Origin: Sediminibacterium sp.
Lineage (GTDB): Bacteria > Bacteroidota > Bacteroidia > Chitinophagales > Chitinophagaceae
Assembly: GCA_016786865.1 (NCBI GenBank)
Contig: JAEUVE010000018.1
Coordinates: forward strand, 1 to 64,000
Length of the DNA: 64,000 nucleotides
Direction of reading: 5' to 3'
Both the position numbers and the translations under genes were made by a program. Position 1 is the stretch's first letter. Every line of letters begins with the position of its first letter. Below, in pieces: positions 1 to 64,000 of the stretch. The notes under the pieces were generated by a model. It saw only the letters and a list, made by a program, of their open reading frames with translations, searched no databases and was not told where the DNA came from.

Positions 1-31
1 CCAAGGGTATACCGAGAAAAACAAAACCAGT

Positions 32-84
32 CTAATGGGCTTCTTTTCGCTTCGGCTTCGCCTACGCTACAATCAGCCCATTAG
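32..84. repeat. 10-bp inverted repeat with long loop
   Basis: A perfect 10-base stem (32-41 with 75-84, ctaatgggct and its complement) encloses a 33-base loop made of cttcgg/cttcgc-like steps. No T-run follows on either side, so it is a weak terminator candidate. It lies in the non-coding left edge next to the attC-like site and may belong to a neighbouring cassette. No gene is visible in 1-191 apart from a 15-codon frame on the minus strand (about 165 down to 118). Confidence 0.4.
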
Positions 85-191
85 CATTAAAAGAAAAAAT
101 ATTATACATTTAATGCGTACTCAAAATGGGGAGCCTTCACATGTTTCTTTTTTGATTTCTTTTGCCATAAAGGTTTATTTTTTTGGCTACT

Positions 192-346
192 GCTAACGTT
201 CTGGGCTTTGCGAAGGGCGGGGGGCTTCTGCTGGCTTGGCCACTAAAGCCCCGATTGGTTAAAGCCAAATTACAGAAGCTTGGTCAGAAATCCAACAGTT
301 GGTGGGCCGGGCTTTGTCGCCGCCTTTTGCAAAGCCACTTGTTAGC
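192..346 (-). other. attC-like integron recombination site
   Basis: Two arms pair over about 24 bases. Gctaac at 192-197 matches gttagc at 341-346. After an unpaired stretch of 6 and 4 bases, a second box ggctttgc (204-212) pairs with gcaaagcc (329-336). Between the boxes lies a long variable part with nested hairpins (gcttctg 224-230 with cagaag 273-278). Outer R boxes, mismatched spacer, inner L boxes and a structured centre are the layout of an attC site. On the minus strand it follows the SIR2 gene by 77 bases, where a cassette's attC belongs. The call rests on architecture only; no integrase is in the window. Confidence 0.55.
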
Positions 347-1778
347 TGCTGCCTTACTGCTCGTTCGGAGTTCAACTGTTTGAGGTTCGCACAAAAGTTT
401 AGTAGAAGTGTTTGCCATTTTGGCTATGAAACTATTGACGTCCAGTTGTTATAGAAGTCGCTGCCAATTCCTTTCCACCAGTATCGTGTCTGTCCATCTT
501 TTGAATTTATCCAACCATTTTGAATTTCTTTTTCCCTTGGTTCAATGAAACCTCCGTCAATCGGTTCAATAGATTGAAGTGTTGCGATTACATCATCATC
601 CCACCTGTCAAACAAAACATTCTCGTAGTCAATAGGCTGTCCAGCAGGTGTAGCCTTTCTTTCCTTGTCTTCTGCATCAAGCCACGGTCTTATATAACCC
701 ACTATAATGCATTTCCCTTTAAACAAGGAAATCATATTGTTAATATGTGTGTCAGAGAAACTGTAACCAACTAAAACAAGCAAGTCGGAATTTAAAATGT
801 CGTTTTGAAGTGAATAATAAAATTGTAAATATGGATTGAATTTCATTCGTTCTAACTTGTGATAACCTGTAATAATTGGAGTTGCAATTAAAGGTTCTCT
901 ATTCATTCCGTATAAAGATGATTGTGTATAGCTCAAATAGTTAACTGGAGTTTTTTGCTTTCTCATTTGGTTAGCATTTAAATCATTTTTCCATAGAATA
1001 CTTCCGTGCAAATTATAGTGGCTATCCATATCATATTGCTTCATTACTTTTTCCGATTCAAAATTTCCATTTTCGTCAAACCCATCATAAAAGTCAAGAT
1101 ATTTATTTAACCAAGTGTCATAATTTAAAGTGTAAAATCTTCGTGTGAACTTTGATTCAGGTAAATGCCTTTTAAGAAATTCCGTTTCAAATTTTCGCAT
1201 GCCAATATTCTTACTGTCAGAATTAAATGTTTTAAGCTCGGCAATAATTGCATCAATAAAATAAGAGTAAATCGTTCTGACAATTTGATTTAGTGATTCA
1301 ATTTTCGTTGCTGAAATGAGGGCTTTTAAATCTTTACTGATAACATCTTTTAAAATTAGAAAAGATGGTTTTACTCCTTTTGACTTTGATAAGTTCTTTA
1401 GAATAGAAGGGGTTTTCTTAGCTATTTCGGGTTTGTTGTATGATGTCAAATGTGAATAAAGTTCCTCTAATAAATGAATGAGTGTTTCAAAATTTACAAT
1501 TGATAAGTCGCAATCATTTTTAGTTCTTCTTGTGTAGTGATGGCAAAGTTTTCTATAAAAATATTCACCTGGCGTTTTTCCGTCAATGCTAAACTTTGGA
1601 ATATCTAACTCTCTTAATTTCTTTGTCAGGTGTGCAGTAGAAGGTCCACCGAAGTCGGGTGGTAATGTAAAACCTGCACCTGTTAGAATTGTCACTTTAC
1701 TTTTCATTGTCGTATTTTTACCAGTCAGTTTCTTGCAGAATATTTCAAGCTAGCACTGCCCCAAACGGTTGCAGCTAA
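193..1778 (-). mobile_element. Putative integron gene cassette carrying a SIR2 gene
   Basis: On the minus strand the unit begins at gttagctgc (1779-1771) and ends at the attC-like site, whose outer box reads gttagcag (197-190). Both ends therefore share G/TTAGC followed by a near-identical base pair. The unit holds one gene, oriented with its 3' end toward the attC, as in standard cassettes. No second attC is visible to the right of 1779, and no intI is present, so this could be a lone cassette at a secondary site or the edge of an integrase-less attC cluster that continues leftwards. The inside is clearly more AT-rich than the neighbouring core genes. Confidence 0.45.
424..1707 (-). CDS. SIR2-family protein (probable NAD-consuming defence effector)
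   Basis: The 427-residue protein keeps the SIR2-type NAD-binding signature: GAGFT at 10-14 followed by a GGPST loop (20-24), TLNYD at 193-197, LHG with the putative catalytic His at 234, and GYSFSD at 314-319. This order matches the stand-alone SIR2_2-like families, several of which deplete NAD during phage infection; that function is inferred here, not seen. No second defence domain, signal peptide or membrane segment is evident. The C-terminal 80 residues have no recognised motif. The gene is AT-rich and lies in a cassette-like unit without partner genes. Start ATG at 1707 places the GAG motif at the usual distance from the N terminus. Confidence 0.75.
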   Translation of the reverse strand: MKSKVTILTGAGFTLPPDFGGPSTAHLTKKLRELDIPKFSIDGKTPGEYFYRKLCHHYTRRTKNDCDLSIVNFETLIHLLEELYSHLTSYNKPEIAKKTPSILKNLSKSKGVKPSFLILKDVISKDLKALISATKIESLNQIVRTIYSYFIDAIIAELKTFNSDSKNIGMRKFETEFLKRHLPESKFTRRFYTLNYDTWLNKYLDFYDGFDENGNFESEKVMKQYDMDSHYNLHGSILWKNDLNANQMRKQKTPVNYLSYTQSSLYGMNREPLIATPIITGYHKLERMKFNPYLQFYYSLQNDILNSDLLVLVGYSFSDTHINNMISLFKGKCIIVGYIRPWLDAEDKERKATPAGQPIDYENVLFDRWDDDVIATLQSIEPIDGGFIEPREKEIQNGWINSKDGQTRYWWKGIGSDFYNNWTSIVS

Positions 1779-1779
1779 C
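1774..1779 (-). other. Possible cassette boundary half-site (GTTAGC)
   Basis: Minus strand reads gttagctgc at 1779-1771, the same core as the outer box of the attC-like site at 190-197. It lies 67 bases upstream of the SIR2 start codon. No complementary gttagc box is found on the plus strand to its right up to the tRNA, so it is a single core rather than a complete second site. Confidence 0.35.
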
Positions 1780-2038
1780 TTAAAATAAGCCTACTAGCAG
1801 TACTTCTTCCCATGCTCACGCCACCTCAGTCCCATATGGGATAAGTCAATACACCACACTTGAGTACAGGCATTGCACTAACAGTAAGAATATTGGGGGG
1901 GATAGATGAAATAATTCTACAATATAAAAATTTGTACGAATTAACCAATTAAAATATATGATAGGGTGGATAAGATGTGGGAGAGAACAGGACTGTCGGC
2001 TCCACTTCGTTGCGCCGACTTCGGGAGGGGGGCGTACC
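1780..2038. other. Non-coding stretch with small hairpins
   Basis: No convincing gene is seen. Local structure includes a 12-base palindrome tcccatatggga (about 1831-1842), a gtcggc/gccgac hairpin (1995-2000 with 2014-2019) and a cttcggg/cccgaag hairpin (2019-2025 with 2037-2043). The bases around 1982-1994 resemble the T-arm side of a tRNA read in reverse, but no complete cloverleaf can be drawn. Confidence 0.4.
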
Positions 2039-2164
2039 CGAAGACAAGAAAAAGTCCTTGCTTGCTTCGCAAGCCGGGGATTTTTCTGTCCGCTCCCCAA
2101 AGCAAGCTTCGGTCGCGGCCATAAAAAAATCCCGCACTATGTGCAGGACTTTTTCTTGTCTTCG
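2039..2164. repeat. 126-bp element with perfect 20-bp terminal inverted repeats
   Basis: Arms 2039-2058 and 2145-2164 are exact reverse complements (20 of 20). The right arm abuts the mature 3' end of the tRNA-Leu gene. Inside lie a gcttgc/gcaagc hairpin with a ttc loop (2060-2074) and the tRNA terminator. The layout resembles a small non-autonomous inverted-repeat element, or an inverted duplication of the tRNA trailer. No coding capacity is present and no target-site duplication is obvious. Confidence 0.55.
2123..2147 (-). terminator. Rho-independent terminator of tRNA-Leu
   Basis: On the minus strand a 7-bp stem (cctgcac with gtgcggg, one G-U pair) and a 3-base loop are followed by a run of seven T. 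It begins 17 bases after the tRNA 3' end. Confidence 0.7.
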
Positions 2165-2248
2165 TGCCCAGAACAGGAATCGAACCTGCACTACCTTGCG
2201 ATAACCAGATTTTGAGTCTAGCGCGTCTACCAGTTCCGCCATCTGGGC
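2165..2248 (-). tRNA. tRNA-Leu (anticodon CAA)
   Basis: The 84-base sequence folds as a class II tRNA. It has a 7-bp acceptor stem gcccaga/tctgggc with discriminator A, a D-arm with GGTAGACGC, an anticodon loop CTCAAAA giving CAA, a long variable arm (ttatcgcaaggta), and a T-arm with GGTTCGATTCC. CCA is not encoded. The AT-rich cassette region begins directly downstream of its 3' end, the usual place for integration at tRNA genes, so it may mark the core/accessory boundary. Confidence 0.95.
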
Positions 2249-2306
2249 TTTTACGGGCTGCAATATTAATTCATGATCTCATATCAGCCAAATAAAACTA
2301 AGCCAA

Positions 2307-2813
2307 CTATTGGAGCCCCTGGACTATCCGATCCAGGTATTTCTTCTGGTAGTAATAGTTTTTTACTTGCAACAACTCTTTTTCGGTATCAGCACCTTCC
2401 TGATAATTTGCCATAATTGCTTCAACAGGTTCATATATGTTGTTTTGTAGGGTTTGTATTGCGGTTTCCAGTGCTGCTCGGGCTGCTGCATCTTCCTTGT
2501 CCAGTTCCATCACCTGCTCGTTCAGTTCCATTACTTCCATCAGAAAGTCGGGGGGGAGCTGGAATTTTTCTTCTTCGGCTATTAATCCATGCAGTTGAAG
2601 TATGTATTTTATTGTGGCTTCCTCCGATTGAAATACTTTGTAGGCATGGTTTACCTGTGCCGATTTTTCCAACACTTCCTGCTGCTGTGCGGCGTCTGTT
2701 CCGCCAAAAAAATCGGGGTGGTATTTCCGGCTCAACGCATAGTATTGCTTTTTTACCTGCTCCTGATCGGGTCGGAAACTTACCGGTATTTCATATAGTT
2801 CAAAGTAATTCAT
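2307..2813 (-). CDS. hscB: Fe-S cluster co-chaperone HscB
   Basis: A 168-residue J-domain protein. The HPD motif that stimulates the Hsp70 ATPase is at residues 32-34, followed by the C-terminal helical domain (from about 85) that in HscB binds the scaffold IscU. Length matches the family. It would act with HscA in transferring Fe-S clusters from the scaffold. No hscA, iscU or ferredoxin gene is adjacent, so it is a stand-alone gene here, divergent from the dehydrogenase on the plus strand. Start ATG at 2813 gives the usual N terminus (NYFELYEIP). Confidence 0.9.
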   Translation of the reverse strand: MNYFELYEIPVSFRPDQEQVKKQYYALSRKYHPDFFGGTDAAQQQEVLEKSAQVNHAYKVFQSEEATIKYILQLHGLIAEEEKFQLPPDFLMEVMELNEQVMELDKEDAAARAALETAIQTLQNNIYEPVEAIMANYQEGADTEKELLQVKNYYYQKKYLDRIVQGLQ

Positions 2814-2894
2814 ATCTGCAAATAAGTGGCTAAGTTAAAGGGTATTCTGAGGGGCTTCTGCCCCCGATTGCTTATCTTGCGCAAAACTACGATA

Positions 2895-4097
2895 ATGCTT
2901 GTTATAGGACTGATAAGAGAGGGTAAAATTCCTGCTGATAATCGTGTAGCGCTAACGCCCGCTCAATGCAAGTTTCTTACGAAAAACTTTGCGGATATTA
3001 AGATCGTTGTTCAGCCTTCTGCTACCAGGAGCTATAAAGACAGTGAGTATGCGCATGCCGGGGTTCAGCTGTCGGAGAACCTGGATGATTGCAACCTCCT
3101 GCTGGGTATTAAAGAAGTGCCCGTGAACCAACTGATTCCAAATAAACGCTATATGTTCTTCTCCCATACCAAAAAAATGCAGCCCTACAACCAGGGACTG
3201 ATGCGGACCATGGTGGAGAAAAATATTACCCTGATCGATTATGAGTGTCTGGAGCACAAAGATGGCCAGCGCATCATTGGTTTTGGCTTCTTCGCCGGCA
3301 TTGTGGGTGCGCACAACGGCATCATGGCCTATGGTAATAAAACCGGTGAATTCCACCTGCAGCGGGTGCACAAGGCCAAAGACTACCGTGAACTGATCCA
3401 CAGCTATTTTGGTCTTAAATTGCCCCCGGTTAAAATTGCCGTTACCGGTAGTGGGAGGGTGGCGCATGGTATCCTCGAAATTATGAACCTTATGGATGCC
3501 CAGGAAGTGGAGCCGGAAGACTACCTGGCCAAAGAATTTGAATATCCAGTTTATGTGCAGCTCAAAGGAGCCGATCTCTATCGGCATAAAGAAACCGGCA
3601 AATATTCCCGGGAACATTTTCACGAGCATGCCGATGAATATGATTGCCTGTTCCCCAACTATTGTTCCCAAACCGATATCCTGATGAACGGAATTTACTG
3701 GAGCCCCGAAATGCCGCGCCTCTTCAGCATGGACATGCTGCAAAGCCCCGATTTCCGCATCAAGACCATTGCCGATATTACCGACGATAAATATGGAAGC
3801 GTGCCTTGTAATCTGGGCGATTCTACCATCAATGATCCGGTATATGGGGTTAATAAACAAACGGGTGAAAAAACAGCTCCCTATATTGATGGCAGCATCG
3901 ATATCATGGCTGTTGGGAACCTGCCCAATGAATTGCCCCGCGATGCCAGCCGCTTCTTTGGGGAACAACTGATCAAATACATTCTGAACGATATCCGCAA
4001 GGGTGGTTCTGAACTGATCGATAAAGCTACGATTCTAAACAAGGGTCAGCTTACTCCTTATTTCGATTACCTGGCCGAATACGCCGGTACAAAATAG
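2895..4097 (+). CDS. Saccharopine/alanine dehydrogenase-family NAD(P)-dependent oxidoreductase
   Basis: The 400-residue protein begins with the AlaDH/PNT N-terminal-type fold (MLVIGLIREGK, conserved Arg and Lys at 8 and 10, NRVALTP) and has a Rossmann loop GSGRVAHG in the middle. It resembles NAD-dependent, lysine-forming saccharopine dehydrogenases, but substrate cannot be fixed from sequence. An upstream ATG at 2826 would add 23 residues that look non-native (GILRGFCPRLL), so the ATG at 2895 is chosen. No lysine-pathway gene is near. It converges on mutS across a hairpin at 4111-4134. Confidence 0.75.
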   Translation: MLVIGLIREGKIPADNRVALTPAQCKFLTKNFADIKIVVQPSATRSYKDSEYAHAGVQLSENLDDCNLLLGIKEVPVNQLIPNKRYMFFSHTKKMQPYNQGLMRTMVEKNITLIDYECLEHKDGQRIIGFGFFAGIVGAHNGIMAYGNKTGEFHLQRVHKAKDYRELIHSYFGLKLPPVKIAVTGSGRVAHGILEIMNLMDAQEVEPEDYLAKEFEYPVYVQLKGADLYRHKETGKYSREHFHEHADEYDCLFPNYCSQTDILMNGIYWSPEMPRLFSMDMLQSPDFRIKTIADITDDKYGSVPCNLGDSTINDPVYGVNKQTGEKTAPYIDGSIDIMAVGNLPNELPRDASRFFGEQLIKYILNDIRKGGSELIDKATILNKGQLTPYFDYLAEYAGTK

Positions 4098-4110
4098 TTT
4101 GTTGCAATTG

Positions 4111-4134
4111 GCGGCTGATTAATGTTTCAGCCGC
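4111..4134. terminator. Hairpin between convergent genes
   Basis: An 8-bp perfect stem gcggctga/tcagccgc with a 7- to 8-base loop lies between the dehydrogenase stop and the mutS stop, followed on the plus strand by tattt. It probably ends transcription from both sides, although the T-tract is short. Confidence 0.5.
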
Positions 4135-6749
4135 TATTTCAGCAAGGCTTTTACCTCGTTGAGTTTCATCAACGCTTCTACCGGTGTAAGCTGGTTGATG
4201 TCGATGGCATTCAGCTTGCTCCTGATTTCCTCAAAGGTTTGGGAATGTGCATCAAAGATCGATAGCTGCATCTGCGGCATGCCAACCTGTTTCAGGGCTG
4301 CTGCTGTATTGCTTCCTTCCCTGCCGTCTTCCTTTACATGCTGCTGTTCCAGTTGCTTCAGTATTTCATTGGCCCGGTTGATGAGTGCGGGCGGCATTCC
4401 TGCCATGCGTGCTACCTGTATACCAAAACTGTGCGTGCTTCCGCCTGGCGCCATTTTACGAAGGAAAATGATCTTATTGCCGATTTCCTTGTGGGTAATA
4501 TGATAGTTCCTTACCTGCTCCAGTCGCTCTTCCAGTTCGTTCAGTTCATGGTAATGCGTTGCAAACAGGGTCTTAGGTTTGAAGCTGCTGTTGTGGATGA
4601 ATTCCACCATGCTCCAGGCAATGGAAATGCCATCGTAGGTGGCTGTTCCGCGGCCGATTTCATCCAGCAATATCAGGCTGCGGGCGCTCATATTGTTGAT
4701 GATGCTGGCGGTTTCATTCATCTCTACCATAAACGTAGATTCTCCTCCGCTCAGGTTATCGGATGCGCCTACCCGCGTAAATATCTTATCGGTTAGCGGT
4801 ACCCTTGCTGCCGTGGCCGGTACAAAACTGCCCATATGGGCCATCAGGGTAATGATGGCGGTCTGGCGCAGCAAAGCGCTTTTACCACTCATATTCGGGC
4901 CCGTAAGAATAATTACTTGCTGGCTGTAAGGATCCAGTTGAATATCGTTGGATACATAGGTTTCATCGGCTCCAAGGTTTCTTTCGATCACCGGATGTCT
5001 TCCTTCGGTGATTGAAAGTTCCAGCCCTTCGTGCAGCTCCGGTTTTTTATAACCGAACTGTAGTGCATTTTCGGCAAAACAGTTCAGGCAATCGGTAGTA
5101 GCCAATACCTGGCCGTTTACCTGTACCGGGGCTATGTATTGCTGCAGATCCAGCAGAAGTTGGTTGTATCGTTCTGTTTCGATGTTCAGGATCTTGTCTT
5201 CCGCCCCCGTGATCTTTTCCTCGTATTCTTTCAACTCCGGGGTAATGTATCGTTCTGCACTGGTAAGGGTTTGTTTTCTGATCCAGTCGGCCGGTACTTT
5301 GCTTTTATGCGAGTTGGTTACTTCCAGGTAATAGCCAAAGACGTTGTTGAAACTGATTTTAAGCGAATGGATGCCGGTTCGCTCGGCTTCACGCTGCTGT
5401 ATATTGATCAGGTATTCTTTTCCTCCGGTGGCAATCTTTCTCAACTGATCCAGTTCCTCATCCACACCCTCGCGTATGATGCCGCCCTTGTTCACCATCA
5501 CTGGCGGAGCATCCACGATTTCTTTGTTTATGCGCTCCACAATTGCAGCGCATCCATCCAGCATGCCGGATAGTTTTTGCAGGTATTGATTGCCGGTACC
5601 TTCAAGCCAGGTTTTGATCTGTGCGGTTTGTTCCAATCCTTTGGCCAGTTGTACCACTTCACGGGGATTGATTTTACGTAGCGGAATTTTACTTACAATA
5701 CGCTCCACATCGCCGCAGGCTTTGATGGCCTGTGCAAGCTGATTACGCAGGTCTGCCTGCAGGATCAGGTATTCTACCGCATGAAGCCGTTCATTGATCT
5801 TCTGCAGATCGCGCAATGGAAATACCAGCCATCTTTTCAGCATTCTTGCACCCATCGGACTAACCGTATGGTCCAGTACCTGCAGTAAACTGATGTGCTG
5901 TTCCGACCCGGTGGGCAGGAGTTCCAGGTTGCGGATGGTGAAACGATCCATCCATAAAAAGTCTTCGCGCTCGATCCGCTGAATTGAGGTAATATGTTGC
6001 AGGTTGGGATGTTCTGTTTCTTTCAGGTAGTACAGAATAGCTCCTGCTGCAATGATGGATTCGGTTTGTCCTTCTATGCCAAACCCTTTCAGGGAGTGGG
6101 TCTGAAAATGTTTCAGCAGGCGCTCTGTGGCGGAAGCCTCTTCAAAAATCCAGCTCTCCATAGTATAGGTGTAAAACCGGCTTCCATGGTTTTCCTTGAA
6201 ATGTTTTTGGTAACTGCGCTGGAAAATAACTTCTGCTGGTTGCAGGCTCTGCAACAATTTATCTATGTACTCTTCGTTGCCCTGTGCTACAAAAAATTCT
6301 CCTGTAGATATATCGAGAAGGGCAATACCGGTTTGTTGTTCTGTAAAATGGATGGCGGCTAAAAAGTTGTTGCTTTTGTATTCCAGTAATTTATCGTTGG
6401 TGGCTACACCAGGGGTTACCATTTCCGTAACACCCCGCTTCACAATCCCTTTTACGGTTTTGGGATCTTCCAGCTGGTCGCAGATGGCTACCCGGTAACC
6501 GGCTTTTACCAGTTTGTGCAGGTAGGTATCCAGTGAGTGGTGAGGAAATCCCGCCAGTTCGCTTGATGCTGCTGCGCCATTGTTTCTTTTGGTGAGCGTA
6601 ATGCCCAATACCCTGGAGGCGATTACTGCATCCTCCCCGAATGTTTCATAAAAATCACCCACCCTGAACAACAAAACAGCATCGGGGTATTTTTGTTTAA
6701 TAGCCCGATGCTGCTGCATTAATGGTGTATCGTTTCCGCTTTTTGCCAT
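4134..6749 (-). CDS. mutS: DNA mismatch repair ATPase MutS
   Basis: Full-length MutS of 871 residues. The mismatch-binding Phe-x-Glu is at 33-35 (GDFYETFGED), the Walker A GPNMSGKS at about 617-624, and STFMVEMNET plus LLDEIGRGTATYDG (Walker B and signature) follow. It recognises mispairs and recruits MutL. The start is placed at the ATG at 6749; a frame extension to 6776 would add nine residues that overlap the promoter box at 6755-6762. It is monocistronic, and mutL is not nearby. Confidence 0.97.
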   Translation of the reverse strand: MAKSGNDTPLMQQHRAIKQKYPDAVLLFRVGDFYETFGEDAVIASRVLGITLTKRNNGAAASSELAGFPHHSLDTYLHKLVKAGYRVAICDQLEDPKTVKGIVKRGVTEMVTPGVATNDKLLEYKSNNFLAAIHFTEQQTGIALLDISTGEFFVAQGNEEYIDKLLQSLQPAEVIFQRSYQKHFKENHGSRFYTYTMESWIFEEASATERLLKHFQTHSLKGFGIEGQTESIIAAGAILYYLKETEHPNLQHITSIQRIEREDFLWMDRFTIRNLELLPTGSEQHISLLQVLDHTVSPMGARMLKRWLVFPLRDLQKINERLHAVEYLILQADLRNQLAQAIKACGDVERIVSKIPLRKINPREVVQLAKGLEQTAQIKTWLEGTGNQYLQKLSGMLDGCAAIVERINKEIVDAPPVMVNKGGIIREGVDEELDQLRKIATGGKEYLINIQQREAERTGIHSLKISFNNVFGYYLEVTNSHKSKVPADWIRKQTLTSAERYITPELKEYEEKITGAEDKILNIETERYNQLLLDLQQYIAPVQVNGQVLATTDCLNCFAENALQFGYKKPELHEGLELSITEGRHPVIERNLGADETYVSNDIQLDPYSQQVIILTGPNMSGKSALLRQTAIITLMAHMGSFVPATAARVPLTDKIFTRVGASDNLSGGESTFMVEMNETASIINNMSARSLILLDEIGRGTATYDGISIAWSMVEFIHNSSFKPKTLFATHYHELNELEERLEQVRNYHITHKEIGNKIIFLRKMAPGGSTHSFGIQVARMAGMPPALINRANEILKQLEQQHVKEDGREGSNTAAALKQVGMPQMQLSIFDAHSQTFEEIRSKLNAIDINQLTPVEALMKLNEVKALLK

Positions 6750-6754
6750 GGCGA

Positions 6755-6762
6755 CAAATATA
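6755..6762 (-). promoter_or_regulatory. Bacteroidota -7 promoter box (TATATTTG) of mutS
   Basis: An exact TAnnTTTG match on the minus strand, 5 bases upstream of the mutS ATG. No good -33 partner was found, so support comes from position and consensus only. Transcription would start near or in the start codon. Confidence 0.5.
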
Positions 6763-6819
6763 ACGATGCTCTGCAAGCGTTATAAGGCCGGGTGGCGATA
6801 TGTGGAAAAGTAACTGCTC

Positions 6820-8406
6820 TTACCTTGGATTGGCCGGTCTGGGTTGCGGCATGGCTTTTCTGGGCAGTTTCTCATCCCGCTGTGCGGCGTGGTATACAAA
6901 CGACGCTACAATGGTTGCCATCTGTTTCAGGTCGTCTTCGATCAAATGATCGTACACATCCATATTGCTGTGGTGGGTACGGGTATCGTATTCAATAGGA
7001 TCCTGTATGAACTGAAATCCGGGCAGCCCTACTGCATCAAATGCCTGGTGATCGGTACCGCCGGTATTATTGATGGTAACAGTGGTTGCATCCAGGTCCT
7101 GAAACGGAGCCAGCCATTGCTTAAATATATTTCTGCAGGCTTCATTGCCCTGCAGATATATGCCGCGGATTTTTCCGGTTCCGTTGTCGATGTTGAAATA
7201 GCTGGAAAATTTTTCGTGTGCCGCTGTGGTTTGCATGGTTGCGGGATCTGCAAAGGTTTTCTTTACATATCCCCTGGAGCCCAGTAAGCCCTGCTCTTCG
7301 CCACTCCACAAGCCAATCCGGATGGTTCTTTTCGGTTCTATGCCCAGTTTTTTGATGATCCGCATGGCTTCGAGCATTACTGCAGAACCGGATGCATTGT
7401 CGGTAGCGCCGGTTCCTGCCTGCCAGGAATCCAGGTGGGCGCCAATCATTACGATTTCATTTTTCAGTACCGGATCTGTTCCGGGAATTTCTGCGATTAC
7501 ATTGTACCCCTTCAGGTCCTTGGTATAGAATTTTGTTTTTACATCCACATCCATTTTTACGGGTGCACCCGCTTTGGCCATACGTAAAATGGAATTGAAA
7601 TCTTCGATACCCACTGCAATATCGAGGAAGTTTTCCGGATCGGTTCCCTTGTAGGCACCGCCTCCCTGCGCAAATACGGTTCCGTCGTGGCTCCTTACGC
7701 CACCGGAACTCAGCAGGGCTACTGCGCCCTCCGCTTTGGCCATGGCTTTCAGCAGATTGCCCATCCGCTGTGCGGCCATCCGCTGCTGCATCATCTGCTG
7801 TTGCTGTGCGCGTTGTTGTTCGGGGCTTGCAGTAGGAGCAGGGGCCATTTTTGCATCAGCCATTTTCTGCAATTCTTCTGCCGTAAATCTTACGGCATCT
7901 GCCTTAAAGCTTTGTTTATAGGCAGTTGTCTGATCCAGCAAAATGATCTTTCCTTTCAGCTTGCCCGCGTATTGTTGCAGTTCTACACTGTCTTTTGCAT
8001 TGATCACTACCACTCCTGCGGACTGCAATCCCTTTGTTCCACTGGTCCATGTTTTGGGATACGCCATAATGGGCTTGTAATAGGGGGCGGTGATGGCCAG
8101 GTAACTTTTTTCCAGCTCCCATCCTTTGCCAAATTCGCCCCATGGATCCAGTACGCCATTGGTAATGCCCCATTGGCCCAGGCTGTTGATGGCATAGTTG
8201 GCGGCCCTGGTAAATCCGGGTGAATTGGTGAGGCGGTTGCCGCTCATGTCGGTGAGGTTGAAAGCGATCTCCATTACTTTGGAGTGCTCCAGTCCTTCCT
8301 TGCGGATTTTTTGTACCATCTGCTGGTCGATGTTTTCCTGCTGCGCAAAAGACAGCAAGGGGCCGGCCATGGCCAGCACGAGGGTGTAGCGTTTGATGTT
8401 TCTCAT
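6820..8406 (-). CDS. Secreted M28-family zinc metallopeptidase
   Basis: A 528-residue protein with a signal peptide (1-21, ending SFA-QQ). A PA-like inserted domain (about 125-290) precedes the M28 catalytic core. Zinc ligands and acids are all visible: H324 and D326 (GAHLDSW), D336 (GATDNASG), E370/E371 (SGEEQG), D407 and H478/H479 (THHSNMD). It is predicted to act as a periplasmic or exported aminopeptidase or carboxypeptidase. A Q/M/A-rich stretch at about 193-222 is unusual for the fold. It is transcribed away from the SpoU gene and no partner gene lies with it. Confidence 0.88.
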   Translation of the reverse strand: MRNIKRYTLVLAMAGPLLSFAQQENIDQQMVQKIRKEGLEHSKVMEIAFNLTDMSGNRLTNSPGFTRAANYAINSLGQWGITNGVLDPWGEFGKGWELEKSYLAITAPYYKPIMAYPKTWTSGTKGLQSAGVVVINAKDSVELQQYAGKLKGKIILLDQTTAYKQSFKADAVRFTAEELQKMADAKMAPAPTASPEQQRAQQQQMMQQRMAAQRMGNLLKAMAKAEGAVALLSSGGVRSHDGTVFAQGGGAYKGTDPENFLDIAVGIEDFNSILRMAKAGAPVKMDVDVKTKFYTKDLKGYNVIAEIPGTDPVLKNEIVMIGAHLDSWQAGTGATDNASGSAVMLEAMRIIKKLGIEPKRTIRIGLWSGEEQGLLGSRGYVKKTFADPATMQTTAAHEKFSSYFNIDNGTGKIRGIYLQGNEACRNIFKQWLAPFQDLDATTVTINNTGGTDHQAFDAVGLPGFQFIQDPIEYDTRTHHSNMDVYDHLIEDDLKQMATIVASFVYHAAQRDEKLPRKAMPQPRPANPR

Positions 8407-8490
8407 ATTCGTTTAGTTGAAGTTTGGCTGAGCCATCAAAATAAGTTTTTTAGAAAGGAACGGGATAAAGATTATATGAGTGGATGGATT

Positions 8491-8498
8491 TACCTTTG
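8491..8498 (+). promoter_or_regulatory. Bacteroidota -7 promoter box (TACCTTTG)
   Basis: An exact TAnnTTTG match ends 4 bases before the ATG of the SpoU-type methyltransferase. With the usual spacing to the transcription start this predicts a leaderless or nearly leaderless mRNA. It also argues for the ATG at 8503 over earlier in-frame starts. Confidence 0.6.
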
Positions 8499-8502
8499 CG
8501 CA

Positions 8503-9039
8503 ATGCGTAAGTGGAACATGGAAGAACTGGGCCGGAAATCGGTAGAAGCCTTTAAACAGGCAGGTAAAACACCTTTGGTGCTGGTGCTGGATAATATCCG
8601 CAGCATGCACAATGTGGGCAGTATTTTCCGTTCGGCAGATGCTTTTCTGATCGAATCCATTTATCTCTGCGGCTATACGCCGCGTCCGCCGCACCGAGAC
8701 ATTAATAAAACCGCTCTGGGCGCTACCGAAACGGTTGCCTGGAAATATGCCGATACCACCGAAGCTGCTTTGAATGAACTGAAAAAAGAGGGTTATGTAA
8801 TTTACGCGGTTGAACAGGCCGAGGGCAGCATTTCCCTGGATCAGTTCAGCCTGCGGGATGCCAAAACGGCCCTGGTGCTGGGTAATGAAGTGGAGGGAGT
8901 TTCGGAAGATGCACTGGCGCTCTGTGATGGCTGTATCGAGATTCCGCAGATGGGTACGAAGCATTCGCTGAATGTATCTGTTGCTGCCGGCATTGTTTTA
9001 TGGAAGGCCGCGGAAGGCTTGTTGAAATCCAAACAATAA
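8503..9039 (+). CDS. SpoU/TrmH-family RNA 2'-O-methyltransferase
   Basis: The 178-residue SPOUT enzyme shows the three family motifs: DNIRSMHNVGSIFRSADA (motif 1, with the conserved Asn and Arg), LVLGNEVEGVS (motif 2) and IPQMGTKHSLNVSVAAGI (motif 3), which form the knotted SAM site. It methylates a ribose 2'-OH in rRNA or tRNA; the target position cannot be told. It has no N-terminal RNA-binding extension, so it is a minimal TrmH-type protein. The frame stays open upstream to 8284, but the promoter box at 8491 and the antisense peptidase gene favour the start at 8503. Confidence 0.88.
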   Translation: MRKWNMEELGRKSVEAFKQAGKTPLVLVLDNIRSMHNVGSIFRSADAFLIESIYLCGYTPRPPHRDINKTALGATETVAWKYADTTEAALNELKKEGYVIYAVEQAEGSISLDQFSLRDAKTALVLGNEVEGVSEDALALCDGCIEIPQMGTKHSLNVSVAAGIVLWKAAEGLLKSKQ

Positions 9040-9059
9040 CATGTAAAATCCGTATCGTT

Positions 9060-9974
9060 TTGAGTACCATTAAGAATTACTTTAGTCTGGTGAAATTTTC
9101 ACATACCATTTTTGCAATGCCTTTTGCAATGATTGGTTTTTTTATAGCCATTCCGCAGGTGCCTGCAGCCGGAGTGGATGCTGCGGCTTCCTCCATGAGC
9201 GCTCTGGTAGAACCGGTTATCCTGCGAAAGCTCCTGCTGGTGCTGGTTTGTATGGTTACAGCCCGAAATGCAGCCATGGGTTTTAACCGTTACCTCGATC
9301 GTCATTTTGATGCCAAAAATCCGCGTACGGCAATCCGGGAAATTCCTGCCGGTATTCTCTCCGCAGAAAGCGCTTTGCTGTTTGTGATCCTGAACTGCCT
9401 TGCTTTTATTGTGGCTACATTCTTCATCAACAGCATTTGTTTCTTTCTGTCGCCGGTGGCCTTATTTGTGATTCTTTTTTACAGCTTCACCAAAAGATTC
9501 ACGCCGCTCTGCCACCTGGTACTGGGGCTGGGTCTCTCGCTGGCGCCCATTGGCGCTTACCTGGCAGTTACCGGAGTTTTTGCCTGGTTGCCGATCTTAT
9601 TTTCCTTTGCCGTTATCTTCTGGGTGAGCGGCTTCGATATCATTTATGCCTTACAGGATGTGGAGTTTGATCAGTCGCAGCAGCTGTATTCCATTCCCAC
9701 TGCTTTTGGTAAAGCAGGTGCTTTGCGCATTTCTGAATTGCTGCACCTTTTCAGCGCTGTTTGTGTGGTGCTTGCAGGGTTCGTGGGCTATTTTCACTGG
9801 ATTTACTGGATCGGTGTAGCCGTATTCATTGGCATGCTGATTTACCAGCACCTGCTGGTGAAACCCAACGACCTCAGCAGGGTGAACCTGGCTTTCATGA
9901 CGGCCAATGGTATTGCCAGTGTGGTTTTTGGTGTGATCGTGATCGGTTCCCTATTTTTACATTTTGGCTGGTAG
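9060..9974 (+). CDS. UbiA-family prenyltransferase (MqnP/UbiA-like)
   Basis: About 304 residues with 8-9 predicted membrane segments. The first Asp-rich motif region reads ARNAAMGFNRYLDRHFDAKNPRT, a form typical of the UbiA branch that includes MqnP. The second motif is around DVEFDQ. It should attach a polyprenyl chain to an aromatic quinone precursor in the membrane. Other quinone genes are absent, so ubiquinone-like, MenA and futalosine assignments stay open. The start is uncertain: TTG at 9060 gives MSTIKNYFSLVKFSHT, a natural N terminus, while ATG at 9000 would overlap the methyltransferase gene by 40 bases. Confidence 0.8.
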   Translation: MSTIKNYFSLVKFSHTIFAMPFAMIGFFIAIPQVPAAGVDAAASSMSALVEPVILRKLLLVLVCMVTARNAAMGFNRYLDRHFDAKNPRTAIREIPAGILSAESALLFVILNCLAFIVATFFINSICFFLSPVALFVILFYSFTKRFTPLCHLVLGLGLSLAPIGAYLAVTGVFAWLPILFSFAVIFWVSGFDIIYALQDVEFDQSQQLYSIPTAFGKAGALRISELLHLFSAVCVVLAGFVGYFHWIYWIGVAVFIGMLIYQHLLVKPNDLSRVNLAFMTANGIASVVFGVIVIGSLFLHFGW

Positions 9975-10001
9975 TATATCTTCAAAAATCCCTTCAATCA
10001 G

Positions 10002-10415
10002 GTGGCTAGAATTATTTGTATAGACTATGGTGGTAAAAGAACAGGACTGGCTGTTACTGATCCGTTAAAGATCATTGCCACTGCATTAACTACCATTCCT
10101 TCCAAAGAGCTGATTTCTTTTTTACAGGACTATTGCAAAAGAGAACCGGTTGAACTGATCCTGATTGGTGAACCCCTCGATCTGAATGATGCAGCCACGC
10201 ACGCTACGCCGTTGGTACATGCTGCCATTAAACAATTAACCAAAGCTTTTCCGGATATTCCCATTCAGAAAGTAGACGAACGCTATACGTCCAAAATGGC
10301 GGTGCGGGCCATGGTGGAGATGGGCATGAAGAAGAAAGACCGCAGAGAAAAAGGGAATGTAGACCAGATTGCCGCCACCATTATGCTGCAGGAGTACCTG
10401 CAGTCTGTACAATAG
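10002..10415 (+). CDS. ruvX: Holliday junction resolvase-like nuclease RuvX/YqgF
   Basis: A 137-residue RNase H-fold protein starting with GTG (GTG GCT AGA). It has the nucleotide-binding-like N-terminal strand IICIDYGGKRTGLAVTD, with the first acidic residue, then IGEPLD, VDERYTS and the C-terminal DQIAATIMLQEYL containing the last Asp. Members process the 5' end of pre-16S rRNA and may cut branched DNA. It lies 27 bases after the prenyltransferase and before def, and probably shares the upstream transcript. Confidence 0.93.
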   Translation: MARIICIDYGGKRTGLAVTDPLKIIATALTTIPSKELISFLQDYCKREPVELILIGEPLDLNDAATHATPLVHAAIKQLTKAFPDIPIQKVDERYTSKMAVRAMVEMGMKKKDRREKGNVDQIAATIMLQEYLQSVQ

Positions 10416-10418
10416 CCT

Positions 10419-10449
10419 TTTGCCGGTTGCCCGTTTCGGGGTACTTTTG
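10419..10449 (+). promoter_or_regulatory. Bacteroidota promoter (TTTG-N19-TACTTTTG) of def
   Basis: A -33 TTTG (10419-10422) and an exact -7 TAnnTTTG (10442-10449) are separated by 19 bases, the canonical spacing in this phylum. The def start codon is 23 bases downstream of the -7 box. Confidence 0.65.
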
Positions 10450-10472
10450 CATTAACTCAAGTTGAATTAAGC

Positions 10473-11051
10473 ATGATTTTACCAATTGTTGCCTATGGTG
10501 CGCCTGTTCTGAGAAAAGTGGCTGCGCCGATTGATGCAGATTATCCCAACCTGGCCAGGTTGTTGGAAGATATGTGGGAAACCATGTATTCCAGTAATGG
10601 GGTAGGGCTGGCCGCACCACAGATCAACCGCGATATCCGGATTTTTGTGGTAGACAGCCTGCAGATTTTTGAGAATATGGATGAGGAGGAGAAACTGGAA
10701 TTTCCTGCAGACAAGGGCATCAAGAGAGCATTTATCAATGCGGAAATCGTTGCTACCGAAGGAAAGGAATGGGCCTACAATGAGGGCTGTCTGAGCATTC
10801 CCAAAATACGCGAAGATGTAATGCGTCCCGAAACCGTTACGCTGGCCTATTGCGACGAAAACTTTGTGGCCCATACGGAAACTTTTACCGGTATTACTGC
10901 CAGGGTAATTTTGCATGAGTACGACCATATTGAAGGAAAATTATTCATTGATTACCTGAAACCGCTGCGCAAGAAAATGCTGCAAAGCAAATTGAACGAC
11001 ATCAGTAAGGGCAAGATCAGGGTAGACTATAAAATGAGTTTTGCCAAATGA
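10473..11051 (+). CDS. def: Peptide deformylase
   Basis: A 192-residue metallo-enzyme that removes the N-formyl group from new proteins. All three motifs are present: GVGLAAPQ at 43-50, EGCLS with the metal ligand C106, and HEYDH with H148, catalytic E149 and H152. Length and motif spacing are those of type I deformylase. It has its own promoter. Its stop overlaps the start of the next gene by 4 bases, implying translational coupling. Confidence 0.96.
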   Translation: MILPIVAYGAPVLRKVAAPIDADYPNLARLLEDMWETMYSSNGVGLAAPQINRDIRIFVVDSLQIFENMDEEEKLEFPADKGIKRAFINAEIVATEGKEWAYNEGCLSIPKIREDVMRPETVTLAYCDENFVAHTETFTGITARVILHEYDHIEGKLFIDYLKPLRKKMLQSKLNDISKGKIRVDYKMSFAK

Positions 11052-11980
11052 TGAAGTACTCCTTTCTATTGCTCTTTTTACTGGCAGGTACCAAAATCAT
11101 GGCACAGGATACTACTGTGATCATCGACGAAAAAAGATTTACCCTCGCGGAAGTGGTGGTGAGAAATAATTTCGACTACAAGGCCTTGCTGGAGCGCATC
11201 AAGGAAGATACTACTTTTTACAAGGCATTCCGCAATCTCCGCATTCTTGGTTTTACTTCTTTCAACGACATCAAAATGCTCGATAAAAAGGGATCGGTGA
11301 AAGCTTCGCTCTACAGTAAGACCCGCCAGAACAGGCACCATGGCTGCAGAACGATGGATGTGCTGGAAGAGCAGGTGACCGGCGACTTTTACGATTCAAA
11401 GAAAGGGTACAACTATACCACCCCCGAATTGTACGCCAGCCTGTTTTTTACCAAAGACAGTGTTTGCGGCGAGAACAATATTGTTCGGGGTAAAACCAGA
11501 ACCCTCTCCGATAAAAAAGGAATTGAAAAACACAAGGAGCAGCTGAAAATGTTGTTCTTTAATCCGGGTAAGAAGATTCCGGGCATTCCTTTTATCGGCA
11601 ACAAACTGGATCTCTACGACGACCGTGCACACAAACTCTACGATTACCGGTTGGATATTGAAGAATACAAGGGGGCACTTTGTTATGTTTTTTCTATCAC
11701 GCCTAAAGAAGATCTCGGTGCTCTCAAAAATGACCAGGTGGTGGTAGACCAGATGGTAACCCGTTTCGACATGAAGTCGATGGAAGTGCTCAACCGCCAG
11801 TATGCCCTGAGTTACAAGGCCGGTGTATACGATTTTGAAGTGAGCATGGATGTGGAAATGACCCGCGTGGCCGACCTGCTGGTTCCCAAGATTCTTCGCT
11901 ACAAAGGCAACTGGGATGTGATTTTCAAGAAAAGGGAACGGGCCATTTTCACCGCTACCTTATTCGATTTCAGAAGATAA
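11048..11980 (+). CDS. Conserved exported protein of unknown function
   Basis: A 310-residue protein with a signal peptide (1-20, ending IMAQ). No known enzymatic motif is recognised. The body is rich in charged residues and predicted beta strands, with three Cys (about 99, 141 and 220). A start near residue 27 (RFTLAEVVVRNN) recalls the mature N terminus of Bacteroidota carboxypeptidase-regulatory/DUF5686-type surface proteins, but the match is weak. It overlaps def by 4 bases (ATGA) and ends before a strong terminator, so it is the last gene of that transcript. Confidence 0.6.
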   Translation: MMKYSFLLLFLLAGTKIMAQDTTVIIDEKRFTLAEVVVRNNFDYKALLERIKEDTTFYKAFRNLRILGFTSFNDIKMLDKKGSVKASLYSKTRQNRHHGCRTMDVLEEQVTGDFYDSKKGYNYTTPELYASLFFTKDSVCGENNIVRGKTRTLSDKKGIEKHKEQLKMLFFNPGKKIPGIPFIGNKLDLYDDRAHKLYDYRLDIEEYKGALCYVFSITPKEDLGALKNDQVVVDQMVTRFDMKSMEVLNRQYALSYKAGVYDFEVSMDVEMTRVADLLVPKILRYKGNWDVIFKKRERAIFTATLFDFRR

Positions 11981-12001
11981 TTACAGAAAGGCTTATACAA
12001 C

Positions 12002-12027
12002 AAAAAGCACCCGGTTGGGTGCTTTTT
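12002..12027. terminator. Bidirectional intrinsic terminator
   Basis: A perfect 11-bp stem aaaaagcaccc/gggtgcttttt with a ggtt loop lies between the exported protein (plus) and the lipoprotein gene (minus). A- and T-runs on both sides serve both directions. Confidence 0.85.
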
Positions 12028-12048
12028 GCATAAGGCAGGACTAAAACA

Positions 12049-12705
12049 TTATAAACCCAGTTTTCTGCCTTGTAGGGTACGGGTTTTCTTATCGCTTTTA
12101 TTTACATCGGTCAATTTTACAACAAGGCGAACATCGGCTACGCTGTTGCTTCCTCCGCAGGCGGCTTTGTAAATGCCTTTATCGTATGGCACTTCCACGG
12201 TTCCGTTGTCCCAGTTGTTACCGGCTACTACATATTTATCTTCGCCCTCTGCAGGAACAAACAAAAAGGAGTTCCCGGATTCAAAGCTTACCCGAACGCC
12301 GTTCAGGTCTGCTGATTCAATAATCCCGGGTGTATAGGCGGGGATTACAATTTCGTTGATCAGTTTGCCATTGATGAAACGCACGGTGCCGGAAGCTACT
12401 TCTGCCTTGGCACTGTCGAGTGCGCGGGTAAGAACCAGTTTCTGGTCTATATAAAATTGTACGCGCCTTACATCTACATTGTATGCAGCAAGCTTCATCT
12501 GCAGCTCCCTGGAAAAGGGCACATATTGGCTCTTGTCTATAGCTCCGGTAGTAGAAGGGGCTGAATAGGCGTTGTTGGCATCGGGGTTATTTTGCGGTGC
12601 ACTGCTTCTTAAATATCCCTTTGAACTAGAGGAGTACTTGCCGCCCGAGCAGGCAGTTAAGAGAAGGGTTCCCATCAGTACGATGCCTGTTAGTAAACGA
12701 GACAT
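12049..12705 (-). CDS. Putative lipoprotein of unknown function
   Basis: 218 residues starting at the ATG at 12705, which gives a clean lipoprotein signal peptide ending in LTAC (Cys about 19). The open frame reaches back to 12825, but those 40 residues carry no signal. A Ser/Asn-rich linker (20-55) leads to a predicted beta-rich domain (60-200) with no recognised family. It contains a single Cys pair-less residue near ACGG (about 183). The gene stands alone. Confidence 0.6.
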   Translation of the reverse strand: MSRLLTGIVLMGTLLLTACSGGKYSSSSKGYLRSSAPQNNPDANNAYSAPSTTGAIDKSQYVPFSRELQMKLAAYNVDVRRVQFYIDQKLVLTRALDSAKAEVASGTVRFINGKLINEIVIPAYTPGIIESADLNGVRVSFESGNSFLFVPAEGEDKYVVAGNNWDNGTVEVPYDKGIYKAACGGSNSVADVRLVVKLTDVNKSDKKTRTLQGRKLGL

Positions 12706-13214
12706 AGTGTAATTATTTTTTGGTACAGATAAAATATGGGTAAACAAACTGCGTTTAGTACAGTATACTCCCAGCTCATTTGAACAAGTGCTTGCAGGGC
12801 CGGATATGCTGTTTTTAGGGTGCATTTTGTTTACGGATATTGTTAGGGGACCTTAAAATTCGTTATTTTTTTGGTGATTCTTCCATTTTATCTGTGGTGG
12901 TTCCGTTGAGTTTGCTTCTCCATTATTTAAGTTTAATTTTAGTTTATATCAATTAATCGATTCATAATCAATTAATTGATTTCTGTATTTTATGTCAGAT
13001 ATTTTTTTATCTCTTTCAGAATTTTTTTGAAAAATCCCTACAAGTTGGTAGGTGGAAATATCCATTATTTACATTATATCTGCCTGCCAGTTAGCAGTGT
13101 CGGTATTTTCCGAATGCTTTCAAACGTTAAAAAACACCGTTTACGAGTACTTGCCGTATTGCTTCTTTCTCTGGGGCTGCTTTTCTTTACGACCGGAACT
13201 AGCATTACTTTTTT
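12706..13214. other. 509-bp divergent intergenic region
   Basis: This long AT-rich spacer separates the lipoprotein gene (minus) from the HTH regulator gene (plus). It holds the twin palindromes at 12948-12981. A frame at 12976-13230 reads as a hydrophobic peptide but starts inside the palindrome and lacks coding character, so it is not called. No other structure is recognised. Confidence 0.5.
12948..12981. promoter_or_regulatory. Tandem palindromic operator-like sites
   Basis: The sequence atcaattaatcgatt (12948-12962) and the related atcaattaattgatt (12967-12981) start exactly 19 bases apart. The second, extended by one base at 12966, is a perfect 16-base palindrome. Two similar palindromes spaced by about two helical turns suggest paired dimer sites for a repressor. 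The nearest candidate is the HTH protein encoded 234 bases downstream. Confidence 0.45.
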
Positions 13215-13556
13215 ATGTGTGAACGTTTAATTGATCGACTATACCAGTATCTCACCGAGAAGGGCATCAGCGCCTATGCTTTTGAACATACCTGTGGTTT
13301 ATCCAACGGGTACCTGGGGAAGCAATACAAGGGCAAGGGATCCGTGGGGTCCGCTGTATTAGAGAAAATCAGGCTATGTTATCCCGACCTGGATGTGCAC
13401 TGGCTGGTTACCGGAGAAGGGGCTATGAGCAGCCTGAGTATGGAGCTGATTCGCGCTTATCAAAAACAGATCAGGCAACTTGAACTGCTCGTGGCCGACA
13501 GGGATTCCATCATTGAGCGCTTACAGCAATGCCTGCAGGAAGAACATGAACCCTGA
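13215..13556 (+). CDS. CI-like helix-turn-helix DNA-binding protein
   Basis: A 113-residue protein. Residues 5-68 resemble phage CI-type/XRE helix-turn-helix domains (ISAYAFEHTCGLSNGYLGK, then IRLCYPDLDVHWLVTGEG, the typical end of that domain). Residues 70-110 (AYQKQIRQLELLVADRDSIIERLQQCL) form a likely coiled coil for dimerisation. No peptidase domain for self-cleavage is present. The target is unknown; the twin palindromes upstream are candidates. No prophage genes surround it. Confidence 0.7.
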   Translation: MCERLIDRLYQYLTEKGISAYAFEHTCGLSNGYLGKQYKGKGSVGSAVLEKIRLCYPDLDVHWLVTGEGAMSSLSMELIRAYQKQIRQLELLVADRDSIIERLQQCLQEEHEP

Positions 13557-13564
13557 TACATAAA

Positions 13565-13592
13565 AAAGAAGAGCCCATAAGAGCTCTTCTTT
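13565..13592. terminator. Bidirectional terminator
   Basis: A perfect 10-bp stem aaagaagagc/gctcttcttt with an 8-base loop lies between the HTH gene and the 3' end of gcvP. It is flanked by an A-run on the left that serves the minus strand. Confidence 0.75.
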
Positions 13593-13613
13593 CAAGGAAT
13601 AGGGTATCATCAA

Positions 13614-16481
13614 TTATACGTAAGCGGAAACCGGCTCGCAGGTGCAGATCAGGTTTCTGTCTCCATGGGTATTGTTGACCCTGGCTACACTTGGCCAGAA
13701 CTTGTTGGCGGCTACATACGGCAGCGGGAATGCTGCGGTTGTTCTGCTGTAAGCGTGGTTCCATTCATTGGCACAAACCTCAGCCTGCGTATGTGGTGCA
13801 TTTTTCAGCGCGTTGTCTGCCTTGTCTGCTTCTCCTGCTTCGATGGCTTTGATTTCATGATAGATGGCGATCAGAGCATCGCAGAAACGATCCAGTTCAC
13901 CCTGATCTTCGCTCTCTGTTGGCTCGATCATGATGGTGCCCGGTACAGGGAAACTCATGGTTGGCGCATGGAAACCATAATCGATCAGGCGCTTTGCCAC
14001 ATCTTCCGCTTCTATACCGGCTGTTTGTTTAAACGGACGCAGGTCTACAATGAACTCGTGGGCGCAGGTGCCGTTCTTTCCGGTATATAAAATTTGGTAG
14101 TACTTCTCCAGTCTTGCTTTCATGTAGTTGGCATTCAGGATGGCATATTCTGTTGCCTTGCGAATACCTTCTGCTCCCAACATTTTAATGTAGGCATAGC
14201 TGATCAGCAAAATGCTTGCAGAACCAAACGGTGCAGCACTTACTGCATCCTTGTTTTTGTCGTAGCCGGTGATATGGCCGGGCAGGAACGGTGCCAGCAG
14301 ATCATTCACGCAGATAGGGCCCATGCCGGGACCACCTCCGCCATGCGGAATAGCAAATGTTTTGTGCAGATTCAGGTGACATACATCTGCTCCGATCATA
14401 CCTGGGCTGGTTAATCCTACCTGTGCATTCATGTTGGCGCCATCCATGTACACCAGGCCTCCGTTGGCATGAATGATGGCACAGATGTCTTTGATGGTTT
14501 CTTCGAACACACCGTGGGTAGAAGGATAGGTTACCATCAATGCACCCAGGTTGTCCTTGTATTGTTCTGCCTTGGCTTTCAGGTCGGCTACATCAATATT
14601 TCCGGCCTCATCACATTTCACTACCACCACTTTAAAGCCGGCCATAACAGCGCTGGCAGGATTGGTTCCATGTGCACTGATCGGAATCAGTACAATATTT
14701 CTGTGGTCGTCTTTGCGGCTCTTGTGATAATTGCGGATAGTAAGCAGTCCGGCATATTCGCCCTGTGCACCACTGTTGGGCTGGAGGCTGCAGGCGCTGA
14801 ATCCGGTAATGGCACAAAGGAATTGATTCAGTTCTTTGATAATCTGTTGGTATCCTGCAGTCTGACTGGAAGGTACAAACGGATGTACGGCTGCAAACTC
14901 AGGCCAGCTCACCGGAATCATTTCTGTTGCGGCATTCAGCTTCATGGTACAGCTTCCGAGGCTGATCATGCTGGTGTTCAGCGACAGGTCTTTGTTTTCC
15001 AGTTGCTTGATGTAACGCATCATCAGGCTCTCACTGTGATAGGTATTGAACACCGGATGGGTCAGGTAACTGCTTGTTCTGCTCAGCCCTGCAGGTATGG
15101 CTGTTGCACCTACTGTTGCTGCAGTGATTTTTTTACCTGCGCTCTTGCCTGTAGCTGCTTCAAAAATGGATACTATGTTATTGGCGTCTTCGATGCTGGT
15201 GGTTTCATCGATGCTGATGCCGATGCTGCCATCTTCAAAATACCGGAAATTGTGCTGATGCTGTTCTGCTGTTGCTTTCACTTTAGCGGTATCTGCACCT
15301 GCTATATGCAGGGTATCGAAGTAATGTGCATTGCTTTGTTTCAGGCCCAGTGCAGTAAGTGCTTTGGCTACAGCAACGGTGGTTTGGTGCACGATGGATG
15401 CAATGTTTTTTAATCCTTCTGCGCCATGGTATACGGCATACATGGCCGCCATGTTCGCCAGCAGGGCCTGTGCCGTACAGATATTGGAAGTGGCTTTTTC
15501 GCGTTTAATATGCTGCTCCCTGGTTTGTAATGCCATCCGCAGTGCACGGTTTCCTTTTGAATCGATGCTCACCCCGATCAGTCTTCCGGGCATGCCTCTT
15601 TTGAAATCGTCTGTTGTGGCAAAATAAGCCGCATGTGGTCCGCCAAATCCCATTGGTACACCAAATCTTTGTGCGGAACCTACTGCTACGTCTGCTCCCA
15701 GTTCTCCGGGAGGGGTTAACAGTGTCAGCGAAAGGATATCTGCAGCCATGATTACATAGGCGGATGCTGCGTGTACCTGCTCAATAAATCCGCGGTAATC
15801 TTCCACAGATCCGTTATTGGATGGGTATTGTACAATGGCTCCGAAATAAGTATCATCGATGGTGGCTGTGGCATAGTTGCCGGTTACCAGTTCTATACCA
15901 ATCGGTTCTGCCCTGGTGGCCAGTACCTGTTTGGTTTGTGGGAACAACTGCTCGTCTACAAACAGTTTTGGTTTGGTTATGGTGTCGGCTTTGTTGGCAT
16001 GGTGAAACAACATGGCCATTGCTTCTGCCGCTGCTGTTGCTTCATCCAGGAGGGAAGCGTTTGCAATTGGCAAACCGGTAAGGTCTGCGATCATAGTCTG
16101 GAAATTCAACAGGCTCTCCAGTCTTCCCTGAGAAATTTCTGCCTGGTAGGGCGTATATTGGGTATACCATCCCGGATTCTCAAAAATATTTCTGAGAATC
16201 ACGCTGGGGGTAATGGTTCCGTAATATCCTTGTCCGATATAGTTTTTGAACAATTGATTTTTGGACGCAATCTCCCTGAGTTTGGTCAGGTATTCAAACT
16301 CACTGATGGGGGCGGGAACATCCAGCGCCGATTTGATCCGGATACTATCGGGAACTGTTTTGCTGATCAGTGATTCAATCTCGTTTTCGTTGATGGTTTT
16401 CAGCATTTCAGCCAGTTCCTTTGCGTTAGGACCAATGTGCCGCTGCTGAAACCGGCTGGATTGTTGTTCAAATAAATTCAT
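13614..16481 (-). CDS. gcvP: Glycine dehydrogenase (decarboxylating), P-protein
   Basis: The 955-residue single-chain P-protein of the glycine cleavage system. It decarboxylates glycine on PLP and passes the aminomethyl group to the lipoyl H-protein. Both halves are present: an N-terminal half starting with RHIGPN, and a C-terminal half with the PLP lysine in [18 protein letters not shown] (about residue 700). The G-rich loop and length match bacterial fused P-proteins. gcvT and gcvH are not in the window. The promoter box lies at 16505-16512. Confidence 0.97.
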
Positions 16482-16504
16482 ATTCGGATCAATTTTTAGA
16501 ATCG

Positions 16505-16512
16505 CAAAGGTA
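16505..16512 (-). promoter_or_regulatory. Bacteroidota -7 promoter box (TACCTTTG) of gcvP
   Basis: An exact TAnnTTTG on the minus strand, 23 bases upstream of the gcvP ATG. No convincing -33 box could be assigned. Confidence 0.5.
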
Positions 16513-16649
16513 CAATGATCCCGCAGGATTTTTTTTCTGTTTTGTTAACAGTGGGGGATAGCATGTTGTTTGAATTACCTACCTTAGCGGTTAACCGGTG
16601 AACCAGCTTCATTACCGGCCTGTGTACCTGTAACACTTTAAGCCTTCAC

Positions 16650-17135
16650 GTGGAAGATCTACAACTCTTGGAAAATTGGGAAAAGAAAAGCGCTGAGCAC
16701 CAGAAGCTGTACAAAAACTGGCTCAGCAGGGTCAATAAGAACAAAGTGCTGAAACAGCTGCCCGAATTGCACGAAGCGGCATTTGAAAAAATTGATTGCC
16801 TCACCTGCGCCAATTGCTGCAAAAATTATTCTCCCCGGTTCAAAACCCCGGATATCAAACGCATCAGCAAATACCTCGGCATGAAGGAAGGTGTTTTCAT
16901 CGAAACCTATCTGAACCTCGATTCCGACGGCGATTATGTGGTGCGCTCCACGCCCTGCCCGTTCCTGGGAGCAGACAATTACTGTTCCATCTACGATCAC
17001 AGGCCTTCCGACTGTCAGCGGTTTCCGTATACAGACGAAGATGTGTTGATTAAAAGGCCGCAGATTACCCTAAAAAATTCCACATTCTGTCCGGCCGTGT
17101 ATTATGTGCTGGAGAAGCTGATGGCCAATGGTTAG
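16650..17135 (+). CDS. YkgJ-family cysteine-cluster protein
   Basis: 161 residues starting at GTG (16650). Its conserved cysteines are arranged as CLTCANCC (50-57), then C in TPCPFL, YCSIYDHRPSDCQRFP and FCPAV, the signature of the YkgJ/Fe-S-type family, which probably binds a zinc or iron-sulphur centre. Function of the family is unknown. The N-terminal 45 residues form a charged helix. Its 3' end overlaps that of the convergent MFS gene by 4 bases. Confidence 0.8.
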   Translation: MEDLQLLENWEKKSAEHQKLYKNWLSRVNKNKVLKQLPELHEAAFEKIDCLTCANCCKNYSPRFKTPDIKRISKYLGMKEGVFIETYLNLDSDGDYVVRSTPCPFLGADNYCSIYDHRPSDCQRFPYTDEDVLIKRPQITLKNSTFCPAVYYVLEKLMANG

Positions 17136-18379
17136 TATTCCATCTTTCTGAGCTTGGGGGCTTTAACCCAGGTGGCGGCTACTACCAGTAAAGTCATACA
17201 TCCGCCAAATACCACAGAGGGAACTACCCCCAGCAATTTGGCTGCCATGCCGCTTTCGAACTGTCCCAGTTCATTGCTGCTGTTCACAAACATGGAGTTC
17301 ACGCTCATGACCCTGCCGCGCATGTGATCGGGTGTGCGTACCTGTACAATGGTTCCGCGGATGATCATACTGATTCCATCAAGTATGCCACTCAGCACCA
17401 GCACGGCAAAAGAGAGCCAGAAAGATTTGGATAAGCCGAATATGATTACACATAGCCCGAAGCCGCCCACAGCATACAAGAGCTTTTTACCCTGTGCTGT
17501 TTTCAGCGGAAAGAAGGTCATGGTTACGATGATGATGATGGAACCAATGTCTGCTGCTGCGTTCAGCCAGCCGAATCCGATGGGGCCTACCTGCAGTATG
17601 TCTTTGGCAAATACGGGGATCATGGCTACCGCACCACCAAAGAATACTGCAAACAGATCCAGGGTTAACACGCCCAGCAATTCCTTGGTTTTGTACACAT
17701 AATCCAATCCTTCTCGTACACTGGCCCAACCAGTTTTTTCTCCTTTCCTGTTCAGGGCAGGTTTGGGTTTGGTATGGTACATATTGATAAAACCTGCTGC
17801 GATCATGGCGCAGATGATGCCCAGCGAAGGGGTATTACCCAATACAGCAATCAGAAAGCCTACCGTAGCATGCCCTGTAACTGAAGCAGACAACCATATG
17901 CCCTGGTTCCAGGTAATGGCATTCTGCAAATGTTCCCTGGGCACAATGGATGCCACCATGGTACCAAACAGGGGGCCTGTAAATGAACGGATGATGCCGG
18001 TGATGAATATAACTACATAAATACTGAAGGCAATCCAGTGATTGCTCAATTGTGTTGCAGTGTATCGGGTAGACAGGAGGAGCAGCAACATCACACAGCC
18101 AATGTAAAAGCCTACCCCTTTCAGCAACAGTTTTCTTTTTTCACTGATATCGATCACATGTCCTGCATACAAAGCGAGTGATACGGCCGGAATTACTTCC
18201 GATAAGCCAATCAGTCCTATGGCAAAGGGGTCGTTGGTGAGCTCGTAGATCCACCATCCCACCAGGGTCCCCATCATCCTTAATCCCATGATGAACAGGA
18301 AGCGTCCGATCATCAGATACCGGTATTCCGGTATCCGCATTGCTGCAAATGGATCGGACTGAATAATTTGTTTACTCAT
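17132..18379 (-). CDS. MFS transporter (EntS-like/MFS_3 type)
   Basis: 415 residues with about 12 predicted membrane helices. The N-terminal half reads RYLMIGRFLFIMGLRMMGTLVGWWIYELTNDPFAIGLIGLSEVIP, close in pattern to the MFS_3/enterobactin-exporter branch, including the cytoplasmic loop after helix 2 (AGHVIDISEKRKLL). It is predicted to be an inner-membrane exporter of unknown substrate. Its start overlaps the stop of the kinase gene by 4 bases, so the two are translationally coupled. Confidence 0.82.
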   Translation of the reverse strand: MSKQIIQSDPFAAMRIPEYRYLMIGRFLFIMGLRMMGTLVGWWIYELTNDPFAIGLIGLSEVIPAVSLALYAGHVIDISEKRKLLLKGVGFYIGCVMLLLLLSTRYTATQLSNHWIAFSIYVVIFITGIIRSFTGPLFGTMVASIVPREHLQNAITWNQGIWLSASVTGHATVGFLIAVLGNTPSLGIICAMIAAGFINMYHTKPKPALNRKGEKTGWASVREGLDYVYKTKELLGVLTLDLFAVFFGGAVAMIPVFAKDILQVGPIGFGWLNAAADIGSIIIIVTMTFFPLKTAQGKKLLYAVGGFGLCVIIFGLSKSFWLSFAVLVLSGILDGISMIIRGTIVQVRTPDHMRGRVMSVNSMFVNSSNELGQFESGMAAKLLGVVPSVVFGGCMTLLVVAATWVKAPKLRKMEY

Positions 18380-19008
18380 GGAAGCGTAAAATAATGTTGC
18401 CCTTCTTCATAATCGTTTTCCAACGCATCCAGAATTACCTTCATGTGTGCTTCATTCCCGAGGAAATCGGCATTGCTGGCATCTACAAACAGGGTTTTGA
18501 TATTGTGTTGTTTAATATAATGCGTATAGGTCTCCTGAATGTTAAACAGGTACTCGTCCGGAATAGACTGTTCAAAGGAACGGTTTCTTTTTTTGATGTT
18601 CTGCTGCAGCTTGCTCACCGGTGCATGCAGGTAAATGAGTATATCCGGGAATACCAGTTGCTGGTGGATGATATCGAACAGTTTCTGGTACAGCCGGAAT
18701 TCTTCTTCGGGCAGGTTTACTTTGGCAAACAACAAACATTTGGTAAACAGGTAATCCGAAACAGTCACTGTTTGGAACATGTCTTTGGTATGGACCATTT
18801 CCTTGAGCTGTTTATATCGTTCTGCCATAAAAAACAACTCCAGCGGAAATGCATATTGTGCCGGATTCTCGTAAAACTTGGGTAAAAAGGGGTTTTCTGC
18901 AAACTCTTCCAGGATCAGTCTTGCGTTCAGTCGCTGCGAAAGCAGGTTGGCCAGTGTGGTTTTACCCGCGCCGATATTCCCCTCGATAGTGATAAATTGA
19001 TGCTTCAT
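18376..19008 (-). CDS. Deoxynucleoside kinase
   Basis: 210 residues with the P-loop GNIGAGKTT (10-18), the ERS-like/LID region KKRNRSFEQ and the substrate Glu in LEEFAENPF. This is the deoxyadenosine/deoxyguanosine-kinase-type family that phosphorylates salvaged deoxynucleosides. The exact base preference cannot be read. It sits between folK and the MFS gene, with a 43-base gap from folK and a 4-base overlap with the MFS gene, as one minus-strand operon. Confidence 0.9.
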   Translation of the reverse strand: MKHQFITIEGNIGAGKTTLANLLSQRLNARLILEEFAENPFLPKFYENPAQYAFPLELFFMAERYKQLKEMVHTKDMFQTVTVSDYLFTKCLLFAKVNLPEEEFRLYQKLFDIIHQQLVFPDILIYLHAPVSKLQQNIKKRNRSFEQSIPDEYLFNIQETYTHYIKQHNIKTLFVDASNADFLGNEAHMKVILDALENDYEEGQHYFTLP

Positions 19009-19051
19009 GAATTCTTACTGGTCGGGTCAAAATTAACCGTAGCGGCCGCAC

Positions 19052-19537
19052 TTACTGTAATTTTTTTTGCACATCGGAATCGTCGGTGCATTCGAGCAGC
19101 AATTCCTGCACGGTTTTATGCAAAACAGGATGCAGCAGGGAAGGAGCTATTTCCGCCAGCGGGGTAAGGGCAAAACGTCTTTGCGGTAATGCAGGATGGG
19201 GCAGGTTCAGGATAGGCCGCTCCATTATTACCTGATCGTAGAGCAAAATGTCCAGATCAATGATTCTCGGGCCGTAGCGGGCATCCCGGACCCTTCCCAT
19301 AGCAGCTTCTATCTCCAGCAATTCACGCATCAGTTCCTCCGGGTTCAGGCTGGTTTCCACCGCTATGGCCTGGTTCAGAAATGCCGGCTGATCCAGCAAT
19401 CCCCAGGGCGCAGTTTCGTACAAAGAAGAAAAGGCAATGATTTTACCGCAACTTTGTGCGATCCGTGCGTTGGCTTTTTGCAGGCTCGATGCGCGGTCCC
19501 CCAGATTGCTGCCAGTAAGTAAATAAGCTGTACCCAT
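19052..19537 (-). CDS. folK: 2-amino-4-hydroxy-6-hydroxymethyldihydropteridine diphosphokinase
   Basis: 161 residues. HPPK hallmarks are GSNLGDR near the N terminus, ETAPWGLLDQPAFLNQA for the pterin pocket, and GRVRDARYGPRIIDLDILLYD, with the two Asp that bind Mg-ATP. It transfers pyrophosphate to hydroxymethyl-dihydropterin in folate synthesis. First gene of the folK/kinase/MFS operon, divergent from sppA. folB and folP are not here. Confidence 0.95.
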   Translation of the reverse strand: MGTAYLLTGSNLGDRASSLQKANARIAQSCGKIIAFSSLYETAPWGLLDQPAFLNQAIAVETSLNPEELMRELLEIEAAMGRVRDARYGPRIIDLDILLYDQVIMERPILNLPHPALPQRRFALTPLAEIAPSLLHPVLHKTVQELLLECTDDSDVQKKLQ

Positions 19538-19590
19538 AAATTGGTGGTGTAAAAGGGTTCAAATATCTTTAATAATTGAATAGCTCCATC

Positions 19591-21348
19591 ATGAAAGGAT
19601 TTTTTAAAATTGTTTTAGCCACACTCTTTGCCCTGATCATCTTTACCGTTATTGGTATTTTCATACTCATTGGTCTTATTTCCAGCGCTTCCATGTCGGA
19701 CAAGCCGGTGGTCGGTTCCCGTGCAGTACTTGTTTTGAACCTCAATAAAGAATTTAAAGAACAACATCAGGAACACATCTTCGATGCACTCATGGACGAT
19801 TCAAGTGAAGACCTTCCTTCCTTGTACGAAACCATTCGCTTAATTCAGCATGCCCGTACTGATTCTTCCATCAAAGGGATTTATGTACAGTGTGGCAGCA
19901 ATGCCAACGGTTATGCAGCCAGCGAAGAAATCAGGAATGCCCTCACCGATTTTAAAAAATCCGGAAAGTTTGTAGTTGCTTACGGAGAAGTGATTACACA
20001 AAACGCTTATTACATTGGTAGTGCAGCCGATGAAGTGTATTGCAATCCGCAGGGTGGCGTTGAATGGGCCGGTATGCATACCAGCCTGTATTTTATGAAG
20101 GGTACCCTCGATAAGCTCGATATTCAGCCGCAGATATTTTATGCGGGTAAATTCAAGAGCGCCACAGAGCCTTTAAGGGAAACGCAAATGACCGATGCAA
20201 ACAAACTGCAAACCGGTGTATGGCTGGGTGAACTTTATAACAACCTGCTGAAAATAACGGCTGCTTCCAGAAAGAAAGACACGGCTTATCTGCGCAACCT
20301 TGCGGTAACCGGTGCCGTGCTTACCGCCAATGATGCGTTTAAATATGGTTTGGTGGACGGCCTCAAATACGACGATGAAGTAAAATCGATCCTGCTGAGA
20401 AAACTGAGGCAGGGAAATAAGGAGTCGATCAATTTTGTGAGCCTTGGTAATTATAAAGCTGCTTCGGATTATAAAAAATCCGGCAGTTCCAAAATTGCAC
20501 TGGTTTATGCCGATGGCAGTATTGTTTCCGGTGAAGGCAGCAACGAAGAGATCGGCAGCGAAAAATTTAGGGATATCCTCCGTAAAATCAGGCTGGACGA
20601 AGATGTACGTGCCGTGGTATTTCGCGTGAATTCTCCCGGTGGAAGCGCCCTCGCCAGTGAAGTGATCTGGAGAGAAATCAGCCTGCTGCGTAAAGAGAAA
20701 CCTGTGGTAGTGAGCATGGGTAATGTGGCTGCTTCCGGCGGGTATTATATTGCCTGCAATGCCGATTCTGTATTTGCCAATGCAAATACCATTACGGGTT
20801 CCATTGGAGTGTTTACCGTTATACCCAACATGCAGTCGTTCTTTAAAAATAAATTGGGTGTTACGTTCGACGGGGTTAAAACAGCACCTTACGCCGATAT
20901 GGGTGGTATTGACCGACCGCTGACCGAACCCGAAAAAAGATTTGTACAGGCTTCTGTAGATACCATTTACCATGTATTTAAAACAAGGGTTGCTGCAGGA
21001 AGAAGGTTGAAGATGGATAAAGTAGACAGCCTGGCGCAGGGCAGGGTTTGGACCGGTGCTCATGCAAGAGAGAACCAATTGGTAGATCGTATCGGCAGTC
21101 TTCAGGATGCCGTGGAGTCTGCAGCCAAGATGGCTAAAGTGGGCAGCGATTACCGCCTGAGAACCTATCCGGAGCGCAAGAGCCTGCTGGAACAGCTCAT
21201 GAGCAATTACAAAAAGACCATCAGCGACCGGCTGATCTCCGGCCAGTTCGGTACGGAAGAACTAAATGTGCTGAAAGAATTGAAACAGGTAAAAGAGATG
21301 AATGGGGTTCCGCAGGCCAGGTTGCCGTTCCTGCTTTCGGTTCATTGA
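19591..21348 (+). CDS. sppA: Signal peptide peptidase SppA (67K type)
   Basis: 585 residues with one N-terminal membrane helix (about 7-30) and two tandem Clp-like S49 domains. The general-base Lys is in GKFKSATEPLRETQMT in the first half, and the nucleophile Ser is in SPGGSALASEV in the second. It degrades cleaved signal peptides from the periplasmic side of the inner membrane. The ATG at 19591 is preferred over an in-frame TTG at 19576, which lies in the presumed promoter (tatcttta, one mismatch from the -7 consensus). Confidence 0.93.
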   Translation: MKGFFKIVLATLFALIIFTVIGIFILIGLISSASMSDKPVVGSRAVLVLNLNKEFKEQHQEHIFDALMDDSSEDLPSLYETIRLIQHARTDSSIKGIYVQCGSNANGYAASEEIRNALTDFKKSGKFVVAYGEVITQNAYYIGSAADEVYCNPQGGVEWAGMHTSLYFMKGTLDKLDIQPQIFYAGKFKSATEPLRETQMTDANKLQTGVWLGELYNNLLKITAASRKKDTAYLRNLAVTGAVLTANDAFKYGLVDGLKYDDEVKSILLRKLRQGNKESINFVSLGNYKAASDYKKSGSSKIALVYADGSIVSGEGSNEEIGSEKFRDILRKIRLDEDVRAVVFRVNSPGGSALASEVIWREISLLRKEKPVVVSMGNVAASGGYYIACNADSVFANANTITGSIGVFTVIPNMQSFFKNKLGVTFDGVKTAPYADMGGIDRPLTEPEKRFVQASVDTIYHVFKTRVAAGRRLKMDKVDSLAQGRVWTGAHARENQLVDRIGSLQDAVESAAKMAKVGSDYRLRTYPERKSLLEQLMSNYKKTISDRLISGQFGTEELNVLKELKQVKEMNGVPQARLPFLLSVH

Positions 21349-21358
21349 ATCTTTTAAA

Positions 21359-21366
21359 TAGATTTG
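21359..21366 (+). promoter_or_regulatory. Bacteroidota -7 promoter box (TAGATTTG)
   Basis: An exact TAnnTTTG starting 10 bases after the sppA stop and 18 bases before the permease ATG. It shows that the permease/SRPBCC pair can be transcribed on its own and rules out the in-frame TTG at 21364, which lies inside the box. Confidence 0.6.
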
Positions 21367-21384
21367 CAGCTTAATTTCTTGTTC

Positions 21385-22491
21385 ATGCAAAAAGGGTACA
21401 GTCAGTTCACTGCCATGCTCGCCATTACCAGAGCCAGCCTACGGTCTATTTTACGAAGCCCTTCTGCAGTAGTTTTCAGCATTGCCTTTCCCATGGTATT
21501 TATCCTGGTATTTGGTTTTTTGGGCAATGGCGGTAAAGTATCTGTAAGCGTTGCTGTTGCTCCCGACAGCGATACGGCCAATCCGGTGTATGCCGCTTTG
21601 AAAAATATTTCCGGACTGAAGATTATCCGGAAAGATCGGCAGGTAGTAAAGGAGGAGCTGGAGAAAGGGCGGATCACGGCCTTGATCAGTATCCGGTCTT
21701 CGGGTCAGGCCAATGCTCCTTATACCATCAGCCTCACCAGTTCCGAGGCAGTTCAGCCGCAGAACATCGAAGTGCTTCAATCCATTTTGAACGCCGTGAT
21801 TGCGGAGATCAACCGCAGCAACTATCCCAACAATCCAACCATTGCCCATATTAGCAAGGAAGTGAAGAAAGTACCTGGCAGGGCCTACCGCACCATCGAT
21901 TTTATTCTGCCCGGCCAATTGGGTTTTTCGCTGCTCAGCTCTGGTGTGTTCGGCGTAGCCTTCCTCTTCTTTAACCTGCGCCAGCAATTGGTTCTGAAGC
22001 GTTTTTTTGCTACCCCGGTACAACGTCCTTATATCATTTTGGGAGAAGCCCTGAGCCGGGTGATTTTTCAGATGTTCACCGCCATTGTAATTATTGCAGT
22101 GGGCTATTTTGCCTTTCATTTTACCCTGGTGAACGGATTGGTCACTTTTCTGAACATTATGGTGCTTAGTTTTATTGCCCTGCTGCTTTTCATGGGTTTT
22201 GGCTTTATTGTAAGCAGTGTTGCCAAAACAGAAAGCACCATTCCGCCCTTTGCCAACCTGATTACCCTGCCTCAGTTTTTACTGGCAGGTACTTTTTTTC
22301 CGGTGGAATCTTTTCCGGGCTGGCTACAACCCATATGTAACATCATGCCGCTGACGCATTTCAACAATGCCATGCGGAACATTGCTTTTGAAGGAATGGG
22401 ATTGTGGGATGCTTCCAAAGAACTGGGTGTGCTGGGTATCTGGATTGTGATTGTGTATGCAGTGGCTTTTAAAACCTTTAAATGGGAATAA
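21385..22491 (+). CDS. ABC-2 type transporter permease
   Basis: 368 residues with one membrane helix at about 28-48, a periplasmic domain (50-170), then five helices, ending in the ABC-2 fold (PGQLGFSLLSSGVFGVAFLFF, LLAGTFFPVESFPGWLQPI). This is the DrrB/YhhJ-like exporter architecture. The ATPase subunit that should power it is not encoded nearby, so it must pair with a distant one. It is followed after 3 bases by an SRPBCC-like gene. Confidence 0.85.
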   Translation: MQKGYSQFTAMLAITRASLRSILRSPSAVVFSIAFPMVFILVFGFLGNGGKVSVSVAVAPDSDTANPVYAALKNISGLKIIRKDRQVVKEELEKGRITALISIRSSGQANAPYTISLTSSEAVQPQNIEVLQSILNAVIAEINRSNYPNNPTIAHISKEVKKVPGRAYRTIDFILPGQLGFSLLSSGVFGVAFLFFNLRQQLVLKRFFATPVQRPYIILGEALSRVIFQMFTAIVIIAVGYFAFHFTLVNGLVTFLNIMVLSFIALLLFMGFGFIVSSVAKTESTIPPFANLITLPQFLLAGTFFPVESFPGWLQPICNIMPLTHFNNAMRNIAFEGMGLWDASKELGVLGIWIVIVYAVAFKTFKWE

Positions 22492-22494
22492 CTT

Positions 22495-22998
22495 ATGCGT
22501 TTCATCAAGTTGGGTTTAATTAGTGTAGTGGTTTTGGTGTTGCTGGCATCTGCCTTTAGCCTGGTGATTCCATCCACCGTAATTGTTTCGCGTGCCGTAG
22601 ACATCCGTTCCTACAAACAACCTGTATACCAGCTGGTCGGCAGCCTGGATCAATGGCATAACTGGGTAGAAGGAATGAACAGTGCTGCCGTAAAAGTATA
22701 CAATGCCGATTCTGCCCAACTCGCCAAAACCACCGTGGTGGTGCAACAGCGTACAGACAGTACCATCATCAGCAAGTGGTCCAATCCCGGTTCCGCAGAT
22801 CAGGTGAGCACCATCCGTCTGATTGCCGACAGTGCAAACAAAGTGGTGGTGGTTCAATGGCAGTTTGTACAACAGGTAAAATGGTATCCCTGGGAAAAAA
22901 TCAGCTCCATGATGAACGATAAAATCATCGGTACCATGATCGAGAAAAACCTGGCTACCCTGAAGCAAAATGTTGAAGCAGGCAATACTTCCAATTAA
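22495..22998 (+). CDS. Membrane-anchored SRPBCC-like protein
   Basis: 167 residues. Helix 5-27 is a membrane anchor or uncleaved signal, followed by a domain with the pattern of polyketide-cyclase/START-like proteins (VSRAVDI, YQLVGSLDQWHNWVEGM, then TIISKWSNPGSADQVSTIRL and the C-terminal long helix IIGTMIEKNLATLKQNVE). Such folds bind hydrophobic ligands; the ligand is unknown. It begins 3 bases after the ABC-2 permease stop and converges with queG, whose 3' end overlaps by 4 bases. Confidence 0.65.
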   Translation: MRFIKLGLISVVVLVLLASAFSLVIPSTVIVSRAVDIRSYKQPVYQLVGSLDQWHNWVEGMNSAAVKVYNADSAQLAKTTVVVQQRTDSTIISKWSNPGSADQVSTIRLIADSANKVVVVQWQFVQQVKWYPWEKISSMMNDKIIGTMIEKNLATLKQNVEAGNTSN

Positions 22999-23933
22999 TC
23001 GGTACTACTTTCTATGAAATGAAGGTTTCTCCGGATACCCGCATATTTGGAGCGCTTCAACGGACTCTCCTTAAAAATTTGTTTGAATTGTACTTCGGTC
23101 ATTTCTTCCCAGTCTGCATGCCGCAGGTTTAAAATTTCCGGTATGGGTGTAAAGCCCGGTTCCTGACTGGGTTTACTAAAGCGGTTCCATGGGCAAACAT
23201 CCTGGCACACATCGCAGCCAAACATCCAGTTGCCAAAGCGTCCCTTCATATTATCGGGGATCAGTGCATCCTTGAGTTCTATGGTAAAATAGCTGATACA
23301 CTTACTGCCGTTGATGACTTTATTCGGCTCAATGGCTTCGGTAGGGCAACTGCTGATGCATTTGTTGCAGGAACCACAATAGTCTTTTGCGTAGGGGTCA
23401 TCATAGGTCAGTTCCAGGTCTACGATCAGGGTAGCAATGAAAAAAAACGATCCCTGTTGCTTGTGAATCAGGTTGCCGTTTTTGCCGATCCATCCCAGTC
23501 CGCTTCGCTGTGCCCAGCTTCGTTCCAGCACCGGTGCAGAATCCACAAATCCTCTGCCGCTGAACTGTCCGATATGGGTTTGTGCTTTGTGCATGAACTG
23601 CCGCAACTGATCCCGGATCAACTCGTGGTAATCCTTTCCCCATGCATATTTGGCAATGTTTGGCGTGCCGGGTTCTTGCGCTGCTGACGGAAAATAATTT
23701 TTCAGTAAGGTAATCACGGATCGGGCGCCCGGCACCAGTTTCTGCGGATCAATTCGCAGATCAAAATGGTTCTCCATGTATTGCATCTTTCCCTGCATTC
23801 CTTTTGCCAGCCAGTTTTCCAGCCGTCTGGCGTCCTCATCCAGCTGCACTGCTTTGGCAATACCACAGTGATCAAAGCCCAACTGCCGGGACAGTTGTTT
23901 CAGGTATTGGGAGTGCTGCTGTACGCGTAACAT
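22995..23933 (-). CDS. queG: Epoxyqueuosine reductase
   Basis: 312 residues. A cobalamin-binding N-terminal domain (GFDHCGIAKA) is followed by two [4Fe-4S] ferredoxin-like clusters: CGSCNKCISSCPTEAI with C in SKCISYF, and CDVCQDVCPW. This is QueG, which carries out the last step of queuosine synthesis in tRNA. Shorter than the E. coli protein because it lacks the C-terminal HEAT-like extension, as is common. It is monocistronic or weakly coupled to the serine hydrolase upstream (19-base gap). Confidence 0.93.
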   Translation of the reverse strand: MLRVQQHSQYLKQLSRQLGFDHCGIAKAVQLDEDARRLENWLAKGMQGKMQYMENHFDLRIDPQKLVPGARSVITLLKNYFPSAAQEPGTPNIAKYAWGKDYHELIRDQLRQFMHKAQTHIGQFSGRGFVDSAPVLERSWAQRSGLGWIGKNGNLIHKQQGSFFFIATLIVDLELTYDDPYAKDYCGSCNKCISSCPTEAIEPNKVINGSKCISYFTIELKDALIPDNMKGRFGNWMFGCDVCQDVCPWNRFSKPSQEPGFTPIPEILNLRHADWEEMTEVQFKQIFKESPLKRSKYAGIRRNLHFIESSTD

Positions 23934-23952
23934 AGCTCAAAGGAAAAGAAAT

Positions 23953-25002
23953 CTATTTACAATTGGCCACGATCTGGCGATCAATTGTTTTTTTGAGATC
24001 CAGGTACACGGCTCTTTTTTCTTCGTTCAGTAAGGATTTTACAAATACAATAGATGCATATCCGCGGCAAAGATCCAGCAGGGGCCAGGTGCCGAACAGT
24101 CCGGGGCAGGATACCACGGTGGCATTTCCTTTTTCATCGGTTTCCTGTATCCATTCGCCCATTCCATAGTTGTAGCCTTCGGCTGCCCTGGGTGCATACT
24201 TAATCATGGGTCCTGTGGTTTGCGGAGTATGCATCAATGCCACGGCGCTTTCGCTCAGGATTCTTTTTCCGTTGAAGACACCTTTGTTCAGGAGCATGCT
24301 CAGAAAATTCATGTAGTCGTTGGGGGTGGATACCGCACCTCCGGAGGGATTCACTGCATTCAGACTTGAAAAACTGGTATTCCTCATTTGCAGGGGGCGA
24401 AGCAGTTTTTCCTGCATCACCTGTTCAAATCCCTTTCGGCTTACGATCTCGGCAATTCTGCCGGCAATGTTTAACCCAATATTGCTGTACCGGAATTCCA
24501 GCCCGGGATTGGAAACAATTTCCTTGCTTGTGGCAAAATCGGCCACTTCCTCTTCCAGGCTATTGTACCTGCCCCGTTTCAGTATAGTCGCCAGCCGGAT
24601 GGGTTCCGATTCAATGCCCGTTAAATGAGACAGGCATTGCCGGATGGTAATATATCCTTTGCTGTATTTGCTGTAAATGGGTAAGTATTTGCTTACCGGA
24701 TCGTTGAGCGACAGCTTTCCTTCATCGGCCAGTACCAGGATCAGTGCAGCAGTCAGCCATTTGCTGCAACTGGCTACCTGCGCCTGTGTTTTGGGGGTGA
24801 ATCCCCCTTCCGACCTGGTGTATACCACCTGCCCATTGTGGTATATCTGTACCACAAATGCTCCGCCCAATTCTTTTTTAACCGATTCGATTTTTTGGTC
24901 CAGTTCCGTGAAGTTGTATTGCGCCTGTGCCGGCTGAAAGTTTAGCAGGGAAAGCAACAGCAGACTGACGTTTGCGCAGAAAAGCCTGAATTTTAACGAC
25001 AT
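23953..25002 (-). CDS. Secreted serine hydrolase, beta-lactamase/class C family
   Basis: 349 residues with a signal peptide (1-27, ending AQA-QY). The catalytic SxxK is SCSK at 78-81, and the YxN motif is YSN at about 167. The third motif is not a clear KTG. The family includes D-aminopeptidases, esterases and penicillin-binding relatives; a real beta-lactamase role is not supported. Predicted periplasmic. Same strand as queG. Confidence 0.82.
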   Translation of the reverse strand: MSLKFRLFCANVSLLLLSLLNFQPAQAQYNFTELDQKIESVKKELGGAFVVQIYHNGQVVYTRSEGGFTPKTQAQVASCSKWLTAALILVLADEGKLSLNDPVSKYLPIYSKYSKGYITIRQCLSHLTGIESEPIRLATILKRGRYNSLEEEVADFATSKEIVSNPGLEFRYSNIGLNIAGRIAEIVSRKGFEQVMQEKLLRPLQMRNTSFSSLNAVNPSGGAVSTPNDYMNFLSMLLNKGVFNGKRILSESAVALMHTPQTTGPMIKYAPRAAEGYNYGMGEWIQETDEKGNATVVSCPGLFGTWPLLDLCRGYASIVFVKSLLNEEKRAVYLDLKKTIDRQIVANCK

Positions 25003-25092
25003 ATTTACCGAATTTACGGGTTGGATTGTGATTTGATCGAAGAATAAAGTTAGGTCATTGTATACTTTTTATAAACGATCAACCACCCCTTT

Positions 25093-27693
25093 ATGAATTT
25101 AAACAATTATACCATTAAAGCACAGGAAGTGATACAGGCTGCACAGCAGGTAGCTTACAGCAACAACAATCCTTCCATCGAAACAGAACACCTCCTGAAA
25201 GCACTGCTTTCCGACAAGGATTCTGCCATTGTTTTTCTGCTGAAGAAAAACAATGTGAACCCTGTTTTTGTAGAAACAAAGCTGGACGAGCTCCTCAATA
25301 AATTACCTAAGATTCAAAATGGCGAGCCTGCGCAGTCTGCCGGAAGAGAATTCAGCAATGCCTTGCTGAAAGCCAATTCCATTATCAAAACGTTCAAAGA
25401 CGAGTTTGTAACTCCGGAACACCTGTTGATTGCATTGGTGCAACTGTCCGATTCCACGGCCCAATTGCTGAAGGCTGCAGGCCTTACAGAAAAAGGACTG
25501 GTTGTCGCCATCCGCGAATTGCGGAAGGGTGAAACCATTCAATCGCAGGCACAGGAAACACAACTAAATGTACTGAATAAATATGCCAAGAACCTGAATC
25601 AGATGGCCCGCGACGGTAAACTGGATCCGGTGATTGGACGCGACGAAGAAATCAGGAGAACCCTTCATATTTTAACCAGAAGGTCTAAGAACAACCCGAT
25701 CCTGGTGGGTGAACCAGGTGTGGGTAAAACCGCCATTGTGGAAGGGCTGGCCATGCGTATTGTAAACGGAGACGTTCCGGAGAACCTGAAATCCAAAGTG
25801 ATTTTTGCACTCGATATGGGACAGCTGATTGCAGGTGCCAAATACAAGGGTGAATTTGAAGAGCGATTGAAAGGTGTAGTGAAAGAAGTAACGGAGAGTG
25901 ACGGGGAGATCATCCTGTTTATCGATGAAATTCATACACTGATTGGTGCCGGTGGTGGAGAGGGCGCTATGGATGCAGCCAATATATTGAAGCCTGCACT
26001 GGCAAGAGGTGAACTCCGGGCTATCGGTGCAACAACCCTGGGCGAATACCAGAAATATTTTGAAAAAGACAAAGCCCTGGAACGCCGTTTCCAGAAAGTC
26101 ATCATCGATGAACCTTCTGTGGAAGATGCGATTTCCATTCTGCGTGGTTTGAAAGACCGGTACGAAACCCACCATCATGTAAGGATCAAAGACGAAGCCA
26201 TTATTGCTGCGGTGGAATTATCCAACCGCTACATTACGGATCGTTTCCTTCCGGACAAAGCCATTGACCTGATCGACGAAAGCGCTGCCAAACTCCGTTT
26301 GGAAATGAACTCAATGCCCGAAGAATTGGATCGGCTGGAACGCCAGATCCGTCAGCTGGAAATTGAGCGGGAAGCCATCAAGCGCGAAAGCGACGAAGAA
26401 AAACTGAAAGAACTGAACATTGAAATCAGCAACCTGGCTGTGGAACGCGATACCTTAAAAGCAAAGTGGAAGCAGGAGAAGGAACTGGTGGAGAAAGTGC
26501 AGACTGCAAAAGCGGAAATTGAACAACTGAAATTACAGGCGGAACAGGCCGAAAGAAACGGGGAGTATGGTAAAGTGGCCGAGATTCGTTACGGTAAGGT
26601 AAAAGAGCAGGAAAACATCATTGCAGAAGTTACTGCACAGTTGCTCGAAAGCACCGAAAAAAGACTATTGAAAGAAGAAGTAGACGGAGAAGATATTGCG
26701 GAGAATGTAGCCAAAGCCACCGGTATTCCGGTTGCTAAAATGCTCCAGAGTGAACGCGAGAAATTGCTGAATCTCGAAGAGGAACTGCACCAGCGGGTAG
26801 TGGGTCAGGAAGAGGCCATTACAGCGGTTGCAGATGCCATCCGCAGAAGCCGTGCCGGTTTGCAGGATCCGAAGAAACCGATTGGTTCCTTTATTTTCCT
26901 GGGTACAACTGGTGTGGGTAAAACCGAGCTGGCCAAAGCCCTTGCTGAATATTTATTCGACGACGAGTCGATGATGACCCGTATAGATATGAGTGAATAC
27001 CAGGAAAAACATACCGTGTCTCGTTTGGTAGGTGCGCCTCCCGGATATGTAGGATACGATGAAGGCGGACAGCTCACCGAAGCGGTGCGCCGGAAACCTT
27101 ACAGCGTGGTATTGCTCGATGAAATTGAGAAAGCCCATCCGGATGTCTGGAACGTATTGTTGCAGGTGCTCGACGATGGTCGCTTAACCGATAACAAGGG
27201 TCGTGTAGTGAATTTTAAAAACACCATCATCATCATGACCAGCAACCTCGGAAGTCACCTGATTCAGGATGCTTTTGATGGCGTGGATGAATCTGGTCTG
27301 GAAGATGCTGCAGAAAAAGCAAAGGCAGATGTGATGAACCTTCTGCGTCAGACCATTCGCCCGGAATTTCTGAACAGGGTAGATGAAATCATCATGTTTA
27401 GTCCTTTGAACAAATCGCAGTTAAGGGGTATTGTGCAGATTCAGTTAAACGGATTGCAGAAACTGGTTGCAGAAAATGGTATTCAGATTCGTTTCAGCGA
27501 CTATCTGATCGATTTTCTGATCGAGCAGGGATACGATCCGCAACTGGGAGCCAGACCGCTGAAAAGATTGATTCAAAAACAATTGGTGAATACATTAAGT
27601 AAAAAAATACTTTCTGGTGAAATTGACCGAAACAAGTCGGTGCTGATAGATGTTTTTGATGGGGTGATTGTTTTCAGAAATGAAGAGGCCTAA
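25093..27693 (+). CDS. clpB: ATP-dependent disaggregase ClpB
   Basis: 866 residues, the full Hsp100 length. An N-terminal Clp repeat domain (1-150), AAA1 with Walker A GEPGVGKT (about 210), the long coiled-coil middle domain (about 410-530), which distinguishes ClpB from ClpA/C, AAA2 with GTTGVGKT (about 607) and a sensor-2 C-terminal domain ([13 protein letters not shown]). It rescues aggregated proteins with DnaK. No ClpP-binding loop is apparent. No heat-shock-type operator (CIRCE) was recognised upstream. Confidence 0.97.
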
Positions 27694-27729
27694 GTTTTTT
27701 TTCTTAAAAAATGCTTAACAGGCAACGCG

Positions 27730-27745
27730 TGGCATAATGCTTGCA
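27730..27745 (+). promoter_or_regulatory. Sigma-54 promoter (-24/-12) of the DUF4382 gene
   Basis: TGGCATAATGCTTGCA fits the RpoN consensus TGGCAYRN4TTGCW at every fixed position, with the required 10 bases between GG (27731-27732) and GC (27743-27744). It lies 159 bases upstream of the lipoprotein start codon and predicts a leader of about 130 bases. No enhancer-binding activator gene is in the window. Confidence 0.6.
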
Positions 27746-27759
27746 TCTTCTATTTAAGT

Positions 27760-27837
27760 GCACCGTTAAGTGGTGCGGATTCCCAAAACTATAGCATGGC
27801 AGGTATTGCCCCGGAAGGGGACTGGTATAGGCATGCT
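27760..27837 (+). ncRNA. Structured 5' leader upstream of DUF4382 gene
   Basis: Downstream of the sigma-54 site the leader can fold into two hairpins: gcacc/ggtgc (27760-27764 with 27772-27776), and an outer agcatg/catgct pair (27793-27798 with 27832-27837) enclosing a cccc-ggaa-gggg stem-loop (27809-27820). No known riboswitch class is recognised. It could be a protein- or metabolite-binding leader or just stabilising structure. Confidence 0.35.
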
Positions 27838-27888
27838 GTAAATTAAAAGAATTGAATGATAAGATCGCTACGCTAAAACCACAAAACC

Positions 27889-28779
27889 ATGAAAAAAACA
27901 AACAACCTTTTATTGGTTACCGCCTTGCTTGCGTTTGTAACCTTTGTAGTGAGCGCCTGTTCCAAGAACAGCTCTGCCGAGAGCCCGCTCGGACAGCAAA
28001 CAGTTTCTTTGTATCTGACCGATGCTCCGGTTGCCTATGACCAGGTGCTGATTGATATTAAATCGGTGAAAGTACTGGTAGATACCAGCAAAAACACCCG
28101 TAACAGCGATAGTTGTGATTTCAACAGAATGGGAGACGACGATCACAGAGGCCGTCCGAAACCTCCAGGTGATTCCATGTTGGTATGGCAAGACCTGAAT
28201 GTCAGTGCCGGGGTATATGATATCCTGAAACTCAGAAACGGGGTAGATACTTTACTGGCTAATAAAACGGTGATCAATGGTAAAGTGCGTTTGATTAAAA
28301 TTGAGTTTGGTACCAACAATACAGTTGTTGTAGACAGTGTAAGTTATCCATTGAATATTCCTGTAAATGCAGAAGGCTATGTGCTCATTAAGCTGAAAGG
28401 ACATGAGATGGAAGAATACCTGCCCCGCAAGCACAGACTCTGGCTCGACTTTGATCTGGGCCGCTCCATTGTGAAAGAAAGAAATGGGGTTTATTACCTG
28501 AGACCTTTCTTCAGATATTTTGTGGAGAAGCAGTCTGCGAGCATTTCCGGTAAAATCATTCCGTTCAATGCAAGCCCGCTGGTGACCGTTTACGGCGAAG
28601 GGGATACAGCTTATGCAATTCCCAATCCGGATGGTCGCTTTAAGCTGCGCGGTCTGAAAGATGGTATTTATTCTGTAGAAATTAAAGGCCACAACGGTTA
28701 TATCGGAAAAACAATTACCGGTGTAGTAGTTGCCAAGCCAAAAGAAACGGAGCTGGGGCCAATTACCCTGGTTAAATAG
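27889..28779 (+). CDS. DUF4382 domain lipoprotein
   Basis: 296 residues. Signal peptide with lipobox VSAC (Cys about 24). The DUF4382 domain follows at 37-190 (VSLYLTDAPVAYDQVLIDIKSVKV, VYDILKLRNGVDTLL), and a carboxypeptidase-regulatory-like Ig fold forms the C terminus (about 222-296, ISGKIIPFNA, PNPDGRFKLRGLKDGIYSV). An Asp/Asn-rich segment around 70-82 may bind metal. Outer-envelope location is likely. Function of the family is unknown. It has its own sigma-54-type promoter and terminator. Confidence 0.82.
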   Translation: MKKTNNLLLVTALLAFVTFVVSACSKNSSAESPLGQQTVSLYLTDAPVAYDQVLIDIKSVKVLVDTSKNTRNSDSCDFNRMGDDDHRGRPKPPGDSMLVWQDLNVSAGVYDILKLRNGVDTLLANKTVINGKVRLIKIEFGTNNTVVVDSVSYPLNIPVNAEGYVLIKLKGHEMEEYLPRKHRLWLDFDLGRSIVKERNGVYYLRPFFRYFVEKQSASISGKIIPFNASPLVTVYGEGDTAYAIPNPDGRFKLRGLKDGIYSVEIKGHNGYIGKTITGVVVAKPKETELGPITLVK

Positions 28780-28801
28780 GTTTTTTTTATAGTTGATTTG
28801 C

Positions 28802-28827
28802 AGGGGCGGTTTTTACCGCCCCTTTTT
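28802..28827 (+). terminator. Intrinsic terminator
   Basis: A perfect 9-bp stem aggggcggt/accgcccct with a tttt loop is followed by five T. It ends the DUF4382 transcript, and the next gene starts 13 bases later. Confidence 0.85.
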
Positions 28828-28839
28828 GTATTTTTCCGC

Positions 28840-29898
28840 ATGCAAAACAACCAATTCCTGTTATACGGTGCCAACGGCTACACCGGCAATCTGATTGCGA
28901 AGATGGCCGCTGATTACGGTCTTACTCCGGTTTTAGCCGGAAGAAATGAAAAAGCCCTGCAACAAATGGCGGCAAGTCTGCAACTGGAATACAGGGTAAT
29001 TGATCTGGATCAGACCGAACTGCTGATTAATACCCTCCAAACATATGGATTGGTGCTGCATGCAGCAGGACCTTTTGCGCATACCGCTCAAAAGATGATG
29101 CAGGCCTGTATAGCGGCCAAAGCACATTACCTGGATATTACCGGGGAAATCGGGGTTTTTGAAATGGCCAAATCGATGGATGCTGCCGCAAAAGCAGCAG
29201 GCATCATGCTGATGTCGGGTACCGGATTTGATGTGGTACCTACAGATTGCATGGCTTTGTTTCTGAAACAGCAGATGCCGGATGCCCGGTTTCTGAAACT
29301 GGCATTCGCCACAGTTGGCGGTCAATTATCGCATGGTACAGCCATGACCATGGCAGAAGGAATGGGAGCCGGCGGCGCTGTTCGCGAGGAAGGACGGATT
29401 GTGAAAAAGCCGTTGGGGCATAAAGGCATGTGGGTTAATTTCGGAGCGAAGGATTTGTTTACGATGACCATTCCCTGGGGAGATATTTCAACGGCATACA
29501 CCACTACCGGCATTCCGAATATTGAAACCTATACCGTTGTATCTCCGAAAGTGTTCAAATGGCTGAAATGGCAGGACTGGTTCAACTGGTTGCTCAGAAC
29601 CGATTTTGCACGCAACTACTACCGAAAAAAAATCAACCGCAAGCCCTCGGGTCCGGATGATGCTGCAAGAGTCAGAGCCAAATCAATGGTATGGGGTGAG
29701 GTGGAAAACGCATCGGGGCAAAAAAGGGCTGCAAGACTTTCCGGTCCGGAAGGATATACCTTAACTGCCCACAGCAGCCTGATCATTACCGCTAAAATAA
29801 TTTCAGGAAACTTTAAGCCCGGCTACCAGACACCAGCAGCCTGCTATGGGGCCGATCTGGTACTGGAAATACCGGGCGTTCGTCGTGAATTGCTGTAA
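28840..29898 (+). CDS. Saccharopine dehydrogenase-like NAD(P)-binding protein
   Basis: 352 residues with an N-terminal Rossmann motif GANGYTGN (residues 9-16) and the saccharopine-dehydrogenase NADP-binding fold (VLAGRNEKALQ, AAGPFAHTAQKMMQACIAAKAHYLDITGE). The C-terminal half resembles trans-acting enoyl reductase-type proteins and has no membrane helix. Substrate unknown. The frame is open back to 28798, but that part lies in the terminator, so the ATG at 28840 is used. Not related closely to the other enzyme at 2895-4097. Confidence 0.78.
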   Translation: MQNNQFLLYGANGYTGNLIAKMAADYGLTPVLAGRNEKALQQMAASLQLEYRVIDLDQTELLINTLQTYGLVLHAAGPFAHTAQKMMQACIAAKAHYLDITGEIGVFEMAKSMDAAAKAAGIMLMSGTGFDVVPTDCMALFLKQQMPDARFLKLAFATVGGQLSHGTAMTMAEGMGAGGAVREEGRIVKKPLGHKGMWVNFGAKDLFTMTIPWGDISTAYTTTGIPNIETYTVVSPKVFKWLKWQDWFNWLLRTDFARNYYRKKINRKPSGPDDAARVRAKSMVWGEVENASGQKRAARLSGPEGYTLTAHSSLIITAKIISGNFKPGYQTPAACYGADLVLEIPGVRRELL

Positions 29899-29948
29899 AA
29901 TTCTGTTTGAAAAAATGAATCTTTGCGCTTCGAAAATAAATTAACAAC

Positions 29949-31178
29949 ATGGCTTCAGGCAAAAAAGCAGCAATCGGATTCATCTTTGTTACCATCCTGA
30001 TCGATGTGGTTGGATTCGGACTGATCATTCCAGTTATGCCCAACCTGATTGAAGAATTGCTGGGTAATAAAAGCGTGAGCCTTGCTTCCATGTACGGGGG
30101 ATGGCTTGGGTTTGCCTATGCCATCATGCAATTTTTATTTGCACCCATCCTGGGAAACCTCAGCGATAAATATGGCCGAAGACCGGTGCTGTTGTTTTCG
30201 CTTTTCGGATTTGGTCTGGATTATCTCTTCCTTTGTTTTGCCCCTTCCATCTGGTGGCTTTTTGTCGGAAGATGCATTGCCGGTATTACCGGTGCAAGCT
30301 TTACTACCGCAACCGCCTATATTGCCGATATCAGTACTGCAGAAAACCGTGCACAAAATTTTGGTATGATCGGGGCTGCATTTGGCGTGGGCTTTATCAT
30401 TGGTCCGATGCTGGGTGGCCTGTTGGGAGAGTTTGGTCCACGGATTCCCTTTTATGCGGCGGCAGGACTTGCGTTAACCAACTGGCTCTACGGATATTTT
30501 GTTTTACCCGAATCGCTCGATAAAAAACTCCGAAGACCTTTTGACTGGAGAAGGGCCAATCCCCTGGGTTCACTTTTACAATTACGTCGCTATCCGGCTG
30601 TGTCGGGTCTGGTGATTTCCCTTGTGCTGGTTTACCTGGCTTCTCATGCCGTTCAGAGCAACTGGAGTTTTTTTAACATAGAAAAGTTTCATTGGTCGCC
30701 TAAAATGATCGGTATCTCTCTCGGACTGGTGGGATTGCTGGTAGGAGTGGTACAGGGTGGTCTTATCCGGATAGTAAATCCTAAAATAGGAAATGAGAAA
30801 AGTGTTTACTACGGGCTGGCCTTGTATTCTATCGGGCTGTTCCTGTTTGCGTTTGCTTCTGAATCCTGGATGATGTTTGTTTTCCTGATTCCTTACTGCC
30901 TGGGCGGTATTGCAGGCCCTGCTCTACAATCCATTATTTCGGGTAATGTGCCGGCCAATGAACAAGGTGAACTGCAGGGTGCCCTGACCAGTTTAATCAG
31001 CGCTACCTCTATTGCAGGGCCGCTGATGATGACCAATCTCTTTGCCTATTTTACGGGGCCTGCTGCGCCATTTTATTTTCCGGGTGCTCCGTTTTTTCTG
31101 GGTGCTTTGCTGATGATGCTGAGTGTGGCAGGGGCCTATTGGGCATTGCATATCCGCGCAAAAAAACAATCCTTATAA
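29949..31178 (+). CDS. TetA-like MFS drug/H+ antiporter
   Basis: 409 residues, 12 predicted helices. Motif [15 protein letters not shown] (about 74-87) between helices 2 and 3, and motif C-like [18 protein letters not shown] in helix 5, are features of the tetracycline-type DHA1 antiporter branch. Drug resistance cannot be claimed; many chromosomal members have other or unknown substrates. Its stop overlaps the convergent lipoprotein gene by 6 bases. Confidence 0.83.
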
Positions 31179-32183
31179 GGAAGTGAGGCGTTCCAGAATA
31201 TCTTTGATTGGTTTCTTTTCGGGGCGTAGTTTGAAGATTCCGGTAGTACCAATATCGCTGAGGTCTTTTTCGTCGTAATAAAAATCCTGGTTGATCTTGG
31301 AAATGGAGATCAGCGTCATTTTCTGGGAACGGGGCAGGTTCGGTGCTCTGAAAGCCCTGATGGCATAATCGGAGTATAAGGGTACGACTGTTTTATATTC
31401 ATCAAATACAGCAAATACAACCGTGTTTTTATTGGTAAAGTTCAATGGGAGTATGGCAGTAAGATGACTGGTGCCGGAATTAAAGTAGGATTGTTTGGCT
31501 GCACAAACCCAATTCAATTTTTTCGAAACTATTTCATACCCGGTCTGATCCTGACCTCCCTGGCTGCTTCTGATAAAAGAACCTACCATCGATCCGTCTG
31601 TGGATTTGATCCAGGTAAATTCCGGATCTACTCCTGCAGGCGCAGGAATACCTTCTTTCCCGTTGTAGACCTGCATGGATGTTTTGGGACTGTTGTCCGG
31701 ATCAATGTATTGAATCAGGTAGGCAACATCCGGTGCAAGCACCAGTTCCTGATTGTTCTGAAAAGCTTTCACAAAGAATGCTCCGGCGGATTCCAGCAGG
31801 GTATTGTAATACAATGTAGCCTGCATGGCTTTGATCATTTCTCCTTTGGTAAGCAGTTTGATCAGCTCAATTTTTACATCCCCGGTAACCGCTGCGCCAT
31901 TGGCCCTAACGAAACTTCCCGGTTGAAAAATCAGGTCTACATTGCCGCCGAAATGCAGGGTGCCACCGGATTCGTTGTTGAAACTGGCGGTATAGGTTCT
32001 GGGTGAAATAGAATCGAAAAGGGCTTTCACCGGAGCATTGGCCGGCAGCAGCCGGGTCCAGATGGTATCGTTCAGCGCATTGGCCATGTTCAGCGTAGCA
32101 TTGCCAGACAATTCTTTTTTGCAGGAACTGAATCCGGTAAAAAGAAAAAATGCTGCGATGATATGTTTGCTGATGCGTTGCAT
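31173..32183 (-). CDS. Putative lipoprotein of unknown function
   Basis: 336 residues with a lipoprotein signal ending in FSSC (Cys about 21). The part 75-115 ([27 protein letters not shown], then KGEMIKA) follows a pattern seen repeatedly in Bacteroidota surface proteins, where it resembles ZU5-like beta folds. No catalytic motif is seen. It lies upstream of no partner on the same strand, but its 5' end is close to the 3' end of the beta-barrel gene (38 bases), so it could be the last gene of the sigma-factor operon. Confidence 0.6.
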
Positions 32184-32221
32184 AGTATTGGGTAGATACG
32201 GCTTGTGTTGTGTTTGCTGCT

Positions 32222-33733
32222 TTATCGTTTATTCAGGTTAAATCTTAATCCCACCGATAATCCACCCACCGAAAAACGCTGTTTGTAAACAGATTCAGGG
32301 GTAGTGATATCGGAGAGATTATATCGCAGGTAAGGTTCTGCAAATACAGAAGTGTTGTAATTGATTCGTTTGGTGATGCTGATACCAGTGTACAGGCCCA
32401 GTCCTACATTGGTTTTGTATCCCACGCTACTGTTCTTGTCGATGGGTTGCGGTGAGAGGGTACTGTCTAACATGACCCCTTTATAGGAGGAACTGAGGTT
32501 CACTATCACGCCTGCATTTATGCCAATCTTCAGATCGTCGTTGCCAAACTGATAACCCAGCAGTACAGGAACATCTATGTGTTTGTACCGGTTGTGTACG
32601 GTATTGTATTTATTAACGGCCTGCTGCAATACACTGGTATCGATCACTGTAACCACGGTGCCATTTGCCAGGGTAATGTTCCTGACTGTGATCACGGTAG
32701 TGGTTTTGATTTCGTCTGATGTTTTATAGGTAAAGCTTTCGTTGATCTGTGCATATTGTAATCCTACCTTAACCTGGAAATGATCATTGAGCGGTTTTAC
32801 AATTCTGAATCCTGCTGTAAAACCAACCCTGGCAGCCTCACTGCTGTCTTTGCGACTCATGAACTGCTGACTGGCAGTATTGCTGCTCACACTTTTAAAT
32901 GCGAGGTCCGGAGATGCATATACTTCCAAGTCCCAGTCGGTATTGCGGATGTTTTTATCCGAAGGACAAAGAATGGTGTTCTTGATATTTCCGGTATGAT
33001 TGCCGTAAGAAATACTTCTTTCTCCGGAAGCAAACAATCCGCCGCGTTGTAAGGGAATGATTGCTGCATTGGAACGGCTGGATGGTGCATAAAACAGGTC
33101 TTCGTCTCTGTTGTCTGCATATTGGTTGGCGGTTTCGGGTTCATTGGCGGTAACCTGCTGGCGGAACAGCCTGTTGATACGCCGCTTGCCGAATACCATT
33201 GTGTTTTCGGTAATAGCTGTTGACGCTTTGCCGGCATCAACTGCGGTGGCACTTGCCGCAGTTCCTGCGGTTGTATTCGGATCGGGTGAAGGATTGGACT
33301 GGTTATCGGGCTGCGTGGGTTGGTATCCGGGTGCAGCCGTTTCTGCAGCGTTGCTTCCGTTGCTGCGGGCCGGGCTTGCTTTGGTAGCATCCGCCGCCGC
33401 CTGGCGGTTGAGCCGGACTTCCCGGAAATACAGATAGGCCGATACCGTACCTGCAATGAAGAGCATCAGCAAAGAAGCAGCCATCATGGAGGTCCTGCGG
33501 GGCAGGAAGAAAATCCTTCTTTTCTTTTCCTCTTCAGGTTGAATGCGATTCCAGAGCTCCGGAGAAACAGGCATGCTCAGATCTCCCAGTTTTTCTTTGA
33601 AGAATGCGTCGAATGCTTCCTGTGGCTGGTTGATGGCAGGCACATGAATCTTCTCCCATAAACCGGCCGGTATGGCTGCAGAATAGTCTTTCAACTTTTC
33701 CCGGGTGATATGGTCAAATTGTTCATTGGTCAT
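32222..33733 (-). CDS. Anti-sigma-like membrane protein fused to outer-membrane beta-barrel domain
   Basis: 503 residues. Two related N-terminal repeats (about 6-29 and 40-64, pattern F-D-x-KL-D-IP-LW-I) are followed by one membrane helix (80-102), a long Ser/Ala/Pro/Asn-rich linker (105-180) and a C-terminal PorT/beta-barrel-like domain (320-503). Its start codon touches the stop of the sigma gene (TAAATG), so the two are coupled. Cytoplasmic repeats would bind the sigma factor; that role is inferred from position and topology. How one chain spans both membranes is unclear. Confidence 0.7.
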   Translation of the reverse strand: MTNEQFDHITREKLKDYSAAIPAGLWEKIHVPAINQPQEAFDAFFKEKLGDLSMPVSPELWNRIQPEEEKKRRIFFLPRRTSMMAASLLMLFIAGTVSAYLYFREVRLNRQAAADATKASPARSNGSNAAETAAPGYQPTQPDNQSNPSPDPNTTAGTAASATAVDAGKASTAITENTMVFGKRRINRLFRQQVTANEPETANQYADNRDEDLFYAPSSRSNAAIIPLQRGGLFASGERSISYGNHTGNIKNTILCPSDKNIRNTDWDLEVYASPDLAFKSVSSNTASQQFMSRKDSSEAARVGFTAGFRIVKPLNDHFQVKVGLQYAQINESFTYKTSDEIKTTTVITVRNITLANGTVVTVIDTSVLQQAVNKYNTVHNRYKHIDVPVLLGYQFGNDDLKIGINAGVIVNLSSSYKGVMLDSTLSPQPIDKNSSVGYKTNVGLGLYTGISITKRINYNTSVFAEPYLRYNLSDITTPESVYKQRFSVGGLSVGLRFNLNKR

Positions 33734-34270
33734 TTAAACGGCAATCTTTTGTAATTGCATAATCTGGTTCTGTAACATTTTTCTTGCCTTGACCAGCTGA
33801 CTTCTGCTGGTACCTGGCTGTATATGGAGCATTTCTGCAATTTCTTCGTGGCTGTATCCTTCTATCACACTCAGGTTAAATACCAGCCTGTAACCTTCCG
33901 GCAACTGGCTGATCAGTTTGAGCAGGTCGGCCTCGCCCAGATGCATATAAGCATGCGGGTCTATTTGCGGATTGTGGGGGCTGTGGTCTTCAATTTCCCG
34001 GAAACTCATTTTCTTTCTTTCCAGATGGCGGATGGCGGTATTCACTACAATGCGCCTGATCCATCCCTCAAAAGAGCCTTCAAATTTGAACTGACCTATA
34101 TATTGAAAAACTTTAATAAACGCGTCCTGAAGCATATCTTCCGCTTCCATATTGTCCTGGGCATACCGCATGGCTACCCCCATCATCTTTCCGGCGTATC
34201 GTTCAAACAACATACGCTGGCAGGATGCTTCCTGTCTGATACAGCCTTTAATCAGTTCGTGTTCCGTCAC
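33734..34270 (-). CDS. ECF RNA polymerase sigma factor
   Basis: 178 residues starting with GTG. Region 2 (MEAEDMLQDAFIKVFQYIGQFKFEGSFEGWIRRIVVNTAI) and region 4 (LPEGYRLVFNLSVIEGYSHEEIAEMLHIQPGTSRSQLVKARKML) are complete. It directs polymerase to an unknown regulon. It is the first gene of an operon with its beta-barrel/anti-sigma-like partner. An exact -7 box and a -33 TTG lie at 34346-34376. Confidence 0.93.
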   Translation of the reverse strand: MTEHELIKGCIRQEASCQRMLFERYAGKMMGVAMRYAQDNMEAEDMLQDAFIKVFQYIGQFKFEGSFEGWIRRIVVNTAIRHLERKKMSFREIEDHSPHNPQIDPHAYMHLGEADLLKLISQLPEGYRLVFNLSVIEGYSHEEIAEMLHIQPGTSRSQLVKARKMLQNQIMQLQKIAV

Positions 34271-34345
34271 GAAGGGCTTTTTTTAGTTGATCAATAAGAA
34301 GACGCGGTAAGCTGCTTTTGCGTTGCCTGCATTCCACATTGGTTG

Positions 34346-34376
34346 CAAAAATACCCAAAATTGCTGTCGGGTGCAA
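34346..34376 (-). promoter_or_regulatory. Bacteroidota promoter (TTG-N20-TATTTTTG) of the ECF sigma gene
   Basis: On the minus strand TTG (34376-34374) and an exact TAnnTTTG (34353-34346) are 20 bases apart. The sigma GTG start is 75 bases downstream of the box. Together this is the normal housekeeping promoter architecture of the phylum. Confidence 0.6.
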
Positions 34377-34405
34377 CGTCACGCTTGTATTCCCTTCTAA
34401 GCTTC

Positions 34406-35518
34406 TCAGATAGATAAAAACTGGTCGTGGATATAGTCTACCACGGATACCAGGCTACCCGTTTGACGGTAAACAGCCAGTTGCCGGTCGGCGCCGGTGC
34501 CCGTTTCGAATATCCGCCCTACATGGTTGATGATGTGCCGGCTTCCGAGTTCATCAACCACATCGTCTACAAAATCGAGGAGCTCATATATCAGCGATTT
34601 GGTATCTACCTCAATCTCTTTACCGAAGTCGATCAGTTTGCCATCGATACCGTACCTGCTGGCCCTCCATTTGTTTTCGTTGATCAGAGAGCGCTGGTAC
34701 ACCATGAAATTGAGGTTCTGGTGCCGCAATTTGTAGATCTTGGCACAGATCGCCTGAAACAGGGCTGCAATGGTCATGGTTTCGTTGATGGTCATGGGTA
34801 CATCGCAGATCCGGAACTCCACTGTATTGAAGAAGGGGTGAACCCGGAGGTCCCACCAGATCTTCTTGGCATTGTCGATGCAATTGGTTTTAATCAGCAG
34901 CTCCACATAGTTTTCGTAGGCTTCGAAGTTTTCGAAGTAATCCGGAATGCCTGTTCTGGGAAATTTATCGAAGACCTTGGTCCGGAAAGATTTATACCCT
35001 GTATCCCTCGATTCCCAAAAAGGAGAGTTGGTACTAAGTGCATATACATGGGGCAGGAAATAACGGGCCGTATTGGCTATATGAATGGCCATTTTTCGGT
35101 CTTCCATGCCCACATGCACATGTAGTCCGAAAATGAGGTTGCTTCTGGCGGCTTCCTGCAATTCATTTACAATCTGGTTGTACCGTACATGGTCGGTGAT
35201 CAGCTGGGTTTCCCAGTGGCTGAATGGGTGTGTTCCCGAAGCGCCCACCCAAAGCCCCAGGTCTCCGGCAATTTGTGCAATATTTCCCCGGAGGCTGGCT
35301 ACGTCTTTGAATACCTCATCTACATTTTTGCAGATATCTGTGCCTACTTCCACAACAGCCTGGTGCATTTCCGCTTTCACCTTGTCTTTTAGTACGGCCT
35401 GCCCCAGTTGTACAATTCTTTGTTCATGGCTTTTGAGTTCCCTGGTGTGCGGGTCGAGTACCATGTATTCTTCTTCGACCCCCAGTGTAAAATGATGATA
35501 GCTGATATTACTAGACAT
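34406..35518 (-). CDS. Carboxylate-amine ligase (YbdK/GCS2 family)
   Basis: 370 residues, starting at the ATG at 35518, which gives MSSNISYHHFTLGVEEEYMVLD, the conserved N-terminal acidic metal-binding segment of the family. Later motifs LHVHVGMEDR and a glutamine-synthetase-like ATP fold support COG2170. E. coli YbdK has weak gamma-glutamyl-cysteine ligase activity, but the native substrate is not known here. It lies 16 bases downstream of an ATP-grasp gene on the same strand and likely forms an amide or peptide bond in the same pathway. Confidence 0.88.
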   Translation of the reverse strand: MSSNISYHHFTLGVEEEYMVLDPHTRELKSHEQRIVQLGQAVLKDKVKAEMHQAVVEVGTDICKNVDEVFKDVASLRGNIAQIAGDLGLWVGASGTHPFSHWETQLITDHVRYNQIVNELQEAARSNLIFGLHVHVGMEDRKMAIHIANTARYFLPHVYALSTNSPFWESRDTGYKSFRTKVFDKFPRTGIPDYFENFEAYENYVELLIKTNCIDNAKKIWWDLRVHPFFNTVEFRICDVPMTINETMTIAALFQAICAKIYKLRHQNLNFMVYQRSLINENKWRASRYGIDGKLIDFGKEIEVDTKSLIYELLDFVDDVVDELGSRHIINHVGRIFETGTGADRQLAVYRQTGSLVSVVDYIHDQFLSI

Positions 35519-35534
35519 AAACCGATTGATCAGA

Positions 35535-36488
35535 TTAGTATAATGCTTTGCCGGTGGTGCTGCGTTTGATGTATTCACCCCAGGTAAGATTGTCTTTGTT
35601 GTCTGTTTGCTGTTGCGCCCTTTCAATAGCATAGCTGGCCGCTGTTTCTACCACCCATTCAAAATTCTCTGGTCCCACGCTTTTCAGATCGGCATCCGGT
35701 GCAGGGTTGCAAAAATCAATGGCATAGGGCACTCCATCCCGGATAGCCAATTCAACAGTATTGAAATCGTATCCAAGGTATTGGTTGATGCGCAATACGA
35801 TGTCTGTTAATTGCTGCAGTCTCTTTTCGGAAGGTTTGAAATTGGCCAGGTACCGCAAATGGTGCGGATTGCGTGGCTCATAAGGCATGATGCGAACATG
35901 TTTGCCGCCAATGCAGTAACAGCGATAATATTCTTCAAATACAATTTCTTCCTGCAGGAGCATCACCAACTGTCCGGTTTCTGCATGTTTTTCAAAAAAA
36001 TCATCCACACTGTTCAGCCGGTACACATTTTTCCATCCGCCACCGGCAAATGGTTTCATATAGGCAGGAAATCCCACATAGCTGAAAATAGCTTCCCAGT
36101 TCAGCGGATAAGTAAGGTTGCTAAAAGACAGTTCCACTGTATCGTGAGGAAGTTCTCTGGAAGGAAGAATAACGGTCCTGGGAACCGTTACATCAATTTT
36201 GGTAGACAAACAGTTGTTAAAAAACTTTTCATCTGCACTCCACCAGAAGGGGTTGTTGATGACCGCAGTTCCGCAGAGCGCTGCATTTTTTAAATAGGCC
36301 CTGTAGAAGGGAACATCCTGGCTGATTCGGTCTATAATAACGGCGTATCCGCTACTCTCGCCCTGGATGACTTTGTCAATTTTTACAGGTTCTGCAACAA
36401 TTCCAGGCAGATTTTTGCTGTTGATCCGCTCTATAAATGCCATGGGAAAACTTCTTTCCTGACCAAACAGGATGCCTATCTTTTTCAT
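35535..36488 (-). CDS. ATP-grasp enzyme (RimK-like)
   Basis: 317 residues from the ATG at 36488; the frame is open to 36809 but the extra 107 residues show no homologous pattern. ATP-grasp signs are GFPAYMKPFAGGGWKNVY (Lys and glycine-rich ATP loop), MLLQEEI, and the acid cluster NTVELAIRDGVPYAIDFCNPAPDAD, which binds Mg. It is predicted to ligate a carboxylate to an amine via an acyl phosphate. First gene of a two-gene operon with the carboxylate-amine ligase; the esterase diverges from it. Confidence 0.82.
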   Translation of the reverse strand: MKKIGILFGQERSFPMAFIERINSKNLPGIVAEPVKIDKVIQGESSGYAVIIDRISQDVPFYRAYLKNAALCGTAVINNPFWWSADEKFFNNCLSTKIDVTVPRTVILPSRELPHDTVELSFSNLTYPLNWEAIFSYVGFPAYMKPFAGGGWKNVYRLNSVDDFFEKHAETGQLVMLLQEEIVFEEYYRCYCIGGKHVRIMPYEPRNPHHLRYLANFKPSEKRLQQLTDIVLRINQYLGYDFNTVELAIRDGVPYAIDFCNPAPDADLKSVGPENFEWVVETAASYAIERAQQQTDNKDNLTWGEYIKRSTTGKALY

Positions 36489-36560
36489 ATGCCTGAATTT
36501 GAAAAGAAATATACGCAATTTCCGGATAGTTACAGCAGCCTGCTTTTGTAGCCAAAGTAT

Positions 36561-36568
36561 TATTTTTG
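36561..36568 (+). promoter_or_regulatory. Bacteroidota -7 promoter box (TATTTTTG) of the esterase gene
   Basis: An exact TAnnTTTG ends 5 bases before the esterase ATG, so the mRNA is probably leaderless. The region 36489-36573 carries promoters for both the ATP-grasp operon and the esterase. Confidence 0.55.
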
Positions 36569-36573
36569 AACCC

Positions 36574-37395
36574 ATGGCCAAAACCGCAACACCCGCTGCA
36601 ACAGTTCGGGTAGCACAATACCTGATTGAATCGGAATACCTGGAACGCAATGTAACGGTAGATGTGTACCTGCCCGCAGATACTACACCGGGAAGCGATA
36701 ACATGAGTCTGCTGCTGATCAATGATGGCCAGGACCTGCGTACCATGCATTTTGAAAAAATGCTCGGCAGGCTGATCGGCGATGGGGAAATAGAACCGCT
36801 GATGTGCATCGGTATTCATTGTGGTGCCGACCGTAAGATGGAATACGGAACTGCTTTTGCTGCTGATTATATGGGCAGGGGAGCCAGGGCAGGTTTGTAC
36901 AACAAATTTATTCTGGATGAACTCCTGCCTTTTATCCGGAAGCAATACCATGCGCCTTCCTTTAAAGACAAGTCGTTTGCCGGATTTTCGTTGGGGGCAT
37001 TGAGTGCGCTGGATATCTGCTGGAATCATGCCAGTGAATTCCGGAAGATTGGCTTGTTCAGCGCCTCGCTCTGGTGGCGGAAGAAAGCTTATGATGATGG
37101 ATACGACGATGAGCGCGACCGTCTGATGCACTTACAGGTGCGCAAAGGAAATTTCAGCCCCTGGCTGCAGTTTTTTATACAATGCGGTACCGCAGAGGAA
37201 ACAGCCGACCGGAACGGGAATGGCATCATTGATACCATCGACGACGCCCTGGATCTGATTGTTGCCCTGAAGGCAAAGGGATATACGGATGACCATATCC
37301 GCTACCTGCAACTGGAAGGAGGAACGCATGATGTTGCCACCTGGGGTGCAGTGTTTCCGGATTTCCTGAAATGGGGGTGGGGGATATCCGGTTAA
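36574..37395 (+). CDS. Putative esterase (enterochelin-esterase-like alpha/beta hydrolase)
   Basis: 273 residues without signal peptide. The nucleophile elbow is GFSLGA (about 154-159), with a putative catalytic His in GGTHD (about 256) near the C terminus. An EF-hand-like loop, DRNGNGIIDTIDD (about 212-224), lies between them and could bind calcium. It matches the PF00756 type. It is divergent from the ATP-grasp/ligase operon and may hydrolyse or trim the product of that cluster; this is inferred from neighbourhood only. Confidence 0.75.
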   Translation: MAKTATPAATVRVAQYLIESEYLERNVTVDVYLPADTTPGSDNMSLLLINDGQDLRTMHFEKMLGRLIGDGEIEPLMCIGIHCGADRKMEYGTAFAADYMGRGARAGLYNKFILDELLPFIRKQYHAPSFKDKSFAGFSLGALSALDICWNHASEFRKIGLFSASLWWRKKAYDDGYDDERDRLMHLQVRKGNFSPWLQFFIQCGTAEETADRNGNGIIDTIDDALDLIVALKAKGYTDDHIRYLQLEGGTHDVATWGAVFPDFLKWGWGISG

Positions 37396-37453
37396 CCGTA
37401 ATGCAAACTATCCCATTAGATATACCGAAGCGCTTCCTTGTCTTCGGTAAAAT

Positions 37454-37486
37454 AAAAAGGCCCGGATCATTGATCCGGGCCTTTTT
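37454..37486. terminator. Strong bidirectional terminator
   Basis: A nearly perfect 33-base palindrome: aaaaaggcccggatca pairs with its complement over 16 bp. It separates the esterase (plus) from the first TonB receptor gene (minus). Confidence 0.9.
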
Positions 37487-37505
37487 GGTATGAGAAGGTA
37501 TTCGA

Positions 37506-40500
37506 TTAGAAAATGTAACGGATACCGAACTGTGCCTGCCATACATCACCAATACTTGTGCTCTTTCTCAGAGTGCTGTAGTTGATGCTGTTGCTAACAC
37601 GAGTCATGGTGAACTGAGGAACTCCCTGTGCATTTACACCTTGTGCAGTCAGCGGGTTGAATGTGTTTACGAAGTTGCTCACACCCCATGCAGAGTTCAA
37701 CAGGTTGCCTACGTTGAAGATATCTGCTCTCAGCTGAATAGTGTGTCTGTTTTTACCAATGTTTCTGAACAGTTCCAGTTGTGTAGAGAAGTCGAAACGA
37801 ACCACATAAGGTAATAAAGAACCGTTTCTTTCTGCCACTTTACCGCGATTTTTGCTCAGATAAGGATCCTGGTTGATATAGGCATCGAATGCATCTTTCT
37901 GTTGTTGTACAGTTGCAGCAGGTGCAGAACCTGAAGCAGACATTGCAATGAAGTTCATTTCAGACTGGTCGCGGGGAATGTACATCAGGTCGTTACCGCT
38001 TAATCCATCACCGTTCATATCACCACTGTAGGTGTAAGAATAACGGCCCTGATTTTGAGACTGACCGAACAGAGAGAACTGCAATGCAGCATTCTTACCC
38101 AGCTCCATGCGATAGTTTACATTACCGATTACACGGTTACGGATTTCATTATCGCTGTAAGCGATATCAGTGCTGTTGTTACCACGAACACTCTGAATAG
38201 CAGTCCATGAGCTGTAAGCAATAGAACCACCGGTCATGAAATCACGCGCTCTGGTGAAAGTGTAAGCAGCCATCCAGCCCAAACCTTTAGACTTGGTTGG
38301 TTTTTCAATCTTAACAGTTGCAGCAATAGAACCACCCAACGGACCGCTTTCCAGTACGGTAGCATCTGTGATCTTTGGATTTACACGGAGTGCATTTGCC
38401 TGAGCAGTACCAGACAAGCCCAGACCTGCAAAACGAGGTCTTGTATCAGGACCTGCAAAGAAAGTAGTTGCAGGCTTCAGGTTGGCGTTGTAGTAGTTGA
38501 TGTTGTTCAGACTCTGTGTATAAATGAATTCTCCTGTCAGAATGATGTCGTTGAAGATCTTCTGATCAACAGCCAGGTTTGCGCGGAGTACTTTAGGGAA
38601 ACGGAAACCTTCTTCAGTAGCAGCAATGTTATAAGAAGAAGCAGGTACACCCGGATTTGGCGCAAAGCTTGCGTAGTTAGCCGGAGTGCTGGTGCTGAAA
38701 GGATATGCTGCAGTGTTGTTGAAGCTTACGGAACCGTTCAGTACACCATTGTTACCCATTTGGTTGCTGATGTAAACAAATGGAGGACGGCCGGTGAACA
38801 GACCTACACCACCTCGAACCTGAGTGGTTTTGTCTCCTTTGATATCATAGTTGAAACCGATACGAGGGCTGATCATCAGCTTGGCAGTAGGTAATTTAGA
38901 AGTGCTGAGTTTTACGCTCTGACCATTGTTATCGATGAAGCTCATGCCATCAATTTCGGTATTGGTATAACCGGAACCGCTGAAGAAAGGAACTTCAAAA
39001 CGTACACCATAAGTAAGGTTGAAGTTAGACTCCAGGTTCAGTTCGTCCTGAATGTATGCTGCAATGTTGCGTGCCTTGGTTGTTACCAGCCATGGACCAC
39101 CACCAGGTAAGTTACTGAAACTTGCACGGTAGTTTCTCATAAATACCGGGCTGTAAGTACGGCTGGGATCTGCGATGAATGCATTTGCAGCAGTATAGAA
39201 ATCGTCCAGGCTATTGAAAGTATAGATACCGTTGATCAATGAAGTAAATCCATTGGTGAAGGTAAAGCTCTCAAAAGATACACCTGCAGTTAATGTGTGT
39301 TTACCCAGGTAAGCAGTCAGGTTGTCGCTGAACTGCCATGTATCTGTATTCAACAGGTTGTTGGGGGTAAACGGATCGTTACCGAAAGAAATATAAGTTC
39401 TGCTCTGTCCTGTTTGTGCAGAAGGTACAGTAGAAGTTGCTGAGGTAGGAACTGCTGTCAGCGGGCTGCTTCCATCCTGGATATCCACCATTGGGAAAGC
39501 ACCGCCTTTAACACCTCTGAAGTCTCTGTTTGCAGTATAACCAAAAGTCAGTTCATTGCTGATCTTGTTGCTGAAACGGCTGTTCAGTTGAGCAATTACA
39601 CCATAAATATTGTTGTTGATCTCGTAAGCAGAGTTGCCAAACATCATGGATACGTTGCTGTTTCCACGGTTACCGCTGGTAGAGTTACTGGAGCTTGCTC
39701 CAACATCTCTTTTAGACAACAACATGTTACCACGGATGCTCAGCTTATGCTTATCGTTGATGTTCCAGTCGATACGGGCTACAGCCTTATCGCTCTTGGT
39801 TACGAAAGGATAACCCTGGTAAGGTCCCGGATCGTAGTTCAGTTTGGTTTTGATGAAAGTAGACAGGGCATCCAGTTCAGCAACTTTTACACGGGAAATA
39901 TTACCGCTGATCGGAGTTGCACCATTGCTGGCGTCTGCTACCCAGGTAGAACCGATATCGTTTCTTCTTTCTGCTTCGTAGTTAACAAAGTAGAACAATT
40001 TGTTCTTGATGATTGCACCGCCTAAGCTGGCACCGAATTGCTTCACATCGAATGCAGTGGTAACTACATCCTGCTTACCCTGCATACCGGCTTTCTTACC
40101 CAGTAATTTTTCACTACGGCCATTGTAGAAAGCTGTACCGTGAATGGTGTTGGTACCACTCTTGGTTACCGCATTGATACTGGCACCGGTGAAACCTGCA
40201 TCTCTCAGGTTATAGGGAGATACGTTGATCTGGATTTCCTGTAAGGCATCCAGAGAAATAGGAGCAGAGTTGGTTTGACCACCGTTCAGTGAACTCAGAC
40301 CAAAAGAGTTGTTAAAGATAGAACCATCCAGTGTAAAGTTGATAGCTCGTCCGTCCTGGCCGGCAAAAGAGGTACCGTTAGACTGGGGAACCAGACGAGT
40401 AATATCAGTTACGTTCCGGCTGATGGTAGGCATGCTGCTGATCAAACGGGAGTTGATGTTGGTTGCAGCGCCTTTTCTGTCTTTGGAGATCAGGGCAGAT

Positions 40501-40883
40501 CTTCTGTTCGCAGCGCCACTCACTGTTACTTCCTGTAATTGAGTAGAGTTGTCGGATAAGGTGAAGTCAACTACTGTGGGTTCACCTAACTGAACTGTTA
40601 TATCAGTTACCACTTCAGTCCTTAAACCAACATAGGTAACGGTGATTTTGTAAGGTCCACCTACACGGAGGCCGGGTACAGTGTATTTACCGGTATTGGT
40701 AGATACAGCTTTGTAGCGGGAGCCTGATGGTTCGTGCAGAACCTCAATTGATGCACCTGCTAAAGGCGCATTTTTGACGTCAGTTACCGAACCGGTGATC
40801 GTACCGGTGGTGACCTGGGCCATTGAAATGGAAACAGTGAGTACTGCTACCAAAAACAACGAAATCTGTTTTAACATTCTCAT
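37506..40883 (-). CDS. Oar-like TonB-dependent outer-membrane receptor
   Basis: 1125 residues from the ATG at 40883. Signal peptide (1-23, ending SMAQ), then a carboxypeptidase-regulatory-like beta domain (25-110, ITGSVTDVKNAPLAGASIEVL), a plug (about 120-260; TFDGSIF-like, QTNSAPISLDALQEIQINVSPYNLRDAGFTGASINAVTKSGTN) and a large C-terminal beta barrel ending in F. Length, lack of a SusD partner and plug pattern fit the Oar family. The substrate is not predictable. Two receptors in tandem occur here; this one is the better conserved. Confidence 0.88.
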   Translation of the reverse strand: MRMLKQISLFLVAVLTVSISMAQVTTGTITGSVTDVKNAPLAGASIEVLHEPSGSRYKAVSTNTGKYTVPGLRVGGPYKITVTYVGLRTEVVTDITVQLGEPTVVDFTLSDNSTQLQEVTVSGAANRRSALISKDRKGAATNINSRLISSMPTISRNVTDITRLVPQSNGTSFAGQDGRAINFTLDGSIFNNSFGLSSLNGGQTNSAPISLDALQEIQINVSPYNLRDAGFTGASINAVTKSGTNTIHGTAFYNGRSEKLLGKKAGMQGKQDVVTTAFDVKQFGASLGGAIIKNKLFYFVNYEAERRNDIGSTWVADASNGATPISGNISRVKVAELDALSTFIKTKLNYDPGPYQGYPFVTKSDKAVARIDWNINDKHKLSIRGNMLLSKRDVGASSSNSTSGNRGNSNVSMMFGNSAYEINNNIYGVIAQLNSRFSNKISNELTFGYTANRDFRGVKGGAFPMVDIQDGSSPLTAVPTSATSTVPSAQTGQSRTYISFGNDPFTPNNLLNTDTWQFSDNLTAYLGKHTLTAGVSFESFTFTNGFTSLINGIYTFNSLDDFYTAANAFIADPSRTYSPVFMRNYRASFSNLPGGGPWLVTTKARNIAAYIQDELNLESNFNLTYGVRFEVPFFSGSGYTNTEIDGMSFIDNNGQSVKLSTSKLPTAKLMISPRIGFNYDIKGDKTTQVRGGVGLFTGRPPFVYISNQMGNNGVLNGSVSFNNTAAYPFSTSTPANYASFAPNPGVPASSYNIAATEEGFRFPKVLRANLAVDQKIFNDIILTGEFIYTQSLNNINYYNANLKPATTFFAGPDTRPRFAGLGLSGTAQANALRVNPKITDATVLESGPLGGSIAATVKIEKPTKSKGLGWMAAYTFTRARDFMTGGSIAYSSWTAIQSVRGNNSTDIAYSDNEIRNRVIGNVNYRMELGKNAALQFSLFGQSQNQGRYSYTYSGDMNGDGLSGNDLMYIPRDQSEMNFIAMSASGSAPAATVQQQKDAFDAYINQDPYLSKNRGKVAERNGSLLPYVVRFDFSTQLELFRNIGKNRHTIQLRADIFNVGNLLNSAWGVSNFVNTFNPLTAQGVNAQGVPQFTMTRVSNSINYSTLRKSTSIGDVWQAQFGIRYIF

Positions 40884-40902
40884 AATCTTTGATTTGATGC
40901 CG

Positions 40903-40935
40903 CAAATATCAGACATTCAGACGGTCTTATCCAAA
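40903..40935 (-). promoter_or_regulatory. Probable promoter of the first TonB receptor
   Basis: On the minus strand TTTG (40935-40932) and gATATTTG (40910-40903, one mismatch to TAnnTTTG) are spaced 21 bases apart, about 20 bases upstream of the start codon. Confidence 0.4.
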
Positions 40936-41024
40936 ATCTTGTTAAAATAATGATTTGTTAACATCCAAAAATTGGGTATTTCCGCTTAATTAAATATAAC
41001 ATCAGTCAGTTTCCTTGTTGATAA

Positions 41025-44000
41025 TCAGCTCGTTGGGATATTTTTGTTTTTCTTATATGACGGGCTTTTTTTGTTAAAACTGTTGATAAAATGTATGCGA
41101 AATCCCAGCTCCAGCTGCCATCCGGCACCTATGGCGAAAAGCCTGCCGGTAGCATCCCTTACTCCTGTTCCGGCAATCAGTTCCGGATCAAAGCGAAAGA
41201 CCGGTATTAGTGGTGATTCCTGTATATACCCCGCGAAGCTGATCAGCCGGATCCGGTTTCCGGGAACATAGTACTGTTTTCCCAAATTCCGGATACCAAT
41301 GCTCACCTGAAGTTCGTATTTTTTTTGGTTCAGTTTCGCCTGAACGGATGTGCTTAGTTTCAGGTGGATGCTGTGACCAAATGGTGTTCTACTGCCATTC
41401 CGGCCTGCATAATTACCCCGGTGCTGATTCAGGTAACTGTTTTGCTGAATAAACCATTCCAGCGCTTCCTTCTGCTGATCCTCCGTATAATAATATGTTT
41501 CGGTGGTCAATGGCAAAAAATGCTGTGCCTGTAATTCTGTAGGGGTAGGAATATAGATCAGGTCGTAGCCGGGGGATGAGGGATCGTCTCTGGTCAGATT
41601 GTTTTTTCCATATACATAACTATACCCGGCACCTGAACTGCCCTGGTAACCGATGCTGAGCCGGATCTTCAGGGAAGGTCGCAACAGCATCCATTCCTGT
41701 GTAATCCGGAAATAAATCCGATGCCCCGCACTGAAATCTGATCTGGAGCGCCGTACATTGTTTCGTCCGCTGCCCGTTTCGTTGAATTGCCACTGGCTCA
41801 GCAATACGGAATAATTTCCGTCGTAAACAGAAAATGCATCATTGTAACTATAGCCCAGCGCAATACCGGTATTCGGATAATTTTTATGAAAGCTGACGCC
41901 TGCTCCGTAACCGTATCCATGTTCTTCCGGATTGTTGCGCAATAAAATAATGTACTGGTAGGGATTGCTGCTGTCTGCTTCCACCGGAATACGGGCCTGG
42001 TTTTCGAAAGGATAAACGATTCGGTTGTCTGGCCCTGAAAGCCGGGTCTTGGCGGGTAAAAGATTCACATTGGAAAAATGAATTTCTTTCCGGTTAACAT
42101 AATACATACACTCCACTTGCAGAAAGGACCGGTCGGGCCAGTACCGGGTCCATTGAACGGTGCTTCTCCATACGGATGGCATGGATAATTTTCCTGCAAC
42201 CAGGTTCAGCACCCCCTTACCTGCAACGCCCCCGGTTTGTTCCGGTGTCCATGGATGTTGTGCATCTGCGGAAAAATGCATTTGCTTTCTCTCTCCGGCA
42301 CCCGCCTCAAAGCTTTGGTATACCAGGCCATTGTTGCTGTAGATACTGCTCAGCCACGCCATCGGCATCCTGCCATTGAACAGACCGGTACCCGCCTCAA
42401 GTTGCCATCGATGCTGCCTGGACCAAAGGGTTATACTGAACCGGGGGGCAATCCCCGGCAAGAGTGCGGGGTGGCTACCGTATCGGGTATCGGCCAGGTT
42501 GTGGTAAGCCTGTACCGCCGGAAGCACTTTGTTGACCGTGATGCTGTCGGTGCCAGTCATGCCTGTAATCTGTTGAAGGGTGATCCGAAAACCTGTTTGC
42601 ACTAAACAGTACTCGCTGATCCGAATCCGGTCGTTGATAAATATGGACATACTGCTCAAACCGGATGCAACCAGTCCGGTTACTCCGTTTTTGAAAGGAT
42701 AGGTATTTGTATAATAATTGCTGTTATATGCTACCGGACTGCGCTGTTGCAGAAAGTCTGTGATGGAATAGTAGAAATAAGCACCGTACCTGTTCTGTAA
42801 AAACTGGTTTTGAAATCGGTTGAGGCTGGCCTCTGTTCCCCAGTTCAACTGATGACGGCTTTTATTGAAATAGCTTTTGTAACGGATGGTCCAGCTGTTT
42901 TGCAAAGTGCTGTTTTCCTGTGCGTCTTCATTGCTTCCAAGGAACAGCATGCCTGCTCCGTCCAGTATCCTGAGTGATGGAAAGGGCTGGCCCCTTGGGT
43001 TGGAGTGGTCGTTTGCGCTGGTATATCCCAATACCAGTTCGTATCCGGTATCTGTTTTTTTTCTGCTGTTCAATTGGAGGGTTCCGGAAAAACTTCCGGA
43101 ATGGTACTGCCTGCCATTGTTGCTGAAAAACAACTGCAGCGGGTTACTCCTGCCAGAGACGATTCTTTCAGAAAACTGTTGCCTTATGCTCAATGTAAGC
43201 AGTTTTTCGGAAGCTATTAAACGATCTATCCGGAGCGAGAGCCTGGCCGCATGTTGTTCCTCCTGAGCATCCAGCACTCCGGGGTCATAGCCGTAACGTG
43301 TTTTCATCGATTGAACGAATTGTTTCATGCGGTCTTCGTTGCGGGTATCTCCGGTATAGCTTTGGAAGGGATAGGGTTCCTGTTTGGCAACAACCTTGTA
43401 GTCTGTATTGAAATAGTAAAAAGAGCGGTTGAACTGTATGGGGCCGCTTAGGGTGAATCCGCTATTGTTGGAGCTGCCCTGATCTGTTTGGATATATCGA
43501 TAGATAACAGCACCTGGATGGTTGTTTCCGGATTTGGTAGCCACATGGATAAGTGCTCCTGTATAATTACCCAGGGAAGCATCGTAGGGAGAAAGCTGCA
43601 ACTGTAATTGATCAATGGTTTCTGCAGCTACCGGACTGCTGTTGGTTTGCCCGCCATAAGTACCTGTTGGAGAAAGCCCAAAAACATCGTTCTGTAATGC
43701 TCCGTCTATATACAAGGCATTGTAGCGGTTGTTTTGTCCTGAAAAAGAAATGGCTGCGCTGTTGTTCTGGTTGCTGTAAGCCTGTGGCAACGAAAGCAAC
43801 CAATCCTGTAACTGGTTTCCTGCAGACGGAAGTTTCCACAGTTTTGCTGCAGTAATGGTATACCGGTCGTTGGGTTGCTTTGCCCTGGTTGTTACCAATA
43901 CCGGCTGCAAGGGGTTGAGAAGGGGATGCAATACAATGTTGATCTGCAGGGTTTGGTTCAGTTGAATTTCGATATCGTGGATCTCCAGGGTGTCTGACTG

Positions 44001-44255
44001 TGGGGCTGTGCAGCGAATCCTCCATTGATGTCCCGGCGGAATATGGTTAAATTGAAACATCCCCGCAGCGTTGCTTTTGCTTTGTAATACCATTCCGTTG
44101 CTTGCATCTGATAACCAGATTACAGCAGCTCCAACGGCCTGTTCCTGCATTTTAACGGAGCCCGTAAGGTATCCACTGGTGGCCTGCGCGTGAACTGGCT
44201 GCACCGAAGGTATCAACAGTAAAATCAGCCAGCCGGATATGTATTGATGCATCAT
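41025..44255 (-). CDS. Divergent Oar-like TonB-dependent receptor
   Basis: About 1076 residues from ATG 44255 (MMHQYISGWLILLLIP signal, ending HAQA); the frame is open to 44318. Same layout as the neighbouring receptor: a regulatory beta domain (about 30-110), a plug (SFSGQNNRYNALYIDGALQNDVFGL, then QTNSSPVAAETIDQLQLQLSPYDASLGNYTGALIHVATKSGNNH) and a C-terminal barrel. The plug aligns by eye with that of the first receptor but is clearly divergent, and the barrel is different, so they are old paralogues. Separate transcription is likely (141-base spacer). Confidence 0.82.
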   Translation of the reverse strand: MMHQYISGWLILLLIPSVQPVHAQATSGYLTGSVKMQEQAVGAAVIWLSDASNGMVLQSKSNAAGMFQFNHIPPGHQWRIRCTAPQSDTLEIHDIEIQLNQTLQINIVLHPLLNPLQPVLVTTRAKQPNDRYTITAAKLWKLPSAGNQLQDWLLSLPQAYSNQNNSAAISFSGQNNRYNALYIDGALQNDVFGLSPTGTYGGQTNSSPVAAETIDQLQLQLSPYDASLGNYTGALIHVATKSGNNHPGAVIYRYIQTDQGSSNNSGFTLSGPIQFNRSFYYFNTDYKVVAKQEPYPFQSYTGDTRNEDRMKQFVQSMKTRYGYDPGVLDAQEEQHAARLSLRIDRLIASEKLLTLSIRQQFSERIVSGRSNPLQLFFSNNGRQYHSGSFSGTLQLNSRKKTDTGYELVLGYTSANDHSNPRGQPFPSLRILDGAGMLFLGSNEDAQENSTLQNSWTIRYKSYFNKSRHQLNWGTEASLNRFQNQFLQNRYGAYFYYSITDFLQQRSPVAYNSNYYTNTYPFKNGVTGLVASGLSSMSIFINDRIRISEYCLVQTGFRITLQQITGMTGTDSITVNKVLPAVQAYHNLADTRYGSHPALLPGIAPRFSITLWSRQHRWQLEAGTGLFNGRMPMAWLSSIYSNNGLVYQSFEAGAGERKQMHFSADAQHPWTPEQTGGVAGKGVLNLVAGKLSMPSVWRSTVQWTRYWPDRSFLQVECMYYVNRKEIHFSNVNLLPAKTRLSGPDNRIVYPFENQARIPVEADSSNPYQYIILLRNNPEEHGYGYGAGVSFHKNYPNTGIALGYSYNDAFSVYDGNYSVLLSQWQFNETGSGRNNVRRSRSDFSAGHRIYFRITQEWMLLRPSLKIRLSIGYQGSSGAGYSYVYGKNNLTRDDPSSPGYDLIYIPTPTELQAQHFLPLTTETYYYTEDQQKEALEWFIQQNSYLNQHRGNYAGRNGSRTPFGHSIHLKLSTSVQAKLNQKKYELQVSIGIRNLGKQYYVPGNRIRLISFAGYIQESPLIPVFRFDPELIAGTGVRDATGRLFAIGAGWQLELGFRIHFINSFNKKSPSYKKNKNIPTS

Positions 44256-44350
44256 TAAAACAATTGATACAACAATGCTAGCCTGCAATTGCGGCATGAA
44301 CAACCGTAGTTCTACCATTTTTTCCGGTTTTTACACGGAAACTGGTTATG

Positions 44351-44378
44351 TTGTTCTGACATTGATTCTGTAATTTTG
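44351..44378 (+). promoter_or_regulatory. Bacteroidota promoter (TTG-N17-TAATTTTG) of ribBA
   Basis: TTG at 44351-44353 and an exact TAnnTTTG at 44371-44378 are spaced 17 bases apart. The ribBA start codon is 18 bases further on. No FMN riboswitch is seen in the short leader. Confidence 0.6.
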
Positions 44379-44396
44379 CCGCTCAATTATTGAATT

Positions 44397-45599
44397 ATGC
44401 TAAGCAGGATTGAGGATGCCATTGAAGACATACGTTTGGGGAAAATGATCATTGTAGTAGACGATGAGGACCGGGAAAATGAAGGCGATTTCATCATTGC
44501 CGCCAGATTTGCTACGCCAGAAGTGATTAATTTTATGAGTAAGGAGGGGCGAGGGCTCATCTGTGCTGCGTTAACCGAAGAACGTTGTGCCGAACTGGAT
44601 CTGAAACCCATGGTTACTTCCAATACCTCCCTGCATGAAACAGCTTTTACGGTTTCTGTAGACATTATAGGACAGGGTGCCACTACGGGCATTTCTGCTC
44701 AGGACAGGGCCAAGACCATTCATGCACTGATTGATCCGGCAACGGTTGCTTCTGATCTGGGAAGGCCCGGACATATTTTCCCCTTAAGGGCGGTTAAGGG
44801 TGGTGTACTTCGCAGAAGCGGTCATACCGAAGCTACCGTGGATCTTGCCCGTTTGGCTGGTCTGGAACCTGCCGGCGTTTTGGTAGAAGTGATGAATGAG
44901 GATGGTACCATGGCAAGGCTTCCGCAACTGGAGATCATTGCGGAAAAGTTTGGTCTGAAAATTATTTCCATCAAAGACCTCATCGATTACCGCCTGAAAA
45001 CAGATTCTTTAATTGAGGAACTGGTTCGGGTGGATATGCCTACCCGCTATGGCGATTTTAAACTGGTTGCCTTCAGGGAAAAACTCAGCGGTGCAGAACA
45101 CCTGGCCCTGATCAAGGGTGAGTGGCAGGAAGGAGAAGCCGTACTGACCAGGGTACACAGCAGTTGCTTTACCGGCGATATTCTGGGTAGCTTCCGTTGC
45201 GATTGCGGAGAGCAATTGCACAAAGCCATGCAGATGGTGCAGGCAGAGGGCAAGGGTTGTATTCTCTATATGAACCAGGAAGGTCGTGGTATTGGCCTGA
45301 TCAATAAACTCCGTGCATACAAGTTGCAGGAAGAAGGAATGGATACGGTGGAAGCTAACCTGCACCTCGGATTTAAAATGGATGAGCGTGATTATGGTGT
45401 TGGTGCGCAGATCCTGCGCAGCCTGGGAATCTGTAAAATGCGTTTAATGAGCAATAACCCACGCAAACGTGCAGGGTTGAAAGGTTATGGGCTAGATATT
45501 GTAGAAGTAGTGCCAATCGAAATTCCGGCCAATCCGCATAACCAGAAATACCTGCAGACCAAGCGCGATAAAATGGGACACGAAATCATGGAGGACTAA
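44397..45599 (+). CDS. ribBA: Bifunctional DHBP synthase/GTP cyclohydrolase II
   Basis: 400 residues. The N-terminal half (1-200) is the RibB domain ([29 protein letters not shown]); the C-terminal half is the RibA domain with zinc ligands C in [17 protein letters not shown] and [10 protein letters not shown]. It makes both precursors of riboflavin from ribulose 5-phosphate and GTP. Full length, both active sites intact. It is convergent with the tail-fibre-like gene and has no rib neighbours. Confidence 0.96.
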
Positions 45600-45628
45600 T
45601 CAGGTTCAGCTGCCTTTGATGGCGCTGT

Positions 45629-46450
45629 TTATTCTTGTCCGCTTTTTTGGATACTTTTTTTTACTGCATCCAATTCCTTTTTCAGCTCAATGGTATAAAG
45701 GGTTAACTCCTCTATCTTTTGAAGGAGCAATGCATTCATTTTTCCAAGGTCCTGTCCGTCTTTTACTACTTCCTGTGCAGTGGGGATGCCCGGCAGGTGT
45801 TGGTTCTTTTTGATGTATGTATCCAGCTGATGCAATGGCATCAACGTATAGTCTTTGTGAAATACATGATCGTACCAGTCTTTGGAATTTTTTACGGCTA
45901 CCTTCACTTTTTCGGTCAGGATACCCTGTTCCACATACAATTTATACCCATCAATCTGGGTATTTACATCACCGATTTTAACCCTGCCTTCGTAGGAGTC
46001 GATACTGAACAGCTCTTTTTCCACAGCATCACCACCTGCTTTATGAGATATCTTGAACGTTTGTGGTGTTTTTAAACTATTGTCTCCGGATACCCTTGCA
46101 CCTATAGACCAGAAGCTGATGTTTTTGGGATTACTGGTTTCTCCGTTGGAGAACATGATAGATGGTTCGTTCTGTCCGCTCGAGGCCCATTCGTTGCTCA
46201 GTTTTAGCAAAAAATTCTTGTTCCTGGTATTACCTGCACTCTTTTTAATTTCCAAAGGTGCCGTTGGGCTCAGGATGCCTATTCCTGCAAAACCGCTGGA
46301 AGGAAAAATATTCTCCGGGTTCGTTTCTTCTGCATTTTCTTTCTGTGCAGCTGCAGTTTTGGTTTTTGCGCTGGTGCTAGGACGCTGTGCGGATGCGCTA
46401 AAGCCAAAAGCCACTATTAATAATATGCCACCAATAATTCGTTTCTTCAT
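45629..46450 (-). CDS. Exported tail-fibre-like protein with C-terminal coiled coil
   Basis: 273 residues with a signal peptide (1-21, ending ASA). The centre contains the GIGILSPTAPLEIK-type motif typical of Bacteroidota tail-fibre/collar-domain proteins, and the C-terminal LDTYIKKNQHLPGIPTAQEVVKDGQDLGKMNALLLQKIEELTLYTIELKKEL is the trimeric coiled-coil end found in such proteins. In this phylum these domains often sit in cell-surface proteins rather than phage. No phage genes are nearby. Function unknown. Confidence 0.7.
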   Translation of the reverse strand: MKKRIIGGILLIVAFGFSASAQRPSTSAKTKTAAAQKENAEETNPENIFPSSGFAGIGILSPTAPLEIKKSAGNTRNKNFLLKLSNEWASSGQNEPSIMFSNGETSNPKNISFWSIGARVSGDNSLKTPQTFKISHKAGGDAVEKELFSIDSYEGRVKIGDVNTQIDGYKLYVEQGILTEKVKVAVKNSKDWYDHVFHKDYTLMPLHQLDTYIKKNQHLPGIPTAQEVVKDGQDLGKMNALLLQKIEELTLYTIELKKELDAVKKSIQKSGQE

Positions 46451-46465
46451 AAGAGCACAAAAATA

Positions 46466-47455
46466 TTATCTGTGATGTGAATGACCATGTTCTGCTTCTT
46501 CTTTCTCTTTATCCTTTTCGTAGGCCTTGATAATGGCTTTTACCAGTTTGTGTCTGACCACGTCTTCTTCGTTCAGTTCTATATGGGCAATTCCCTCAAT
46601 GCCCCTCAGAATCCGGGTAGACTTCTCCAGGCCACTTCGCATGTTTCTGGGCAGGTCTATCTGGGTAGGGTCTCCGGTTATAATAGCCTTGGCGTTGGCA
46701 CCGATACGGGTCAGGAACATTTTCAGCTGGAGGTCGTTTGTGTTCTGTGCTTCATCCAGAATGATGAAGGCATTGTCCAGCGTACGTCCGCGCATATACG
46801 CCAATGGCGCAATTTCGATGGTGCGGGTACTCATATAATATCCCAGCTTGTCTGCGGGAATCATATCGTCCAGTGCATCATATAAGGGGCGCAGGTATGG
46901 ATCAATTTTTTCCTTGAGGTCTCCGGGCAAAAATCCAAGGGTTTCCCCTGCTTCCACTGCCGGACGGGTCAGGATGATTTTCTTTACCAATTTGTTTTTG
47001 AGTGCCCTAACGGCCAGCGCCACAGCGGTATAGGTTTTACCTGTTCCCGCTGGTCCGATGGCAAACACAATGTCGTTTCGGTCTGCCGCGTGAACCATTT
47101 TTTTCTGGTTCTGTGTTCGCGCACGCACGGTTTTTCCGTTGGGACCAAAAACCAGGATATCATTGGGATTGCGGTCTACAAAATTGTCTACCACTTCTGC
47201 GTCGTCTCCTCCCAGGATCTGTTCAAAATACCCTTCGCTTAGATGACCGTTTCGTTGCAGGTACTGCACAATCAGGTCTATTTTTTCGCGGGCATGTTCA
47301 ATTTGTTCGGGTGCGCCGCTCAGTTTTAACTGCGTGCCTCTCGACAAAATTTTGAGCAGGGGAAACTTCTTTTTAAGGATATCCAGTTTGCCGTTGTTAA
47401 CGCCAAAAAATTCAATGGGATTAACGGTTTCAAGGCTGATGATGGTGTCTGTCAA
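46466..47455 (-). CDS. PhoH-family ATPase
   Basis: 329 residues with an N-terminal KH-like segment (IEHAREKIDLIVQYL) and a Walker A GPAGTGKTYTA plus ILDEAQN Walker B. PhoH proteins are P-loop ATPases linked to RNA metabolism and phosphate stress in other bacteria; the role here is not known. The start is TTG at 47455 (MTDTIISLETVNPIEFFGVNN); no ATG is in frame between it and the upstream stop. A His-rich tail GHSHHR ends the protein. Confidence 0.9.
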   Translation of the reverse strand: MTDTIISLETVNPIEFFGVNNGKLDILKKKFPLLKILSRGTQLKLSGAPEQIEHAREKIDLIVQYLQRNGHLSEGYFEQILGGDDAEVVDNFVDRNPNDILVFGPNGKTVRARTQNQKKMVHAADRNDIVFAIGPAGTGKTYTAVALAVRALKNKLVKKIILTRPAVEAGETLGFLPGDLKEKIDPYLRPLYDALDDMIPADKLGYYMSTRTIEIAPLAYMRGRTLDNAFIILDEAQNTNDLQLKMFLTRIGANAKAIITGDPTQIDLPRNMRSGLEKSTRILRGIEGIAHIELNEEDVVRHKLVKAIIKAYEKDKEKEEAEHGHSHHR

Positions 47456-47566
47456 ACGCTTGCAGTTTTAGATTGAACAATGGGTCAGTAAAACTTCCTG
47501 TTCAAATTTAATCTCTTCAAATACAGAACGCTAACCAATCTTATACACAGATGTGGAAAGTATCTT

Positions 47567-48214
47567 CTATAAGGCTTTCAGGGCGGCGATGGTTGCTACA
47601 GGGTCTGCCGATTTGAATACGGTATTGCCTGCTACCAATACATCTGCACCTGCCTGGATGATCGAAGGGGCATTTTCCAGTGTAACGCCTCCGTCTATTT
47701 CAATCAGTGTTTGCGCATTCTTTTCGGTAATCATGGCTTTCAACTGCTGAATCTTGTGCAGGGTATGTGGAATGAATTTCTGTCCGCCAAAACCAGGGTT
47801 TACACTCATCAGGCAAACCAGGTCCAGGTCGGCTATTATGTCGGCCAGTAGATGAACAGGTGTATGCGGATTCACAGCTACCCCGGCTTTCATACCCAGT
47901 TGTTTAATCTGCTGAATATTTCTGTGCAGGTGCCTGCAGGCTTCTATATGAATGGTTAAGATATCTGCTCCTGCAGCTTTAAAATCTGCGGCATATTTCT
48001 CCGGTTCTTCTATCATTAAATGCACATCGCATACTTTTTGGGTAGCTTTCCGGATATGCGCGATCACGGGCAATCCAAAACTGATGTTGGGAACAAATCT
48101 TCCATCCATTACATCCAGATGAAACCAATCGGCTTCGCTCTTATTCAGCATATCGCTGTCTCTCTGAAGATTCAGGAAATCTGCACTCAATAGGGAGGGG
48201 GCAATCAGGGCCAT
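47567..48214 (-). CDS. rpe: Ribulose-phosphate 3-epimerase
   Basis: 215 residues, TIM barrel. HLDVMDGRFVPNISFG (metal and base His/Asp), MSVNPGFGGQKFI and IEIDGGVTLENA are the family motifs. It interconverts ribulose 5-phosphate and xylulose 5-phosphate in the pentose phosphate pathway. It lies 10 bases downstream of the TPR lipoprotein gene on the same strand and so is probably cotranscribed with it. Confidence 0.96.
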   Translation of the reverse strand: MALIAPSLLSADFLNLQRDSDMLNKSEADWFHLDVMDGRFVPNISFGLPVIAHIRKATQKVCDVHLMIEEPEKYAADFKAAGADILTIHIEACRHLHRNIQQIKQLGMKAGVAVNPHTPVHLLADIIADLDLVCLMSVNPGFGGQKFIPHTLHKIQQLKAMITEKNAQTLIEIDGGVTLENAPSIIQAGADVLVAGNTVFKSADPVATIAALKAL

Positions 48215-48224
48215 AGGGGTTTGT

Positions 48225-49019
48225 TTATTTCAGTCTGTTAATTGCGGAACCTGCTTCTGACAGTCCGGGATCCAGTAAAAAAGCTTTTTGATAATGTTCT
48301 AAAGCAGAATCTCTGATCCCCAATTGCTCGTAGGATTTGCCCATCCAGTACCAGGCATCAGTATACAGAGGGTCCAGTTTCAGAACGGTTGCAAAGATAG
48401 TCATTGCTGGCCGAATCTGTTGCCGGTCGCTTAAGAGGAATCCTTTTTCCATATAGGCTTCCAGGTAGCGGTAATTGTTGTAAATGCAGGAATCAAACTG
48501 GATCAGGGCTTCCTTTATCCTGCCTTTACGGGCATGATAAATTCCTTTGATGAAAAACAGGTCTGCAGCATACTCCCTGCCAGGAAACAATGTGTTCACA
48601 TTGCGGCATACCACGATGGCCGCCGTATCTTTTTTTTCCGCTAGCAGGTTGGCCAAAGAGAGCATTGCAGACGGAGAAGGGTAGAGCCTGGTGGAATATT
48701 GGTAGTATCGGATGGCACCAGCCGTATCTTTCAGCTGTTCTGAGAAACGGGCTTTCTGGAACCAGTATGCATGATTCAGGCTGTCTTTTGCAATCAGGAG
48801 ATTCAGCTGTTTCAGCGCATCACGGTACAATCCGGCCGTATCCAGGCTGTTGACCAGTTCTTCTCTGAGCCGTATATCCTCCGGAGCTGCCTGTACTTTT
48901 TTCAGCAATTCCTGAACAGGAGCGGGGTAGGCAGCCTCTTTCGGGGTTTGTTCGGGGGCAGGATGATTATTGCAGGAAACCATCAGGATCAGTATCAGCG
49001 GAAGCATCCGATTTTTCAT
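48225..49019 (-). CDS. TPR-repeat lipoprotein
   Basis: 264 residues. Signal peptide with lipobox LMVSC (Cys about 16). About six degenerate TPR units follow from 35 to 260 (for example AYWFQKARFSEQLKDTAGAIRYYQYS and AWYWMGKSYEQLGIRDSALEHYQKA). It probably scaffolds an envelope complex. No partner is identifiable. It overlaps no gene and precedes rpe by 10 bases. Confidence 0.82.
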   Translation of the reverse strand: MKNRMLPLILILMVSCNNHPAPEQTPKEAAYPAPVQELLKKVQAAPEDIRLREELVNSLDTAGLYRDALKQLNLLIAKDSLNHAYWFQKARFSEQLKDTAGAIRYYQYSTRLYPSPSAMLSLANLLAEKKDTAAIVVCRNVNTLFPGREYAADLFFIKGIYHARKGRIKEALIQFDSCIYNNYRYLEAYMEKGFLLSDRQQIRPAMTIFATVLKLDPLYTDAWYWMGKSYEQLGIRDSALEHYQKAFLLDPGLSEAGSAINRLK

Positions 49020-49062
49020 AGCGCAAACATAAGCAATCTGCTACATGACAGTATTCTGACAA

Positions 49063-49089
49063 TTGGTTGGTCTTCGGATTGTATTTTTG
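49063..49089 (+). promoter_or_regulatory. Bacteroidota promoter (TTG-N16-TATTTTTG)
   Basis: An exact TAnnTTTG at 49082-49089 lies 20 bases before the ATG of the TolB-like gene, with TTG at 49063-49065 as a probable -33 element. Confidence 0.55.
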
Positions 49090-49109
49090 AATGATATATA
49101 GAAACAATT

Positions 49110-50189
49110 ATGAAAAAAACTGCCGCATTTTTTCTTGCAATAGGACTTGTACTTGGTCTGAATGCTCAGGAGAAAGTTCCCGGAGATACGCTTCGTATTG
49201 CAGGGGAAAATCATTTCAGGAACATCCGTCAACTTACGTTTGGGGGCGACAATGCAGAAGCTTACTGGAGCTTTGACGGTAAACACATTATTTTTCAGAG
49301 AACCAGTCCGAAGGATGGTATTAATTGCGATCAGATTTTTATTGGTAAGGTTCCGGAAACTGCAGATGAGGCTTTTACCTATAAAATGGTCAGTTCCGGA
49401 AAGGGAAGAACCACCTGTGCTTACTTTCTGCCCGATGGTAAGCACATCATTTATGCTTCCACCCACGAAGGCAGTGCAGACTGTCCTCCTGTTCCCGACC
49501 GCAGCAAGTACGGCAACCGCTATATCTGGCCGTTGTACAATACCTATGATATTTATATGGCAGATCTGGATGGTAAGATTGTGAAGAAACTGACTTCAGC
49601 TAAAGGCTATGATGCAGAGGCAACCCTCTCTTATGATGGAAAGAAAATGATTTATTGCAGCGATAAAGACGGCGATCTCGACTTATATGTAATGGACCTC
49701 AAATCCGGTAAGGAAAAGAAAGTAACTTCTGCGCTGGGATACGATGGCGGTGCATGGTTTAGTCCCGATGGTAAGAAGATTGTATGGCGTGCCAGCCGTC
49801 CTAAAACTGATGCAGAAATTAAGGAGTACAAAGAATTGCTGGCCGAAGGAATGGTAGCGCCTACGAATATGGAAGTATGGGTGGCCAATACAGACGGGTC
49901 CGATGCCCGCCAGATTACCAGCCTGGGTCAGGCAAACTGGGCGCCCAATTTTACTGCGGACAGCAAGCGTATTATCTTTTGCAGCAACCATGAGTATAAG
50001 CGCGGATTTCCGTTTAATATGTACATGGTAGACCTGGATGGAAAAAATATGCAGAAAATCAGCCGCGACAATGGTTTTGATGCATTCCCGATGATCAGCC
50101 CGAATGGCAAGAAAATCATTTTCGCATCCAACAGAAATAATGGAGGCACAAGGGATACGAATTTATTCCTTGCAGATTGGGTAGAGTAG
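49110..50189 (+). CDS. TolB-like beta-propeller (PD40) protein
   Basis: 359 residues with a signal peptide (1-19, ending LNAQ). Five or more PD40/WD-like blades, each with the pattern ISPNGKKIIFASNRN (for example residues 60-75, 111-121, 171-185, 218-228, 338-350). Acts in the periplasm or outer membrane, probably as a protein- or ligand-binding platform; it is not the pal-tol TolB gene, as no tol neighbours exist. Followed after 42 bases by a small membrane protein. Confidence 0.82.
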   Translation: MKKTAAFFLAIGLVLGLNAQEKVPGDTLRIAGENHFRNIRQLTFGGDNAEAYWSFDGKHIIFQRTSPKDGINCDQIFIGKVPETADEAFTYKMVSSGKGRTTCAYFLPDGKHIIYASTHEGSADCPPVPDRSKYGNRYIWPLYNTYDIYMADLDGKIVKKLTSAKGYDAEATLSYDGKKMIYCSDKDGDLDLYVMDLKSGKEKKVTSALGYDGGAWFSPDGKKIVWRASRPKTDAEIKEYKELLAEGMVAPTNMEVWVANTDGSDARQITSLGQANWAPNFTADSKRIIFCSNHEYKRGFPFNMYMVDLDGKNMQKISRDNGFDAFPMISPNGKKIIFASNRNNGGTRDTNLFLADWVE

Positions 50190-50231
50190 TTGATTATTCA
50201 TTAGTATTGCATCTTACTTAAAAAATACATC

Positions 50232-50708
50232 ATGCAAACAGGTTTGTTACACTTACATAATTTACTTCGATGGGTAATTTTGTTACTCGTAGTTTATTCT
50301 TTGCTGAAGGCCTATGCCGGTTGGAAAGGGAACAAGGCCTTTGCTCCAGGCGATAAAAAGACCTGGTTGTTTACCATGATTGCAGGCCATACCACTTTAC
50401 TACTTGGTCTGTATCAGGTTGCCTTTGGCCGCTATGGTATGTTCAACACTACGCTGCCCGAAGGTACCTCTGTAATGAAAGATCGCTTCTTCCGTTTTTT
50501 CTGGGTAGAACATCCTGTGATGATGATTCTTGCCATCGTGTTTATTACTTTAGGACATGGTATGGCCAAGAAGCAGGTAGCAGATGACGTGAAATACAAA
50601 AAAGCATTTTTCTTTTTCCTGTTGGCCTTGATATTTATTCTGGTAGGTGTGCCATGGCCGTTCAGGGAAATTATTGGAAGACCTTATTTTCCGGGTATCG
50701 CCGGATAG
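50232..50708 (+). CDS. Small four-helix membrane protein
   Basis: 158 residues with four predicted helices (about 10-28, 45-62, 90-108, 122-140). His residues at 7, 9, 52, 93 and 104 lie in or at the ends of helices, a pattern that could ligate heme as in cytochrome b-like proteins. A domain name is not recognised with confidence. It likely shares the transcript of the TolB-like gene and ends at the terminator at 50713. Confidence 0.55.
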   Translation: MQTGLLHLHNLLRWVILLLVVYSLLKAYAGWKGNKAFAPGDKKTWLFTMIAGHTTLLLGLYQVAFGRYGMFNTTLPEGTSVMKDRFFRFFWVEHPVMMILAIVFITLGHGMAKKQVADDVKYKKAFFFFLLALIFILVGVPWPFREIIGRPYFPGIAG

Positions 50709-50712
50709 CAAT

Positions 50713-50739
50713 AAAAAGCCCCGTTTTGCGGGGCTTTTT
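50713..50739. terminator. Bidirectional terminator
   Basis: A perfect 11-bp stem aaaaagccccg/cggggcttttt with a 5-base loop, followed by more T. It separates the small membrane protein gene from the aminotransferase gene. Confidence 0.9.
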
Positions 50740-51873
50740 TTATGATTTCCAATTCGCTTTCATTACCTGTATGAACTGTTGCATTTCTTCCATTGTGCCA
50801 ATACTGACCCTTGCCCATTTTTCGCCAGAATAAACATCTGAACGCAGAAAAATTTGCTGCTTCAGCATGTCGTCTGCAAAATTGCCCGGATAATTGCCCA
50901 GCGGGAAGAACAGGAAATTGGTGTAGGAGGGAACCGCGTTGATGTGCAGCTTTTTTAATTCGTTGTAGGTATAGGTTCTGGCCTGTTCGTTTTTCTGTTT
51001 ACTGATCCGGTGGTGATCCGGGTCTTTGAGGCTGGCCTGTGCTGCAGTCATCGACAGTACACTCATCGAAAACTGAGCCCTTGTAAAATAATCCTCCTCA
51101 AGCGGTTTAATCCTGGAGAGGTGCCCTACTACATATCCTACCCGCAGTCCGGCCATTGCGTGAATTTTAGAGAAAGTACCTATCACGATAATATTGGGGT
51201 GCTGTTGGATCAGTCCGATCATCGATTCATTATCGGGTGCATCCAGAAAATCGATATAAGCCTCGTCGATGGCCACAACGGCTTTTTTTGATGCTTCTAT
51301 ACAGAATGCTTTTAACGCTGCAGGTGAAACAATGGTGCCGGTAGGATTGGCCGGATTACAGATGTACACCAGGGCGGTCTCGGAATCAATGGCTTTGAGC
51401 ATGGCCGGTAGGTCGTGGACTTTTTCTGGCGTCAGGGGTATTTCAACGACTTTGGTGCCGATCTTTTTGGCGGTGGCGGGCAATATCCCGAACGTAGGAT
51501 ATGCTGTTACGAGCTTACCGCTGGAATAACTTCTGGCAAGCAATCCGAGCGCCTCACCGGAACCCGGCGTTAAGAGTACCTGGTTTTCACTAACCCCTAA
51601 ATGATGCGCCAGTTCTTTTTTGAATGTTTTGAGCGGTGCAATATTGTATTGGTAGCGGTGGGTTTCTCCCAGCATTCCCAATACTGCTTCGCGGGCCCCG
51701 GGTGATATCCCATACGGGTTTTCGTTGGAGCTGAGGTTGATCAGTCCGCGGTCTGCACCATAGGATTTTACAATTCCTTCTTCGTTGCCCATGGTAGGCA
51801 TGCGGAAGCCCAGTCCCAGTGTGGCCAGTGAACTGTATTTGATCCAGTCTCTGCGGTTAACGGATGAAGCCAT
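50740..51873 (-). CDS. PLP-dependent aminotransferase (HisC-like) with Tat-type signal
   Basis: 377 residues. The N terminus MASSVNRRDWIKYSSLATLGLG is a twin-arginine-like signal (RRDWIK followed by a hydrophobic stretch). The mature part is a class I/II aminotransferase: SNENPYGISP, CNPANPTGTIV, AIDEAYIDF, and the PLP Lys in GTFSKIHAMAGLRVGY. It resembles histidinol-phosphate aminotransferase, but export argues for another role. It diverges from hmgA. Confidence 0.8.
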   Translation of the reverse strand: MASSVNRRDWIKYSSLATLGLGFRMPTMGNEEGIVKSYGADRGLINLSSNENPYGISPGAREAVLGMLGETHRYQYNIAPLKTFKKELAHHLGVSENQVLLTPGSGEALGLLARSYSSGKLVTAYPTFGILPATAKKIGTKVVEIPLTPEKVHDLPAMLKAIDSETALVYICNPANPTGTIVSPAALKAFCIEASKKAVVAIDEAYIDFLDAPDNESMIGLIQQHPNIIVIGTFSKIHAMAGLRVGYVVGHLSRIKPLEEDYFTRAQFSMSVLSMTAAQASLKDPDHHRISKQKNEQARTYTYNELKKLHINAVPSYTNFLFFPLGNYPGNFADDMLKQQIFLRSDVYSGEKWARVSIGTMEEMQQFIQVMKANWKS

Positions 51874-51962
51874 ATGTTAAAGTTTAGGTTTCAAAAGATA
51901 CATAATTTCTGCAATTGCATCCAAGTTCCCTAAATTAGTTGCGTATTTAATTGATTGCCGCC

Positions 51963-53120
51963 ATGCCTCATTATGTTTCACTGGGAAAAATCCCCCATAA
52001 GCGCCATACACAGTTCAGAAAACCTGATGGTTCCCTGTATTCGGAACAACTGTTTTCTACCGAAGGGTTTAGTAACGACTATTCGTTGTTGTACCATACT
52101 TACCCTCCCACACAAATTATCCGCACAGATGAACCTGTGAATGTAATGCCCGAAGTGGCAGAAGAATTTATGCTGAAGCATCGTTGCCTGGAAGGATTTC
52201 ATATCCGGCCGGAGGCAGATTATCTGCAAAGCAGGAAGGCGGTGCTGGTGAACAACGATTGTCATATTGTACTGGCTGCACCGCAACAGTCGATGCGGGA
52301 GTATTTTTATAAGAATGCAGATGCGGATGAAATGATTTTTGTGCACGAGGGGAGTGGTAAACTGCTGACCCAATATGGAGAAATCAGTTTTGGCTATGGC
52401 GATTATCTGGTGGTTCCCCGCGGCACCATTTATCAGATTCAGTTCAACACCACCGATAACCGGCTATTCATTGTAGAAAGCTTCAGTCCGATCCGCTTTC
52501 CGAAGCGTTACCTCAGTAACCATGGTCAGCTGCTGGAACATGCTCCTTTTTGTGAGCGGGACATCCGCACCCCGGAGCATCTGCAAACAATCGATGAAAA
52601 AGGCGACTTCCTGATTAAGACTAAAAAGAAAGGTGTATTGTATGGGCTGCATTATGCAACCCATCCCTTTGATGTGGCAGGCTGGGATGGCTGTTGTTAT
52701 CCATTTGCATTCAGTATCCACGATTTTGAACCCATCACTGGCAGGGTACACCAGCCGCCACCCGTGCACCAGACTTTTGATGCCCATAATTTTGTGGTAT
52801 GCAGTTTCTGCCCGCGCTTATACGATTATCATCCCGAGGCCATTCCTGCGCCTTATAACCACAGCAATATAGACAGCGATGAAGTGTTGTACTATGTAGA
52901 CGGGGATTTCATGAGCCGGAAAAATGTTACCCGGGGTATGATTACCCTGCATCCGGCCGGTATTCCGCACGGCCCGCATCCGGGTGCGGTGGAAAAGAGC
53001 ATTGGGAAGAAGGAAACCCTGGAACTGGCGGTGATGGTCGATACCTTTCATCCCCTGAAGCTGACCAGGGCTGCGCTGGAGATCGAAAACCCGGGTTATA
53101 CCATGAGCTGGGCAGAATAG
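51963..53120 (+). CDS. hmgA: Homogentisate 1,2-dioxygenase
   Basis: 385 residues from the ATG at 51963. The C-terminal cupin carries the iron ligands in HGPHPG and neighbouring His/Glu (DSDEVLYYVDG, HPAGIPHGPHP). It opens the homogentisate ring to maleylacetoacetate in tyrosine/phenylalanine breakdown. The next pathway enzymes (isomerase, fumarylacetoacetase) and HPP dioxygenase are not here. Its spacing of 89 bases from the aminotransferase suggests shared control. Confidence 0.92.
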   Translation: MPHYVSLGKIPHKRHTQFRKPDGSLYSEQLFSTEGFSNDYSLLYHTYPPTQIIRTDEPVNVMPEVAEEFMLKHRCLEGFHIRPEADYLQSRKAVLVNNDCHIVLAAPQQSMREYFYKNADADEMIFVHEGSGKLLTQYGEISFGYGDYLVVPRGTIYQIQFNTTDNRLFIVESFSPIRFPKRYLSNHGQLLEHAPFCERDIRTPEHLQTIDEKGDFLIKTKKKGVLYGLHYATHPFDVAGWDGCCYPFAFSIHDFEPITGRVHQPPPVHQTFDAHNFVVCSFCPRLYDYHPEAIPAPYNHSNIDSDEVLYYVDGDFMSRKNVTRGMITLHPAGIPHGPHPGAVEKSIGKKETLELAVMVDTFHPLKLTRAALEIENPGYTMSWAE

Positions 53121-53270
53121 GCCCTCCGGATGACCGGATTTTCCTGCAGAGAAACGGTCAAAAAGCCGTAAATTCGCGTTTTGGAGCTCCTGGAGAGGCC
53201 GGAAAAAGGTATTTTTCCACATTTTCAAGAGTTTTTTCCACTAATTTTTCATATTTCAGTTGTATTCTAA

Positions 53271-53278
53271 TATCTTTG
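53271..53278 (+). promoter_or_regulatory. Bacteroidota -7 promoter box (TATCTTTG) of the alpha operon
   Basis: An exact TAnnTTTG, 16 bases before the infA ATG. Two near-repeats of tttttccac lie upstream (about 53213-53242). It shows that the alpha ribosomal operon has its own promoter here. Confidence 0.6.
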
Positions 53279-53294
53279 CAGCCCCAAAAATAGT

Positions 53295-53513
53295 ATGTCG
53301 AAACAACCGCTGATTAAACAAGATGGAGTTATTCTGGAAGCATTAAGTAATGCTATGTTCAGAGTTAAGTTGGAAAACGGTCATGAAATACTGGCTACTA
53401 TTTCAGGCAAGATGCGGATGCACTATATCCGGATTTTACCTGGAGACAAAGTGGGGGTGGAGATGAGTCCTTACGACCTGAGTCGGGGAAGAATCATCTT
53501 CAGGTATAAATAA
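53295..53513 (+). CDS. infA: Translation initiation factor IF-1
   Basis: 72 residues, S1-type OB fold: [57 protein letters not shown] is the standard IF-1 pattern. It binds the ribosomal A site during initiation. First gene of the alpha operon; in many related genomes map and secY stand directly upstream, but here hmgA does. Confidence 0.97.
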
Positions 53514-53563
53514 TTATAGCAGATAACAGCGTAACAGGAATATAACAGTTAAACAACAAAAAA

Positions 53564-53680
53564 ATGAGAGTAAGAGCTTCCATTAAAAAACGTAGTGCCG
53601 ATTGCAAAATCGTGAAGCGCAAGGGAAAATTATTTGTGATCAACAAAAAAAATCCTCGCTTCAAGCAACGTCAGGGATAA
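53564..53680 (+). CDS. rpmJ: 50S ribosomal protein L36 (bL36)
   Basis: 38 residues, [21 protein letters not shown] then [11 protein letters not shown], the usual length and zinc-ribbon-type layout with a reduced set of Cys (only C14, no CxxC pair), the zinc-free (C-minus) form. The initiator ATG is at 53564, 50 bases after the infA stop. Confidence 0.93.
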
Positions 53681-53720
53681 TTTGAATCATCAGTTTAAAA
53701 GTATAAAAACACAATAAAAT

Positions 53721-54101
53721 ATGGCTCGTATTGCCGGTATTGATTTACCAAAAAACAAAAGAGGTGAGATTGGTTTAACCTATATTTTTGGTATCGGACG
53801 CTCAACAGCTCAGTATATCCTGGATAAAGCTGGTATCGATTACGATAAGAAAGTAAACCAGTGGAACGACGATGAGCAAACTGCTATCCGTAACATCATC
53901 AACAATGAGTTTAAGGTAGAAGGTGCGCTGCGTAGTGAAGTGTCTATGAACATCAAGCGTTTGTTGGATATTGCCTGTTACAGAGGTCTCCGTCACCGTA
54001 AAGGATTGCCTGTGCGTGGTCAGAGAACCAAAACCAATAGCCGTACCAGAAAAGGTAAGCGTAAAACAGTTGCCGGTAAGAAAAAGGCCGCTAAAAAATA
54101 A
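53721..54101 (+). CDS. rpsM: 30S ribosomal protein S13 (uS13)
   Basis: 126 residues. [26 protein letters not shown] and the Lys/Arg-rich tail [27 protein letters not shown] are the S13 signature, with a slightly longer basic C terminus. It contacts the 30S head and the tRNA. Followed by a hairpin-rich 153-base spacer before rpsK. Confidence 0.97.
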
Positions 54102-54107
54102 CTAGTT

Positions 54108-54232
54108 AGCCCGGAGCAGAAACGCCCCGGGCTTTCTTACTTAAACCCTGTTGTTTTGGATCGCCCGAAAGGGCAGGAGAAGCGCAGGTTTCCCGAAAGG
54201 GAATTATTATTAACCAAGCCCGTTGAATCGGG
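54108..54232 (+). promoter_or_regulatory. Hairpin-rich spacer between rpsM and rpsK
   Basis: Four stem-loops: agcccggagc/gccccgggct (54108-54117 with 54124-54133, one mismatch) followed by ttctta; gccc-gaaa-gggc (54163-54174); ttccc-gaaa-gggaa (54190-54203); and cccg/cggg (54219-54232). Two carry GNRA loops. It may attenuate or protect the mRNA, or bind a ribosomal protein. Confidence 0.5.
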
Positions 54233-54254
54233 TAGATTACCTTAAAAGCAAATC

Positions 54255-54665
54255 ATGGCTAAACCACAAAAAGCGCAGAACAGTGCAAAAGCTGCTGCCA
54301 AGAAAAGAGTTGTAAAAGTAGATGCTGCCGGAGAAGTGCGTATCTCTGCAACTTTCAACAACATTATCATCAGTTTTACCAACAAAACCGGTCAGGTTAT
54401 CAGCTGGAGCAGTGCTGGTAAAATGGGTTTCAAAGGTTCTAAGAAAAACACTCCGTATGCTGCACAGATGGCTGCTGCAGATGCTGCTAAAGTAGCAATG
54501 GACGCAGGTCTGAAGCGGGTGGATGTTTTCGTAAAAGGACCAGGTGCAGGTCGCGAAGGTGCAATCCGTTCTATTGCCCAGTCTGGTATTGAAGTTACTT
54601 CTATCAAAGATGTAACCCCTATGCCACACAACGGTTGCCGCCCTCCTAAGCAGAGAAGAGTTTAA
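54255..54665 (+). CDS. rpsK: 30S ribosomal protein S11 (uS11)
   Basis: 136 residues. An Ala/Lys-rich N terminus precedes the S11 core ([41 protein letters not shown]) and the conserved C-terminal [16 protein letters not shown]. It stabilises the 30S platform. A 144-base spacer follows before rpsD. Confidence 0.97.
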
Positions 54666-54675
54666 TCTTCCTAAG

Positions 54676-54777
54676 CCCCAACCGGGGTAGTGGAAATTAT
54701 ATATTGAGCCAACAAGGTTTCATTTATCAAAAGGTTGCCCGATTTATTTTTTACGATTTTTAACCGATCGAAGCAAC
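54676..54777 (+). promoter_or_regulatory. Structured spacer between rpsK and rpsD
   Basis: A cccc-aacc-gggg hairpin (54676-54687) and a longer imperfect stem (gttgc 54734-54738 with gcaac 54773-54777, and cgat 54740-54743 with atcg 54767-54770) lie in the leader of rpsD. S4 controls its operon in other phyla, so this could be an S4 target, but that is inference. Confidence 0.4.
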
Positions 54778-54809
54778 GAATTCAAAAAAAATCGAAATGA
54801 ACAAAAACT

Positions 54810-55415
54810 ATGGCACGTTACACAGGTCCTAAGACCAAAATCTCCAGAATTTTCGGCGAACCTATTTTAGGTAATGCCAAGTGGTTAGGTAAGAATTCTA
54901 ACCCTCCCGGACAGCATGGTGCTGCCCGCAAGCGTAAAACTTTGGGTGAATACGCTTTACAGTTGAGAGAGAAGCAAAAGGCAAAGTACACTTATGGTGT
55001 ACTGGAGCGCCAGTTCCGCAAGACTTTTGAAGAAGCTCAGCGTTTAAAGGGTGTTACCGGTGAAAACCTCATCAAATTATTGGAAGCACGTTTGGACAAT
55101 ACAGTATTCCGTTTAGGATTAACTGCCAGTCGTCCTGAAGCACGTCAGCTGGTTAACCATAAGCACATCACTGTGAATGGTGAAATCATGAACGTACCTT
55201 CTTACACCTGTAAGCCAGGCGACATCATTGGATTCAAACCTAAGAGTGCAGATAATTCAGGTATCACCAGCAAGAACCGCGGTAAGAATCCTAAGTTCGG
55301 CTGGTTGGATTGGAATGAAACCGAGAAAAAAGGTACATTCATTACTTTCCCTGAGCGCGAAAATGTTCCTGAAAACATTAAGGAGCAACTGATCGTGGAA
55401 TTGTACTCTAAATAA
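54810..55415 (+). CDS. rpsD: 30S ribosomal protein S4 (uS4)
   Basis: 201 residues. MARYTGPKTKISRIFGEPIL, KQKAKYTYGVLERQFRKTFEEA and the S4 RNA-binding domain (LLEARLDNTVFRLGLTASRPEARQLVNHKHITVNG, then VPSYTCKPGDII) match the family. Primary binder of 16S rRNA. It precedes rpoA by 41 bases. Confidence 0.97.
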   Translation: MARYTGPKTKISRIFGEPILGNAKWLGKNSNPPGQHGAARKRKTLGEYALQLREKQKAKYTYGVLERQFRKTFEEAQRLKGVTGENLIKLLEARLDNTVFRLGLTASRPEARQLVNHKHITVNGEIMNVPSYTCKPGDIIGFKPKSADNSGITSKNRGKNPKFGWLDWNETEKKGTFITFPERENVPENIKEQLIVELYSK

Positions 55416-55456
55416 TGCTATCAATTCACCCAAATAAGTAAAAAACAAGTTCTGAT

Positions 55457-56458
55457 ATGGCCATATTAAGCTTCCAAAAGCCAGACAAAATCGTTCTCCA
55501 GAAAGCAACTGATTTTGAAGGACAATTTGAATTTCGCCCGCTCGAACCAGGCTATGGTTTAACCATCGGTAACGCACTCCGCAGAGTACTGCTGAGTTCA
55601 CTGGAAGGTTATGCTATTGTTGGTATCAAAATTGACGGTGTTGATCATGAGTTTGCCACCATTAAAGGTGTTACAGAAGATGTTACTGAAATCATCCTGA
55701 ACTTAAAGCAGGTTCGTTTCAAGAAACATGTAGACCATGACATCGCTACAGAAAAAATCAATTTGTCTATTAAAGGCCGCAGCGAATTTAATGCAGGCAT
55801 GATCGGCGAATTATCACAAAGCTTCCAGGTGATGAACCCGGAACTGCTGATCTGCGTAATGGATCCTTCTGCAAAGCTCGACATTGAACTGACCATCGGA
55901 AGAGGTCGCGGATATGTTCCTGCTGAAGAAAATAAAGTAAAGGATGCTCCATTCGGATACATCGCTATCGATTCTATCCACACTCCCATCAAGAACGTGA
56001 AATACGCTATCGAGAACTATCGTGTGGAGCAAAGAACCGATTACGAGAAACTGATCCTTGATGTAGCTACAGATGGTACCATCCATCCTGAAGATGCTGT
56101 TAAACAGGCTTCCCGTATCCTGATCCAGCACCTGATGATCATCACCGACGAAAACATCACTTTCGACAACAAGGAAGACAAGAAAGAAGATGTAGTGGAT
56201 GAGCATGTACTGCAACTGCGTAAGGTATTGAAAACACCACTGGAAGACCTGGATCTCTCCGTGCGTGCCTTCAACTGCCTGAAAGCAGCTAAGATTAACA
56301 GCCTGAGCGAACTGGTTCAGTACGAGCAGGAAGACCTGATGAAGTTCAGAAATTTTGGTCAGAAGTCACTGTCTGAAATTGAGCAGGTACTCACTGAAAG
56401 AGGTCTGAGCTTTGGTATGGATCTGGGTAAACTGGGTCTGGATAACCTCGATAATTAA
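55457..56458 (+). CDS. rpoA: RNA polymerase subunit alpha
   Basis: 333 residues. The N-terminal dimerisation domain ([31 protein letters not shown]) joins the C-terminal helical domain with the HhH motif ([48 protein letters not shown]), which contacts UP elements and activators. Standard bacterial length. Two perfect 7-bp hairpins follow in the rpoA-rplQ spacer. Confidence 0.97.
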
Positions 56459-56496
56459 TCAACCCCGGCCCAAAAGGGTATGGGATTTTATAAACC

Positions 56497-56544
56497 GTTC
56501 CGGTTTACCGGAACACCCTCCACAAATCCTGACACGGTGTGGAG
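56497..56544 (+). promoter_or_regulatory. Two hairpins between rpoA and rplQ
   Basis: Perfect 7-bp stems gttccgg/ccggaac (56497-56514) and ctccaca/tgtggag (56518-56544). No U-tract follows, so they are not full terminators; they could dampen or stabilise the transcript. Confidence 0.4.
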
Positions 56545-56560
56545 CTAAAACATAAACGTC

Positions 56561-57079
56561 ATGCGTCACGGAGACAAAATCAACAACCTCGGCCGTAAAA
56601 AGGCACATCGGGTTGCGTTATTGCAAAACTTAGCAAGTCAGTTAATTACGCACAAGCGTATCGTTACCACTTTGGCAAAAGCAAAAGCCCTGAGAGCTTA
56701 TGTTGAGCCATTGATTACCAAGACCAAGAAGAATGAATCTGCAACACAGATCAGTCACAATCACCGTCTGGTATTTGCCGAATTACAAGACAAAGCTGCT
56801 GTGAAAGAACTGTTCACCGTAGTTGGTCCTAAAGTTGCTTCCCGTCCGGGCGGATACACCCGTATCCTGAAACTGGGCATTCGTCCTGGTGACAACGCCG
56901 AGAAAGCAATGATTGAGTTGGTAGACTTCAACGAAATCTACGGTAAAGGCATCGAAAAAGCTGCTGAACCTGCTAAGAAAACACGTCGTAGCCGCGCTCC
57001 TAAAAAAGCAGAGGCTGCCGCTGAAGAAGCTACTGCAGCACCTGAAGCAACTACAACCGAAGAAAAAGCAGCTGAATAA
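56561..57079 (+). CDS. rplQ: 50S ribosomal protein L17 (bL17)
   Basis: 172 residues, longer than the 116-130 typical of most bacteria. The core is 1-125 ([45 protein letters not shown]). The last 40 residues are an Ala/Glu/Lys-rich tail ([36 protein letters not shown]). Such tails are known in Bacteroidota L17 and are probably disordered. Last gene of the operon. Confidence 0.96.
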
Positions 57080-57101
57080 TCAATGCAGTTGTTTTAATCA
57101 T

Positions 57102-57136
57102 AAAAGGCATTCCGCTTCAAACGGGATGCCTTTTTT
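57102..57136 (+). terminator. Terminator of the alpha operon
   Basis: A 13-bp stem aaaaggcattccg/cgggatgcctttt (one G-U) with a 7-base loop and a run of six T after it. Confidence 0.9.
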
Positions 57137-57240
57137 CATATCCTCCGGGATTGGATTTAAAAATTTAGCAGGTGTGAGAAAATTAACCGGTTTTTTTGAC
57201 AAATATGGTTTTCTTTTGCACCCATAAACCCGCCTCAATT

Positions 57241-58335
57241 ATGCCACATTCGAAGAAGCCCGCTGTACTGATTCTCGCAGACGGCCACGTATTTCATGGA
57301 TTATCTTTTGGAAAAACCGGAATTGCTACCGGAGAAATTTGTTTTAATACCGGTATGACCGGCTATCAGGAGGTGTTTACTGATCCAAGTTATACAGGCC
57401 AGGTGCTGATCATGAATAATGTGCATGTGGGTAATTATGGTGTGAAGGATTCGGACGTGGAGAGTTCCAGTGTTAAAATCCGTGGGCTGATTGCCAGAAA
57501 CCTGGAGGAACAATTCAGCAGAATGCAGGCAAAAGGAGATCTGAATGCCTACCTGATCGAGAACAATATCGTAGCTATTGATGGTATCGATACCCGGGCG
57601 TTGGTTGCGCATATTCGTACCAAGGGTGCCATGAACTGCATCATTTCTTCTGAAGAAACAGATGTTGAAAAGCTTAGGGAAATGCTGAAAGCGGTTCCCG
57701 ATATGGATGGTCTTGAACTGGCCAGCACCGTGAGTACAGAAAAGGAATATGAAATGGGTGATCCCGCTTCTCCGATCAGGGTTGCTGTGCTCGATTTTGG
57801 TGTGAAACAACATATTTTACAGTGCCTGGTTTCCAGGGGCGCCTACATACGGGTGCATCCTGCCAAAACCCCGTACAGCCGTTTAAAGGAGTTCAATCCG
57901 AACGGATACTTTATCTCCAATGGTCCCGGCGATCCGGCCGCAATGCCCTATGCCATCACCACAGTAAAGGAAATCCTGAACGAGCGGAAGCCTGTTTTTG
58001 GGATTTGCCTTGGTCATCAGTTGTTGGCGCTGGCCAATGATATTCCTACCTTTAAAATGCACCACGGTCACAGGGGACTGAATCATCCGGTGAAAAACAT
58101 CATCACAGGCCAATGCGAAATCACTACGCAGAACCACGGTTTTGGCGTTGATCCGGAAGCCGTACGCAAGCATCCCAATGTGGAAGTGACCCACCTGAAC
58201 CTGAACGATGATTCCATCGAAGGCATCCGTTTAAAAGACCGTCCGGCCTTTAGTGTGCAATATCACCCCGAAAGCACCCCTGGTCCACACGACAGCAGGT
58301 ATTTGTTTGATCGCTTTGTGGAAATGATGCAGTAA
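57241..58335 (+). CDS. carA: Carbamoyl-phosphate synthase small (glutaminase) chain
   Basis: 364 residues from the ATG at 57241 (the frame is open to 57196 but the promoter region lies there). A substrate-transfer N-terminal domain precedes the class I glutaminase domain with FGICLGHQ (Cys nucleophile), and HPESTPGPHD supplies His/Glu. It feeds ammonia to CarB for arginine and pyrimidine synthesis. carB is not adjacent within the window. It is followed by aroQ after 9 bases. Confidence 0.96.
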   Translation: MPHSKKPAVLILADGHVFHGLSFGKTGIATGEICFNTGMTGYQEVFTDPSYTGQVLIMNNVHVGNYGVKDSDVESSSVKIRGLIARNLEEQFSRMQAKGDLNAYLIENNIVAIDGIDTRALVAHIRTKGAMNCIISSEETDVEKLREMLKAVPDMDGLELASTVSTEKEYEMGDPASPIRVAVLDFGVKQHILQCLVSRGAYIRVHPAKTPYSRLKEFNPNGYFISNGPGDPAAMPYAITTVKEILNERKPVFGICLGHQLLALANDIPTFKMHHGHRGLNHPVKNIITGQCEITTQNHGFGVDPEAVRKHPNVEVTHLNLNDDSIEGIRLKDRPAFSVQYHPESTPGPHDSRYLFDRFVEMMQ

Positions 58336-58344
58336 ATTTACCGT

Positions 58345-58770
58345 ATGAAAATTACTATTATCAACGGACCGAATTTGAATCTCTTAGGTAAAAGAGAACC
58401 TGCTATTTATGGTGGACAGCCTTTTGAAGCCTATCTCGATAAATTAACCGCACTGTTTCCGGAAGTAGAGTTTACCTATTTTCAGTCGAATGTGGAAGGA
58501 GAACTGGTGAATGCCATTCAGAAGCACGGTTTCAGCGTTGATGGTATTGTATTGAATCCGGCTGCTTATACCCACACTTCAGTGGCGATCGGAGATGCCA
58601 TTGCTGCGATTACTTCACCTGTGGTGGAAGTGCATATCAGCAACGTTCGCGGCAGAGAAGAGTTCAGGAAACTTTCTTATGTTTCCGGTGTGGTAGACGG
58701 CAGCATCACCGGACTGGGACTTTCCGGTTATGAGCTGGCCGTTCGTTGGCTGCTGGACCGCAATAAGTAA
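58345..58770 (+). CDS. aroQ: 3-dehydroquinate dehydratase, type II
   Basis: 141 residues. ITIINGPNLNLLGKREPAIYGG with catalytic Tyr and Arg, then LNPAAYTHTSVAIGDAI, and EVHISNVRGREEFRKLSYVS are the type II dehydroquinase motifs. Shikimate pathway step in aromatic amino acid synthesis. Nine bases after carA, 17 bases before the glycosyltransferase, so probably one transcript. Confidence 0.96.
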   Translation: MKITIINGPNLNLLGKREPAIYGGQPFEAYLDKLTALFPEVEFTYFQSNVEGELVNAIQKHGFSVDGIVLNPAAYTHTSVAIGDAIAAITSPVVEVHISNVRGREEFRKLSYVSGVVDGSITGLGLSGYELAVRWLLDRNK

Positions 58771-58787
58771 GTACTTCACTTTCAATA

Positions 58788-60329
58788 ATGGATCAAAGAT
58801 CTTATTCGGTTAAGACCGTTTACCTCATTGTGATTGCGGCAGCCATCAAGCTGCTGGTTGCCCCTTTGTTGGAACTGGGCATTGATGAAGTGTATTACTG
58901 GACTTACGCCGTTCGACCGGATTGGAACCAGTTTGATCATCCACCTATGGTGGGACTACTCATCCGGTTAACTACGCTGAATTTATGGTGGCCCAGTGAA
59001 CTGAGTTTTCGTTTGGGAAGTGTACTGGTGGCTGCCTGTTCTACCTGGATCCTTTTTAAACTGGGCAAACTGATCTCCGGTGAAAGAACCGGTTGGTTTG
59101 CTGCGCTGCTCTATACTGCTTCGGTATATACCGGGTTCATTGCCGGCTTTTTTATTTTGCCCGATACGCCGCAGATGCTTTTCTGGACAGCTTCTCTGTA
59201 CCTGATGGCCTATCTGTTGATGAAGCGGAACAAGGACAAAGTGCTTTCTATCTGGCTGCTGCTGGGCCTTATGATTGGCCTTGCCACCCTCAGTAAAGTG
59301 CATGGATTATACTTGTGGGCCGGTTTTGGTTTATTTCTGCTACTGAAAAGAACTTCCTGGTTATTGAACTGGAGATTGTACGCCGGGGTTTTTGTAACCA
59401 TTCTTTGTATCCTGCCAATTGTTTACTGGAACTGGGAGAACAATTTTATTACGTATAAATTTCACTCTGAGCGGGTTACACACACGGGCCTGCAATGGGA
59501 ATCTCTTATAAGGGAAATTGGAGGAGAATTTGCCTACCAGAATCCGGTCGTGTACGTTTTACTGCTACTGTCTGTGATTGCCTTGCTGACCAATAGAATC
59601 CGCTTTAATCAGCGCAGAACCGGTATCTGGCTTTTTTGTATGAGCATTCCCATGATCCTCATTTTTTGGTTAGTGGCACTGTTTAATCCAACACTGCCGC
59701 ATTGGAGTGGCCCCGCATTTATTCCGCTGTTTTTAATTGGAGCGCTTTACCTCGATAAAATGACTACTGCTTTGTTCCCCGAGTGGATCAAGATTTCGTT
59801 ATCGCTGGTGGGCGTTGTATTGGTAACGGCGGTGGTTCTGGTGCATTATGCTCCAAGAAATTTCGGAAGCCAGGATAAGGAAAATTACGGTGAGTATTGT
59901 CCCACACTCGATTTATCCGGTTGGTCCGATCTGGGTAAAACCTTTACGCAGTTGGTACAAAAAGACCGTTCAGATCAGCTTATGCGGCCGGATGCATCCT
60001 TGTTGGTGAACAATTATTTTCCCGGAGGACATGTTGAGTTTTATGTTTCCCGTCCATCCGGGCTTCCGGTGATTGGCGTTGGGAAATTACAAGACCTGCA
60101 TATTTTCGCCTGGCTCAATAAAGACCGTCCACCGCTTCGGTTGGGTGCCGATGCCTATTGTATTGTACCTTCCAATTTTCCAATGAACGTTGCTGATGCC
60201 TATGGCGATTATTTCACCACCATTCTTCCGCCGGTAGAGCTGAGGCAGATCAGAAACGGTGGGGTAGTGAGGTATTTTTACATATATCGTTTAAAGAACT
60301 GCAAGAAAGTTCCTGCGCCCCTGCTGTAA
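58788..60329 (+). CDS. Integral membrane glycosyltransferase (GT39/ArnT-like)
   Basis: 513 residues with about 11 predicted membrane helices. The first periplasmic loop has the acidic active-site pattern GIDEVYYWTYAVRPDWNQFDHPPMVG of the PMT/ArnT superfamily, which uses polyprenyl-phosphate sugars. A soluble domain of about 130 residues forms the C terminus. Acceptor not known (lipid A, protein or polymer). Last gene of the carA transcript. Confidence 0.85.
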   Translation: MDQRSYSVKTVYLIVIAAAIKLLVAPLLELGIDEVYYWTYAVRPDWNQFDHPPMVGLLIRLTTLNLWWPSELSFRLGSVLVAACSTWILFKLGKLISGERTGWFAALLYTASVYTGFIAGFFILPDTPQMLFWTASLYLMAYLLMKRNKDKVLSIWLLLGLMIGLATLSKVHGLYLWAGFGLFLLLKRTSWLLNWRLYAGVFVTILCILPIVYWNWENNFITYKFHSERVTHTGLQWESLIREIGGEFAYQNPVVYVLLLLSVIALLTNRIRFNQRRTGIWLFCMSIPMILIFWLVALFNPTLPHWSGPAFIPLFLIGALYLDKMTTALFPEWIKISLSLVGVVLVTAVVLVHYAPRNFGSQDKENYGEYCPTLDLSGWSDLGKTFTQLVQKDRSDQLMRPDASLLVNNYFPGGHVEFYVSRPSGLPVIGVGKLQDLHIFAWLNKDRPPLRLGADAYCIVPSNFPMNVADAYGDYFTTILPPVELRQIRNGGVVRYFYIYRLKNCKKVPAPLL

Positions 60330-60360
60330 TACAGCGTTCTTCTTTTGCAGCTGGATAATA

Positions 60361-63300
60361 TTATTGTTTGCGGGTGCTGTCGGTTTCCGGCTTGCTTACT
60401 TCAATCGGCTCCTGTTTTGCACCAAACAGGCTTTCGAAATCCTGACGGAACGAGATGCTGGCACCCTGACGGTTTCTTCTGCCAAAGTTGGCGCCACTGA
60501 TGTCCAGACTGTTTTTACTGAAGATGATGGCCCGGAGTTTTCGGTCCTGCGACAAAATGATTTCTATGTTCAGATCGGGCAGCCACTGAAAGTTGCCGCT
60601 TTGTACGGAAGAACTGTTGCCCAGGTTAAAATCGAGGTCTCCGCCAAATGTTACTGTTACATTGTTGTTGAAGAAACTGCGGCCTACTTTAAAATTCACC
60701 CGGGAACGATCGAGTCTGTTGCTGTTGGCCTGTACACTGGTTCCATCGGTTCCGAATATACTGGAGCTGCTGTACAGGGATGCACCCAGGTCGAAGCGAA
60801 GACTCTTGTCGCGCGTGATTTTATACAGGAGGTTAGACACGGCTTTGTTGACCTCCTTGGTCAAAATCTGTGATAAGCTGTTGATGCCGATGGAACTGAA
60901 GGAATAAGGGTTGCTGCCGGTGGTGATGCTGGTTTCTCCCGGTGGCGCAAATGAATTGAATACAATCAGGAAGGACACCTGTTTCAGCATTTCATTTTCG
61001 TCTTTCTGTATTCTGGTCAGGAACTGTGCAAATTCATTGTCGTTTTTAATAGGACTTCCCTGCGGAAAGTCGAGCCGGAATTTGATATCGGGTTTGCTCA
61101 GCTGGTTGCGAAGAGAAGCAATTACCAATACATCACCCCGATAGCCTTTTACCAGACCACTGAAACTGTTCTTGCCAATCAGGTCCGACAGGGATACCCG
61201 TTCTGCTGTATACAATGCATCCACACTGAGTTCTGCCTTATACGGATCTCCGTTCCATTCTATATAGTTGCCTGCATTGGGCATCAGGTCGAATGGTTTT
61301 TTCAGCAAGGACTGAAAATTAAAATCGTATTTACCCCTTTCGATATTATACCTGCCCTTGATGGTCAGCGGATCGATGGTGCCGGCCTTGATGCGTAGTC
61401 TGCCATTGCCCACCGCCTTGATTACATCCCCGGTTAGTTCGTCGAGGATTACATCAATCTGTACTTTGTTGTTAGCTGTAACATCGAGGTCCACGCTCAG
61501 GTTGAAATTGCTCTTTGGTTTAATCTGCTCCATTTCGGTGCCGTACTGCTTGAACACAATAAAATCGGCTGCCCCGCTTTCCCTGCTTACCGAGTTGGGA
61601 ATGGTGATATGTGAACTGTCGTTGGATTCTGCCGTGATGACCATCTTGCAGCCCGTTTCAGGCCCTTTGAAACTCATGCTGGCTTTACCAATGGCCCGGC
61701 CATAAAACTGCTGGTTGTCGGTAGCCTTGGTATCGATCAACAACAGTTTGTCTGTAGACAGATCAAAATCGAAGACCATGTTCTTGAAGTTCTTCTCGTA
61801 GAGTTTACCAGCAACGGTACCCTTGTTCTTATACTGGTCGTAAATGGTGAACCTTCCGAAGTTGATGCCGTCTTCCTGAAAACGGATCAATGCCGAATCG
61901 ATTGTATAGTATACCTGTGTATAATCTACTTTAAGGCCACCCTTTCTCAATTCTATATTCCCGAGCAGATCAGGTGCATTTGGGTCGCCGCTGATGGTGA
62001 GTGCACCTGTTGCTTCGCCCGATAAATCGCTGAACAATCCTTTCAGGAACTGTTCTACAATGCCTATGCGGGATCGGTTGAGTTCAATGGTTGTTGTAAA
62101 GGATTTGCCTGTTGAGTCTTTGAGGTTGTAGGATCCGTCGGCAGTAAAATTGTAACCACTGTTGGGAGAGATGACTTTAAAAGGTATCAGGCCGCTGCTG
62201 CTTCTGTATCCTGCATTAACAAACACCACACCCACAGAATCTTCGTCGATGCTGAATTCCTCTGTTTTTAATTCTGCATCTGCAGAAAAATCGTCGAAAA
62301 AATTATAGAGGTTCACAGAGCCCGTGGTTAATCCCTCCAGTCGGGGATTTTTCATGAACAAAGAAGTGATGTCTCCCAGTATCAGGTTTTTCAGTTTAAC
62401 TACCAGGTTATTGTAATTGCCCACTCCATTTAACCGGCCCGGTTCTACCGTGATTTCCTGGAATCCCTGAGTGAACTTTACATTCTGTGCATTCAGTAGT
62501 TTCTTTCTGATCTCGATGAAGCCTGATTTTTCAATGTGCCAGGCCTTATTATTCAGTACAAAAGAAGAGGGGCGGAACTGCACTTTTACGCCATCATCCA
62601 GGGTGTATACATCTGCATTCAGGGATGCTTCGTTTAATGCATTGGACGCGCTGGTATTGATTGCTACCACGGAATGATCCTTTCTGGAAGTGATGTGGAT
62701 CACCGAGTTGGGTAAGCGCATACTGTCTCCCAGTTCAATACTCTTTATGGTGGAGGATACTGCAAGTGAATCAAAATTGCCGTTTCCGGTAAGTGAAAAT
62801 CCAATACCGGAATAGTTCTTATACCTGCCATAGGGGATGTATGCATCTACTCCCAGTTTATTGTTGCTGGTGTTGATAGATCCGTTCAGCATTACATCGT
62901 TGAATCCGGAAACATTTTTTTCAAAGAGCCGGATATAGGGTTCAAAGTAGCCCGTGTTTATGGAGAAGGTAAACTGCTGGTTTCTTGGGGTGGATTTAAG
63001 CGGTTTAATGTAAGCAGGATAGTAGTTGTACAGAAATGCCTGGAAACTGGCTGGCAGTTCCATGATGCTGAACCGGCCTTTCACCGTTGCATTGAAATCG
63101 TTGCTGCCGACATGCAGTGTTTTCAGCGAATCACTGTAGTCCGAAGTCAGGTTCAGTGAGTCGAAGCGCACATTGGTTTCGCTGCTCCTGATTTCGGCAT
63201 TGAGGAATTTAGCGGTACCGATGAATTTGTCGATATTACTTCCGGTAAAGTTTACGTCGAGCAATCCTACTACCTGTATTTTTTCTTTTAGGAAATTCAG

Positions 63301-64000
63301 GGCCTGCAGGTTGGAATTGGATAAGTCGCCCACAATATTGAACAAGGGTTCCTCCTTGGAAAAATCCACTTCCACATCTGCCGTAAACCCAAGGTTGGGA
63401 TCGTTTATTTCCAGTTCCCCGTTGAAATATTTTTTTTGTACCGTACCGTTGGCCGTGATATTGGTGTATTTGTAATTGTTGTATTCGATAGAGGAGGCTA
63501 TCCCGTTCAATTGTGTTTTCAGCCGGTTGATATTGAAACTGCTACCGGTTACTTTTCCCTTGAAATCCACTGCTCCGAGCTCGTCTACCGAAAGAAATTT
63601 TCCTGCGTTGAAGCGAATAGCTTCGATGTTTCCATCGTATACCGGCTCTCCGTATGCAGGAAGCTTCATACTGATATCGGCCTTCAGGCCACCCAGTTTG
63701 GTGGAGAGGATGCCCGATGTTCTGAAACGATGGATGGTGCCATTGTAGCTGCCCCTGTATAAAATCTGTCCGAGGGCAGCCAGGTTGGGTTGCTCCAGTT
63801 TGCCCAGTGCCGGTACAAAAACACTTAGGTCGTATACATTCGTTTGTACACTGCCGTTATTGAAACTGATGATGGTTTTGTCGATTTCCGGCAATCCCTT
63901 CATGGCCAGTGTTCCGTTTACTGCAGTCGTAGTGCCAATTCTTGCATTGAAGCCGGTTACTTTAAAATCAGTAACCGTTCCGATGAAATTTCCGGTCAGG
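60361..64000 (-). CDS. TamB/DUF490-type translocation and assembly protein, 5' end outside the window
   Basis: The reading frame is open through the right edge, so only about the last 1213 residues are visible; the N-terminal anchor lies outside. Repeated beta-strand-rich segments (the hydrophobic groove of AsmA/TamB-like lipid-transfer proteins) end in the conserved TamB C-terminal domain (about the last 350 residues; GLVKGYRGDVLVIASLRNQLSKPDIKFRLDFPQG, and a barrel-like end LRAIIFSKNS). It spans the periplasm and helps assemble outer-membrane proteins or move lipid. An ATG at 63903 exists but is inside the protein. Confidence 0.85.
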   Translation of the reverse strand, partial: LTGNFIGTVTDFKVTGFNARIGTTTAVNGTLAMKGLPEIDKTIISFNNGSVQTNVYDLSVFVPALGKLEQPNLAALGQILYRGSYNGTIHRFRTSGILSTKLGGLKADISMKLPAYGEPVYDGNIEAIRFNAGKFLSVDELGAVDFKGKVTGSSFNINRLKTQLNGIASSIEYNNYKYTNITANGTVQKKYFNGELEINDPNLGFTADVEVDFSKEEPLFNIVGDLSNSNLQALNFLKEKIQVVGLLDVNFTGSNIDKFIGTAKFLNAEIRSSETNVRFDSLNLTSDYSDSLKTLHVGSNDFNATVKGRFSIMELPASFQAFLYNYYPAYIKPLKSTPRNQQFTFSINTGYFEPYIRLFEKNVSGFNDVMLNGSINTSNNKLGVDAYIPYGRYKNYSGIGFSLTGNGNFDSLAVSSTIKSIELGDSMRLPNSVIHITSRKDHSVVAINTSASNALNEASLNADVYTLDDGVKVQFRPSSFVLNNKAWHIEKSGFIEIRKKLLNAQNVKFTQGFQEITVEPGRLNGVGNYNNLVVKLKNLILGDITSLFMKNPRLEGLTTGSVNLYNFFDDFSADAELKTEEFSIDEDSVGVVFVNAGYRSSSGLIPFKVISPNSGYNFTADGSYNLKDSTGKSFTTTIELNRSRIGIVEQFLKGLFSDLSGEATGALTISGDPNAPDLLGNIELRKGGLKVDYTQVYYTIDSALIRFQEDGINFGRFTIYDQYKNKGTVAGKLYEKNFKNMVFDFDLSTDKLLLIDTKATDNQQFYGRAIGKASMSFKGPETGCKMVITAESNDSSHITIPNSVSRESGAADFIVFKQYGTEMEQIKPKSNFNLSVDLDVTANNKVQIDVILDELTGDVIKAVGNGRLRIKAGTIDPLTIKGRYNIERGKYDFNFQSLLKKPFDLMPNAGNYIEWNGDPYKAELSVDALYTAERVSLSDLIGKNSFSGLVKGYRGDVLVIASLRNQLSKPDIKFRLDFPQGSPIKNDNEFAQFLTRIQKDENEMLKQVSFLIVFNSFAPPGETSITTGSNPYSFSSIGINSLSQILTKEVNKAVSNLLYKITRDKSLRFDLGASLYSSSSIFGTDGTSVQANSNRLDRSRVNFKVGRSFFNNNVTVTFGGDLDFNLGNSSSVQSGNFQWLPDLNIEIILSQDRKLRAIIFSKNSLDISGANFGRRNRQGASISFRQDFESLFGAKQEPIEVSKPETDSTRKQ

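Follow-up and report, generated by a model that had tools for sequence, protein, structure and literature searches.

A conserved ligase and esterase gene trio of Bacteroidota is probably half of an assembly line for a small amide

What is made by two unrelated ATP-dependent, amide-forming ligases that are encoded one behind the other and divergently from an esterase? We addressed this question computationally for a locus of Sediminibacterium sp., which lies in a stretch of 64,000 nucleotides of contig JAEUVE010000018.1 (hereafter, the window). An initial annotation had described a two-ligase operon with a hydrolase on the opposite strand and had suggested a small metabolite, peptide-like or an amide, as the product. 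The genes lie where that annotation had put them (Table 1), with the gene of the GCS2-type ligase following that of the ATP-grasp enzyme, grasp1, on the same strand after 16 bp. The length of GCS2 is counted from the conserved start, to which the 408-aa open reading frame adds only an upstream extension; likewise, the 34 extra residues of a 307-aa frame of the esterase are non-conserved.

Table 1. Coordinates of the trio in the window and of two further genes in the same genome
Feature	Sequence	Position	Strand	Length	Remarks
GCS2/YbdK-type carboxylate-amine ligase (P0002)	window	34406..35518	-	370 aa	Pfam and NCBIfam assignment
grasp1, ATP-grasp ligase (P0001)	window	35535..36488	-	317 aa	RimK/LysX/ArgX-like fold, no Pfam family
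Divergent intergenic region	window	36489..36573		85 bp	between esterase and ligase operon, from sequence
PF00756 esterase (P0003)	window	36574..37395	+	273 aa	divergent from ligase operon
GAT-like gene (class-I glutamine-amidotransferase-like)	contig C7	3896-4729			same genome as the window
grasp2, second ATP-grasp	contig C7	4749-5945		~396 residues	same genome as the window

We noted that sequence models did not place grasp1 in any family: its best Pfam match was R2K_2 (13.2 bits, below the cut-off of 26.2), RimK was not matched, and no NCBIfam family exceeded its threshold. However, in an AlphaFold2 model (50 aligned sequences, pLDDT 94) an ATP-grasp fold of the RimK/LysX type spans most of the chain, and structure comparison found RimK, LysX and ArgX closest, with Z of 20-22 over ~260 residues (5zk6: Z 22.3, 262 residues, rmsd 2.8), although at only 13-17% identity. 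The earlier ATP-grasp call is thus upheld by the model and the structure comparison, with Pfam support remaining below the cut-off. Residues K145, E246, D258 and N261 are near-invariant in the alignment and, by analogy with ATP-grasp enzymes generally, are predicted ATP or metal ligands; the metal motif is D-F-x-N in place of the E-x-N of RimK. The ATP-grasp fold is also found in kinases and in ligases that modify proteins.

GCS2, the product of the only GCS2 gene of this genome, belongs to PF04107 (E 1e-56) and exceeds the NCBIfam cut-offs of PRK13515 (521 bits versus 371) and TIGR02050 (290 versus 176). In contrast, it falls below those of the glutamate-cysteine ligase models, scoring 55 bits versus 249 for gshA_cyano (TIGR02048) and 346 versus 409 for PRK13517, other PRK13517 models scoring lower still. 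The motifs GxEEE, HVHVG and ExR are near-invariant among 114 sequences. GCS2 thus resembles E. coli YbdK (PDB 1R8G; PRK13515) in sequence family, conserved motifs and the NCBIfam cut-off passed, but differs in being clustered with two ATP-grasp enzymes; YbdK itself is not known to act together with two such enzymes.

The esterase (PF00756, E 3e-23) conserves the serine nucleophile motif GFSLG and a C-terminal histidine (GxHD). By eye, no signal peptide is obvious in it. An EF-hand- or dockerin-like loop, DRNxNGxIDxxDD at residues 212-224, is conserved in 87 aligned homologues; it is odd in so small an esterase, which may depend on calcium. One homologue (L117, 520 aa) seems, by eye, to be fused to a C-terminal DinB-like stretch.

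The trio is conserved over the Chitinophagaceae, where the nearest named relatives, such as Sediminibacterium, are found: GCS2 is the next gene downstream of grasp1, and the esterase is the next gene upstream and divergent. The arrangement does not come about by chance, for nearly all of 80 relatives fetched by ATP-grasp similarity keep it, as do Chitinophagaceae genomes; among the loci fetched by grasp1 similarity, GCS2 directly follows grasp1 on the same strand in 107 and the esterase directly precedes it in the opposite orientation in 81. The objection that the three genes are not conserved together, which the initial annotation had itself raised, therefore fails. Other families have an extra small alpha/beta hydrolase gene (est2) upstream of grasp1, and a GAT-like gene plus a gene for a second ATP-grasp enzyme, grasp2, after GCS2; some lineages instead have the gene of a circularly permuted ATP-grasp directly behind grasp1. 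Outside a few distant lineages and those that have the circularly permuted enzyme, a search with a third type of esterase retrieved mostly generic PF00756-like matches.

Across the loci no broadly recurring neighbour family was found beyond this core set. One distant lineage has an aromatic amino acid lyase gene beside grasp1 in four loci (L120, L122, L124 and L130), where GCS2 is not adjacent, and a ketopantoate hydroxymethyltransferase gene is a neighbour in three loci; both look lineage-specific. We also considered a defence system and a mobile origin, and discarded both: PADLOC gave no match, and phage and plasmid collections held no homologue.

The genome of the window encodes grasp2 as well, on another contig (Table 1), where the GAT-like gene adjoins it behind a gene that we named by eye as an M42-type peptidase. 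The latter was rejected as a member of the system, its link being kept in the window's own genus only; on the same stretch (L154, 2766-6575 of contig C7 of G000) a MiaE-like gene, also named by eye, lies beside the GAT-like and grasp2 genes. In several Chitinophagaceae relatives grasp2 is located within 8 kb of grasp1, and in two loci (L198 and L200) a single stretch carries the whole set of GAT-like gene, grasp2, GCS2, grasp1 and esterase. Since the genes that lie apart here stand beside the trio in relatives, the window holds one part of a split locus.

An orthologue of the GAT-like protein matches PF00117 above the cut-off (43.9 bits), and the cysteine (ICHS) and HPE (QFHPEA), which make up a Cys-His-Glu triad, are conserved in 25 sequences. 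For grasp2, an AlphaFold2 model (38 sequences, pLDDT 93) was best matched by YgiC, YjfC, glutathionylspermidine (GSP) synthetase and eukaryotic-type glutathione synthetases (Z 24-26; for E. coli YgiC, Z 26.1 over 343 residues, rmsd 3.4). Trypanothione and homoglutathione synthetases were also among the fold matches, the best of which run over the full length with Z of 22-26, whereas the next, unrelated ATP-grasps reach 8.3. Despite this likeness, grasp2 is only 11-14% identical to its structural matches, so the fold does not reveal its substrate, and its relatives do not reach the Pfam GSP_synth cut-off of 29.3 bits (one, L110, scored 14.8; another, L068, gave no match). The metal-ligand-like residues D95 and E112 are invariant in alignment A2, and positions 112-114 read E-x-Q in place of the E-x-N of GSP synthetase. 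For YgiC and YjfC, peptide-spermidine ligase activity has been reported (Pederick et al. 2023, as cited in PMC12568646).

To see which members of the set belong together, we counted them in a fixed set of 296 Bacteroidota genomes. Homologues of grasp1 were found in 108, grasp2 in 92, GCS2 in 103 and the GAT-like protein in 70 of them; 15 genomes gave a strong match to the circularly permuted ATP-grasp. Four distant grasp1 matches (30-43% identity, against at least 50% for the others) were set aside, a choice made after both partners had been seen to be absent from these genomes; they are also the lowest-identity full-length matches. All 104 remaining grasp1 genomes encode exactly one second ligase, grasp2 in 89 and the circularly permuted enzyme in 15, and none encodes both. 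Only three genomes encode a second ligase but lack grasp1, that ligase being grasp2 each time; in one of them (G154) no grasp1 was seen in the region read beyond GCS2. The Fisher p value for the pairing, 2e-77, ignores phylogeny, and shared ancestry inflates the co-occurrence, so that it is descriptive only.

The invariant element is, thus, grasp1 together with a second ATP-grasp, which in the window's genome is encoded elsewhere. The system can more readily do without GCS2 and, above all, the divergent esterase: GCS2 is present in 90 of the 104 grasp1 genomes (ten distant matches, with 33-38% identity, being left out of this count) and absent from 14, and the GAT-like protein is present in 69, among them every one of the 15 that have the circularly permuted enzyme, and absent from 35. 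Gamma-glutamyl and amidotransferase steps therefore cannot be universal. Same-genus contrasts suggest that the genes for grasp1, grasp2, GCS2 and the GAT-like protein are gained or lost jointly. In one genus (g23), one genome (G072) has all four and another (G166) has none; in a second (g17), two genomes (G142 and G218) have all four, and three (G021, G025 and G057) have none.

The above results show that the trio is not the complete system and not its invariant core either. The original proposal, a small peptide-like or amide metabolite, fits all of the findings, given that three unrelated ATP-dependent carboxylate-amine ligases co-travel. The trio is probably half of a conserved bacterial assembly line that joins small building blocks via amide bonds. 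The reading that fits best, and to which we give about an even chance, is that a small peptide-like amide is assembled in the cytoplasm by successive ATP-dependent ligations, independently of non-ribosomal peptide synthetases (NRPS). Activation of a carboxylate as an acyl phosphate is the standard chemistry of the GCS2 and ATP-grasp superfamilies, and each of GCS2, grasp1 and grasp2 would act in this way. GCS2 would activate a carboxylate, probably that at the gamma position of glutamate, for coupling to an amino acid or an amine; grasp1 may add an amino acid, like RimK and LysX; and grasp2, like YgiC and YjfC, may place an amine, possibly a polyamine, on a carboxy terminus. The GAT-like enzyme could supply ammonia or, alternatively, hydrolyse gamma-glutamyl bonds, and the esterases may take off an acyl or ester group or pass it on. 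A gamma-glutamyl peptide carrying an amine cap is perhaps the product.

The same enzymes might instead form a glutathione-type thiol pathway, in which GCS2 makes gamma-Glu-Cys, grasp2 adds the third residue and grasp1 makes a variant. GCS2 does lie within the GCL-2 superfamily, grasp2 shares its fold with human and plant glutathione synthetases and with homoglutathione synthetases, and PF00756 also holds S-formylglutathione hydrolases. We nevertheless consider this pathway rather improbable: the scores of GCS2 are above the YbdK-type cut-offs and below those of gshA_cyano and PRK13517, the invariant member, grasp1, has no place in glutathione synthesis, and a search of the window's genome, the one genome searched, found no GSH-S_ATP domain (PF02955) and did find the bacillithiol enzyme BshC. 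Because the GshA cut-offs are missed, the bacterial glutathione synthetase is absent and BshC is present, it is unlikely that glutathione alone is made. Modification of a protein, with grasp1 acting like RimK and the other enzymes building or removing the tag, would agree with the top structural matches of grasp1, of which RimK acts on a ribosomal target and LysX and ArgX on the carrier protein LysW. However, no gene for a conserved small target or carrier protein was found within 4.5 kb, nor any conserved neighbour outside the core, and the obligate partner of grasp1 is a ligase of the peptide-amine fold class; although a target may be encoded elsewhere, we regard protein modification as unlikely.

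The pairing of GCS2 with a class-I GAT-like hydrolase bearing a Cys-His-Glu triad, together with the polyamine ligase fold of grasp2, recalls Puu-like amine catabolism or detoxification, where GCS2 would glutamylate an amine and a PuuD-like GAT-like enzyme would later remove the glutamate. Such a scheme has no need of two further ATP-grasps, the GAT-like gene is missing from 35 of the 104 grasp1 genomes, and the neighbourhood has no recurring gene for an oxidase, an aldehyde dehydrogenase or an aminotransferase, which makes it, in our judgement, quite unlikely. A cluster for a ribosomal peptide of the graspetide type, with grasp1 as the macrocyclase, is largely refuted and now extremely improbable: PsnB and a Chryseobacterium graspetide ligase are among the structural matches of grasp1, but no conserved small open reading frame or precursor gene was present at any position within 4.5 kb across the loci.

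Amidoligase neighbourhoods, in which ATP-grasp and other ligases are combined with hydrolases, were reportedly described by Iyer et al. in 2009 (Mol Biosyst). Our literature search, with that work outside the comparison, found no published description of the set of grasp1, grasp2, GCS2, GAT-like enzyme and esterase. In the fungal E-64 pathway (Cp1A-D), two stand-alone amide-forming enzymes are likewise chained without an NRPS, and Cp1B (9cjn) forms a pseudodipeptide (PMC12568646). Cp1B is of the same glutathione-synthetase fold class as grasp2 (Z 22.9). The pathway differs in its organism and product, in its second enzyme, which is an adenylating amide bond synthetase, and in having no set of GCS2, GAT and esterase.

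About one-third of the sampled Bacteroidota genomes hold the enzyme set, even though neither Pfam nor NCBIfam has a family for grasp1, and the strict pairing defines a set (grasp1, grasp2, GCS2, GAT-like enzyme and esterases) for in vitro reconstitution and metabolomic comparison. We propose only tentatively, as a possibility somewhat against the balance of probability, that it makes a widespread, unrecognised class of small Bacteroidota metabolites, peptides (gamma-glutamyl or other) that are linked to an amine, through an obligate pair of stand-alone ATP-grasps whose second ligase is replaced by the circularly permuted enzyme in some lineages. If the predicted polyamine cap is real, chemistry like that of glutathionylspermidine would extend over a large part of the phylum, in hosts that, judged from one genome, use bacillithiol instead of glutathione.

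In the window, directly downstream of the ligase operon (31173-34270), lie an ECF sigma factor gene and then genes for a 503-aa outer-membrane-barrel protein and for a protein of 336 aa with no Pfam match, a block whose synteny is kept in ~20 relatives. On the other side (37506-44318), two large outer-membrane proteins are encoded consecutively. The first (1136 aa), convergent with the esterase, combines a carboxypeptidase-regulatory domain with an outer-membrane barrel, and a member of its family is kept nearby in 48 loci of relatives.
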